NCBI GenBank assembly: GCA_000611775.1
Contig: KK106983.1
Span: 3,747,072-3,811,071, forward strand
Length of the DNA: 64,000 nucleotides
Direction of reading: 5' to 3'
From: Umbilicaria muhlenbergii
Taxonomy: Eukaryota > Ascomycota > Lecanoromycetes > Umbilicariales > Umbilicariaceae
Every line of letters starts with the position of its first letter. Position 1 is the first letter of the stretch. Under the pieces are notes generated by a model. The model saw only the letters and a program-made list of their open reading frames with translations, was not told the DNA's origin and searched no databases. The translations under genes were made by a program, and so were the position numbers. Shown here one piece after another: positions 1-64,000 of the stretch.

Positions 1-1753
1 TAGGCTATGGATTATCTAGAAGAGCAGCACTTATCAGTATATGTTCGCTCCTAACAGATCTTCCTTGTATAGACAGCTGCCCAACTCCTGCAAGGAACTG
101 CCAGACATCATGAGAGGCCTATCCGTAAGACCTCGAATTTAGAAGATTGCCGCGTCTCGACAAGCGCAGTGGTTTGTCGCCTACTCTAGGTTTAACGTAC
201 CTCTACCAAAGCGCTGGCAATCTCGCCAGCGTTACCCTCCATATTCTCAAATTCCCCTATGAGTTCTTCGATTCTCCCAGGGTTTGCAGTACATTGCGCC
301 ACGAGATCTTCCTTAACATACTTGCCCGCTTCGGGCAAGCTCTGCATGGGTACATCTCCAATAAGACGCTCAATGCTCTGCTCTGGAATAAGCTTGTGCA
401 GTGCACAAGCAAAGAGAAACTCCTGACGGGCTTCAGAGAGCATTCCGCTGCTGTCCAGAGGATTGAACATCTGCGTAAAGGACTGAAAGGCTGCAGGATC
501 GACGTGATTCAAGGCCTGAGTGATACAGTACTCGACAGTCATGGGTGGAAACAACGACCCGGCAAGTACACCAAGAAAGACAGGCAACTTGTTGACCAAA
601 AAAGACCGGACCAAGAATATAAAATCGTTGGGCTCGTTTCGATACATGGCATTGGCCAGGACATCGAAGGAGGCTGTGATGAGATCGGTCACCAAACTGG
701 TGTTGTCGTTCTGATAGCTTCAATATACTTCCACTTGGTGGATAGGCTAGGGTAGCTTACTCTGTAACGAGCAAGGAGGAGATCCGATACAGGGGTCTCA
801 TCAAACAGGGGTCGGCCAATGAGCTGCTATCATCAGACCTCGGCCATTTTGGTGGATTGTAGGCACATACCATAGCGTTTAGAAATATGTAAAGATATGC
901 TCTAGTAAGTACAACGGGGTTGTCCGGCACGCTCTGCTGGTAGGACAAAGCTTCCAAGTCGGCTGCATCGAGGAGGTTGGTCCCGAGAGCGTCATCAATA
1001 GCGTCGTAAAGGCCTGCTTGCTTCTTGAAGAAATCCAGGGTGTGGGCGAGCTGAAGATTCCTTTGAGGAAACAAGCCTATGAACGAAGGAAAGGTATGGA
1101 TGAACGAACGTTTGATATCTGGTTTATCACGTGAGTTTTGGTTTGCCCATTTCTAAGAACTTCGAGTAGGATCTAGCACCTGCAGGCAGACCGTGTCTGA
1201 GAAGTTCGCTGACGATGACATTGTTACCGAGTTCAGCCACCAGGAGTCCAAGTGCTTCCCACGTGCTGTACAATACCTCCGAAAGATCAGTAGCACCTTG
1301 AGAGTAATCTCTATGGACTGCAATCCAGTGGAGCAGACACCGAAGTACAAGTATAGCTTCCTCTCTGGTCTCCGGTCTTCGGCCCTCCGATATCTCGGTG
1401 GTCAGGCTTTGCAGAACGGCAATCTCAAAGGACGGCCCAGACTTAGCGATGTTGCCTGGAATACCCCGTGCGGCCCGTAACTCCGTCTCGAAGGGTTCGA
1501 ACAAGGAGGATAGAACGTCGGCGAGGTTAACCTTTCGAAGATGCAGCAAATCCTCAATGAATAGGACCATACGCGGATCCAAGACGTTCTTTTTCTTTCT
1601 TTGTTCAATCAGTGCTTCGACTATGAAGTGACCCGGCAGTGGGCTTCTGCAGTATAAAGTGGTCGCCAGCCTCTGGAACGTGGGAGAGTCGAGGCGTCGC
1701 CGCAGGCTTATTGCGAAAAACCTCTGCCAATCCTTAATCAATGATAGCGTCAT
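1..1753 (-). CDS. med5: Mediator complex subunit 5 (MED5/Nut1), 3' part unresolved
   Basis: Tail-module subunit of Mediator, which links activators to RNA polymerase II in the nucleus. Three exons join in frame: 1753-1180, 1118-761 and 717-201, with introns of 61 and 43 nt. The product follows fungal MED5 closely, including ITASFDVLANAMYRNE, LVRSFLVNKLP, a block from LSEARQEFLFACA to LIPEQSIERL, and EGNAGEIASALVE. The start at 1753 (MTLSLIKDW) matches the usual N-terminus; the frame stays open to an ATG at 1984, which would add 77 residues. After 201 there is a clean donor (GTACGT). A possible fourth exon from 87 reads ELGSCLYKEDL, weakly like the expected segment, and then meets stops. Family members run to about 1000 residues and only some 500 are found here, so the rest lies off the window or is lost. 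Confidence 0.85.
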
Positions 1754-2699
1754 CTTGTCATAATCATCCCCGTTATCAGCGACCAATTCGAGACATTTGT
1801 CGAAATCAATGCCGTCGTGCCAGCTGCAGTATTCGTAGTTGCATGATTGAAGTGGCCGAGCGCGCAGCACGGTTCTCGCGATGGCGACACTCGCTTCGGT
1901 TGGATCACCATCTTCGATGTACATCTCCTCAAAGTGAAACATCTTGGTAATACTAAAACATTGTACCACCCTAGACGACTTCATATGGTCATTGAAAGAC
2001 GAATAACATCAGGCTTTGACTCAGTATCCATTGGAAGGAGCACAACGCAGCGATCGTCCCTTCTGGATGTGGCAATGGGACCATAACACATGGTCCGCAG
2101 CGGCCTCTACCCTTTCCCCTTTCGCTGCCTCTGCCACTGAATCTATGCTCCGTGGAGGGCAAAGTCAAACGAGCATATCTATACCTATGCAGCGTCCACT
2201 TACTGCTTATATCAGGACGCTACCTAGGTACTATCTTCTACTCTGAGCAGCACGGCCTACAGAAATGAAGGAAATTGGAGCTAGGCTATCGCCAGGATAA
2301 GCCCGAATCATATACAGGCTTACAGCTGGGTATGCGATTTTCACGAGTATTAGAACTCAACAGAGCATGACAATCCCCATTTCCAACCTCGAGTGATCCG
2401 GGTCGCGCGGTTCTCAAGGTGCACAAATAGACTTGAACTCCAGACCCAGAGAGGCGCAGGATTGTAAGCAATCTCAGAAGCTGTGCTCCATTCATGTCCA
2501 GCTGGAGAAGACGGATCAGAGGACAATGTAATATTATGCTGCAGTGCTGAATAAACCTAATCCACCCCAACGCCTGCCTAGGCATCCAATGCTGCCCGAA
2601 AGATGAAAGTTGCTAACGAATAATACACAAAGGACAACATTCATGCGCCGGGTATGGTAAAATGTACCTCTATCGATCTAACGACAGCAGTGAAAACGC
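1754..2699. other. Intergenic: MED5 upstream / rnr1 downstream
   Basis: Holds the MED5 promoter on the minus strand and the 3' flank of rnr1. Part of it (1754-1984) is open in the MED5 frame and could be an N-terminal extension. No other coding signal was seen; short frames here have no recognisable family features. Confidence 0.5.
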
Positions 2700-5600
2700 T
2701 CATCCACTGCACATGAGGCATTCCTCCCGATTCTCAATGCTACCTGTTTCTTGCATTAGTGTTGGAATCGGTATATTAGGTATCGACAGACTTACACTGC
2801 AAAACAGCCTCCGCGTAGATGTCACCTTCACGGTCTTTACTCTTATCCTCTACATCTTCTTCCTGGTTCTTTTCACCATTTATAGCGGGCTCTGGGAGGG
2901 CTTCTCCCTCCGCCAAGGGACTTGTAGGCTCTGTAGCCAACGTCTTTGGACTCTCGCCTTCATCTACATCAGCCTTGAAAGTTGGTAGTACCGTAGAGGG
3001 CTTTGTGGACGGCGGAGAAAATTTCATGTTCTCGGAGGCCGGTGGCGGGGTCGCGGTTGGGGTGAGTACTCCGTTTGATGACACCGTGGGGTTGAGAGAC
3101 GGCTTTTGAACGTACATGGGTCGAGGCACAGCGGAGTGAGCGTTGGAAGAATAGCCGCTTGATGCAATGGACCGCTTCTTACCAGGTCCAGTGCGTGCAA
3201 CATTAGTGTCTGCGACCTTAAGCTGCTCTTGATCCACGGTGAATTGAATAGGTGCGGATGCGGCCATGGTTCGGAGGTAGTACATCCCAGTCTTGAGACC
3301 CAGCTTCCAGCCAGCAAAGTGCATGCTGGTGATCTTGCCCATTGTCGGGTCTTTTAGGTGGATATTCAGAGATTGAGACTGATCGATGAAAGCACCGCGG
3401 TCGGCAGCCATCTGCACGATAGTTCGCTGTGAAATCTCCCAAACTGTCTTGTATAAAGCCTTGATATCTGCAGGTATATTGGGAATATTCTGAATTGAAC
3501 CACCGTCGGCAATAATACGGTTCTTCATGTTGTCGGACCAAAGACCCATATCAACCAAGTCTTTCAGTAGCCAAGGGTTGACAACTTGGAACTCTCCTGC
3601 CAGTACACGACGCGAATAAATGTTGGAGGTGTAGGGCTCGAAGCATTCATTGAACCCAAGGATTTGACTTGTACTGGCAGTCGGCATGGGCGCGACAAGC
3701 AAGCTGTTCTTCGCACCATATTTAGCGACATCGGCCTTGAGTGATTGCCAATCCCAAAGGTCAGTAGGAGTGACGTCCCATAAATCGTATTGGAAAAGGC
3801 CTTGCGACAAAGGTGATCCTTCATATGTAGAGTAGGGTCCAGACTCCTTTGCCATTTGGCAGGAGGCTGTCATGGCTCCGTGGTATATGGTCTCGAAGAT
3901 CTGAATGTTAAGTTGCTTAGCCTCCGGCGAGTCGAACGGAAGGCGAAGCGCTAGGAAGGCATCAGCAAGCCCCTGGACACCGAGAGCGATGGGTCTATGT
4001 CTGAAGTTGCTTCGCTTGGCCTCTTCGACTGGGTAGTGGTTGATATCGATAATCTTGTTTAGATTTCGAACAAGGACTTGTACAACCTCGTGTAGCTTCC
4101 CAAAGTCATACTCCCCACGAGATGCGTCGACGTAAGAGGGGAGTGCTAGCGAAGCCAAATTGCAAACTGCTACCTCATCTGGTGCAGTATACTCGACAAT
4201 TTCGGTGCAGAGATTCGAGCTGCGAATTGTGCCGAGATTCTTTTGGTTGCTCTTGCGGTTACACGCGTCTTTGTACAGCATGAAGGGGTTGCCGGTCTCC
4301 GTCTGGGCTTCGAGAATTGAGAACCATAGCTTTTGAGCTTTGATAGTTTTGCGACCTCGGCCTTCCTTCTCATATCTAGTAGCGGCATGTCAGCTCTATT
4401 TCTCGTGAAGATAGTGACCTAGTGGCTTACTTCTCATAGAGGGCCTCAAACTCGTCACCGTATACGTCAGCCAGGCCCGGAGCTTCATTGGGGCAAAACA
4501 GCGTCCATTCGGCATTCTTCTCGACACGCTTCATGAAGAGATCTGGGGTCCAAAGAGCTAAGAAGAGGTCACGGGCGCGGACTTCCTCCTTGCCGTGATT
4601 CTTGCGCAAGTCCAAGAACTCGAAGACATCGGCGTGCCAGGGCTCAAGGTAGACGGCGAACGCACCTGGCCGCTTGTTACCTCCTTGGTCGACATATCTT
4701 GCGGTGTTATTGAAGACGCGGAGCATAGGCACGATCCCGTTGGAAGATCCATTTGTGCCGGCAATGTAAGAGCCGGTGGCTCTGATACGATGTACGTTCA
4801 GCCCGATGCCTCCCGCCGTCTTCGAAATCAAGGCACAGGTCTTCAAGGTATCGTAAATACCCTCAATGCTGTCCTCTTTCATGTCGATGAGGAAACAAGA
4901 CGCCATCTGCGGTTGCGGGGTACCAGCATTGAAGAGAGTTGGCGAGGCGTGTGTGAAGTACTTCTGGGACATGAGGTTATAGGTCTCGAGGACCTTCTCA
5001 ATATCATCGCCCCAAATGCCAACAGCAACACGCATTATCATGTGTTGAGGTCTCTCAGCGACCTTGCCATTAAGACGAAGTAGATAAGACCGCTCGAGGG
5101 TCTTGAAACCAAAGTATTGATAGTTGAAGTCTCGATCGTAGACGATGGCAGAGTTAAACTCTTCTGCGTGTCTCATTACGGTCTCATACGTCTGCTGCGA
5201 GATCATAGGTGCCGGCTTCTTGTTTTTAGGGTTGATGTAGTGGTAGAGATCCGAGACCACCGCTGAAAACTGCTTCTTCGTTTGCTTGTGTAGGTTGGAT
5301 ACAGCTATACGAGCTGCGAGGATGGCATAATCGGGATGAGTAACGGTCATGTACGCAGCTGTTTCGGCAGCCTAGGTAGAATAGAAGGATAAGCATGATG
5401 ATTGGGTAAGAAAGCATGAGGAGTTTCGTTACCAGATTGTCCAGCTCGATCGTGGTAACACCCTGGTAAACACCAGAGATGACCTTCTGTGTGATGGCAG
5501 CCGCGTCGACATGGTCGCCGTCGAGTCCATAACATAACCTCGAGACACGAGCTGTGATCTTGTCGAATTGAACACGCTCCTTACGCCCGTCTATTGACAA

Positions 5601-5771
5601 AGAAGCCATGTGAGTCATCCGGAACAATAGAGAACAAGGCGGAACAGCAAGGTGTTGGATGGGGACTCAATCAACGACATGAGGTGACAATTGCATTCAG
5701 GGAATACAGCGGGGGAATGAAACACAAGACGAGCGTGTCTAGAAGGGCTTACCTCGCTTGTAAACGAACAT
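2700..5771 (-). CDS. rnr1: Ribonucleoside-diphosphate reductase large subunit
   Basis: Class Ia R1 subunit, reducing NDPs to dNDPs with the R2 radical subunit in the cytosol. Five exons: 5771-5753, 5590-5433, 5371-4431, 4375-2796 and 2743-2700, giving 913 residues. The first exon is only 19 nt and encodes MFVYKR plus a split codon. The last is 44 nt and encodes the redox-active tail [14 protein letters not shown] (Cys908 and Cys911). An ATP-cone fills about residues 1-92. Catalytic landmarks are visible: [37 protein letters not shown] and [13 protein letters not shown] roughly 120-residue Pro/Ser/Glu-rich linker precedes the tail, as is usual in fungi. The upstream flank has CGCG-rich sequence at 6025-6038 that could be a degenerate MluI-box-like element, which is inference. 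Confidence 0.97.
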
Positions 5772-7769
5772 CTTGAAGCAAAGGTCCCCAAATGGGCCGG
5801 TGGAGAGTTTGAAGGAGAGGTGTCGAGGTGGCGGATGAGGGAGCTCGATGTGTTGAGACGGAAAGAAGGATTACCAAAGTTGAAGAATCTTCAGAGCAGT
5901 ATCAACTGCCGCTAAAGAAAGTCATAAAGAGCAAGGAGAACGATTAACCGTTGGTCTTGGGGGATGTTGTAGATAGTTGTAGATATCTGGGAAGACAGAG
6001 GGGTAGGAATTTGATATGGCAAGATCGCGCGGACGCGATACTAGCGTGTCAGGTGTAAAGTGGATTTTCGTGTTGTTAGCGTGTTATGTTTTTCCCGCCA
6101 TCACCAGCCCAACACTCACCTCCTCCGCCCGTTCGACCGCTGCCTAAGCTTATCAAGCTGTTACACCAATGTCCATGGCGACAATGTGGTGGATGTGACT
6201 CATTTATGGCATGTTATTATCGATGTATCGAAACAACAGGCTACAGCTACCTACTGTAGAGACACGTCGAACCTCCAGGCAGCCGTGCAGCCGTAGCAGC
6301 CCAGGAGACCTCCATTACTCCTCTCCAACCAAAATGAGACGGAAGGGATCCAAAAACCATCAGCACTTACCAACGCCAGATGCGTTATCATCACGCTCCT
6401 TTCCCGTTGTCTTAAGCAAGGTCCCTGTCTCTTGGTACTGAGACTCGTTAGGAAATTCCTAGTCTTCGAACCATGTCTTGGTTGTTCACTTCTACTCGGT
6501 GGGTTCACCAGTTGTCACTCTACCATGCGTGCGATATCACAAATGTTGACTGATATGCATCGAACTCGTGAGCTCAAGGATAATCCTGTTCTTCTGCTTC
6601 GTGCCCGTGGTTCTTGTTGCGGCACTTCTTCCTACAGTTGCGTTGCTTGCAACCGCATGTTTGAAATGACCTGCCACTTTCAGAACGTTTCAGCGTTCGA
6701 CGGTACTGAAGGTGCTTCCGTGCTCTTTTCAGATCGTGTGCCCGCCGATGTTCGAACCATGTGATTTCCACCCGGTGGTGCAGAGCGAGATGAACGTATT
6801 CCATACCGGCTGGGTCGACTGCTTGTGCTCTGCTCGAGGTTCTCAGTTCGGAGCTGGTGGATGTAGGAGTACTGAGTGTTTGAATCGTTAGGCGAGAATG
6901 CTGGTAACGGTGTATGCTGAGGATTGATGATGATGGAGACAACAGTTGTCTGTCGGAAGCCGCAGACCTTTAAATATAGCTCTTGCTCATCATTGTACAT
7001 GTCAACACCATTGTTCTCGTCACTGAACTATGTCTTGATGTATCGAAACTGACGACAGAGAATGCCATAGAACCAAGTGGACTATGGAATTGGCACACGG
7101 GACGCGAAGATATATTGATCAAGTGCTCTCTTTCACCGGATTCAATACCTGGGTCTACAGCTGCTACAGAACATCATAGCAGGCATCAACGCCATAAAGT
7201 GGCGGTGATTTCCTTCGCCCCGAGACATGCAATGTTGGTGCTAGAAAATGTGCCAAAAAGGGCGAGGCATAATTGAGCGGCAGAGCTATTCGGGAACGCC
7301 GTTTGGGCAACGCTAATATATACCAACACCTAATACAGGATACTCATCAATAGGCGGCCATCCCATCATGAGGTAACCCTCTGAGGCTGGACGAAGTGCT
7401 CCAGTGCTGATGACTCTGCGCTGTCTCATCCCTTACCGCGCGCTTAATATCGAGCCTATCAACATCACCCTTTTACTTCGCCATCAACATTCTCGGGAGC
7501 AGAGCCTTGAAAAAAGAAGAGGGCTGTGTTCTCGCGCCCCGCCGTATGGAAAGCTCGAGCAGTGAATGGAACCGAAGAGTCAGACCGGTAGTTGCCTAGA
7601 TTCCGCATGATGCAAAACAACCAACAAGGCGATTTGCGATCCTACCGGTCATGTGAGAGAGCTAGCGACTGCTACATAATGTGAAAGCAGATGCTCGAAC
7701 CACATTTATCTTGTGCCTCGAAGATTGCTCGTGGAAAGATTGCAGATCTCTAGCTTTCGACAACCCAAT
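5772..7769. other. Intergenic: rnr1 promoter and 2-kb spacer
   Basis: The first 300 nt should be the rnr1 promoter, with a CGCG-rich patch at 6025-6038. The remainder lies upstream of the first paralogue at 7770. Several short frames exist on both strands but none has a plausible start, splice pattern or family motif. No gene is supported. Confidence 0.5.
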
Positions 7770-8970
7770 ATGTCACTAACACCTTCATCTACCGCCCCTC
7801 CTCATCGTGGTGATGTGTCCCGGTCGGAATTTCATCAAGGCTGCATCCTATTTCTCAAGAAACGCGAGCATATTCTTGATACGCACTGGCGCTTGTCAGG
7901 TGTCAACGAAGAAGGTCTCCGGCACCCAGCCCTTGTAGTCCAGAAGGAGGGACTTCGAAGTGATCAGATCATCATCTGTCTAGTATGCAAATCCTATAAC
8001 AAGCCACAACCGTACAAAGCTGGAGAATGACTGACTACCACCGGTGCAGCTTACAACCTTTCACGGGCGTTCCGTTGATCAACGCTTTCCCCTTCCCAAG
8101 CACCATTGGAAGCGGGCCAAATACCTACCCGTCCATCCGCAAAAACCTCTTGTCCGCGGTGGAATACAGCTGCTCCTTGCAAATGGCGTTAAAATGAATA
8201 AGCCCGGTTACGTGAACATTGGCCGGATCTATACCGTCCACATCAGTATGCTCCGAAAGTACGACTGGGATTTTCCGGCAGATCACTATCAGCTTTGCAA
8301 ACAAAGTCTCGCGAATGTGCTAAGTAGTATCTACCAACACCATGCTGGCTTGACGATCATCGTCGAGACTGCTTCTCCTCTTGTAACCCCATCAATCGTG
8401 GCGATGCCTCGGCAAGGCAGCATGGGCAGCAGTATGCATACCGCAATCGACATTGACAGCCTCTCTGGGCAACGCACAGGCTCATATCCAGGGAAACCCC
8501 CGACACATCATAAAGTGACAACAGTCGACCGCTTGCCCTCTGATCGTACACCGCTTCTAAAACGACAACATATCCCTGGCTCAAACCAAACACTCCCTCG
8601 ATATACCTCATGCAATGAGTCCGTACCTCACACCTACGCCCGACCAGATCGGTCTTCACACACCATTCTTGACTTCTTTGGTAGCATCGCACGCAACATA
8701 GGCCTTGTATTCTCCTGGGTACTCGAATTATCCTTACAATTTCTCCGCCGCAACTGTGGTGTCATTTTCTTCCTACTTACTGCATGTGCTGTTGGCGTTG
8801 GCGCAGTTTTTGGCACCATATGGTTCATCAACGTCCTCTACCGCAGGCTAGGGGCGGCTGGGCATTGGGTCACTAATGAATGGCGGCTGATTCTAAATAC
8901 TGGAACCAAGGTAAAAGCTGCTGTTGCACACTTCATTCATTCGGCTGTGAAAGCTGTGATGCGTGGGTAG
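7770..8970 (+). CDS. Uncharacterised fungal membrane-anchored protein, paralogue A
   Basis: Two exons, 7770-7982 and 8050-8970 (67-nt intron, phase 0), give 377 residues. No named family is recognised, but I recall the N-terminal layout from many unnamed ascomycete proteins: a PPHRGDV start, GC(I/F)LF, a HPxLVVQK block, an LT(T/S)F block, a YLPVHPQ block and an IYTV..LRKY block before a variable tail. The tail is Ser/Thr/Pro-rich and then carries one strong hydrophobic segment at about residues 307-335, so the protein is probably membrane-anchored with the conserved domain at the N-terminus. The start at 7770 is the first ATG in frame and precedes the conserved PPHRGDV. The next gene downstream is a diverged tandem copy with the same intron position. 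Function unknown. Confidence 0.75.
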
Positions 8971-9477
8971 CACGCCTCGGTGTCTTGAGTGAGAAAGATT
9001 TTTGAGAGTTTTACGGTAGGGACATGGAAGCTGAGTTTTCAAGGCATAAATAGAAGGATGAGGGCCTCCTCAGTTTAGTTTCTGTGGGTGTTGATGAAGC
9101 ATAGTGGTTTGGAGGATCCTCTGCACTCGTTGAATCCTTGAATTACTGCTTTCCAAAAGGCTAGGAAAGCCGTATCGAGTACACAATGTAACCCAAGGAC
9201 TACTTTCCAATGATTGGCTAGAAGTTCCGCATGGGGGCGGTGGTGCCATTGCAGCGCACTTCTCCTTATTCTATGGTTAGGGGTTGTATTCGCGGAGCCC
9301 TTCTAGAGCTCACTCAATAACTCACTTTGACCGGACTTGGTACACCTCACTTTGGCCATTTCAGCAATAATATCTATCCATGATATATTCCATCTCAGCT
9401 CTCCAAAAGCATCCCCTACGAAAAGAGATTGTTTTCCCTAGTGAGCAGCGGACAACAAAGCGAGAACGAATAGGTGG
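8971..9477. other. Spacer between the paralogues
   Basis: A 507-nt spacer that carries the 3' flank of paralogue A and the promoter of paralogue B. No additional coding or RNA signal was seen. Confidence 0.5.
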
Positions 9478-10432
9478 ATGATTCTGCGTCCCAAACCCAT
9501 CGACCCTGCCGATGAACTCGCTTTCATGACGACTCGCGGCGGCATCGCCAGTACGGATGTCTCTCAAGGTTGTTTCCTCTTTTTCGAAAGGCGCTCGGAG
9601 ATCTCGGCGGAGATGTTTGACGCTTCAGGTACCAACGAAGAGGGCCTTCACCACCCCATCCTTGTAGTACAAAAGCATGGCCTGCTGCCTGATCATCTTC
9701 AGGTTTGTCCAGTAAGTAACAACATAAGAGAACGAACATCCTTGGATTGAAGAGCTCTGCTAATCATTGCCGCGTCTATCATTATAGCTTACCAGCTTTG
9801 GCGGAGAAAACGTTACAACGCATTTTCCATCAGGATCGAGATACTCAATATGGGATAAATACTTACCAATATATCCCCAAGAGCCTGCCGAAGCTGGTTG
9901 CGTGCAACTCCACCTGGCCAACAATGTTCGTATGCGCAAGAAGGGACATGTCAAGCTAGGGGAACTCTACACAGTACATAGGCAAATGTTGGAACGTTAC
10001 GATGTCAAATACCGTCTCAGTCATTATCGGCTCACCAAAAAGAGCTTTGTGGAGGTGTTACTCAGGCTACCGTCTTATCATCCTACCCTACAGATTCAGC
10101 TCGAGCCTGAGGCTTGGAGCCTGCGAAACACCACCTCGGAACTCACAGACAGCAAACCCGCGTCAGCACAACAGTCTGGGCCTCTTGATCCCGTCATTTT
10201 GCAGGATCCGAGCGTCGATTCAGAACAGGCGATAGCTCCTATGGACTCGCAGCACCTAGCTCCACTAGTAGCATCACCACCACCGGCATCGCCAACAGCA
10301 GTCTCATCACCACCGCCCCCATCGCCATCTATAATCTTATCACCAGCAGCCTCTTCTGCAGTGACGCAATCATTACCAGCCTCAAGCGAACCTACCGTCA
10401 TCAGCCTCATGGCCTGCAGTATCTTCGCCTAA
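9478..10432 (+). CDS. Uncharacterised fungal protein, paralogue B
   Basis: Tandem relative of the gene at 7770. Exons 9478-9711 and 9788-10432 (76-nt intron) give 292 residues up to the first stop. The intron falls at the same codon position and phase as in A, before LTSFGG. Shared blocks include GCFLFFERR, NEEGLHHPILVVQK, KYLPIYPQEP, VQLHLANNVRM and LYTVHRQMLERYD. The region after about residue 190 is Ser/Pro/Ala low complexity. A different frame then takes over (10441-10742) and encodes a coiled-coil-like segment, so the real gene probably continues after an unrecognised intron or a 1-nt difference. Tails of A and B are unrelated. Function unknown. Confidence 0.65.
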
Positions 10433-10440
10433 TTCTAGTG

Positions 10441-10742
10441 GCGAACGTCCTCCACTTCTCAATAGCCTATACAAGGCACCTGAGCCTACCTTGCAATCTC
10501 TTCATGACTACAGCGCCGCCGCTCAACGCTATAACGAGATGGCTCAGTCCTATGAATCGGAGGCCCGGAGATACCATTCCATGGCTAAGCAGTATAGGGC
10601 TATGGCTCAAGACTGTTGCTCTGCTGCACTACGCCAAAATTTAGCTACCTTAAGTCTCACTTCAACGAACGAGCGGTATGAAGCAATCATTGAAATGCTC
10701 GAGAACATGTTTTCAGAGCCATTGTGTTCGTCCGACCTTTGA
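10441..10742 (+). CDS. Probable 3' exon of paralogue B (coiled-coil segment)
   Basis: Open frame following paralogue B but in another frame. It reads SGERPPLLNSLYKAPEP and then an alanine-, tyrosine- and methionine-rich stretch with heptad-like spacing (YNEMAQSYESEARRYHSMAK, then YRAMAQD), suggesting a short coiled coil. It has no start of its own close to the conserved part, so it is best read as a downstream exon. A short hydrophobic frame around 11010-11093 (VVVLLIMLSHAIRYFL) could supply a C-terminal membrane anchor like that of paralogue A. This is inference; the joining intron was not identified. Confidence 0.4.
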
Positions 10743-12474
10743 ACAAGTCTCACATCATTGGTCTGTATTTGATTTTCAGACTCCCTTGGGTCTAGCCGCT
10801 GATTTTAAGGCTTCGGGATCACTCTTGCACGTCTGCGTTTGCTCTCAAAGAAAGTGTGACTTCTCAGGCTCGTGTCCTGCCTCCAAGATGCTCATCTTCA
10901 CTGTCTTGGCATGGTTCACACATCTTTCCAGCTATTTAAGTCAAGAACTATATCACGGAAAAACAGCTTGTGTGCTTCCACCACGCTTGTGCAGTCAGGG
11001 GTCGTAGTACTTCTCATCATGCTAAGTCATGCGATCAGATACTTTCTTCGTCACTTTTCAGAGTCCATGAAGCAGATTAAAGCATTTCTCTGAGAATCAA
11101 ATCTTTGTATGGATTGGCAAGCCTAAAGCTCATTTCATTCATGAGTTTCCAGCCCAGCTTTAGTTGTCTGTCCTACGATGTTCTTCATTATCAATGATCC
11201 TCTGTGCAAAAGTACGCACACCAAATAGATCCCTACATCGATCGGAATAACCTCATATCATTCCATATAGACCCTGACCTGGCGACATCTGCCTCATTAA
11301 CGCACTATCCGCCCTGCACATCAGAAGAAAGGGGGCAGCCTTCAGTCAAAGGAATGCTGTCGACTTTACGTCAGTCACTATTGCTATTACCTCTGTCACC
11401 GCCGCCGCTGCTGCTCTAACCCCTATGACAGCCTGAGGGCCCAGCACGAAAGATGTGGCACACTCAGTTAAGAAGAACCTCGGAATAGACGCGTGCGCGC
11501 ATCAGCAACCACACAACAACGAAAATGTTCTACATTCTTAAAAACTTAACGGCATTCAGGTTATATACTACTATTCCGTCTCTGAAAATTCTACATCGTA
11601 TCGAAATTATCTAGCAGTGCTGCAGCTATTGCAATTGAGGTCACTTGTGATTCGCCTAATTATTTGAGTGTGCCATTTCTTTCGTGCTCGGCCCTCAGCC
11701 CCTAGCTCAATACTCACTCTTTGGACGGGATGCCATCTGGGACTGATCCTTCAAATAGCACAATAATGTCCTGACTTGACACATCACATATTTCCTCCAC
11801 ACGTATCGATTATGAATGGAACAAGTGGCAGTCCTCAGCAGGGAGAGCCTCAACTACCTGAATGAGAGGGGCCTCAGTGGGAGACTGTCACTTACCTGTG
11901 TTGTTTATACGCCTGGCGCGGAAGTTTGTGTAGCATAAGTTATGGATGAAGCCAGTGTTGTATAAAGCATACTAAAGTAGAAATATAAAGTAGAGGGAAG
12001 GCAGAAGAAGAGTAGAAGCAGAGTTGAAGCAGAATTGAACATGAATGAAAAATCAGTAGAAAATGAACAGAAGACGAATTAAAGATGACTTGAATATGTA
12101 TCATTTATAGTCTATCTTCACACCTGCTAGGAGTAGAGTCGGAGTCCATGCGAATCATGATAGCGTATACGTGGATTGTTATGGGCTCTATCTAGACCTG
12201 TCCTTCTGTTCGACAATCCGTAGTACCGCTATAACTACAACTATTCCAAGAATGAAGATATCATTCCCCATCACTAAGAGTGGCGAGCTCATTTCCAATC
12301 CCCAAGAGTAGCGATCTCTGATGCCTCCTCCCTCCCCTCCCATCCTCTCTCCCCGCATCCCCAAGCAACAAATACACCAGAGTGGTAGGTTATCCCCTCC
12401 CATCAACACCCAAATGCCCCTTTCTCGAACAGTCAAAGCATGTTCTCATCCCCTCACATCGCGCCCCCACACCA
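10743..12474. other. 1.7-kb spacer, A/T- and purine-rich in part
   Basis: Contains the possible end of paralogue B (to about 11093) and the 3' flank of the P450. Between about 11930 and 12100 the plus strand is rich in GAA/AGA-type purine tracts. No gene, RNA or mobile element can be supported. Confidence 0.4.
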
Positions 12475-14488
12475 TCAAACCCCCAAAACAACCTTCGCCC
12501 CATTCTTACTCGTCACGGTCAAAACAATCGACTCCGTCCACGGCTCCGCATCCCGACTCTCGATCGTGCCAAACGCCTGAACCAACCGCACAATCGTGAA
12601 TCCCCACGTCGTGAGCGCGAACTGCTGCCCGACGCAGATCCGAGGCCTGATTTCCCAAATCGCCCTCCCGTCAGCACTGGCTTGAATTCCCCTTCTTCTT
12701 TTTCCTCCTCTTCGTCCTCCTTTCCTCAACCGAAACAACAACAACAACGACAGCCAAGCAACATCAGAGCGCCCTCATCCCCGTCCCCCGGGAAAATCAT
12801 AACCCCAAGCTAAGGAAAGAAGAGAAGAGAACAAACGACTCACCCCCCATTAAACGGCAAAAACTCCCACCCCGCCCTCACCGTCTCCCACCGCTCCGGT
12901 CGTAGCTCCTCCCCGTCCGCCGCAAATGTCGGATGCAGCCTGTGCATGCACCAAGGCGAATACCCCACCACCTGCCCCTTGGCGATGAAAATCGGCGCTG
13001 TACCGTCGGGACCGCCCCCCGTGGGGAGAGTGGTGTCGTGGACGGCTTGGCGGCTGTTGACGGGGACGGCGGGGTAGAGTCGTAGGACTAAGGGGTGGGG
13101 GTTAGAGAGAGGTGTTGGGAGGGGATTGGAAAAGGGGGAAGGGGGAAAATGGGGAGGGGGAGAACAAGGGGAGAGGAGGGAGAGGAGGGAGATAGGGAAG
13201 GAGAGGGAGAGCAGGAGGGAGTGGGTTGGGAGGGGGTAGGAAGGAAGGGAAAAGGGGGAGGGGTTTAAGGAGGGTGAAGCAGGAAGCGGAAGCGGAGCAG
13301 GAACGTACTTTCATTCATGACGTATTTCAAGTACTTGAAATTGCGCAGGGTTTCGTAATCGGGAGCTGCGCCGTTGAGCGGGGCGACTTCGGCGCGGAGT
13401 TGGGCCCAGATGTCCGGGCGGCGAGATAAGGCGTGGAAGGTCGAGGTCAGCATGCTGGCCGTTGTGTCGCGGCCGGCGATGAGGATATTGAGGACCTCGT
13501 TGCGCATCTCGATGGGATCGTCCGTGCTTTGGCACAGTGCGTCGAGGAAGACGTAGCGGCCTGTCTTCTCCTCCTCCTCGTCCCCCCCCTCCTCCTCTTC
13601 CTCCCCATCCCCACCGTGCTCCAACCCTTCCTCGCCCTCGGACTTCTTCTTCTTCTTCTTCTCCTCCCCATCACCCCCCGCGCCACCTCGAGCCTTCCCC
13701 CGCGCCCTCTCCACAAACCCATCCACAAACCCATGCACGCGCTTCACCGCCCGCTCACACTCCCGATTCGGCCACACCCACGCCCCCCACCCCGCCGTGT
13801 TCCACCCGCCCAACTGCCGCTGCACATAATCAAACGCGGCCCCGAACCGCTGCTGCTCCGACTCCGCCCCGCTCACCAACGACTCCACCGACTCCCCCAA
13901 CAGAAACTCCGTCGCCTGGTCGAGCGTCAGCCGGAAGAACAACGGCATCAAATCCACCGTCGTCGTCCCGTCCCCCGCTACCTGCGCCACCAGCCGCTGC
14001 ACGTGCCGATCGAAGCGCTCCAGATCGGCCACCTGGGCGCGCGTGAACGCCGGCCGCACGAGCGCGCGCGCGTGCTGCCAGGCGGGGCCGTCGGAGACGA
14101 AGATGCCGCCGGTGAGGAGGGGCTCGAAGACGCCGAGGCGGCTGCCGAGGCCGAAGTCGGCGAATTGGGTCGACAGGAGGGCTTTGATGTTGGCGGGCGC
14201 GATGGTCATGATGAGGTTGGAGCGCAGGAAGCGGATTTCCCAGGTGGGGCCGAGGCGCCGGTAGTGGAAGGTGTGGCGGTCGAGGGAGTTGTGGGCGCGG
14301 TGGGAGGTCCACAGGTCTTTTAGGACGCGGTAGCCGATGGGACCGGAGCCGGGGAAGAGGAGGGGGGGGAGGCAGTTGTGCTGCTTTTTGAAGGCGAGGG
14401 TGGCGCGGTGGCGGGTTGTCTTTTTGTAGGCGAAGTGGATTATTAGGAGGGTGAGGACGGAGAGGGCGAGGGTGGAGAGGTAGGCCAT
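12475..14488 (-). CDS. Cytochrome P450, CYP52-like
   Basis: Haem-thiolate monooxygenase, probably anchored in the ER by an N-terminal hydrophobic helix (residues 3-20). Exons 14488-13309, 13087-12844 and 12646-12475 give 531 residues. Visible motifs are the I-helix AGRDTTA (338-344), the K-helix ExxR as NEILR (Glu393, Arg396), and the haem loop FLPFNGGPRICVG with the ligand Cys479. AGRDTTAS and the NEILRLYP and GPRICVGQQFA context are typical of the CYP52/alkane-hydroxylase clan, which omega-hydroxylates n-alkanes and fatty acids; the exact substrate is inference. An insert at about 266-308 is almost pure Lys/Glu/Gly, coded by GAA/GAG/AAG runs. The 221-nt first intron is strongly C/T-rich on the coding strand. 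Confidence 0.93.
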
Positions 14489-15928
14489 TGTTGGGGGGTT
14501 TGGAGAAGACGAGGGCTTAAGGGATGAAGACGGTTGCTATTCAGATGTCTTTGATAGGAGAGGTATGATTGAGAGGAGCCTAGGAAGAATTCAAGCTGGC
14601 AGGGGTATTGGAAGAAAATACATGTAACATGAATTTATGATACATATAGCGAAGAAACCGAAGCACAGGAAATACAAAGACGGTGCAGACAACCCGGAGG
14701 ACGCCTGAACCCGCGAACCTGATGAAAACAAGATTCAGCCCACAACCACATGGTCTGGATGCGCCTGCAAGGATACATGATGTTGGTTTAGGCAGCTTCT
14801 CCAGGGACCACGAAGTTGGGAGTCACAGAAGCGCCACACCGCGCTACGCGGGAGGAGTAGGATCCTTCAGCTTCAGCGCCAACTGGACATTGACACCGAA
14901 GAATCAAAGCGCAAAGATGTAAATGACAGAATCGTCGTTTACGAGCGCCTACTATGGCGGATGACGACCGAACTTTCTAATCCCACCCCAACTGTGTCTG
15001 CGTTGGAGTTGTTATCTGCACTTCTGAAGTTTGCGGTATTTAGAGCCACGTGGGGGGCAAACAGCGCAGTGAGCGGTTGGACAGAGGGCGGGGAGGAATG
15101 CGCACTGGTCAAACAGTATGGCAGAGGAGTTGCTAAACCCGTCCGAAGAACAATCAAGCAAAGGAACCGCACGCCTCGATCCGATCTTCCCGCCATCCAG
15201 CTCAGGACAGGGTGGGAGATAGTCCAGCGGAAGTTCGCGGCAGAACTCAGCCGCTCCAGGAAACACGATTCGCCCACTCGTACTTGATCAATCCTTTGTT
15301 TGCATCGGCGTACAATGTGCTCCTGATCGATCCACGAGCTTCGGGGTCCGCTATTGTCGCATGTGTGGTCTTGGGTTTACGGATGTTGGTTTTACCCTAC
15401 TTGGGGCCTGCTAACGCTAAGCCCTAACCCCGCCGCGACAATGCTCCTCACACGCCCGTATGTTGTGTTCCTTGTTTTCTGGGTCACGTTCACTCACTTC
15501 AGAATGGCCACTATGACCCTCGCCGCTCTGATAATGGGATGATGTGGGGGGCGGGAGGGGGGAGAGGTATTTTTGATCGCTGCTGGAAAGGGGGGAGAGG
15601 GGGGGTTGGAGTATCGGAGAGGGTTGTGGAGGGGTCGGATTGGGAGATAATCGGGGATGTGGATGAAGGGGCGATAGGGGCGATTTTTGAGGAGGTTGTT
15701 AAGTCGGCTTCGCTGTCGGAGATCGGTCATGGCCGTCTCCGTTTCAAATGGGTGTTGAGAGACCTATGCGAGTTGACTGGGTGTGTGACAGAGCTATGCT
15801 GGTGATCCTATGCATATCGTGCCCGAAAACCAAGAGAAACGAGTACAGAACGGCACGAGTGTTGTCATGTCCAAGCGATAATCTTCATTCCTCAAAAACT
15901 TTAGGTATGTACACTCCAAAATCATCAT
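14489..15928. other. 1.4-kb spacer between P450 and gdhA
   Basis: The left part should be the P450 promoter and the right part the 3' flank of gdhA. A G-rich stretch lies at about 15540-15640. No coding region with a recognisable product was found on either strand. Confidence 0.5.
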
Positions 15929-17634
<1,706 letters not shown>

Positions 17635-18872
17635 GATGGGAGAGGATTGAAAGTGATGCGCAAGAATTCAGGTAGATGTTTATGGTAGACGGTCTTGATT
17701 GTACAGAGCAATTCCACCAAATAAATACTGTAGCTCTAGCAATTGCAAAAATGTCGGATGGGGTATGTGACTGAAGTTTGGTTGTTGGGAAGGGTCCACT
17801 CGAGATCTTATACTAGTCGTGACGTCTCCACATGGCCACGAAAAAGGAACAAAATTCAAATAAAGCATCGCGGGGTGCTTGGTGCTCCTATACTCGGAGT
17901 GGAGGCCAGTCTTCCGGCGTGAGACAAGAAGGCTTGCCACCACGGTACGAGTGACCACGGTCCGGGTACTTTTCTTGAAGGCGCGTCTTCATTGGCTCTG
18001 CGCACCAGAATTCGGTTCCGGAGAAGCAAACAGGATGGCATCATGTAATTCTGGCACTGCAGCCTTGTAGCTTCGTAGGTGCTGGTGCATGGGGGCCTCG
18101 CTTTGGGGACGAGGGGTACGCAAGTGGTGTTGCTGTTACCAATTGATACCGTGGGGGCGGCCTGTCTGCAGCCTGTCTGCCTTCGCACTCCAAGCTGTGA
18201 GTTGGGGCATTGACAAAAAACATAAAACCGTAGATAAGCCTAAGCGGATCCATTGGCTGCTAAGCTTCCCTTAAGGTTCCGTTAAGGCAGGGCCTGAGAT
18301 CTGGAAGAAGTCTAACTGTAGCGTCGGCCTCTAGCTGTGGTCTGGCTCTCCGGCCAAGCAAATAGCTCCAGCTATCCAGTCCACGCCGACTTGCGGCGAG
18401 AGCTTACGAAAAAGTCGCGGCCCATTTAATGCCTTGTTGCTGCCGAACTTCGGCCACATGCTCGCATCACTTTCGTTTCGCCGCAAGCCGGCAGGAACGA
18501 GAGGGGATCCAGTTCACGCGACCATGAGGCCTTTTCTGTTTGGAACTTGTTCCGCAAACATAGGAGGGAGCTGGGATCTCATTGCGATGAGGCAGCCAGT
18601 CGTACATGAAGTGCCTGACGGGTGACATTGCCAGCTACTACTGATGTCTTCCACGCTGACTGCAAACGATCTCGTCGATTCATTATTACTTCAAGCACTG
18701 CGCCCGCTGCAGGTTCAGGTTGTCTCGAAAACCACTCATTATTCCCACCGTTGGCCGTTTCAATATAGAGGCAATGAACAAAACGGTCGACCGATCCTAG
18801 TCAGGGACAGAGACATCTCCACTTGCCTTGACCGCCACCGTACCGGCAATCATAAGGATCCGCCAGAATTGA
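17635..18872. other. gdhA promoter region and spacer
   Basis: 1.24 kb between the gdhA start and the stop of the aldo/keto reductase (both minus). It should hold the gdhA promoter and the 3' flank of the reductase. No coding signal was found. Confidence 0.5.
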
Positions 18873-19911
18873 TCAATCGGTATCCACCGGATCCCAATCC
18901 GTCACGAGATACTCATCCAACCCGTCCATCTTCGCCATATCACCCGCTTCAATCTCGAACCCGTCAACGTTCCCATTCGCCACGATCCTCTCCCGCGTCA
19001 CGCTCTTCGGCAGCGGCACGAATCCATGTTGCAAACTCCAGCGAATCATCAATTGCGCAGGGGAACACTCATATTTCGAACTCAACGACTTGATGGTAGG
19101 GTGTTTCATTCGGAGGGCGCGAGCCAGAGGTGCATAGGCTTCGACGACGATGTTGTGGCTTTGGCAGAAGGAAGTTATCGCTGTTCGGGTGTTGAATGGA
19201 TGGACCTCGATCTGGTTGACTGCGGGGTGGATACGAGGCTTAGAAGCTAGGAGCTCTTCAAGCTAGGTACACGCTTTGTATTAGTTGACGTTGACAGATG
19301 ATAGTCATTGAGATAGGATCAATACTTACATGCTTCACCCCGAAATTGCTGACACCGCCGGTCTTAATCTCCCCGTCATCGATAGCATCCTCGACCGCCT
19401 TCCAAGACTGCAACCTCTTCGTTTTACCTCCGTATGGGCTGTGCAAGAGGAACAAGTCAATGTATCCAAGACCGCTCTGCTTAACCGATTGCTTAATCGA
19501 CTTGCGTGCGGCTTCATAGGACGTGTTCGATGCGAGCTTGGAGGTGAAGTGGATATCCTCACGCTTCAACGAGGAGGTGTTTTCTTTGCTGGAAAGAAAG
19601 GCGAGGATTGCTTTGCCGACTTCGTGCTCGTTGTGGTACATCTGTGCCGAGTCGATACTGGGGATCGCCCCGGGTCAGCATTCTGTCTTCAAGTCCGTCA
19701 GGAGTGTATATACGCTCGGTATCCAGCTTCAAGAGCCCATTTCACAGCGTTGACTGTCTCGTTCCCTGATGTCATGTAGACCCCGAGGTGGATCCGTGGC
19801 ATACTGAGGCCATTTGCAAGCTGGACGATTAGCAAACGTCCCCGGCCTACATGGACGTATGCAGCAGCGTACTTGAATGCGACTGCTTATGGAAAAGGAT
19901 TTTTGTGCCAT
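18873..19911 (-). CDS. Aldo/keto reductase
   Basis: NADPH-dependent carbonyl reductase of the AKR superfamily, cytosolic. Exons 19911-19873, 19820-19714, 19657-19330 and 19262-18873 give 287 residues, normal for the family. The catalytic tetrad is intact: Asp51 (AIDSA), Tyr56 (QMYHNE), Lys89 (FTSK) and His121 (LLHSP). The cofactor loop [11 protein letters not shown] near the C-terminus matches the NADP 2'-phosphate site. The nearest relatives should be fungal AKR3/AKR5-like enzymes such as glycerol or 2-methylbutyraldehyde reductases; the substrate cannot be told. It stands divergent to the SDR at 20332, with a 420-nt shared upstream region. Confidence 0.93.
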
Positions 19912-20331
19912 GATTGGTAATCGAACTGCTGTTTATCGTTTAGTTCTCTAGGAGGTGGTTGTTACGTTACAGTGTTCTATCTGATGGAGTTACCTCATTC
20001 AAATCCAATTGGCATGTGACGTCAGTATGTCGGTTACCTTAGTCGGTGACTTTATCTCCGACCACCACGGGCTCTCGGGGCTATAATAGACCGACCTTGT
20101 GATATGTGTACCTTAGTCCGCCCCTTCTGCTAGACTTTCAACGTCGGGCAACTGTAACAGCGGTGAACCTTTACAGGTAGATTAACCAGCTTATGCTCGT
20201 CCAATGTTTCAAACCAATAGGGTATAACTATTGTCTATCGATTCTTCATTCCAATTCCTGATCGTTGCTCTGTTCGATCTCGTTGAAAGGAATACTTAGC
20301 GTCCATTTCATCCTCTCATAATAGATCAATA
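19912..20331. promoter_or_regulatory. Divergent promoter region (AKR / SDR)
   Basis: A 420-nt intergenic stretch between two divergently transcribed oxidoreductases, so both promoters must lie here. It contains GCTATAATAGA at about 20080, a TATA-like sequence. No specific factor site is claimed. Confidence 0.4.
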
Positions 20332-21279
20332 ATGATGGTCTCTAAACTGTTCTTCTATCTTGGCCTGTTGACAGCGGCCAAGTACCTGTCAAAACTTCTT
20401 AGCTTCATCTATATCTTCACCCGCCCCTCCTCCCTCCGCCGCTACCTCCACTCCACCCCATCCTGGGCCCTAGTCACAGGCTCGAGCGACGGTATCGGGC
20501 GTGGCTTTGCCGAAGAGCTCTGCCTTCAGGGCTTCAATGTTGTTCTCCACGGCCGTAATCCCGCCAAGCTGGAGCGCCTCAAAGCAGATCTAGAAAGAGA
20601 GTTTCCGAAACGCTCCATCCGCATTGCCGTGGCAGACTCCCTACAAAGCGACCGTTCGAGTTCGATCCAGGCTGTCGTTGATGTCGTTCAAGACCTCAAC
20701 CTGACTGTTCTGATCAACAATGTTGGAGGCGTCGCAGGCATCGTGACTCCAAATTCTAAGGCGTTCGAACGGTACACCAAGCAAGAAATCGATGGCACGA
20801 CCCAGCTGAACGACGGCTTCGCGACTCAGCTGACACTTTCCCTCTTGCCCGTCTTGCAGCGAACTCAGCCCAGCCTGATCATCAACATTTCCTCCGTCGT
20901 TGCCGTCATGTCCATGCCTTACCTGACCGTCTACTCTGCCTCCAAAGCCTACAACATGTCCTTCAGCTGCAACCTATCCGCGGAGTTAAAGGCAGAGGGC
21001 AAAGATGTTGAAGTCTTGAGGGTCCTAGTGGGCGATACGGTGACGCCTGGTGGAAGACTGGGAACGACTGTTAGTGTTATGCGCCCTTCGCCGAGAACGA
21101 TGGCGAAGTCGACATTGCAGAAGGTGGGGTGCGGCAGAGAGATTGTGCCGGGTTATTTGGTGCATGCGGTGCAGGTATATGGATTGAGTTGTTTGCCGGG
21201 ATGGCTATACGGACCGTTTGTGGCCAAGGAGGCGAAGAAGTTGAAAGAGAATGCGGAAGCGTATACGAAGAGGTCGTGA
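20332..21279 (+). CDS. Short-chain dehydrogenase, very-long-chain 3-oxoacyl-CoA reductase-like
   Basis: Single exon of 315 residues. An N-terminal hydrophobic segment (about 4-30) precedes a classical SDR fold with TGSSDGIG at 49-56, NNVGG at 129-133, the catalytic Ser in INISS (187-188) and YSASK at 201-205. The membrane anchor plus SDR layout is that of the ER 3-ketoacyl-CoA reductase/17-beta-HSD12 group (yeast Ifa38), which reduces 3-ketoacyl-CoA during very-long-chain fatty acid elongation. Divergence from the canonical NNVG context and the short C-terminus suggest a paralogue rather than the core elongation enzyme; this is inference. Two adjacent ATGs (20332, 20335) are equivalent starts. 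Confidence 0.88.
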   Translation: MMVSKLFFYLGLLTAAKYLSKLLSFIYIFTRPSSLRRYLHSTPSWALVTGSSDGIGRGFAEELCLQGFNVVLHGRNPAKLERLKADLEREFPKRSIRIAVADSLQSDRSSSIQAVVDVVQDLNLTVLINNVGGVAGIVTPNSKAFERYTKQEIDGTTQLNDGFATQLTLSLLPVLQRTQPSLIINISSVVAVMSMPYLTVYSASKAYNMSFSCNLSAELKAEGKDVEVLRVLVGDTVTPGGRLGTTVSVMRPSPRTMAKSTLQKVGCGREIVPGYLVHAVQVYGLSCLPGWLYGPFVAKEAKKLKENAEAYTKRS

Positions 21280-22837
21280 TGGAGAGGGTTGGAATGAGCA
21301 GGCTCGTGAGCGGCGCCAGACTTGCTTTTCTTGTTATATCGGTGTTGGGTGTCTGAAATTGGGACTGACGGAAGCCTCAAAAGCAGTCCAAGATTGACGG
21401 CTCTTCTACGGTGTTTCGTTGGATTTTGGCCTCCGCTATACAAGCACGCCAAGGTAGGATTGCTATCCTTGTGCATGCATAAGCAGGTCAGCATTCCTAC
21501 CGCCCGAAACGGACCTTGTTCCAGATATCTATCTACATCTTCAACCTCGGTCCGACCGTTGTATGGATGACATGTGCCTTGAGTGTTCTTTAGGTAAGGT
21601 AGATCTTACTCAGTACTGATTTGACCGCTGCAGCCACCGTGTCGCTTACAGCTCTAGCACGACAGGCGCAACCATGATTCAAGTAGGTTCCTCAGGAGGT
21701 ATTGGTCTGTGGGTGATCCCCTCAAGCATTCGTGAACTAGGAAAGATGTTTAACGAACATCAAGTTATTGATTTTTGGGTGTAAGCTTCAAGCCCTCTTA
21801 ATTGGAGATCTCCGGCCATTGAATCTCGTTCTTTGATTGATTCTAGGAATCCCTTAGCTGAGACCGCCATATCATCATTACCTGCATCTAATATCTGCAG
21901 TCATGCTTTTAGTGGCACAGCTGTGTCTTACTGCTGAGCTTATGTTGGCAACAGCTGAACCTGGAAAATAACTTCTGCGCCGCAATGATTCTGTTGCCTC
22001 ACCCGCGTGGTCCAATTACGTTGAGTAGATCGAGAATACAAGCCAAATGAATGTATTATTGTGAGCTGAAATCGTTCAAAACTGGCCAGCATGAACGTAT
22101 AGAACTATTAAAATGCCAGCAGTCTCGTAGAACCGGGGTTTAGCAAAATACCCCCAGATTTAGCCTCCTTGGGGCTCGCCTACGCTGGCCAAGCGCATAT
22201 AAGAGTAAAACGGTCACCGAACGGGCATAAGTCATGTGACTACTATATAGCCGGGGCGGACGAACAATACTACGCTTACAATAAAAAGACCAACCCGGTC
22301 AGTAATGTATCATCTTTGGGGATTTCATTGTACGTACTGACTTTCACAGTGCGGCCGCAAGTTGCAACACAGGTTGCCAAGCTTTTATGTCGTGCGGTGT
22401 TTCCATGCGCCACAAAGCCACCATTGCGCCGTTTCGTCTTGGTCTGCCAATGACAATGGGGAGGACCTGGATTCTAGACCGCCGGTCGCAATGAGCTTTG
22501 AGTCACTCTCACGAACATATTTGATTGGTCAACGTGACCTGGTTGACTCGGTTCCTTCTCCGCCTCTGAACGCCCCCAATGGCCCCCAGCCTCCACACCG
22601 TTTTCCTAATTCGAGTCGGAAGCCGAAAGCTCATCCTCATCTTGCAGATAGGTCCGAATTCAGTGCTTTTGTATGAGGCATATTGAAGTTCGTTTTATGC
22701 AAGTAAGACGGCAAACGATTTCGTTCCGCCATGAAGAGCACTTATATCACGGGAGGCTACATGTCTCGAGGAAACATTTCATCGCTGCGACCCTGCGTGT
22801 CCTGATAGTAGTGTTGGACTTCCCTTATACGTGCATC
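21280..22837. other. 1.6-kb spacer
   Basis: Lies between the SDR and the rhodopsin-domain gene, so it includes the latter's promoter. A/T-rich around 21800-22100. No gene, RNA or repeat is supported. Confidence 0.5.
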
Positions 22838-24155
22838 ATGGCACCTATTCTAGAGCTCACAAGACCTTCTCCACAGAGTCCACCCCCGGGAGGAGACCAA
22901 AACACTGCGGAACTACTTAACACTGTCATCTGGGCGCTTACCGGCCTTTCGACGGTATCGGTAGGCTTAAGGCTCTTTACTCGGCTCAGAATTATTCGCA
23001 ACCCAGGGCGTGATGACGTCGCCGTTGTTCTCGCTGCTGTAAGCATACTGCTGCAAAGATGACCTTGACTGTGCTTGTCAGGTCGTTAACGAATAGTTTG
23101 TAGATACTCAATATTATAGGTGTCTCGCTCATCTCAGTGGCCTCTACGGCGGGGCTGGGAAGGCATCTATATTACCTAAGACAAGATCAGCTCTCAAAAG
23201 CAATCAAGTTTGTTTCCCTCAGTCAACCGTATTGTGTAATGTCATTCTCCCTGTCAAAAGTCGCCGTGGCCCTGCTCTTGATGAGGGTTATGCCGCCTGC
23301 TTTCAGACGCGGCGCCTGGTTTCTGTACGGGCTCGCGGGCATTCAGCTTCTCCTTGGTGTTATTGCTATAGTCCTTCAATTCACTCAATGTTCCCCAGCA
23401 CGATCTCTTTGGGACCTGTCACTCCCATTGCATTGCTGGCGCTTCAGTATTCTGCAGAACTTTCTGTACACGTTGGGAGGTGAGCTAAGCATAGACTTTC
23501 CGAGGACGCCTTGGATATCGTTGACAGTACTTCAGCTTACTCGGCCTTCTGCGATCTGAGTCTTGCTACATTTCCCATCATGCTTTTCTGGAACCTTCAG
23601 TTGCAGTTGAGAACCAAAATTGGTGTCTGTTGCGTCATGGGCTTGGGTGTGTTGTGAGTCAATTTTGGAACCATCCTGCAGCGGCCCTTCGTACTAACGG
23701 CATGCCCCAAAGCACCGCTGCGTGCACGATCATTAAAACGACGAAGCTTCCGGAGCGCAAGAGTTCGGATTTCACATGTGAGTACATGCCATATTGCTGT
23801 CTCGCCAGCGTGTCCTCATACTGAATACGACGTTCTAGGGTTGCAAGTTGACTTGCTGCTCTGGGCCCTGTAAGCGGCTTCACCTCCTCATGACGGTTCC
23901 ACAAAGCTGAACGAGCGTTTGATTAGCATCGAAGCGAATGTTACTGTACTATGCGCCTGTCTTCCAACACTACGCCCACTCATACCATGCATTATCGGAA
24001 ATGTTTGCGGTAGACTTTCTAGGGCATCTACCGTCAAGGATAATCGACACGGTATTGATGCCGACGAGATTGTTTTGCGCACAGTTCACGTGAAAGGAAC
24101 AAGCCAGCTTGAGCTTCATAGCGAGCATAGTTCTCACCGGTCTCAAACCCTATAG
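22838..24155 (+). CDS. Rhodopsin-domain integral membrane protein (PTH11/SAT-like) 1
   Basis: Six exons, 22838-23038, 23104-23479, 23536-23653, 23713-23777, 23839-23869 and 23927-24155, join without a frame break into 339 residues. Introns are 56-65 nt; the 31-nt fifth exon lies between two GT..AG introns and completes the WLQVDLLLWAL segment. Seven hydrophobic helices are visible in the order of the fungal rhodopsin-like domain (also annotated SAT5 or PTH11-like): GLRLFTRLRI after helix 1, CSPARSLWD before helix 5, AYSAFCDLSLATFPI, and a final EANVTVLCACLPTLRPL. Members are plasma-membrane proteins, some needed for surface sensing; most are uncharacterised. There is no CFEM domain. The promoter-proximal ATG at 22838 matches where family proteins start. 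Confidence 0.85.
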
Positions 24156-26174
24156 GAGCTGTAGTCAGTGTATGCGAAACCCGGAGGGCCCGATGCCATC
24201 TGACGATCAACATGTCTTGACGACCAAAGCGAGCACAACGGATCCCTGCAGGGCCACGCCCTCAGTTTCCTACATGGACACCGACAACTTTTATATACAC
24301 CCATTCATCTAACTCAAATACCTGACCACTCACTGCGCTCGCCGCAAGTCATGACCTTCGGGCTTCAGGCGAAGACGAAGGCGGGTATAGGAAGAAGTGA
24401 AGTGGTTACCTGATTAGGTGGTGAGTGATACTGGTTTAGTCATGATTTTGGGTAGGATCCTAACTGAGGGTGCTGACTATAGGTGGAAGAGGGTTATGTA
24501 GCGGGTAGGTGTCAAGCGTTGGGTTAAAAAAAATAGGAGTTCCAAGTCAAGGACCCAGGCGGCCTCAAGCAACAAATCGACAATGGAGTGCAACATGCAT
24601 ACATCTTACCACCGTGGATAACGGTGCCCAATGGCTTCTAGAAGCTCCCCGAAGTCGTATTTCAAGGCCTGAGGTCGGTTCTTTGTTGGGTAGGGGGCCC
24701 CCCTGTTGCAGCTGTCATTTGTTTTGACCGTACGCCTGATGTCCAAGTAAGCAACCGGGGTGGTCGTTCTAAGAAGATCTGGGTACAGCTCACCCGCCTC
24801 GTAAGTCCGCTATAGGATTGTTTACACAAGATCGCGGCACACATTTCCAATTACCGTCCTTGTGGAGTCGTCGCCTACGACACTAAAGTGGAGGATCTCC
24901 TAGCCTTTGTATATCAAGACCCCGACTTCCGCAGCAGTACCCGGGCTTAACAGTAGCCCCGGATGACCATCGTTAGACCACAGTCTCCATCGAAACCCAG
25001 GCATGCACGCCTCCATCAAGACCACTCTTCTCGAATGGACTATGGCCGACTACGACTTCTCGATATCGTCCCTACTAGTTTGTTCGCTACATTGTTTGAT
25101 GATTCCAAGTCATCACTGGTCTCGACTAAGAAAATAGGTATGGCCGGTTTGCCACTTGCAGTCTGGGGCTATGGCATGAGTTTCGAAGATGTCCATATCG
25201 AAGTCTTCACCACCAGTGCTCCCCATGATCTCTCATTGAGATCCTTGAAGATAATCGAGTGAGGATCAAGCTCACCTCAGGCCATATGCCCTGCAATGTC
25301 CACGTAGCGCCCCGGTCATCCAAACGGACCGAGCACTCAATCCGGGGTATGAAGCGTCGAGGGGAATAGTTCGAGTTGTATAACAATATGCTAGGGGTTG
25401 CGGACCCCTAGTAGTACACGTAATTGCGTTGCTGTATGTTATAATTTGTAATGAATATGTAATGAATTCGAAAGCAATGGTCATGTGAAATAGCTCAAGC
25501 CACGTTTCGAACCGATAGCGTCCAGTGCTTCAGCATGATGTGCGATGGCAAAAAGGCATGTCGATTCGAGTGGATAGTGATCAGCAAAAAGGGAGTTCGG
25601 CTACGGCTAAAACGAGATTAAATCCAGAAACCCTGTAGACCCTTATTGAGGTAAGATCAATGAAGCATAACCAGGGCCCTGGCTGGCTCAAGGCCAATTC
25701 CACGTGGGCGAGGCCCATGCATTCGCCCTGGATTCCCCTTGTCCTGGCTCCTGGGAACACTGCGCCTGCTCCAGAGGCGGACCTGCACCACGAATGATAG
25801 TGAGGCGGCGTGCGCGTAGCAACCGATCCTGTGTCACACGTGCTCGTACTCGGAGCATCGAGTAATTTCTGGCAAGCAGTAGCCGACGGTAACGAAAAAG
25901 TATCTCAATTGGATTCAGGGTCCGGCTGAGAGAAGAGTGGGTGACGTGAGTGGAAGGGATGAACGAGAAGGTCGGAGGTCGAAGGCCGAAGGTCGAATTT
26001 CTCGAACTAGGAAAGGCAGCTCGACGATCAAGATGCCGATTGGGCCGACCAGCTTTGGCCCCCGCCGTCAGCCTCAGCAGCAGGCAGCCCCAAGCACTGT
26101 CGAGTGCCCACAACCAGGTCGACACCCAACAGCTTCCAATATGCACGCGCGGAGACCTTCTGGAATGGGACTCC

Positions 26175-26214
26175 ATGGCTGGCAATGGCTGGCAATGGCT
26201 GGCAATGGCTGGCA
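26175..26214. repeat. Tandem repeat, 4 x 10 nt
   Basis: Four consecutive perfect copies of ATGGCTGGCA. Non-coding as far as can be seen. Confidence 0.95.
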
Positions 26215-26368
26215 AGCATCCAGGGCAGCATCTGCACGCAAGCCAAGCCCCGGTGCGCAATCGTCAGGGTCTACCCCGGCACCGTTCTTCTGACAGCTAT
26301 CTCGTAATCGACCTCGAATCTCCATCACGACCCTGAGACGACTACGACTATCCCCAGCTGCATCGCCG

Positions 26369-26413
26369 CCAACACCACCAACACCACCACCTCCACCACC
26401 ACCACCACCGCCA
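26369..26413. repeat. CAC/ACC trinucleotide microsatellite
   Basis: Imperfect run of CAC/ACC units with occasional AAC and TCC variants, in a non-coding stretch upstream of the gene at 26937. Confidence 0.85.
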
Positions 26414-26936
26414 CTCCCACACCGGAAAGCAAGGCTCAGGTAGCGTTGTCACCGCACTTCCAATCCAACCAATCCCCAAGCACCACTTCCAGCTTTCACC
26501 GCTCACTTTGTCTTTCCGTTGTCGGCCCGACGCGACCGTTGTGCGATTCAAACCATGGCCTGAGATCCGCGCATCCACATCCACCAAGCCTCCAACCGCG
26601 TCCCAAAGGAGCCAATGTGATCGACCAGGGCAAACATATTCACTCGATGCCCCCCCGTATCCGGACTCTGAGTCATCCCTGACAGCCACGTTCGCCTGCT
26701 CCTTCTCCACACCACATATTCCTCCGAACCCAGCGACCTGGAGACGAGAAAAGAACCTCCCAATCCGCGCGCCCATCTGCGTGTCACCATGCCTCGGTTC
26801 GAAGCATACCGAATGTCTGAGCATACCTTACCTATGTATATACCTCTATCGCCACCCCCCGTCCCCATCTTTTCCCCCTTCTCCGCGCGGAAGAACCACC
26901 TCAACTAACACGAACCAACCCAAACCTCACAGGACC

Positions 26937-27329
26937 ATGGACACCCAACCCAGCGCGCACCACAGCGTCCACCCCAGCGTCGCCACCGCCGCCGCCTCCG
27001 CCTCCACCTCCACCACCCAACACCCGCCCGCCCACCAATTCCCGCACGCGGCCTTCGCCGGCCTCACCAGCCCCTTATCCAGCCCCCCCCCGGTCGACCC
27101 ACCCCCCCACCGCGCCGACGACCCCCAATTCGACATCTTCGACTGGTACCCCAAATACCAATCCTGCCAACGCTACTTCCTCGACCACGCCCAACACTCG
27201 GCCCCCGTCCAAGCCGTCGCCGCCTTCCTCAACATCCACCTCCCCTTCCAACGCCACCCCCACCCCACCGCCTCCTTCGCCACCGGCCCCGCTCCCCTCC
27301 CCGTCCCCGCCGCCTCCGCCTCCGCCTCC
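26937..27329 (+). CDS. Conserved ascomycete protein, N-terminal part (cut by gap)
   Basis: Open from ATG 26937 to the assembly gap (131 codons), incomplete at the 3' end. After a Ser/Pro/His-rich leader comes FDIFDWYPKYQSCQRYFLD and then HAQHSAPVQAVAAFLNIHLP. I recall this block from uncharacterised ascomycete proteins that continue into a roughly 200-residue conserved C-terminal region; that region would lie inside the gap here. No enzyme or localisation motif is visible. Very C-rich coding sequence just before the gap (runs of CCGCCTCCGC) probably caused the assembly break. Function unknown. Confidence 0.6.
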
Positions 27330-27805
27330 NNNNNNNNNNNNNNNNNNNNNNNNNNNNNNNNNNNNNNNNNNNNNNNNNNNNNNNNNNNNNNNNNNNNNNN
27401 NNNNNNNNNNNNNNNNNNNNNNNNNNNNNNNNNNNNNNNNNNNNNNNNNNNNNNNNNNNNNNNNNNNNNNNNNNNNNNNNNNNNNNNNNNNNNNNNNNNN
27501 NNNNNNNNNNNNNNNNNNNNNNNNNNNNNNNNNNNNNNNNNNNNNNNNNNNNNNNNNNNNNNNNNNNNNNNNNNNNNNNNNNNNNNNNNNNNNNNNNNNN
27601 NNNNNNNNNNNNNNNNNNNNNNNNNNNNNNNNNNNNNNNNNNNNNNNNNNNNNNNNNNNNNNNNNNNNNNNNNNNNNNNNNNNNNNNNNNNNNNNNNNNN
27701 NNNNNNNNNNNNNNNNNNNNNNNNNNNNNNNNNNNNNNNNNNNNNNNNNNNNNNNNNNNNNNNNNNNNNNNNNNNNNNNNNNNNNNNNNNNNNNNNNNNN
27801 NNNNN
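27330..27805. other. Assembly gap (476 N)
   Basis: Run of 476 unknown bases. The left flank is C-rich, the right flank G-rich with GGTGG/GGGGA tracts, so the missing stretch is probably low-complexity and GC-skewed. It interrupts the gene starting at 26937. Confidence 1.
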
Positions 27806-28029
27806 TGGTAAAGTTGGTGGGGGGGAAGGTGGAGGTTGATGGGGGAGAAGTGGAGGTTGGTGGGGGAAGTATGGACGGGAGGGGAGGGGAGGGGATGAAA
27901 GGGGATATGATCGTCGCGAGTCGCAACGCCGGCGGTCGCGGAGGCTGTGGTGGGGGCTGTGATGGGGGAAGAAGGGAGGGCCTGGGTGGGATAAGAAGAA
28001 GAGAGGGACTTGGCCATGATATCAGACAT
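27806..28029 (-). CDS. Possible N-terminal part of a convergent gene
   Basis: A minus-strand frame from ATG 28029 (MSDIMAKSLSSSYP) runs open into the gap, 74 codons, rich in Pro, Ser and His (SPPVHTSPTNLHFSPINLH). A second ATG follows at 28017. No family is recognised. It could instead be an open frame through G/C-skewed low-complexity DNA. Upstream it abuts the 119-nt tandem duplication, which would then be its promoter. Confidence 0.25.
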
Positions 28030-28034
28030 GGCTC

Positions 28035-28277
28035 TGTATATCACCGCATCTCGGACGCGCATTTCGGACTTTCTATGATATAGACGACTCCGGTTGGAGT
28101 TGGGCCGTTACATTTCACTCCTACATACAACGCACTCGCCGACTCAGCCGAAGTGTACATCAGCGCGTCTCGGATGCGCTTTTCGGATATCAAATTATAT
28201 AGACGACTCCGCTTGCAGTCGAGCAGTTTCTCTCACTCCTACAAACAAAACAGCGCAACGTACCGACCTGCCGAAGG
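28035..28277. repeat. Diverged tandem duplication, about 119-122 nt unit
   Basis: Two head-to-tail copies, 28035-28153 and 28155-28277. Shared landmarks in the same order: CGTCTCGGATGCGC (copy 1 CATCTCGGACGCGC), TTTCGGA, ATATAGACGACTCCG, TCACTCCTACA and GCCGAAG. The copies differ by scattered substitutions and a few small indels. It lies between the 3' end of the KP4-like gene and the possible gene start at 28029. Confidence 0.85.
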
Positions 28278-28367
28278 GTTGTGTGGTGTTGAAATATCTC
28301 TCTCTCTCTCCTTTGTTCCGAACGGCTATTGATCAAGCATTGACCACCCCCCCCCTCCCCTTCTCCC

Positions 28368-28841
28368 TCATCCCAACTTACAAATCCCCGTCTTACAATT
28401 CGCCGTCCCCACCCAATCACTCTTCAACACCCCCATCGCCTCCGGGTTGTTATCCCCACTCAGGGGCACCCCGCCACAATACCAACACCCGTGGCTATTC
28501 AGATCCCCGACCCGGTCGATGATCACGCTCCCTTTGACCCCCTCCGCGGGCACGTTGCCCTCCATGAACAGGCAGATGCCGCCGGAGTAGGTGTCCAGGC
28601 AGGCGATGTGTTGGCCGGCGAAGTAGAGGTCGGTCGGGACGATGGGGCCGCCGGGGATGGTGACGGAGGCTCCGTAGCGCAGCGCGACGTAGAATTCGTC
28701 CATTAGGTCGTCGTGGCCGTCGAGGGACGGGTTGTAGCGCTTGCTGCAGAAGGTGCTGCCTTGGCAGTTTATGCCGAGGGCGGTGGTGAGGGGGGTGGTG
28801 AGGAGGAGGAAGGGGAGGGAGAGAGAGAGGAGGGAAAGCAT
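28368..28841 (-). CDS. KP4-like killer-toxin-domain secreted protein
   Basis: Single exon, 157 residues, looks whole. A hydrophobic signal peptide covers about residues 1-22 (cleavage near TTALG). The mature part begins LGINCQGSTFC, the hallmark start of the KP4 fold, and continues with IACLDTYSGGICLFMEG, HGCWYCGGVP and a C-terminal NCKTGICKLG. Eight cysteines are available for disulfides. KP4 was first described from a virus of Ustilago, where it blocks calcium channels of competing cells; many ascomycetes carry chromosomal homologues thought to be secreted effectors or antagonism factors. The role here is inference. No viral flanking sequence is seen. Confidence 0.88.
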   Translation of the reverse strand: MLSLLSLSLPFLLLTTPLTTALGINCQGSTFCSKRYNPSLDGHDDLMDEFYVALRYGASVTIPGGPIVPTDLYFAGQHIACLDTYSGGICLFMEGNVPAEGVKGSVIIDRVGDLNSHGCWYCGGVPLSGDNNPEAMGVLKSDWVGTANCKTGICKLG

Positions 28842-30643
28842 CGTGGTGGGCTGGGTTTGGTTGGGAGTTGAGGGTGGAGGGTTGGCAGATGGGGCGATGT
28901 GGGGTCGGTGGATGGGCAGGAGGTTGGGATGGGGAGATTGGGTTGGGATAGATGGAGCTGGTCTTTGGCGGATCGGCTGAAGAGAATGCGGTCAAAGAAG
29001 GATGGGATGGTTCGGTATCGGTCGCGCAATACAGTACGGTGCGTTGTGGGTCTTGTAGATGTCGGATCCGAGCCATAGGGACCTTGAAGCCACAGTTGTG
29101 GTATATGTACTTCCGCGACATGTGCTCAGGCCTCATGGGCGGTCCTAGTTAGCAACCAGGTCAGTCGCGCCAGCATCGATAGCTTGTAGCACCAGTGAGA
29201 CCTTTCCGAAACGCTGAGAGACAGCAACGGCTCTGTTTGAGCATATCGCGCTACGCGATTCCCGCTTTTTATAGGGTATGCCGCAATCAATATCTCCGGA
29301 ACCAGGCCCATGTCGTTCCTGCGTAAGTCCTTCATTATGGAGACGAGCCGGAGCTACAGGCATTCTAGGGCCATTGATGCTGATGTCGTACGGAGTACAG
29401 TGATCGACACTCCAAGTGTTCCTGGCGTTGAAGAATGCCATGCTCGAGAAAATTCCAAAGATGCGACATGCGATCAGTATCATGGGCGGGACAAGCGTGA
29501 AACCAGCCATGGAAACAGGTCACAGACTGTAAAACCCATACTGAATACAGAGTATGGAATCTGTGTCATAGCGAATACATACTTATGCCATGTGGGAGTT
29601 CACAGAAGTGCGGGATGCGGAGAGCTCGAAACGGAGGTATTCCCGGAGATGCCAGTTCTCTGGGAATACCGCGTTCGTCATAATTTAATTTTTTTGCAGG
29701 CATGCCAAGCAATGCCAAACTCCTCAATGAAGACATGAAGAGCTCAGTGAGGGCGGCCCTGACAGTCAGATAGCCTCGAAGGGTGCCGAGTCCTCCAGGA
29801 GTAGGTGCGGATCGTGAGTCAGGCGAAGCATCAAAACAAGTGGTAGCTTTCGAGCAGCGAAATCTAAGGGATCCTCAACAGCGAATGATAGCGAACAGCA
29901 CCCATTTGTTCAATATCGGCCAGAGCGTACCGCATAGTGGTAGAGCTCAAAGACTTCAACTTCCAGCATCTGCCTCTGTCGAAATTCTCTTCGCTAGCAG
30001 AATGTTAAGAGGGATCTCCTCATCACGTGACTGCCGCTTGCACCTCGCAGTGATTATGTAAACAGCCAAGACCACTACCGAGCTCAATGGCTTCTCCAAC
30101 TCATGTCCTCAAGCCCTGACCTCGGTGCTTGGTCAGGCACAGGGGATATCAAAACTGTCTGTTAGGGTGGACGAGTGAAACGTATTCTTGGAGACGACTC
30201 GACTCTCACGAACGGAGCCGGGTCTTGCTAGTCAGGCTTGTGAAAGTGTTGGTGTGGAAGAAGAGGGAGAGGAACCAGGCGGGCGAGGAAGATGGTGTAG
30301 CAGGGATGAGGGGTGGGAGGAGTAACTGGTAAGAAGAGGTGGGCATGGATGATGGAGTCGTTGGAAGTTACGGATATCTGGGTATGGGAGGCAATGTGCA
30401 GAGCTTACCATACAGCCGACCTACAGGTGGAGGGTCGAAAAAAATAGCTGTTGCAACAGGGGGATTTTTGGGCTGAACGCAGCACCGACCTCAAGCACGA
30501 AGGATACAAACTTCGCGGACAGATTTCAGATATTGCAATCGGATGTTGCAATCCAATACTGATACCTTGCCGGTTGCCGCTATTGACCAAACCGCCATTT
30601 ACTCCTACCCAACACCTGCCTACCAACACGACCCCTCACCCCC
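28842..30643. other. 1.8-kb spacer
   Basis: The first few hundred nt on the right of the KP4-like gene should be its promoter (G/T-rich on the plus strand). The rest shows short frames without motifs. No gene, RNA or mobile element is supported. Confidence 0.5.
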
Positions 30644-32082
30644 TCAAAACCTCGCCTCAACCTTCTTCTCCACCCCCGCCAGCGCCCACTCACTTCTCCC
30701 CTTCCGACTCCTCACCCGATCCGCCTGCTCCCTCGTAAACCCCCTCGCCTCCACCGCCGGATTATACCCCAACCCCGTCCTCTCCGCCACAACCCCCGAC
30801 TCCACCCTTTCGTTCTTCCCCCCATCCGCCCGCTTATACACCGTACACACCACCGCGCCCCCCAGGCCCAGGTTATGCTGCAACGCCGCGTCCGCCCCCT
30901 CCACTAATCGGTTATTCGCCCACCCCCGCAACTGCCACACCAACTCCGCGCACTGCGCCAACCCCGTCGCGCCCAGCGGATGGCCCTTGGAGATGAGCCC
31001 GCCGGAAGGATTGATGACGCACCGCCCGCCGTAGGTGATATCCCCCGCTCTCACCATCTCGTGCGCTTTCCCGGGGTCGGACAACCCCAGCGCGTCAATG
31101 GTGATGAGTTCGTTTGCGGAGAAGCAGTCGTGGAGCTCGCACACTTTGATATCTTTCGCACTCACCCCCGCTTCGGCAAGTGCAGTTTTGGCGGCGAAGG
31201 CGCTCATTTCGAAACCCATTAGGTTGATGCTGCTGCGGTCGAAGAGGGAGGGCGCGTCCGTGGCGAGACATTGGCCGGCGATGCGGATGGCGTGGGGTTT
31301 TAGGTGGGGGCGGGCGGAGAGGAAGTCGGAGGATACGACGACGACGGCGGCGCCGCCGTCGGAGGTCGGGCAACATTGGAGTTTTGTTAGGGGCGCGTGG
31401 ATGAGGGGGGAGTCGAGGATTTGTTGGAGGGTGTACGAGTCGCGGAATTGGGAGTAGGGGTTTCGTTGGGAGTGGGCGTGGTTGATGCGGGCGATTTCGG
31501 CGAAGTCTTCTTTTTTGGCGCCGTATCTGGTTGGTGATGGTTAGCTTTCTCCGTCAACGAGCAGGGCGAGGGCGAGGAACGGGCGTACTTCTCCATGTAT
31601 TCCTGTCCGGCGTTTCCAAACATCTGCGCAGCACCCGGTGCGTTGGTCAAGCCTCTAGTGGCTTTCATCATATCCACCGTCGTTCCCGTCGGGTTCGTTC
31701 TGTCCTGGAAGAAAGACTGCAGACTGCCCGGGAACATTTTCTCGAAGCCGACAACGAGCACGCAGTCGGCCGCGCCGTGGCTCACAAGATTTCGTGCCAA
31801 ATGTAATCCAGTCGAGCCGGTGGAGCAGTTGTTGTTGACGTTGAGGATGGGGATTTGTGTCATTCCGAATTGGTAGAAGACTCGCTGTCCGCATGTGCTG
31901 TCGCCGTAGCAGTAGCATGCTACGCCCTGGTCCACATCGTCGTAGTTGATTTGGGCGTCGAGGAGCGCTTTTATACCGGCTTCGTAACCGAGCTCGGTGT
32001 AGTCGATCTTGTTTCGAGGTTTGACGAACTTGGTCATGCCTACGCCGAGGACGTAGGCGGCGGAGGTGGGTTTCTTCCCCAT
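30644..32082 (-). CDS. Thiolase, SCP-x type (acetyl-CoA acyltransferase-like)
   Basis: Exons 32082-31589 and 31526-30644 (62-nt intron) give 458 residues. It belongs to the sterol-carrier-protein-x branch of thiolases, which cleaves 3-ketoacyl-CoAs, often branched or methylated, in peroxisomal beta-oxidation. The nucleophile Cys86 sits in NVNNNCSTGSTG, the second active-site block is ELHDCFSANELI, and the third is SKGHPLGATG. There is no SCP2 domain after the thiolase part. The C-terminus ends EARF, not a canonical PTS1, and no clear N-terminal PTS2 is seen, so the compartment is uncertain. Coding sequence is very C-rich at the 3' end. Divergent to the TatD gene. Confidence 0.93.
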
Positions 32083-32609
32083 GATGGTGGATTGGTGATG
32101 TTGCTTGCTGCTCGGTATAGTCTCTAAGGGCTACTGTTTGATAGCCTCCTTATAGAGTGGTCAAGCTTCGAGTGGTTATGCCAATCGTTCTTTGCAGAAT
32201 GATCCGGCTTCTGGAGGATCAGGTTGTGAAGGTAGTGGAGATGAGCCAAGGGGGAGAAACAGAATCTGGGGAAGGAAGAGAGAGACCCTGAGTAGGGCGG
32301 GGAAAGGTGCCGAGGTCCAAAGCAGCGGGACTTTCAGCCTTATGGGCTCCGGGGTGTCACAAAGGCGGTGTGTCGGCAGAATCCTGAGACTAAATCTATC
32401 GGCACCGCGTCGTCACACTCATCAATGCGATGACCTGATCATTTATATATCAATGCTCTATGAAGGTTCTAGGGTGCGACCACTCTTCTATCTGTCTCGA
32501 AGGTATTCTTGTCGCCTGCGCAGTCCGCGAGCTCAGAGCTATCTGGCGCCATTCTTTGTCAGGAGTACGCAGCCCCGAGAGAAGAGCTTTGATCCTGCCG
32601 CAGTACCGA
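32083..32609. promoter_or_regulatory. Divergent promoter region (thiolase / TatD)
   Basis: 527 nt between two divergent genes, so both promoters lie here. The TatD frame is open upstream to 32460, which leaves its start uncertain. No specific element is claimed. Confidence 0.4.
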
Positions 32610-33927
32610 ATGTTGATGACTGACGATAGTTTCTTCCCGGCAGTGACTACTTCTGCGCCATCCAATGGTGAAGCGATGTTGTCTTGGGTTCAAGGCGACA
32701 GGACCAACAACCACTCGCCGAAAAAGCTAAGATACGCGGACGTAGGTCAGCATAATACCTTGCTTATTATACTCCAAGCTCTACATTAACATCTTCTTCC
32801 AACAGGTTGGGATCAATCTTGGTGACCCTATCTTTCGCGGCATCTACCATGGGAAACAAGCACATGAAGACGACCTCGAAGGTGTCCTGCAGAGAGCAGT
32901 CGATGCCGGATGCTTCAAGCTCATGGTGACGGGATCCGATCTCGAAGAGTCGAAGAAGGCAGTCCAAATGGCCGAGGAGCATCGTACGTGATCTGACTTG
33001 GCCATGCAACCAGACCAAAGGAACCTTGAGGCTGGAGATAGACTAAGCCTGCGACATATAGCCGGCCTTTGTTACGCAACTGTTGGCGTTCATCCCTGCT
33101 CCGCAAAGACTTTCGACTCTCACGAGGGAGGCCCTTCTGCCCTGCTACATGAGCTCGAGAGCTTCGCTATCAAGTCCAAGGAATCCGGCCATGCTGTCGC
33201 GTTTGGCGAAATAGGACTTGACTATGACCGCTTCTACCTTGCCGAAAAGGAGGAACAAGTGAAGTACTTCGATGCTCAACTAGACATCGCTGTCAAGGTC
33301 CAACTACCTCTATTCCTCCACTCACGGGCTGCGAGCGAAGATTTTGAGAAGCTGCTCGGTCAAAGGCTTGACGATCTACCGAAGAGGGGCTTGGTACATA
33401 GTTTTACTGGGACGACCGAGGAGATGAATAGATTAGTGGCGATGGGATTCGATATTGGGGTCAATGGCTGCAGTATGAAGACGGAGGAGAACCTTGACGT
33501 CGTGCGTGCGATTCCTCTCGATCGGATGCAGATTGAGACGGATGGGCCCTGGGTGAGTGATGGACGAGTGTGCAGAAGAGGTGGCAGAGCCTAGCTAATA
33601 CCGCAATAGTGCGAAATGAGAGCGTCCCATGCCTCGTCACAATACAAAGACGACGCTCCACCCCTGCCCAAGGCTGTCAAGAAGGAGAAGTGGGAAAAGG
33701 GATTGATGGTCAAGGGTCGAAATGAGCCTGCAACGATATCCCATGTCGCCCACGTGGTTGCCAAAGTCAAAGGATTGTCCATCGAAGAAGTTTGTGAAGC
33801 GTAAGTATCCTAATGGGAGAAGGCGGAGTCAGATGAATCCTCGATGCTGATACCAGTCTCCATGTTTAGGGCATGGAAGAATTCGGTCAAGATGTTCGGT
33901 CTGGGCGAATCATCCTCATCCTCTTGA
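32610..33927 (+). CDS. TatD-family metal-dependent deoxyribonuclease
   Basis: Five exons, 32610-32741, 32806-32983, 33062-33552, 33610-33800 and 33870-33927, give 349 residues. TatD nucleases are TIM-barrel metal hydrolases with 3'-5' exonuclease activity in DNA repair and apoptosis-like DNA breakdown. Landmarks: YADVGINLGDPIFRGIYHG (the eukaryotic variant start), TGSDLEESKKAV, ATVGVHPC, AFGEIGLDYDR with the metal Glu, LFLHSRAASEDF, GLVHSFTGT and QIETDGPWCEMR with the metal Asp. An ending of the type AAWKNSVKMFGLGE is common in fungi. The start could equally be 32676, which gives a leader of more usual length before LRYAD. Confidence 0.93.
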
Positions 33928-35200
33928 GGAAGGTTGACATGATATTTACGGATTAGCAGTGAAAGGCGTGGAGAATGCATGGGTCGGCTCGGTCCTCCAT
34001 TTAATAGAAATAGAGTCGCACGCATCTCTATGTGAAGACAGCAGATTAGCCACGGCCACTCTCAGACTTCCAAGAGTCTCGGAGCGTGGAGTCCAAAGTC
34101 TTGTCGCGGTAGCACACTGTATCCTCTTCCGTAGTCCTTTCGGCCATCAGTACTGAGCATGTTCCTTAGCTGAGAAGTGCCGGCTCCCCTGACAGTGTGT
34201 CTGTCCATATGATCATACCTGGAGTGTTACCGTGGTACCATGGCCAAGTTACGTCAGCCGTAGCGTTGCCTTGCAGAAACAACCTAATGGAGCTTGGATG
34301 CACAATTCAATGGGGATCTGACTCTGACGGACGTGCAGACAGACGCTGTGTTACTTCTGCAGCAGTTTCCGTGGGGCACGTCGCGGGGGGGTCCTCGGCC
34401 TTCGGGGCTTGTGGCGCCCCAGAACTCAAGCATGCCCCGCTACAAGGCATGAACCGCCCGCTAATTGGCCTGGAGCCAAGGCCACACCGCCCGGACGAGA
34501 GCCGGTTCTGCCGCCTGGGAAAAAAAGAGAAAAGAGAAAAGAGAAGGGCCCTCAGGCGAAAGCATCGAGGCGAGAGAGGCTACGCGGCAGAGCCAGAGGG
34601 CGCGTGCCTTTTTCTCGTTTGCTCTGGATTCTCTAGCTTCCGGCTCACGCCTCAGAATTTGACTACGCACTACCGACCACGACCAAACTTCGTCTGCCCA
34701 CCTTCCACCTCCCTCCCACTCTGACTCTCCCTCTGACTCTTCTCTTCCTCTTCTCCTTCCTCCTCCATAATCCCACCCCAATCGACACCTGCTCTCCAGC
34801 GCTGTAAAGCCATCGACTTCGAATCACAATTTACCGCTTCACGATGGACCTGATACATCAGTGTACCAATACTCATGCGCGTGGGAGATGTCGTTAGTAT
34901 CTAGGTAGCCGGGAGGTATGTTAATTCAGGCTTCCTGAAGAACCACACCTTTTGGCGTCAGAGGTGTCTTGCGCTCTTGAAATACACATGAACCCGCGAC
35001 TAACACCGTGAGCAGTGCTTTAAGCCCGCATTCGCGGATTCTCCGAGTCCTCACAAGTCGTTCTTGGTCTTCAAAAACCCCATTACGTTTCTTGCAATAC
35101 GACGTCGCTCCAACTCACGCTTGGCATAACACCTCTACCAGCTCTCTACAGTGTTCTCTGCTCTTGAATTCACTCACACTCTCCTAACACCGATCACACC
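33928..35200. other. 1.3-kb spacer with pyrimidine-rich promoter
   Basis: Includes the promoter and probable 5' UTR of the phosphatase gene; the plus strand is CT-rich at 34705-34760. The sequence 34395-34440 contains short self-complementary GC-rich segments (GGGGCTTGTGGCGCCCC). No gene supported. Confidence 0.5.
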
Positions 35201-36218
35201 ATGTCCAACACCTCCAGTCTCAAAGCCCGGTCGTCGTCCGGTTACAGCTACTACGGCACCTCTTCGAGTAGCGACATCGAATTCGACTTCGGAGCTGAGC
35301 AGCGCATTGTCAAAGATCATACTCTTCTTGTTACATCCTCGACATCCTCACATCATCTCATTATGGGGAATCCGAAGAAGCAGAACCGTGGAACTGGAGG
35401 TACATCTTCCACATTCCCATGTCTTCTATCTCTTACTTGAGGTCGCTCTCCCTCTACGAGAACATTAGACCTAACTCTTTGCGGTTATGGTAGACTCGTA
35501 TTCCGGTCGGAGCAGTGTTGAAGAGAGCGAGCCACCTTCCCCTGAAAGTGGCCTTCCAAACAATTTCGGGGAAGTCGCTCCTGGCATATATCGGAGTGCT
35601 TTCCCTAGGCTTGGAAACTTCGAGGAACTGAAACCGCTGAGGTTGAAGACGATTCTGTATGTTACCATGTGTTCTGGGGTACATGGATGCCAGCGCTAAC
35701 ACGACCAAGGACTCTTGTACCCGAGGACTATCCGGCGGAGAACGTTGACTTCGTGAAGGAGAACGGCATCCAACATTTTCAGATTCCTATTCCCGCCAAC
35801 AAAGATCCGTTTGTGACCATTCCGCCTCAGGATATGGCAGCGGCGCTGAAGCTTCTTCTCGATCGCCGTTATCACCCCATCCTGATCCACTGCAACAAGG
35901 GAAAGGTTTGTCATCCCACACGATACTAGCGGAACCACAATACTAATCTGACATCCATAGCACCGTACCGGCTGTGTCGTTGGCTGCTACCGCAAGATTC
36001 ACGATTGGACTACTCCGACAGTCCTAGCCGAGTATCGGAAATACGCTGGGAGCAAAGCGAGACTTCTGGACGAGCGTTTTATCGAGCTTTTCGACGAACG
36101 TGCAGCCGTGGCTGGATTTACCACGGCGGATCCGATGGGGGTCGATCTCGCACGACCATTATCTCTTCCTACTCCGCCGTCATCTGTGGTCAACGATCCC
36201 AAAGATGACGATCCTTGA
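35201..36218 (+). CDS. Siw14/PFA-DSP-like tyrosine phosphatase
   Basis: Exons 35201-35399, 35494-35656, 35710-35905 and 35961-36218 give 271 residues. The catalytic loop HCNKGKHRTG (Cys182, Arg188) is the signature of the atypical dual-specificity group that includes yeast Siw14, a cytosolic inositol pyrophosphate phosphatase also tied to stress responses. Upstream are NFGEVAPGIYRSAFP, the block with LRLKTILTLVPEDYP, and ANKDPFVTIPP, all typical. Downstream is the RKIHDWTTPTVLAEYRKYAG helix. The N-terminal 90 residues are Ser-rich and probably disordered; the acidic Asp-rich C-terminus may be too. The active site is split by the intron between KGK and HRTG. Confidence 0.94.
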
Positions 36219-36301
36219 TCTTCTGTGCTGGTTGGGTCCGCTTCTATGGCAGCCAAGCAAGCTCGATGACGTGAGAGAGGATATTTACGGGCCTGGGGGA
36301 A

Positions 36302-36363
36302 AGCGGACCAGAGCATGGAGGGAGCGGACCAGAGCACGGAGGCAGCAGACCAGAGCATGGAGC
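36302..36363. repeat. Short tandem repeat, 3 units of about 20-22 nt
   Basis: Three copies around the core GGACCAGAGCATGGAG (second copy GGACCAGAGCACGGAG, third AGACCAGAGCATGGAG). Directly downstream of the phosphatase stop. Confidence 0.85.
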
Positions 36364-36581
36364 TATAGCACCATCGCATTAATTGTTACGACGTCACGAC
36401 TTCATCAAACCTCCCGGCACGAAGCAACTTTGCCCGAGAGGTCTTCATTTCCACATAGAAAGCATAGAGCATGCGTTTGGTCATCGGCATTGGTCATCGG
36501 CGTTTTGGGGGCGGAATTTCCGCGCATCTCAGCATCATCCGGGGAGGGGAGGATGCTCAAAAAAAAGGGGGAGGCTTATCC

Positions 36582-36610
36582 TGTGCGTGCGTGCGTGCGT
36601 GCGTGTGTGC
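36582..36610. repeat. GTGC microsatellite
   Basis: About seven units of GTGC/GTGT, non-coding. Confidence 0.9.
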
Positions 36611-36999
36611 GCTTTTCCGCGCAGTATCATCGGCCGGTTTACCTGAAGATACCCCGTTGAGTGGGCGGCCTGGTTCGATCTTTTTTTCTTTTTTCCTTTT
36701 TGTGTCGACCGAACAGACACGCTTGTGGCGAGTAGATAGGCAGTGCATAGGAGAGTTGAATACAAAAGCCGTTTGTCTCCACCGCTTTTTTCTTTGTTGA
36801 CGCTTTTTCGTCACTCTCGCAATGTCCGGGTGCTTGTTTACGGCCCTCGGCAGGAAAGCAGATGGTTTGGGGGGGGGATGAGTCGTGCTGGTGATATCGG
36901 CTACGCTCTCGTTTGGAATACCACTTTTCGTGCTATCGGTCTACAGGCTCAACTGGGTATCGCGCCCGACTGGACCTTGTCGAGACGATCTGTACGGTG

Positions 37000-37300
37000 A
37001 ATGGGAAGGGTGGGTGGGGGGAGGGAAGCCCGGGGAGAGGCTGGGGGGAAAGGACGAACGCGAAAGAGAGGACGAGCTGGGAATGGGCTGAGGGGGAGGA
37101 GTTAGGCGGCTTGGGCGAATTAGGTGGCTTGGGCGGGTGGTGGAGCTTGTAGCAGGGCCAGAGGGTGGGAGGGGCATGTGGAGGGGTTGCATGGTGGGGA
37201 TTGAGGAGGTTGAGGGGATGAGTTGGGTGTAGGGTGGGAACGGGGTGGGAAACTTTGGGGTGGGGGGGGTGTGGTGGGGGGGGGTGGTGGTAGGCAGGAG
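37000..37300 (+). other. G-rich tract, possible G-quadruplex DNA
   Basis: The plus strand carries many closely spaced runs of three or more G, including one of about eight G near 37263-37270 and another near 37277-37284. Such sequence can form G-quadruplexes in principle. Position between convergent genes. Confidence 0.5.
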
Positions 37301-37722
37301 GGGTTGCAGACGACAGGGCTGTAATGTTCTGGGGATGCGGTCTACGAGGGTTTAGTCTCGAGTTGATGAGGATAGGATAGGGAAGTAGGGTGAGATGGGG
37401 AATTACGTAGTATTAGGTTAGTATCTTGCTTCGATCCATCTAACGGTTTCATGGCAACCGCCGCTTTAGTGTAGTGCTTCTCCTCGCTGTTTCTTCCACC
37501 GTCGTGACTATGTGCGGACGGATGGGGGGTGGAGGAGGTTAGTCAACTCTTTCTACGCTGATTATCAATTCCTCCATGCCTCGGCTCGGAAAGTTTGTAA
37601 AGAGGCACTTGGACTACTAGGGAGCGCTACTGGCAGTTGGAACTTGTATAGTATGTACGACTTCTGTCGTCGCCTCTGGGGTGAGAGTGGGAGATTGATG
37701 CACCGCGGCTGGAAGAGTAAAA

Positions 37723-39901
37723 TTATATGAGAGAGAGGCTTTGTTGGCTGGTGTCGTACTCGTTGGATGAGGTTTGCTCATATGACGTCGCGTATGATTG
37801 GTCGTAGGATGCCTCGTAGGACTGCTCATAGGACGTTTCTTCGGTTTGGTCGTAGGAAAGCTCGGTTTGGTCGGTTTGGTCGTAGGAGGTTTGGTCGTAG
37901 GAGGTTTGGTCGTAATTGAGGGACTGGTCGTAGGTATCTGTCTCTGCGTAGGCGGTCGTTTGGTCGTAGGTGTCGGTTTCGGCGTAGGTGTTTGCTTGGT
38001 TGTAGACGTCCGTTTCGTTGTAGACGTCCGTTTCATTGTAGATGTTTGTCTCGTTGTAGATGTCTGTATCGTTGTAGACGTTTGTCTCACTGTAGATGTC
38101 GTTTTCGCTGTACGAAAGGTCAGGATTCTTCTAATCAAATTTAGAAAGGGCGAGGCATGAGTGGAAGAGGGTTTGGATTGCTGTAGGGTTTCAGAGAATA
38201 AGAAGACAGCTACAAAGGAGAGGTTTCAGAGACTCTCCGATAGAGAGATTTTCGTAGCTTAGGGAGGCATAGAGGAGTTTGAGGAGTAGAACGGAATTCA
38301 TTACCTCTCCACATTTACTCTTTCTTCTTCATAGACTTCTGCCTCGTTGTAGACGTCCCTCTTGTCGTAGATATTGGTCTGGTCGTAGACATCCACCTCG
38401 TTGCGAATATTGGTCTGGTCGTAGACGTTGGTCTGGTTGTAAACATCGGTCTCGGCGTAAACATTAGACTGGTTGCAGATTTCGGTCTCGTTATATACAT
38501 TCGTTGTCGAGTCATGCAAGGCAAGACCCCGAGTCGCATCTACCAGGCCCGAGGTCGCATAATCACCCTCATCAACCACGTAGGTTTGATCATATTCGTA
38601 GTTCCGCGTCTGTATACAGTTAGTGTGTTGCCATCAAATATCTATAGCACATCCGTATCGCTTACCTGGTAACTGGTGTCATACTCCGTCACGTTATAAA
38701 CATTGGTTTGGTTGTACACATCCACCTCTGTCTGATCATACACTGTAGTGTTGATCTCTCGACTCGTATCAAAGGTTGCAACCGGAGCTGGACCGCCGAA
38801 TCCTTGTGTTGCGCCATAAATTGCAACTGGAGCCCCTACAGCAGCAACCGCAATTGGGGCTGCACGAACAGCTCCCGCAGGATAGTTACTTTGCTGTACT
38901 GTTTCAGTGTAGACGACCTGCTGGGGCTGTGACGGGACGTATTCGACCCATTGGCCGGTACGGAGGTCGCGGTATGACTGTTGTGTCGCGTTCTGCTGGA
39001 CTACAGTACGAGACACAGTGACAGGCTCACCGCGTGCACCCGACACAGGTGCAGCTGCAGGTCGTGCGAGAGCAGCAGGGGCAGCAGATCTTGCGGCAGC
39101 TCCAAGTGCTGCAAAAAGTCCGGGTTTAGCTGCAGCTTTTGTCGGGGCTGGCGCAGGCTTGTATCCTAGCTGGTCTATTTTCTTCGTAATGAGTGGGGCC
39201 GCTGCGCCTATGATCATACCAAGGGCGCCCATTGTGCCTCCTGCAGCCAATCCTCGTGACGTAGTTGGACCTTGTGTGCCCGGTGGTGGGCCTTGTGTAG
39301 CGCCTTGGCCCGGTCCACCTGCTCCTGGTGGTAGTGGTGCCCTGACAGCGCCTGAAGGTGGTCCGCCTGGACCTGGAGGGGGTGGGCCTCTTGCAGCAGT
39401 TGCTGGCGGACCTCCCGCAGCTGGCGGAAGTGAGCCTCTCGCAGTGCCAGGTGGAGGCGGGCCTCCCGCGCCTGGCGGTGGGCCTCTTACGGCACCTGGC
39501 GGGGGTGGGCCTCGAGCTCCTGGTGGTAGAGGACCTCTCGCGATGCCTGGTGCAGGCGGTCCCCTTGCAACCCCAGGTGGGAATGGGCCTCCCGAGCTTG
39601 GCGGAGGTGGACCTCTCGCAACACCCGGTGGAGGTGGACCCCTCGCAAGGCCTGGCGGAGGCGGTCCTCTCGGACCTGGTGGAGGCGGCCCCTTCATAAG
39701 GTTTGTCGGAGCACCTGGCGGTAAAGCTCGGCCAGCGGTTGGAGGTGGCATTTCGGCAGCGTTAGCAGGTGGTGGTCTCGCAGGAGCTGGCGGTGAGGCT
39801 CCAGTCGGATTTGTCGGAGCTGCTTTTAGTCCATGAGCAGGGGCTCCGGGAGTATGGACAACTGGGGCACTGGCAGCAGTAGCAGCCGCCGCGGCCGACA
39901 T
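37723..39901 (-). CDS. Low-complexity protein with PPPPG and VYN[EQ]T hexad repeats
   Basis: Three exons, 39901-38666, 38609-38305 and 38107-37723, join in frame to 641 residues. After an Ala-rich start (MSAAAAATAASAPV) residues of about 70-230 are degenerate PPPPGxARG-type repeats. A short middle segment (MGALGMIIGAAAPLITKKIDQLGYKP) and RDLRTGQWVEYVPSQPQQVVY look less biased. The C-terminal 240 residues are Tyr/Asn/Gln/Thr-rich: ten hexads of the form [TN][DN][VI]Y[ND][EQ] in exon 2, ten more in exon 3, then YDQT-type units to the end. Many units contain an N-E-T or N-Q-T glycosylation sequon, yet no signal peptide is seen. No family is recognised; a phase-separating, fibrous or wall protein is possible. 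The start at 39901 is chosen over 39997 because the sequence between is unlike the rest. Confidence 0.7.
37760..38500. repeat. Coding minisatellite, 18-nt period
   Basis: Two arrays of diverged 18-nt units coding for Tyr-containing hexapeptides, at about 37930-38107 and 38320-38500, separated by a 197-nt intron. Shorter 12-15 nt units (coding TSYDQ) follow at about 37760-37930. Confidence 0.85.
39300..39715. repeat. Coding minisatellite, Pro/Gly-rich
   Basis: Diverged repeats of about 24-30 nt coding for PPPPGxARG-like units on the minus strand, within exon 1 of the low-complexity gene. Confidence 0.85.
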
Positions 39902-40622
39902 CGTTGAAGCTAAGTCGACGAGATGTGAGGTTAGATGCGTTTTAGGTCTTGTGTGTTGGGGAACAAGGCTGGAGGGGGTGAGAGCGCTCTTTATCAATCG
40001 ACGCGACGAGCTAGAGCTCAGCTCTATTGAAAGGCCACCGGACCTGATTAGCAGGCCAGGTAGTCTTTGCAGAGTGCCTCCATGTTCAGTTCGAGACGAG
40101 CTGAAGGATTCATCTTGAAGGATCGGCCGGCGATTGGTTCGAGCTCAGCCTCCAAAACGCCTCCAACAACAAGTTTGTGCGCATGTGAGGATCGAGAGCG
40201 GCCTCGATTCGGTTGCTGTTGTATCTGCAGTGCTGCACGCTCGAGACTGGATTATTGCCCAACCTTGCGTTGCGGCACGTCGATGCCGCCGAAAGCTTGA
40301 CTTGGCGGGCCTGAAATGGCAGCTCCAAGCTCTCGGTTTGACCGCTGATTGGGGCCTTTCCTGCACCAATGCGGCACGCCAATAAGCTCTACATTGGTGG
40401 CTCAGCTTGTGCAACGGGGACAACTGTTGTCAGTCATAGTACCTGCCGCCAGCGATGCTCATTTGATCGATGCTCCAAAGCCCGAAGACGAGCTGTGAGT
40501 AATAAGGTAGATTTCTGCCTATATAGAATGGTATGGACCAGATATGTAAATATTCACACCATATCACTACAGCAGCCCCAACGCCAACGCTAAATCGCGA
40601 TCAAAAAATTCAAATAAGCCCA
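39902..40622. other. Intergenic: promoter of the repeat protein
   Basis: 721 nt between the start of the low-complexity gene and the stop of the rhodopsin-MFS gene (both minus). It should hold the promoter of the former. No coding signal was seen. Confidence 0.5.
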
Positions 40623-43299
40623 TCATGACCGTCTCTCATGTCCATTTCCCTCCACATGTCCTACAGTCGGAATATCCGAGTTTATGCGCTTATTCGTGGA
40701 TGGGCCGAACATATTCGACACTCGATCCAGACTCCAACGCCGATCCTGTACTCGATGGATCGGGTCGACTTGTGCCTTCGCCGCGGGTACAATAACCAGG
40801 TAAGCAGGGAAGACCGACCCGAAAGCGAAGACTGCTACCACGACACAAAACGCGTATTGTAGTCCTCTGCTGTTCGAGATGGGACTCATGATGGCAGGGC
40901 CTATCATGCCACCCGATATCGCTGCCGTCAAGAGAGCAGAACCGGTCTTGGTGTGCTTGCCTAGGCCGCGGATCGAGATGGCGTAGATCAGGGGGAAGGT
41001 GCCGGACTCGAAGAGCATGATCAGGATAACCATGGCGATGCCCGCATTTCCCGAGAGGCTCATGGCCAGAGCAGAACTGACGATCAGCCCGAGGTAGAGG
41101 AACATGAGAACCAAGCTCGGGCTTATGAAATAGCATGCAAATGCGGATATGAACCGACCGACCGCAAAGAATGTGCGTCCTATGGTCAGGTAGTCAAAGG
41201 GCACAATGGCAGGACGTGGCTGAACCTGCAGAATGTATACTTGAAAATTGCTCACTACTGATTCCTGGCCGCCAACATAGCAGAATTGCGAGAAGATACC
41301 CAGCGCCAAAGTCACGTAGATGACCGGACAGCCAAGAACTTCCTTTGAATTGGTAGTTTCCCTTCGTTCTGCCAGTATCGCCAAGTCCTCGTCCGATGCT
41401 TCTGGGATATGAGCATAATAAAAAGCAATGGCTAGAACGACGTCGAAGATTGCAATACCCAGATATGCCCATTGTACACTGACAAGAGACGGCGCATCAG
41501 ATACGTTCCTGAAAAGAACTTTCCGGGCCAGTAGCGGCGAGAGCACACTGCCTATAGCTTGTACACCTTGCGAGGCGTTCAAACGAACTTCGGCATACTG
41601 CGGGGGACCGCAAATAGTGACGAAGAGGTTGCAAGCTATTTCCAAGGTAGCCAAACCAAGACCGACGATGAAGTTGGAGATAAGGAATGCCGGGAACGAA
41701 GTTAGGACGGCAGATGGCCAGAAAACAAGCGTACCGCAGCCGTAGATACATAGCCCGAGGACAAAACATGGTTTGAATCCCCATTTCTTGAGAACGAATC
41801 CGCCATAAGCGAGTGGCGCAACGAAGTATCCAGCATAATAGGCAGAGTGCAAACCAAGCGACTGCGTAGTAGTCAGGTTTACGATCAACTGGAATTGGCT
41901 ATTGAGCACACTGAGAAGGCCGTAGGCGAATCCCCAGAGGAAGAACAAAACCGTAACGAGAACCAAGGGGAAGAACGACTTGCTGTTGCTCATGTGCAAC
42001 ATACTCTTTGGCCTGTTGATGTCCACAAAGTCGAAGAAGGCCGTACTTCCTGTTCGGACGGTGGCCACAGTCGGTGATCTAGTCACCGGATCGGCCGTTT
42101 CAGGGATGGTGATAAACTCCAACATGTTCATTTCATTAGCACTTGAGCCTGGGCCTGTATCCATGGGTGGGTTGCCAGAAGTGGCTCGAGGGTCTTTCTC
42201 GACCGTCGGATCAGAACGAGGACCATCGCTGCCTCTGCTGCTAACGTAAGTGCGGTCATAAGTGTCGTATGTTTCGTTGACGTCCCGGAGCATGCTAGGA
42301 AGGATCCTCGAGACCAGCGGCTTCAATGCAGGTACGCAAGCGCACATGATTCCAACGTGTACCTCGATAGCAGACCACATGAACGACAGGGATGCATACC
42401 ACGAGAAGTCTCCTGGCTGGGATACCCGTGATTCGGGGGTGTTTTTTTGTCCAAGCTCATCACCAAGCTCTTGTAGGCGCACCAGAGACGCTGATTGTAG
42501 ATATGCAATCCGGACCACATCGACAACCGCTACGAAAACCCCAAAGCTGAAGGTGATGATTAAGATGATCTTTTGCTTTCGTGGTAGCCGCAAGCTCGTC
42601 AGAATAGGCATGGGCAGTACCAGGATTGCAAGGTCGGTAATGATATTAACAGGGGCAGATGACAGGTATAGAGTAACGATATCGGTGCATATCGCGTTTG
42701 TTGGTGACGGGTCTTGAAAGACAGCCGCGATGGGTCTACATGGGAAGATGTTGACAAAGGTCAATGCTAACCCAGCTACATTGACCACAACGATGGTAGC
42801 GATGGTTAAGCCCCGGAACACTTTATGACTCTTCGATAAGGTAAGGTAAAAGATGAGGATGGACGTCTTCGTAGCCATCAAGACGGGGTTCTGTGTCTGT
42901 TAGCTTATGCTCAAGGCACTATCAGTGAAGGGACCACGCACGTAGAGAACCGAGAACCCGTATTCTGATTTCTTGAGTCCCGAATGCCATTCAGGCTTGA
43001 CATCGACTTCGTGCCGGCCCAGTCCTACGTGCGTGCCCCAACAGATCGAAAAGGAGAAGCCAAAAGCAATGAGCTGATTATCCACGTCAGTATGCCTGCA
43101 TGCTGGAGCCACCTCTCTGCGCAGTCCAACATACCCAAGCCAGCACGATAAAGTAATCGTCCCAAGATATCTTTCTGACAATGCCGATGCGAGAGATGAG
43201 GCGCAGGGAAACGACGGCCGTGGAGGCAGCAAGCAGTGCGATCGTGACCGCAAGCACGACCGGGCCCCGGTTTTGCATGGACTCGATGGAGTCCGCCAT
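40623..43299 (-). CDS. Fusion protein: rhodopsin-like domain plus MFS (fucose-permease-type) transporter
   Basis: Exons 43299-43135, 43073-42942 and 42890-40623 (introns 61 and 51 nt) give 854 residues. Residues of about 1-300 are a complete fungal rhodopsin-like domain: SLRLISRI after helix 1, WDDYFIVLAW, NPVLMATKTSILIFYL, IFPCRPIAAVF, and a last helix EVHVGIMCACVPALKPLVSRI. A roughly 100-residue Ser/Asp/Pro linker follows. From about residue 405 (FFPLVLVTVLFFLWGFAYGLL) there is a 12-helix MFS of the sugar/fucose-permease group, with NSQFQLIVNLT, YYAGYFVAP and RLNASQGVQAIGSVLSP. The linker and both junctions lie in the third exon with no stop, so the fusion is not an artefact of joining exons. 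Possibly a sensor-transporter (inference). Confidence 0.9.
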
Positions 43300-44874
43300 A
43301 GCTATCGTGGGTAGTTCCGACTGATCTGACTTTGGAGACTCCAGATGACCGTGAAATCCATGGTCCAGGCTGCGGTATCCTCACAACAAGTGCATCGGGC
43401 GGTATCCGGACGTAAGGATCGCGGCCACACTGCAATGGCGATGTCGATACCGGGGCCAGGCGGAGACTCCCAGAGGACTGGAAGCGTTCCGGAACGGAGA
43501 TGGTCTTCTAGAGAGCCTTTAGATGAAGATGGAAGACGAAGAAGACGGCATGGGGATGGATGGGACGGGGTGCACATGGTTGAGGCAAAAAGTACCGGAC
43601 TGTCGCTTGAGATAGACTTTTGGCTGAACTACGTAGGCTGGAGTGGGGAGAGTGGGGAGACTTGGCTGATCTGGTGTGGCGGGAATAACTTCTCGCCTCC
43701 TCCACCAATATCGTCGCACCATATGACTCGGCTTTCCTGTACTCGACTCGACTTGACTCGGCCTCGACTCGACCTTACTCGACATGGCAGCTGGCGTTCT
43801 GGCTAACATACAACCATACCGATACAAGTAGTATTTTACTACCACGCGGCAACAGGATGGGTGACATGAAATGATCAGCCGCCTCCAGGCCCCCGGGAAT
43901 CTCACCGAGCTTATGTTGGTCTGCCTTTCTGCCTTTTACCATTCTGCTCATGATCATTAGTCCGTGATAGGAGTATTAAAGATATATGCGAGGATGGTTC
44001 CGTTATCTGTATCAGTTCGCGCGTTGCCGACCGTGGCTTCGGGATGCTCTAAAAAGTACAAGAACCTGACGATTTATGCCGAAGTGCCGCAGAAGATCAC
44101 GATTTACAGAATATTCATGATGTGCCAGGGTCGGTTGTTTCTATCCCACCACAACTCACCACCTAACCAAATGGACTCAGGGGCACGTAGGCTGTACAAC
44201 GTATAGTCATGGTGGTGAGCAAGCGTATCCAGCCATGTGCCTCCAGAGGACTAGAGTACCATTTTTGGAGAGACGAAAAGCTGCCACTAACACTATGGAA
44301 CTCAATCGCGCTCGAGAAATCTCGTGGAACAATGAAAACAGAGAAGGAAGTTCTGGGATGAGATTTGGAGAGAGTCTTGAGCGACAAAGGTTCCCTAGGG
44401 CTACTAACCACTGCAGATGTCCAACTGCCGGACCAGCAATTTGCGGACGCTGAAGCTGTTCCCAAATTGTACGGTCACTTCATTCTAGCGTCAAGCAGCT
44501 TGGCACAATTCCGAGGTCGATTCCAAAAAAATTGTGGTGCTGCGGAATACTTTATTACTAACCGTCCGTGATCTAACTTTTCGTCTCGACAAAGGCAAAG
44601 CGAGCCATATTTATTCCCGTGAAGCTTCAAGGCAGGGATGCATAAGGCGCGGGCAGCGGGTTCCACGGCCCACGCCGCTGTGCAGAGGCCAATGGGTGAC
44701 CATTGGGCCAGGAGTAAATACCTTACTCTTCCCATCGCTGGTATCTCCCTCTGGCTTCGAGAAGCCCATGTTTGCCTGCTCCCCCGGATCCTACAAAGCG
44801 CTGCCTCAGAAGCCTCAATTGCACAAGCAAGAGCTCTGTCATATACTCCGTGAAAGGCTGCATTGATAGCTAAC
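43300..44874. other. 1.6-kb divergent promoter region and spacer
   Basis: Between the divergent fusion gene and the SDR at 44875, so it carries both promoters. Contains a short ACTCG-type repeat at 43724-43783. No gene supported. Confidence 0.5.
43724..43783. repeat. Imperfect ACTCG/GACTC short repeats
   Basis: Eight or so copies of a GACTCG-like core within 60 nt (ATGACTCGG, ACTCGACTCGACTTGACTCG and relatives), upstream of the fusion gene. Confidence 0.75.
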
Positions 44875-45991
44875 ATGGCCGCTGCTCTTGCCCCCGGCTT
44901 GCTCTACAGCCAACTCTTTGTCACACCTCCTGTTCCCACAAAGGACTTTAGCGGCAAACTTGTCATAGTCACCGGCTCCAACACCGGACTTGGCCTCGAA
45001 GCCGCCCGCCACTTTGTCCGCCTCAATGCCGAAAAGGTCATCCTGGCCGTGAGGTCACCAGAGAAGGGGGAGGCCGCCAAAACGTCCATTGAGAAAAGCA
45101 CAAAACGTCATGGGGTGGTCGAGGTATGGAGGCTCGACATGGGCAGCTATGCCTCGGTGAAGGAATTTGCGAAGAGAGCAGAGACGCTCAAGAGGATAGA
45201 TGTGCTCTTGCTGAATGCGGGAGTGTCGTTATCGACCTACGAAATTTACGAGGACAACGAAGCTACCATCACCATCAATGTCGTCAGCACATTACTCCTC
45301 GCTCTATTACTCGTACCTAAACTACGAGAAACCGCATCCAAATACACGACCGTCCCGCATATTTCAATCGTCAGCTCAGAGCTCCACTACCTCGCCACTT
45401 TCAAAGAGAAGGACAGCAAAAACATCATCCAGGCCCTTAACGAAAACCACGATCTGGCCGAAAGGTATACAATCCATTTCCTCCCCAAACCCCGGCCCTC
45501 CCGCTCGTTTTCTTCCGCGATCTAAGACCCGGCGCTCTCGCAGATACCCCGTCTCCAAACTCCTCCAATGCTTCTTCCTCCGCTCCATCGCCCCCAAAAT
45601 AAACCCCCCGTCCAAACCAAAAATCATCTTCAACTGCCTCACCCCGGGCTACTGCTACTCCGACATCACCCGCGACTATGTCGCCTGGCGCGCCGCCGTC
45701 ATTTCTATCACCCGCTTCATGCTGGCCCGCTCCACAGAGGTCGGGAGTAGGTGTTTGGTGCATGCTGCGGAAGCGGGGGAGGAGACACATGGGATGTTTT
45801 TGGGGAGTTGTAGGATTATGGAGTATGTCTTGTCTGTGTGAGTGGAGGGATTATTGGAACGCTAACGGGGTGAGCATAGGTATTCGCCATTCGTGCGAAG
45901 CGCTGAAGGTGCGATGGTGCAGGAGAAGGTGTTTGCGGAGTTGTCGAGTATGTTGGAGAAGATCCAGCCGGGGATAATGGGCTTGATATAG
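44875..45991 (+). CDS. Short-chain dehydrogenase, retinol-dehydrogenase-like
   Basis: Exons 44875-45464, 45544-45822 and 45880-45991 (introns 79 and 57 nt) give 326 residues. Classical SDR motifs: TGSNTGLG at 33-40, NAG in LLLNAGVS at 114-116, the catalytic Ser in IVSSELH (167-168) and YPVSK at 198-202, which is split by the first intron. The pattern matches the fungal RDH/WW-oxidoreductase-like group that oxidises or reduces small hydrophobic alcohols and ketones with NADP(H); the substrate is not predictable. The start at 44875 is the first ATG in the frame (44863 is not an ATG) and sits directly before the usual leader. Confidence 0.92.
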
Positions 45992-48900
45992 GGGTTTGGG
46001 TTTGGGATCTGGTTCTGTAGATATATTTCTGGATTATCTTTTGGTGGGATTTTTGTAAGTTTTCGGTTTTAATATATGTCGATCACATCAACGGCCGAGG
46101 TCGCCGTTTGTTTGAATTCATACCGCGAATTCCTATTCCGATTCATCAGATAACCTGTTCTCGACGACATCCGCCTGGTTAAGCACACGGCCTGCTATCA
46201 TGAGTCGTATGTGCTGACTCTCAAGTCTCTCCGGGAGTTGGGTCCTTCCCTGTGGTCGGGGAATGAACAGTGCGGGAGGCATGGAGTCGGTATTACGTGA
46301 CTAGGAGTATCTCTAGGTCCTGCTGTGGGTGGATTTGAAAACCTTGCGAGACCCATTTGGAATGGTTTCGGTCGTAAACCGGGCGAGTGTGTGTGGAGGG
46401 GCAGTGGGGTCAAGACTAGACGGAGGGATAGCGAAACTGGGACGCCAGGGATGGTCAATGCTAATTATCACGCGAACTTGAGGATCACTGGTTCTGCGGT
46501 GAATTGCTCGTCTCGGTTGTCAAGCGTGTAGGGCGGGATCAGTGCTTCGGAAGAGCAGAGGCCAGTTTCACGGCCTTGCTGGACTTCTTGGCTAGGGGGG
46601 GCATAAAGCACGAGAAGGAGCGGACGTAAGGGTGCCGAGGCCACTTTTTGACCCCCGTATGTCGTACAGGCCGTACAGTAGTAGCGGCGGTGCACATGCA
46701 GAATGGGGTCAGCTCCTTGCCCCCGGTTGCCCGCTGCCCGCCTGCATGAAGGAGCCGGAAAACCAGGGTCCATGTAGAGTGCTCTTGCAGAACCGAGCTG
46801 TCAAATTTCTGCGTGTCATGGATTTACTCGTAGACATAGAAACAAGGTGATTTATTGGCGTCCGCAAGGGGGTATGAAAAGCCATCATCTCCAACAAATG
46901 TCATCATAGCGTTTTCAATGCCCCTTTTCTCCCTTCTTCCGCTGTGGTAAGGTAAGGTACACGTATTGTTGAATTTGGTCAAGGTACAAGTACCGTGGAC
47001 ATGGGTTGTCCGTGCGGGTACGGCAATGGCGCCGAGGCCCTGGATAACGCCACATCACACGCTAAGATATCTTATTTCCGACCGCAGTTGAGAGGTCACA
47101 ATCAGGCTTCAAACACATGTCCAGCATCGCTCGCGGTCTCGCTCACCGTCTCATCACAGTCAAACTGTATGCTCAGCGGTCCATCCTCGTGGGCCAAGTC
47201 TCATCTCTGTTCCAGGCATTGACATCGAAATTCAAAATGGCAAAACACTTTTACGAGTTCACAAACCATCCCATAATTTGACAGGGTTTGCGCCTAGTCT
47301 GAACTCACAGACAGATAAACATGCTGTACCTTACTGTATGGGGTGTAGTCCGGAGAAATTTTACTGTTCCAAGGAGCAAGGACCTTGCATCCTGACGCCC
47401 TCCACCGCGCACACAGCATCTTGCGCTCTGAGTGATAGCTAGCCCCTCCACTTGCATCAGGAGTACTGGGTATGGATTATTAGATGCGTGGAGTTCTCCG
47501 GACGAACACCATGCTGGCCATGTTTCTTCCGTTCCGTGGTCCTTTGCCGTCCACTTTTGCTACGCCTTATCTCTCGAGACACACATGGACTTCCCTGCCT
47601 TCTCTTGTGTTACGCTATTCCACTATTCCGAAGTTGATGGTGGGTAGAGCAAGCATTATTGATTCAGCATAGCATCTTTCCTCTTTTGAGCAATTCTTGA
47701 AGCATTTACGTATGGTAAATCCAGTGCAGGGTGCCCTTTTCTGGCAAGGTGCCCTTACTGTTTAGTGCTTCAGACGATTTGGGACGGTAAGAGGACGGCA
47801 CCGTTGGGCCGAGGATGGCTACGCCACTTGATGTGATCCACCTCTGCTGCCGAGAGTGTCGTGCAGACTTGAAGCGGAGGGAGAAAGACTGCCTGTGCAG
47901 CGCCTCATGCATGTGGGTTTGGGCACGCCTGCCACGATTCCAGAGTCGGGACTGACACATGGTTCCTTTCAAAACTGACCTCCGTGGGTACCCAAACGTT
48001 ACTTCGGACCTCGTGGCTGCCATACGAGAAGAACTGTGACAACCGGTGGACAAAACCTAGAAACCCATGAAACGATGACGATTTTCTTATGCTTGTCAAG
48101 TTGCTTGGTTCGCCAAATCAAGCAGACCCAGCCTCACGCGAAGGAGGCTTGGTTGCGGACCTTTCCGTGCCCCTCTCGGTTGACTCGGCGCACCAAGACT
48201 CAGTGGCCAAGTCATAGCACTTCACACAAATGACTTTGGAACCAGGTCCATGGGGCACCGCGCATGAGCGCACCTTGATTTGAGCCAGGAGTTCAATGGT
48301 CAAAATTCTGGGACCATTACTGTGTAAAGACGCAGGAGCCATGGACCCGATACCACGTATGGTAAGGCATGATGCTCTGGGGCCATAGCCTTTTTGTCTC
48401 CTTAAGCCTCGACGATCGAGGAACCTCGGCAGGATTTGAAAATCTTGAGACGTTGGTGGGGACGACGCGTGAGACCGTTATGAAGATGAGCAACATCAAA
48501 CCACAGGGTTTCCCACTTTGTTCCCACCCAAGTCTGACCACACAAAGGAAACACTTCGATAGCACATAGCCTATTGCGACAGATGCAGTCAATCTGGTTC
48601 AGGCTGCTACGGGAAGAGGAAGATGTGACGAGACCGTACAGATCTAAGTTCAGATAGTGTTTTCCTACACACTTAGCAAAGGAACTCTCCCGTGAACCAT
48701 AAAGTGCCTAAAATTGCCTGGGCCCAGAGCTTACGAAGGGATCGACTTTTCACTCCCAAGGAAAATCATGCACAATGGAAGATAGATGAACTTTATGCTC
48801 AGACTGGAGGCGGGTTGCCCAGCCTGGGATAAGTCCTGTGTCGCCGCCACGGCGTCCATCATCGTGTCTTTCGAACAGGGGGATTTTGTGGTCATTGCTA

Positions 48901-49130
48901 GTACCCTGGGGAATCGAGGGAGAATCCACTTTCTCGACCTTGTATCCCAGTATTCGACCGCATGGTCCGGACCGACTTCTGAGGGATTTGCAACTCCTTC
49001 ATGCTCCTTGCTACGACCTCTACAACTACTAATATCGAATCCTCCTCAAGCCTTCAACTCTCGTCTCTCCGTCTATCGGCGTCTTTATTCCTTCGTCGTT
49101 GTCATTCGAACAGTTCTGAGCATTGCCAGC
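45992..49130. other. 3.1-kb gene-free stretch
   Basis: The longest spacer in the window. I found short frames only, none with family motifs, plausible splice chains or codon bias like the neighbours. The last part (48786-49130) is open in the frame of the next gene but lacks motifs and probably holds its promoter and 5' UTR. Confidence 0.45.
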
Positions 49131-50422
49131 ATGTCGACTCCGCCGCAGATGCCCTCCTATGTCACTCCCGAGTTCTTGGCGCAGAGCCGCACCGGGGAGG
49201 TTTATGCCGCAGTCATACCGGTTACATGTCTTTGCACGTTTGCTGTCGTTCTTCGATTCTTAGCGAGAAGAGTCCAAAGAACATCACTTTGGTGGGATGA
49301 CTGGCTCATCATAGTTGCATTGGTATGAGTGGCCATGCGATTGCTGGAAGGCATAGCTAACAGAGCTCTAACAGCTTTTCGAATACGGCCTCTCCACATC
49401 TATCCTCTGGGCTACAGTTGCCTTTAATTTCGGTCGCCATGTCGAGGGAGCAACAGAGTCCCAGGTGACAGGCTTTCTGAAAGTACGTGGGCCTCGTATA
49501 TATTCCTTTCCAAGGCCAGGCCGCTTACACGCCAACAGAGTCTGATGGCCGTTCAAACCACATACTACTGCGCGCAAGCAGTGATCAAAATGTCCCTGCT
49601 TATGCTGTACTACCGTATCTTCGGCATCTCGAGGCCGTTCCGAATTGCCGTCTGGACCTGTACAGGTATTGTCTTTGCCTGGTGGTCCAGTGTATTTTTC
49701 ACCTCGATCTTCCAATGCACTCCCATATCCGCATCCTGGGACAGGAACATACCAGAGGCGAAGTGCATCGATCTCACCAAATACGCCTATGGCAACGGAA
49801 TCTCAAATCTCCTCACCGACATTATGATCCTCGCCTTGCCGGGTCCCATGGTCATGAAGTTGAAAGTCGACAAGAAGTCAAAGGCTACACTGATGGCCAT
49901 CTTCTTGCTCGGTGGATTGTAAGCATAAGCCTGATCCATATCCGAAAGCAGACACTATCACTAACACTTCGTCTTCTCAGCGTTTGCGCCACCTCCATCA
50001 TTCGCCTCACCGAAATCAGATACTGGTCCCTCACCGACCCCACCTGGTCCGGCGTGGGCATCGACGTCTGGTCATCCGTCGAATCCTGCACCGCCATCAT
50101 CGGCGCCTGTCTCCCAACTTTCCGTCCGCTCTTCGGGTCCTTGTTCAAATCGACCGGAGCCCAAAAGTCGGTGGCGAAGAATTTCGGCTCCTCGAATCTC
50201 AAGTCCGATAATTCGGAGACTTGGACCTCGCTTGACTCGAGGAAAGGTGTATTTCCCCGCTTGGAGGAGGTCGAGCTGGGATCCTTTCCGGCCAACGAGG
50301 GCGTTACCAGTTGGGTTACGAGTGATGTTCAGGCTAATGATACGCATTATCCGGGGATTTTGGAACGGACGACTGTAAGCCAACAGGTTTCTATGGCGTC
50401 GAAATCGGAGCACCGGTCATGA
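49131..50422 (+). CDS. Rhodopsin-domain integral membrane protein (PTH11/SAT-like) 2
   Basis: Exons 49131-49322, 49375-49482, 49539-49918 and 49981-50422 (introns 52, 56 and 62 nt) give 373 residues. Seven hydrophobic helices follow the fungal rhodopsin-like layout: VVLRFLARRV after helix 1, WWDDWLIIVAL, AVIKMSLLMLYYRIFG, IFQCTPISASWD, LLTDIMILALPGPMV, and the terminal SVESCTAIIGACLPTFRPLF. The C-terminal 100 residues are hydrophilic and Ser-rich, presumably cytosolic. It is not closely similar in sequence to the protein at 22838. The ATG at 49131 starts right before the family region; the upstream frame (from 48786) is probably non-coding. Confidence 0.92.
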
Positions 50423-52194
50423 TGAGAGTGTTGTGCGTATGCCCTGGATTCTTGGTCCATGGGCGTTGTATGTACTCCCGACGAGGATATGTGGTTATGA
50501 TTGAACGGTCACTTCTAGATGGGCTGGCGTCTTTTACACGGATGGTTAGACAAATGTTTTGGGGGTATTACCCACATGAGGTCTTATATATAGATAGACA
50601 TCCTTGGAGAATCACAGCCCCTCAGGTACCTTCCTAAGGGGATTTTGCATATATAGGGCTAGTGAAAAAGAGTCATCTACGTCTTTCGCAGCTTGCAACC
50701 TCTCAATTGATACTGCATGTCAATGGTACTAGATGGTCGCTACAGACAGGCAGAAGTAGTGTAGAGAAACCACCGATTCTCCAACAAAAGCAACCTCCGT
50801 CTTCTCATCGGCAAATGCAGAATCCAACAGCCGCTTCTGAGAAGATTGTGATGACCATCGCACTATCAACGGCCAAGACTAGGGCCAAGATACTGTAGCG
50901 AAATTACTTCAATCTAGGTTAGCTGGACTCAGCAGCTTTAGTTGAGCTAATGCTCTGGATACCATTGCCCAGTTGAGTCGCCACTACGTTTCTACGCCCT
51001 GGACAGAAACGTAGCCAATGGGTGGCGTCGGTAACTGTAATAGAGGGTTGGCGGCTAGGGAGTGCCCACTGGAGACCCCAAGTTAGGGACTTGGAACATA
51101 GGATGAGGGGGAGACTCATGGTCAGGAAGCCCTCTGCTCGTTGGTAGTATCCTTTCGTCACCAGTTTTGTCTCTGTGGCAAGGGATCCCTTAAATGGATT
51201 CCACTAGCGCTAGGGCAATATTTCCCCTTTCGGTCGCCATTCACTCTAAAGTTCGTCGTTGGACGTCGTAGGAAATGTTGAGGACTACCCGTTTTTGATC
51301 AGTGCTAAAAGGCTTTCTGTCCTTATCTGAGTTTAAGAACAAACCCGCAGTGCCTAATCTGGATTTGGTGGAAGGAAGAGAACTTGTATAACCTTACCGC
51401 TGGTCTTAACCTTCAGAGCACTAGTAAAATTTGGTATGGTTAGGTCGCTTGGTACGGTGTCATCTCACGCAGTCGAATAGCTGTGCTCTGCTTGGGCTTG
51501 GGGTACGCATTCTGCATACGATACAAGCATCGAGAAGAGGGTAAGACTTGGGAAGGAGGTCTCCAGAAAATAAGAGCACGTTGCTTCAGCTTTTTCAGTT
51601 ACACACCTTGTTCGCAGGGCCTATTCTGCATTTTCTCTATTATCCACACGCTGATGAGAGTACTTAGATCGATATCGCAATCTCCAATGGTCGCGACAGC
51701 AAAGACTCCTGCAAATGTGATCCTATCTAACGTCTCCGCGCTGCATCGAGAATCTGGAACTGTGGGGTTAACTCCGGGGTAAACCCTGCGGTAATTACGT
51801 CGGTCCCCGAACATCCGATATCTGCCTTCCTAATTCGTCGGTTTGACTGGCAGTCCTCAACGTCCAATCACTGGCAATCACGTCAAAACCACGCCTACCT
51901 TACCCTTATCATAGCGCCAAGATGGGCATATATAAAGTCGGCCGAAGAAGACCTAGTAGATATCCGAAGAGAAGAAAATGCAAAATATCCCAGCAGATGA
52001 TCGCTGTTGCGGCGATAGGCCAAGCCGAGGGCACGACTCCATGGAATCTCTTATCAGACACTGATACGAGTACCAGCCACGCTACTCATATGCATGCAGA
52101 AAAAGACTAATCGTCATGTACCTGCGTGTATATATGTACAGCATGGGTAACAGGGCGCTGCTCGTTCGCAGCAATAACATCTCCAATCGCAACA
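50423..52194. other. 1.8-kb spacer
   Basis: 3' flank of the rhodopsin-domain gene and promoter of the NCS1 permease. No coding, RNA or repeat signal worth recording. Short frames lack motifs. Confidence 0.5.
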
Positions 52195-54184
52195 ATGGTA
52201 AGGAGATTCAAGATGCAGCGGCCCCAACTCCAGGTCGACCACGTGGAATCCGCCTTTTCGGGCCCCGGTGGGGATTCAAGATGGACGAACAAAGGTATTG
52301 CTCCACCTCCATATCTGGCGGAGCGGACTAACATATCTTTGTCTTCTTCCCAGATCTTGACCCTATCCGTCGAGAAGACAGAAAATGGACCGTCTTCAGC
52401 CTGATCGCCTACTGGTTCAGCGATGCTTTCAATGCCGCAACGTGGGAGTTCGCCGCGTCGATGCTGGCTATCGGGTTGAGCTACAAAGATGCCATTGGGA
52501 TCGTGGCTACAGCCTTCTTCACCGTCAGCATTGTGATTGCACTCAATGGTGCCATTGGCGTGCTGTATCATGCCCCGTTCCCTGTGCTTGCGCGCGCGGG
52601 TTGGGGATTCTGGGGCTCTTACGGTATGGAACGGCCCTGATTTGCTCCCTGAGATTCGCCTTCTAACGTTAACGTAGTCGCTATCATCTCCAGGGTTATT
52701 CTGGCCATGTTCTGGTTTGCGATCCAGACGGCCAACGGTGGGGATGTGGTGCAAGTCATGATTACGGCGATTTGGCCGAGCTTTGCTACACTACCAAATC
52801 ACATCCCCTTGACCGAGGGCATCACCACGGCTGGAATGATCTCCTTCTTCATCTGTAAGTCAATTGGACCAATCGACTGCTATCTATCCCTTGACTAAAC
52901 CCCCAATAGTTTGGTTGGCCCAAGTCCCCTTCCTATACATGCACCCAAATAACCTCCGCTACCTCTTCATCGTCAAATCGATCGTCGTCCCCACCTGCTT
53001 CATCGCCATGCTCATCTGGGCTTTCCGCTCAACCGGCGGCACCGGTGGCGTTCTCCTCTCCTCTACAGCCAAAGCCACCATCGGCGGGACCGCCTATTCC
53101 TATGCCTGGCTGTCGTCCTTCACAGCCGTCATCGGCAACTACGCCACCCTCTCCGTCAACATGCCCGACTTCTCCCGCTACAGCCGAGCCAGCGTCAAAT
53201 GGCAATGGCTTTACGTCCCGATGCTCCCTGTCGTCTTCACTTTCATCTCCTTCTGCGGCATTGCCGCAACTTCCGCAGGCCTGTCCAATTATGGCTCTCT
53301 CGAATGGAATCCCGCCGCGCTTATTAGTCTCTGGCCGAACCGCGCATGCCGGTTCTTCGCCGGCTTCGCCTTTGCTCTCGCGGCGCTGGGGGTCAATATC
53401 TCGGCTAACAGTCTCTCTGCGGCTAATGATCTCGCCGCGCTCTTTCCTACCTATGTCAATATCCGCCGCGGACAGCTCCTCTGCGCTGTTATCGCGTGGG
53501 TTATGGTTCCCTGGAAGATCTTAGCTAGTGCAGGCAGTTTCCTCAATTTTATGTCTGCGTACAGTGTTTTCCTCGGCCCTATCGGCGCTATTCTCGTTTG
53601 GGACTTTTGGTGGGTTCATGGGCGGAAGTACGATGTCGTCGCTTTGTATCACCCGCATAGGTTCGTGGTTTCCCCGACCCCCTCCTTTCTGTCTTCTACA
53701 CCTTGGATATGCTCCAGCTCACGTTTTGGTGAACAGTATCTACCGCTACACCTACGGCGTAAACTGGCGCGCCATCCTCGCCTTCCTCGTCGGCGTCGCG
53801 CCCAATATGCCGGGGTTCATCAGTAGCGTCAATCCGAAGATCAAAGTCGGCGTCGGTAGTCGCCCCTATACATTTGCGTGGCTGCTGGGTTTTACCATTA
53901 CGAGCTTGGTTTATGTGCTGGCTAGTGCGATTGTGCCGCCGAGGGAGAGTTTAATCGATCGCGCTATTTTGCCCGATGAGGTCTATGAGGGTGAGCTGGG
54001 GAGGGTGACTATCGAGGGGAAGGAGTTGCATGCGGGAGGGGCGGATGTGGAGGGGGGTGGGTTTGGGATTGTTCATACAAGGGATAGGCGCGAGATGGAA
54101 TGTGATGCTGTTGGTTGGATGTACAGGTGCATGGCTTTCGAGTATGTACGGACGTCTGTGCCAAGGTTGTGGAAAGCCCCTTGA
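52195..54184 (+). CDS. NCS1 permease, Fur type (uracil/allantoin/purine-related)
   Basis: Plasma-membrane nucleobase:cation symporter-1 with about 12 helices. Exons 52195-52294, 52354-52623, 52678-52854, 52910-53660 and 53737-54184 give 581 residues. Landmarks of the Fur branch are a DLDPIRREDRKW start, YWFSDAFNAATWEFAASMLA, PFPVLARAGWGFWGSYVA, FWFAIQTANGG, GNYATLSVNMPDFSRYSR and the late SIYRYTYGVNWRAI. Members take up uracil, allantoin, uric acid, thiamine or nicotinamide riboside; the substrate here is not determined. The start at 52195 places about 30 residues before DLDP, as usual. The last 45 residues (after RVTIEGKELH) are unusual in sequence, so a last intron may have been missed. Confidence 0.93.
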
Positions 54185-55561
54185 GATACACCCATATATA
54201 CAACTCTTCCTCCTAAAACCCCACCGCCCTAGCTAGCACTTCTGTCTTACAGAGCCAACCACTTTCATCAAAGAGCAGAACCGTGCTACATCAAAACCGC
54301 TAGAACAGCTTGCGTACAGTTCGGCGCCTACGGTCAGGAGTCTAAGACCCCCAAGATTCGTAGCAGGGCCTATCTCTCTCTATTCGGACTTTGATTCTCG
54401 CGGCTTTTTGGGATCACGACTCGCGACTTCGGTAGGGTTGGTGCTACGGATGCGGTGTGGTGATATAACTGCAGTCTGCCCCACTCACGCACACGGGGCC
54501 AATGCTGGAAATAGTCGTTCCTCGACACCGGCGTATCCATGAATCCGATCATCGGCACATCTTTCCTTTCTCGCTCCAACCTTCCCCAGATCCGGTATCA
54601 AAGGCGGGTGTAGACATCAGTCAAGTTATTGCAGATTATGTAATTATCATTAGTTGTTGGATGGCACAGGCGGTAAACATCTAGTTAAAGGTTATGATTA
54701 AGAATCTACTGAAAGAATGATACATCAGAGTAGTGATCAAGAAGCTGTTGAGAACTCTTGAGGGAAATTGAATCAGTTAAAGTGAGAAGTAGACTGTGAA
54801 TTGAGATTGATCTAGGCACTGCCTAAACACCCTGAATCATACAAACTAAATGCATGATGTTGAGTCTGAATGTATGTCTAGAGGCCTTGAGGGTCAAACG
54901 AGGAATTATAAAGTTATGGGGGTTATTCTGGGAATTCTGAAGTTGGGGGGGGGGGTCATTTTAGACATTTACCGAAGAATAATCGCAGTACTTGGGACTC
55001 GGCAGCGGCGAATAATTTCAACATGTCTGACCTGGAAGGGGCCTCTCCACTGCAACAAAGGGGTATACTGCTTTAAGCTTACCTTGGTTTTCAGATCGCA
55101 AATGCTTATGATTGAGGCTTGGTTTGCTTCTTCGCCATAAGTAAAGTCCAGGAGCATGGTGTTCATTATTGGAAGCTGCATGATTTGATATTCTGCTTCA
55201 CCGGCTCATCTTCTATGTACAAGAACAGTCTTATTCTCAGATAACCAAAGAGTCGAAATGTTGTACAGTCGCTGATGTTGCTACAAAAGGCTGCAAGTAT
55301 TATGGAGATTCGACATTAATTCTCAGCCTTGAGTGGGTAATTAGCGTATATCTGGAGAACGTCAGAGGCGCATGCTTACATATCTTAGGCAAAGATCCAA
55401 TATCTCGTCCGACAAGAATACAAAGGTTGATACTTTCTGAAGGTCAGTGAATCCCCTGCAGTCATCGCACGATCTGCTTGGCCAAGCTTACCAACTGGGA
55501 AAATTGCTCGAGACCTCAAGCCGTATCGTGGCATGTTTGGCACCGACCAAACAATGCTGGC
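54185..55561. other. 1.4-kb A/T-rich spacer
   Basis: Lies between the convergent NCS1 and amino acid permease genes. A/T-rich at 54600-55350 with a run of thirteen G near 54942. A minus-strand frame near 55181 contains a phrase (WRGPFQVR) faintly like the end of an integrase, too short to call. No gene supported. Confidence 0.45.
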
Positions 55562-57455
55562 TTAGCCACCAGTAGGACTCTTGCAGCTGAAAGCGGCCTG
55601 GTTCGGATTGGTGCTGTACGCTTTATGCATCAAGTAAATACTAGAGTAGATACCAAGCACGGCGGTCACAGCGGAACCCAAGAAGAAGATCAGGTCCCAG
55701 GTATTCCACAGCAGTTCTTTCTTATAGCCACGGATCCATCGCTTGATGCCGTAGTCCTTGCGTTGAACCTGGCCCGTGGCAGGGTCGAAGGTCTCGTCGG
55801 GTAGGATGGCGTCTCGCTGCATCTTGAAGCCGAGCATCAACAGGGGAGGGAAGGTGTAGGTGAACTGGAGGATACATGCGGCACCGACGAAGGCTGAGAA
55901 CTCGGAGAATTGCGGGATGGACGCTGCGATGATGAAAGCCAAAAGCCAGTATGTCGGCACCATAAGCACCCAGATGAGCTTGCCCTTCTTCGACTGGAGA
56001 AGTGGAAAGTGCAGTAGATCCATGCCGACGTTGTTGTAGAGGACCTTGATCCCAATGTTGCCGTAGAGACACGCGGCGATCAAGCCGGTTACAAGCTCCA
56101 AGGCATTGCCGACGGTCTGCCACCCGTAGGGGTTGATTCCCTGGTAAGAGGGGTTGTAGACGTACTGGCCTTGCATACCGTAGCAAAAACAGCCGTAGAC
56201 GATGTAGACGGTGTAAATGAAGATCTCGCCACAGAGAAGACTTTTCCAGAAATCCCACGGTCGACGCATCTCAGATATCAGGTTGATGAATATCGTTGCT
56301 CCTCCGTATGAGAAGACAGCTTGCATTAAGCCAGAGACGTTGTTGACGAGGCCTAGGCCTGAAGGGGACCCGGCAGCGTAGGTGATTGGAGCGGGATTGT
56401 TAGGGTCTGGGAGGAGATCCGGAAACGTTGCCGCGACAGCAGTGTAATTGGGGGTGCTGTTGGACATAACTCCCATACTTTTGTGTGTTAGTACTCCTTG
56501 TTGCAAATTTCAATGGGTTGGATCGGAGCAAGACTTACGTGGAGAAGATCACGAACAGGTTCAGTGCGACTGCCAGTGACGCCAACCATCCAAACCGCGC
56601 GAGGGTTCGAATTTGGCCCATGAGACAACCAGCGATGGCACTGACGAACACGCATACAATGAAACAGAGGTTCCCTGTTGACATCTGACTGATGGACTGC
56701 CCGCTTGAGATGATGATCAGACCGACGTTTAAGAAGAACTGGAAAGACTGAAGGATGTTGCAGATATGGCGTGCCCATTGACCGTAGATGCGGAAGGCAA
56801 TATCACCGAAGTCACGCATGGGGTAACGGTCGCTATCCATCTGGATGAACATCCGCCACAGTTGGTATCCCGTGTATGCAGACAGAGCACCGAAGACGGT
56901 GTACAAGCTGACACCAGGTCCCCATCCGAGTTGCGAAAAGGCCCACCCGGTGGAGAAGGGACCTAGGATATCGGTCGCGATCAGGTAAAAGACGGCGCCC
57001 CACGTTGCTGTCCTGGCTGCACGAGAAGCATTGAGCCATTCTGCGTCGGTTACCTCCCAGCGCTCCCGGCCAGGGGTCCCATCACCGTCCATGGCCGCTT
57101 TCTCGTCGGGGGTTTCCTTCTTCCCGGTCACAGCTGCCTCGCTGATGGAAAGACGAGGGTGGGCCGATTGACGCTCTGCGACCGGACGTCGCAAGATCTT
57201 GCCCTTGACGAAGCCGGCGACGGACCCGCTGGTCTGCTGGAAGTCGCTCCCCTTGCCGTAGAGGCGAGCCTCTTCTTGACGCGAGATCTTCGCGTAGTAC
57301 AAGTACTCTTCGAACGGGACCTTGGGATCATGGATGGTGGTGAGTTGCCGATTGGCGTAGTTGACCGTGTCGCCTGTTGCGAGAGCCACGGATAGTCGGC
57401 CCTCTCGAGGGTCGGCCACGGCGCCCATGGCGGCAAGATTCCCAATGCCAGCCAT
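55562..57455 (-). CDS. Amino acid permease, AAAP family, Mtr-like
   Basis: Plasma-membrane transporter of neutral aliphatic and aromatic amino acids, like Neurospora Mtr. Exons 57455-56539 and 56477-55562 (61-nt intron) give 610 residues. A long hydrophilic N-terminal region of about 145 residues (Asp/Lys/Arg-rich, RREWEVT-type) precedes eleven hydrophobic helices: WGAVFYLIATDILGPFST, GWGPGVSLYTVFGALSAYTGY, then the Aa_trans core with YGGATIFINLISEMRRP. A glycosylation-prone loop (NSTPNYT) follows the intron. The N-terminal extension is longer than in Mtr itself and may be a regulatory tail (inference). Convergent to the NCS1 gene. Confidence 0.93.
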
Positions 57456-58138
57456 TAGATGCTATGATACTCGGTGGATGTGCTGTGGATGGTAACGTTT
57501 CTCGATGAGAGATTGCAATCGAGGAGCAGTGCTGTCTTCCCCTCCTTTTATCCAACGCCAGCTCCGTCGCGATCGACCCCAGTGGCGCGGGGTTGCACCC
57601 GGAATGGGCAGGTGTTATGGTCACGGGCATGATTCCCGGTGTGTGAATTCCCTTCAGCTTATCTCGGACGGACGACAGGGTTTATCTCGCGTTCGCCATT
57701 TTAACGCTTGATGCTTGGTGCATTTAAGAGAGGAGGCCACTCACGCCACATGGATCTTGCAGCGCGCCAGCTGCAGGCCGGCAGCAAATGGCTGGTAAGG
57801 TCTACCTTAGTCCACCGCAATGTCAACTGGGATTGGGGAAACGAAGGTCAAATGAAGGGCAGGCCAATGAGACGGTCCTCTCGTCCTAGTTTTCGGCGCT
57901 GTGCCGTGTCGTGGGGATACTCGTATCAATTTTGGCTAGCAACGGAACCACTCCGAGTACGCTAGTCAATCGTACGGAGGATAAACAAGCTCATCGAAGT
58001 ATCTCGACCTTCTCTTCCTTCCGCCTGGCCTTCTCTGCATAAACGAGGGTGGCCATTTAGTGCACCGACGAAGCACATGGATGGACCGTCGAGCCACACG
58101 CATGTCTGGAAACGGGCCATACACCGAATGCAACCTTG

Positions 58139-58174
58139 GAGCCATTCGAGCCATTCGAGCCATTCGAGCCATTA
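58139..58174. repeat. Tandem repeat, 4 x 9 nt
   Basis: Four copies of GAGCCATTC, the last ending in TTA, which includes the TA next to the MITE. Confidence 0.95.
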
Positions 58175-58533
58175 GAGGGATTTAGCCACCCTGGTCATGT
58201 TTTTTGAGCATATGTACGCTTTAAGACAGATACAGTTGGTCAGAGTTTTAGTACGCGTTTCCCTGTTCCAAAACCACTTACACTGCGGTTTACAGTTACC
58301 GTACACCCGTGCGCATTTGCTCAAAACCTAAATATGCTCAGTCACTGAGCAAATATGCTCAGTCACTGAACTACGCTAGCAACTGAGCCAAATTGCTATT
58401 GGTTCCATACCCTGTCATCAAAACAGAGACGCGTACTTAAGGCCACTAAGAACTCCGTCTTACCAAAACAGTATTAAAACGTGCATATGCTCAAAAAATG
58501 CTCAAAAACAATACCGGGGTGGCTAAATCCCTC
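58175..58533. mobile_element. MITE with TA target-site duplication (Tc1/mariner- or pogo/Fot1-like)
   Basis: A 359-nt non-coding element with terminal inverted repeats. The left end reads GAGGGATTTAGCCACCCTGG and the right end, in reverse complement, GAGGGATTTAGCCACCCCGG, 19 of 20 bases alike. Homology continues inward (TTTTTTGAGCATATG in both ends; AGTACGCG at 58249-58256 against its complement at 58430-58437), so the arms are imperfect repeats of over 80 nt. TA flanks both sides (58173-58174 and 58534-58535). Internal direct repeats of AAATATGCTCAGTCACTGA occur at 58330 and 58351. No transposase frame, so non-autonomous. Confidence 0.88.
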
Positions 58534-58895
58534 TATTCTCGATGGTTGAATGCTTATCTGTTCCACCGAGGCTTATCCTTGCCTTGCTCATGCCACACTC
58601 CTGCACCAGCCGGAATCTTATCTAATCGCCAACTCTCGGTCTCGACAATGCTTGTCAGTCCCGAGAACGATCGCCAACGCCACGCGTGACTACGACGACC
58701 CGATGCATCTGGCCAATAGTACGCGATGCGGACGTTGCCGTGTGGCCTCAATTACATCATTAGATCCTGATAGTGAGGGAGTTGCACAACATGGCGGTTC
58801 GATCCATGTGCACGGAAGATGTCTTCAAAACTAAAGCAGTCCATCAACCTAAATAGCGACCCACCCATCCGCAATGACCACAATCACTCCCACAC

Positions 58896-59866
58896 TCATT
58901 CATCATCAACCACAACCCCCTCATCCACCCGACTCGCATACTCCATCAACCCCGCGCAATACCACGCCACCTCGTCTCCCTTCAGCATCCGCACCACATA
59001 AAGCGTGCTGTCAATCCCACAGCTAATCCCACCCCCAGTAATAATCCTCACCCCATTCCCATTCCTCCCCGCATCCACGAACCGGGCCCTGATCACCTTG
59101 CCCGCCTCCTTCCCCGACTCCTCCGCCACCGTGACGCAGATGCTGCGCAGCGTGTCCAGGAACATGAAATGAGTCGTGCATTTCATTCCTTCCACGATCC
59201 CCAGTTGCGCGAGGAAGGCCGCCCCCGTGCAGATTGAGAGTAGGATTGGGTTCTTGGGAGGCGGGTGGGCTTGGTGTCGGTTGGTGGTGACGGATTGAGA
59301 CAGTTCTGAGTAGGCGCGGATGAGTCGCATGAAGGGGCTGGAGGTTTGGGCGGCTTGGGAGAGGACCGGCTTTACTTCTCCGCCCGGGACGAGGAGAACG
59401 TCGTACGAGTAATAGGTCTCGAGGGCTTCCTCTAGGGAGATATGACGCTTGGAGGAGGCTTAGTGGGGATGTGGGAGAGGGGTGGAGGCCAAAAGGAGGG
59501 GAGATGTAGGGTTTGAAAGCCGAAGATTGACAGCATCGCAAAGAACGAGCAATGCCCACTTGAACATGTTCGGAAACAGGGTGGGAAGATGGAAAGCAGA
59601 CACGACGTCTTATAGGGATTCAATTCGACACAACGCGGAACTGACGAACGGGATTTGGGACGAAGGCAGTTACAATCAAGACAACCTCTTACCTGGATAG
59701 AGACGCCCTCGGCAGCCAGTGTCAAGTCCTCGGCTGCAGTGAGCGTGCACTTGAACGTACCGCTTTCTTTCGGCCGAGCGAAGACTTCAATAGGGCCGTT
59801 CAAGTCCAAGGTGTTGAAGCCCGGGAAAATGGGCATGAGCACCTTGATGGGTGTGACAGCTGCCAT
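58896..59866 (-). CDS. DJ-1/PfpI-family protein (isonitrile-hydratase-like)
   Basis: Exons 59866-59693 and 59447-58896 give 241 residues; the 245-nt intron is long for this window. Fold landmarks of the glutamine-amidotransferase-like DJ-1/PfpI superfamily: KVLMPIFPGFNTLDLNGPIEVF at the start, the Glu-containing VPGGEV (Glu82), the nucleophile elbow SICTGAAFLAQLGI with Cys131, and a late GGGISCGIDSTLYVV. Bacterial relatives include isonitrile hydratase and AraC-coupled regulators; fungal members are mostly uncharacterised and thought to deal with reactive aldehydes or stress. Function here is inference. It lies beside a mercuric-reductase-like enzyme, same strand, 1.1 kb apart. Confidence 0.9.
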
Positions 59867-60972
59867 GTTGGATGTATCTTTGGGGATCTTGATGCTGTAA
59901 TGATGGCAATCTAAACTAGTATTGAAGCTGTCTGGGGCTTATGTGAAGTAACGAGCGGAAATAGCGGTGCTGTGATTGAAGTTATAGAAGAAGTCGGGTA
60001 ACACAAAGCTGACAGGTCCGAACTCTTATATGCTCAAATTCCGCATCAACATTACCGATTGGAGTAAGCATCAGATCTAGACGGACACTGAGCTTTGTGC
60101 CTAGCTGCGCATGTACAAGCCAAATCCTCGTTATGCTGGTACACTCAGACGACGCAGACAGACCGTCCATCTGGGCCAGTGCCGCTGATGATTCGACGAG
60201 CACGCAAGCTGGTTATGACGAGACTCAGCTCGAGGAGTCAAGGCCTGCAACGTCACGCTTCAAGCTTGGTCTCCTACCGCATTGAGGGCGTTCGGGCGTC
60301 TCGGCGACTGCAGTCAGCCAGCCATAGTCAGGTCTATATGTTCCCCTGCATCCGCATGCTTCAGCTGGACGCCACGTGTGAACTGTCAAGGCGGGGTTCG
60401 CGCGCATTCGAGGGAGCGATGCGGAGAGGGGTGAGTAGGCTAGCAGGCACAATTATTGGCCACACAAGCGAGTCCTTGTTGGCAACGGCACAACTTCTTC
60501 ACCGCATGAACTGAAGCTATTCCCGTTGTCCGTTGCCTTGAACAGATTCCGTTCCTGGGGCAAAGTCACGGAGGAGCAGTAAATCACTCTTTGAAACTAG
60601 CAAGGCCCTTGAAAGTGTGTACATCGAGGTGGCCTTCCAAGGCCTGACGAAGGTAGCGGATGATTGGGCCTGGCAGTCCCGTGGGATTAGGTGGCTTTGG
60701 TGGGGAAGGATGCGCGGGTGTGGGAGCTTAATGATCCCAGGAGTGGCCGGTGGATAGAGGGGAGGTAGTGGTAGCGGAAGTACTTAGTGGCTGTGTGGAG
60801 GAAGAGGGAGAGGGGAGCTTTTGCTTGTTGGGGCTTTCAAAGGGTGGAAAATAGTGTCTTAGACCCCTCACAAGTTCGAGGCGTTCTTACACCATGTATC
60901 CGTTGCTCGCGCGATTCTCTCCCTACCCCTTTGACGTCGCGAGCCCCTCCTTCTCTCTCAACCAAGCGCTAT
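59867..60972. other. 1.1-kb spacer
   Basis: Holds the DJ-1-like gene promoter and the 3' flank of the flavoenzyme gene. No additional gene, RNA or repeat supported. Confidence 0.5.

Positions 60973-64000: not shown

What the first reader, a model, noticed from the sequence alone, without database searches (positions are those of the whole stretch)
37723..39901. A 641-residue protein built of PPPPG repeats and two decads of Tyr-containing hexapeptides
Exons 2 and 3 each code for ten consecutive hexads of the form [TN][DN][VIT]Y[NDA][EQ], then the array degenerates into YDQT units. The hexad register is kept across a 197-nt intron and every join is in frame, so the protein is under selection for its repeat geometry. 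A Pro/Gly-rich repeat region forms the other half. Tyr/Asn/Gln/Thr-rich arrays with a fixed period suggest a fibrous, beta-solenoid-like or phase-separating protein. Most units also carry an N-x-T sequon but there is no visible signal peptide. No family is recognised.
Basis: partly seen in the sequence, partly recalled or inferred. Interest (0 to 1): 0.75.

Follow-up and report, generated by a model that had tools for sequence, protein, structure and literature searches.

The report
Lichen fungus two-block repeat protein gene
A predicted gene of what is probably a lichen fungus seems to encode a floppy protein whose arginine- and proline-rich half and tyrosine-rich acidic half look built to stick to each other, but nothing yet shows that it is made or what it does.

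Summary
The gene model is on the minus strand at 39901-37723: three exons, 644 or 641 residues depending on which of two in-frame forms of intron 2 is used. The Tyr hexads are real: 17 of 37 Tyr-Tyr spacings in residues 386-644 equal 6; 0 of 20,000 shuffles reach that. The hexad register is not kept across intron 2 (Tyr-Tyr 14 in the 197-nt model, 11 in the other). Sequons number 7 in 22 six-residue blocks, not most. In-frame joins do not show selection for geometry.

New is a two-block layout: residues 1-385 have net charge +20 and 21 of 26 Arg; residues 386-644 have net -51 and 38 of 44 Tyr. No Pfam, PDB, protein-database or own-genome relative was found, although a neighbouring gene finds fungal relatives. 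AlphaFold gives no confident fold for exon 3.

Best guess: an apparently lineage-restricted, disordered, self-associating scaffold. Expression and self-association are inferred.

The parts
38666..39901 (-). exon 1 (residues 1-412): Ala-rich N-terminus, Pro/Gly/Arg repeats, central segment, first Tyr units
   Evidence: open frame with 0 stops against 7-13 in the other five frames over the same stretch; ATG and donor located
39257..39706 (-). Pro/Gly block, residues 66-215: RGPPPPGxx-type repeats, 37.3% Pro, 24.7% Gly, net charge +11, no Tyr
   Evidence: all 9 Arg-Arg spacings are 8, 9, 16 or 17, reached by 0 of 20,000 shuffles; the spacing set was chosen after seeing the data
38894..39019 (-). 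residues 295-336, possible small beta-meander between the two blocks
   Evidence: AlphaFold2, single sequence: four strands; pLDDT 79 and 70 in residues 307-316 and 317-326, about 50 in the flanking blocks; whole-model mean 47.5. Foldseek found nothing at E <= 0.001
38666..38746 (-). first Tyr units, at the 3' end of exon 1 (residues 386-412), in the frame of the long exon 1 ORF
   Evidence: TVYDQT and DVYNQT at residues 386 and 394; this anchors the hexad frame
38610..38665 (-). intron 1, 56 nt, phase 0
   Evidence: GTAAGC donor, ACTAAC branch-like site, CAG acceptor
38322..38501 (-). hexad array of exon 2, residues 449-508 (10 units, 8 with Tyr)
   Evidence: (first 9 units); 18-nt, 36-nt and 54-nt DNA periods
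38131..38318 (-). intron 2, model A (188 nt); model B is 38304-38108 (197 nt). Retention would end the protein at an in-frame stop just after the exon 2 array
   Evidence: no RNA data to choose between the models
37723..38130 (-). exon 3 with stop codon (model A; starts at 38107 in model B)
37903..38100 (-). hexad array of exon 3, residues 520-585 in model A (11 units, all with Tyr)
37726..37902 (-). degenerate tail of YDQT-like units, residues 586-644 in model A
   Evidence: Tyr spacings 5, 5, 10, 8, 4, 4, 4, 4, 8 from residue 582 on

Best explanation
This is a real, apparently lineage-restricted protein gene of a lichen-forming ascomycete. It most likely encodes an intracellular, mostly disordered, self-associating scaffold. 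One block carries evenly spaced Arg in a Pro/Gly background; the other carries evenly spaced Tyr in an acidic Asn/Gln/Thr background. In the proposed mechanism the halves of neighbouring molecules pair through opposite charge, Arg-Tyr cation-pi contacts and Tyr-Pro stacking, so that one chain supplies both partners of a condensate or gel. Shown here: the gene anatomy as a prediction, the two periodicities and the charge segregation. Inferred: expression, disorder, self-association, and any role (for example at septa or in drying).
For: Residues 1-385 have net charge +20 and residues 386-644 net -51; the best split separates 75 charges, reached by 0 of 5,000 shuffles, shuffle maximum 51. 38 of 44 Tyr are in residues 386-644 and 21 of 26 Arg in residues 1-385. 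Tyr period 6 and Arg spacing 8-9 or twice that both beat all 20,000 shuffles, the Arg set having been chosen after seeing the data. AlphaFold2 finds no confident fold in exon 3 (pLDDT 42.7). The charge-hydropathy rule places residues 386-644 clearly on the disordered side (0.358 against a boundary of 0.484). Passages of PMC10850361 say that aromatic and Arg residues drive phase separation of prion-like domains and that Tyr can also contact Pro. The hexads show pN/pS 0.54, lowest of six frames.
Against: No RNA or protein evidence was available. No relative was found, so conservation cannot be tested. The charge-hydropathy rule puts residues 1-215 (0.445 against 0.435) and 216-385 (0.508 against 0.428) on the ordered side, and the whole chain only just on the disordered side (0.427 against 0.431). 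The C-terminal block at net -51 could repel itself and stay soluble. Both AlphaFold runs were single-sequence. Synonymous codon use scores the claimed frame highest of six in exon 1 as a whole and in exon 2, but in exon 3 below another open frame; the same test is near zero on the genes used to train it. The pN/pS margin over the next frame is small (0.54 against 0.60; among the forward frames of exon 3 alone 0.65 against 0.71). The source on stickers itself reports only a moderate correlation (R2 0.59) of aromatic and Arg count with co-partitioning.
Confidence: 0.45

Rival explanations
1. The PPPPG repeats are a multivalent landing strip for a proline-binding module (GYF, WW, SH3 or OCRE), and the Tyr array is a tail with another role; the protein is an adaptor rather than a self-assembling scaffold.
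For: Repeats such as RGPPPPGLARG resemble the CD2 motif PPPPGHR bound by a GYF domain and the OCRE consensus RPPP(P)G-phi-R (passages of PMC5127646). Two GYF domains over the Pfam cut-off occur in the same genome. Seven runs of four Pro.
Against: 0 exact matches to the OCRE consensus; only 2 PPGxR and 5 PPGxxR sites; no run of five Pro, no PPxY and no FPPPP. GYF domains were to be expected in any fungus (recalled).
Confidence: 0.18
2. The array is largely neutral: an 18-nt in-frame microsatellite-like expansion in a young or weakly constrained gene, possibly not expressed.
For: DNA tandem periods of 18, 36 and 54 nt; no relative found; register broken at intron 2; several overlapping frames open in the Pro/Gly block and in exons 2 and 3.
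Against: A 412-codon open frame followed by a canonical-looking intron; pN/pS 0.54 among hexads, though by a small margin over other frames; charge segregation and two separate spacings.
Confidence: 0.17
3. It is a stress- or septum-associated disordered protein that works like the DDR48/Cprp or SPA/SPP proteins of fungi, without being their homologue.
For: Cprp is a repetitive fungal protein with Tyr motifs that accumulates next to septa, and DDR48 is described as a stress-response protein of NNxDSYGS repeats (passages of PMC10512284). Disordered, sometimes proline-rich regions send SPP proteins to septal pores (passages of PMC10023807).
Against: One [GS]Y[GS] motif, no SYG and no NNxDSYGS. 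SPP/SPA disordered regions are biased to Arg and His and against Lys and Gly; here Gly is 9.8% and His 0.5%, Lys 1.4% (fits), of the whole protein and without a background set.
Confidence: 0.12
4. The hexads stack as a beta-solenoid or amyloid-like fibre.
For: Fixed six-residue period with recurring [VI], Tyr and Thr positions.
Against: AlphaFold2 gives pLDDT 42.7 for exon 3 and DSSP assigned nothing to the model (single sequence, so weak); two arrays broken by an out-of-register linker; net charge -30 in exon 3 alone.
Confidence: 0.06

Closest known systems
DDR48/Cprp family of fungi
   Same: Low-complexity fungal repeat protein with Tyr at the core of a short repeat and Asn/Asp around it (PMC10512284, passages)
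   Different: The repeat is [DN][VIT]Y[ND][EQ]T, not NNxDSYGS; Gly is 1.2% of residues 386-644; there is an added Pro/Gly/Arg block
FUS-type Tyr-rich prion-like plus Arg/Gly-rich proteins
   Same: Tyr stickers in one region and Arg in a Gly-rich region of the same chain
   Different: No RNA-binding domain found by Pfam; the Tyr block is strongly acidic; Arg sits in PPPPG repeats rather than RGG (the FUS comparison is partly recalled)
Septal-pore SPA/SPP disordered proteins
   Same: Disordered proteins of filamentous ascomycetes, some proline-rich (PMC10023807, passages)
   Different: More Gly and little His; no sequence comparison with them was made
SmB/CD2-type PPPPG-R motifs
   Same: PPPPG followed by Arg, repeated
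   Different: Spacing is mostly PPGxxR; 0 exact OCRE motifs; no Sm domain found by Pfam

Membership tests
DDR48/Cprp family | Many [GS]Y[GS] motifs, mostly SYG, in an NNxDSYGS-like repeat | tested here: not met
   1 SYS, 0 SYG, 0 NNxDSYGS
DDR48/Cprp family | Enrichment in Asn, Ser, Asp and Gly | tested here: inconclusive
   Residues 386-644: Asn 10.0%, Asp 31 of 259, Ser 8.1%, but Gly 1.2%; whole protein led by Pro and Ala; no background set was compared
SPA/SPP septal proteins | Septal-pore localisation | not testable with these tools
   needs a GFP fusion
SPA/SPP septal proteins | Disordered regions biased to Arg and His, against Lys and Gly | tested here: inconclusive
   His 0.5% and Gly 9.8% speak against, Lys 1.4% fits, Arg 4.0%; whole protein, not compared with a background set
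Two-block sticker proteins (works-like claim, not a homology family) | Segregated Arg and Tyr stickers with opposite charge | tested here: met
Two-block sticker proteins (works-like claim, not a homology family) | Phase separation or self-association | not testable with these tools
   needs purified protein
Beta-solenoid / hexapeptide-repeat proteins | Predicted or solved solenoid fold | tested here: inconclusive
   AF2 on exon 3 alone, single sequence: pLDDT 42.7, DSSP assigned nothing; exon 2 was not modelled
Beta-solenoid / hexapeptide-repeat proteins | Match to a profile of the family | tested here: not met
   no Pfam family at E <= 1 for exons 2 and 3
Secreted or cell-wall repeat proteins | N-terminal signal peptide | tested here: inconclusive
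   Best 19-residue hydropathy within residues 1-40 is 0.78; no dedicated predictor was run
GYF / OCRE ligands | PPPPGHR or RPPP(P)G-phi-R motif | tested here: inconclusive
   0 exact OCRE motifs, 2 PPGxR, 5 PPGxxR

The most novel reading that the evidence does not exclude
A single-chain complex coacervate: one fungal protein carries a periodic Arg/Pro polycation-like block and a periodic Tyr polyanion-like block, each with its own fixed spacing (8-9 and 6), so that the chain is complementary to itself and forms a reversible gel in the cytoplasm of a drying-tolerant lichen fungus. A retained intron 2 would give a natural short form with the exon 2 Tyr array but not the exon 3 one, a possible way to tune it.
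Probability: 0.17. Interest if true: 0.65.

Novelty: new variant of a known kind. Interest (0 to 1): 0.4.

Why it matters
Repetitive disordered proteins are easily missed by gene finders and homology searches, so their roles in lichen fungi are little known (inference). If this one self-assembles, it is a compact natural example of a chain whose two halves carry different sticker types at different regular spacings, which would let rules of condensate formation be tested on one protein. The genome matches the approximate size and the scaffold count of Umbilicaria muehlenbergii, a lichen fungus that can be transformed (PMC3999499), so knock-out and tagging may be practical.

Tried and rejected
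Homology: the joined model (residues 215-644 scored) and exon 1 (residues 215-412 scored) against 5.8 billion proteins gave nothing (0 of 7,996 scored candidates at E <= 1e-3; 0 of 7,994 at E <= 1). Low-complexity words may have crowded out a true relative, so this does not prove absence. Own-genome search for exon 3 found itself, two pieces of the exon 2 array, and two chance-level hits at E 0.58 and 3.6; the 202-aa end of exon 1 found only itself. Genome contigs: 49 pattern matches, 0 confirmed; this collection is bacteria and archaea, so the result is expected. Viral contigs: 2 pattern matches, 0 confirmed. Plasmids: one weak hit in Borrelia hermsii over 49% of exon 3 at 28.8% identity, E 6e-3, taken as composition. 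PDB by sequence: one hit at E 0.11 for exon 3, none at E <= 1 for exon 1, two at E 0.81 and 1.1 for the central piece; exon 2 was not given to the PDB search. Pfam: DUF1631 at E 0.21 and gpW at E 0.041, both below their cut-offs. Fold search of the central model: 78 matches at E <= 10, none at E <= 0.001.

Codon-usage frame test: uninformative, because the six known genes used as controls score between -0.050 and 0.049 per codon although the table was trained on them.

Rejected ideas: profilin, EVH1 or PPxY-type WW ligand (no P5, FPPPP or PPxY); Kex2-processed repeat protein (one KR and one KK site, no RR, and no evident signal peptide); N-glycosylated wall protein (7 sequons in 22 blocks and no evident signal peptide). 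Rfam (gathering threshold) and tRNA scans of the window were empty.

Papers: ten searches, each listing 1 to 20 titles, some of them cut (20 of 25, 8 of 60, 8 of 16, 5 of 35, 8 of 15). No listed title or abstract describes this protein; only looked for such a repeat directly, and only open-licence papers are held.

Full report
Gene model. The finding lies on the minus strand. An ATG at 39901 opens 412 codons without a stop, while the other five frames of the same stretch carry 7 to 13 stops. The exon ends in CAG followed by GTAAGC at 38665; intron 1 is 56 nt with an ACTAAC branch-like site and a CAG acceptor. Exon 2 starts at 38609. Both end at 37723. Intron 2 is less certain than intron 1: its only branch-like match is ACTCAT at 38162. 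If intron 2 is retained, the protein stops at an in-frame TAA just after the exon 2 array (read).

The repeats. Under a relaxed pattern, written after seeing the sequence, exon 2 holds 10 hexads, two without Tyr; exon 3 holds 11; exon 1 already ends with 2. In residues 386-644, 17 of 37 Tyr-Tyr spacings equal 6; shuffles give a mean of 2.5 and a maximum of 9, with 0 of 20,000 reaching 17. The register breaks at intron 2, with a Tyr-Tyr distance of 11 or 14, so the claim of a kept register is wrong. There are 7 sequons in the 22 six-residue blocks of residues 451-582, linker included.

Frame and selection. The 18-nt DNA period leaves more than one frame open in places, so the frame has to be shown. 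It is anchored by the Tyr units in the long exon 1 frame, followed by a canonical-looking intron. Among 20 units (9 of the 10 of exon 2 and the 11 of exon 3), pN/pS is 0.54 in the claimed frame, the lowest of six, but other frames give 0.60 and 0.73, and among the forward frames of exon 3 alone the margin is 0.65 against 0.71. These units are paralogous repeats, not orthologues. A codon-usage test did not discriminate: the claimed frame scored highest of six in exon 1 as a whole and in exon 2, not in residues 216-412 and not in exon 3, where another open frame scored higher, and the training genes themselves score near zero.

Two blocks. Residues 1-385 have net charge +20 and 21 of 26 Arg; residues 386-644 have net -51 and 38 of 44 Tyr. 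No shuffle of 5,000 reached the observed charge separation of 75 (maximum 51). In the Pro/Gly block, residues 66-215, all 9 Arg-Arg spacings are 8, 9, 16 or 17, reached by 0 of 20,000 shuffles; I chose the spacing set after seeing the data, so this figure flatters the result. The hydropathy maximum is 1.67 at residues 343-361, marginally above the classical 1.6 limit (recalled), so a membrane segment is not excluded.

Structure. AlphaFold2 on exon 3 alone gave pLDDT 42.7, and DSSP assigned nothing to the model. Residues 217-412 gave mean pLDDT 47.5, with a possible four-stranded patch at 295-336 of which residues 307-326 reach 70-79. Foldseek against the PDB found nothing at E <= 0.001 among 78 matches at E <= 10. 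Both models are single-sequence and weak; exon 2 and the Pro/Gly block were not modelled. The charge-hydropathy rule calls residues 386-644 disordered, the whole chain only just so, and 1-215 and 216-385 ordered, the first marginally; the rule is poor for Pro- and Ala-rich sequence (recalled).

Relatives. No match in Pfam at cut-off, none convincing in the PDB, none in 5.8 billion proteins, and none in the own genome beyond the gene itself and two chance-level hits. As a control, the neighbouring rhodopsin-MFS gene found 1,520 proteins at E <= 0.001 among 6,284 candidates; the best of the 120 listed is 89% identical and the best named one is Lasallia pustulata at 81%. The database therefore holds close fungal relatives, and the lack of a match suggests fast divergence or a young gene; missed gene calls or crowding by low-complexity words cannot be excluded.

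Organism. G000 has 34,788,950 bases in 7 contigs. Umbilicaria muehlenbergii KoLRILF000956 is reported as 34,812,353 bp in seven scaffolds and amenable to transformation (PMC3999499, part 1 of 2 of the text read). With the Lasallia match this makes Umbilicaria likely, but the assignment is inferred. Two points do not fit exactly: the sizes differ by about 23 kb, and all 32 two-kb blocks of the window have 47.6-58.1% G+C, above the reported genome mean of 47.12%; a gene-rich window could explain the latter.

Mechanism. Passages of PMC10850361 report that aromatic and Arg residues drive phase separation of prion-like domains and that Tyr can contact Arg and Pro; they also report only a moderate correlation (R2 0.59) and call the full picture more complex. 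Passages of PMC5127646 describe tyrosines stacking on a polyproline helix. By analogy, the Arg/Pro block and the acidic Tyr block could bind each other within and between chains. This is inference from layout; no step of it was shown.

Comparison. By works-like, the nearest are Tyr/Arg sticker proteins, DDR48/Cprp (PMC10512284, passages) and septal-pore disordered proteins (PMC10023807, passages). By membership, the DDR48 motif test fails; the composition tests for DDR48 and for septal proteins are inconclusive. I file it as a new variant of a known kind, the disordered repeat scaffold, not as a member of a named family.

Noticed in passing
40626-42899, minus strand: One open frame carries a fungal rhodopsin domain followed by an MFS transporter domain. 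All 120 listed database relatives (of 1,520 found) carry both Pfam domains, so the fusion is a common fungal architecture.
   Followed up: partly
37620-38225, minus strand, second frame of exon 3: The exon 3 hexad DNA is also open in a second frame that would give a Thr/Pro/Lys-rich basic peptide (173-aa ORF; 202 codons stop to stop). By my reckoning donor 38304 joined to acceptor 38131 would lead into it; no evidence that it is used.
   Followed up: partly
39018-39836, plus strand: A 272-aa open frame opposite the Pro/Gly block, likely a by-product of the repeat composition.
   Followed up: no
26175-26215: A perfect 10-nt tandem repeat, ATGGCTGGCA, 4.1 copies.
   Followed up: no
L008 and L009 (own genome, contig 1): Two GYF domains over the Pfam cut-off, possible partners for PPPPG repeats.
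   Followed up: no
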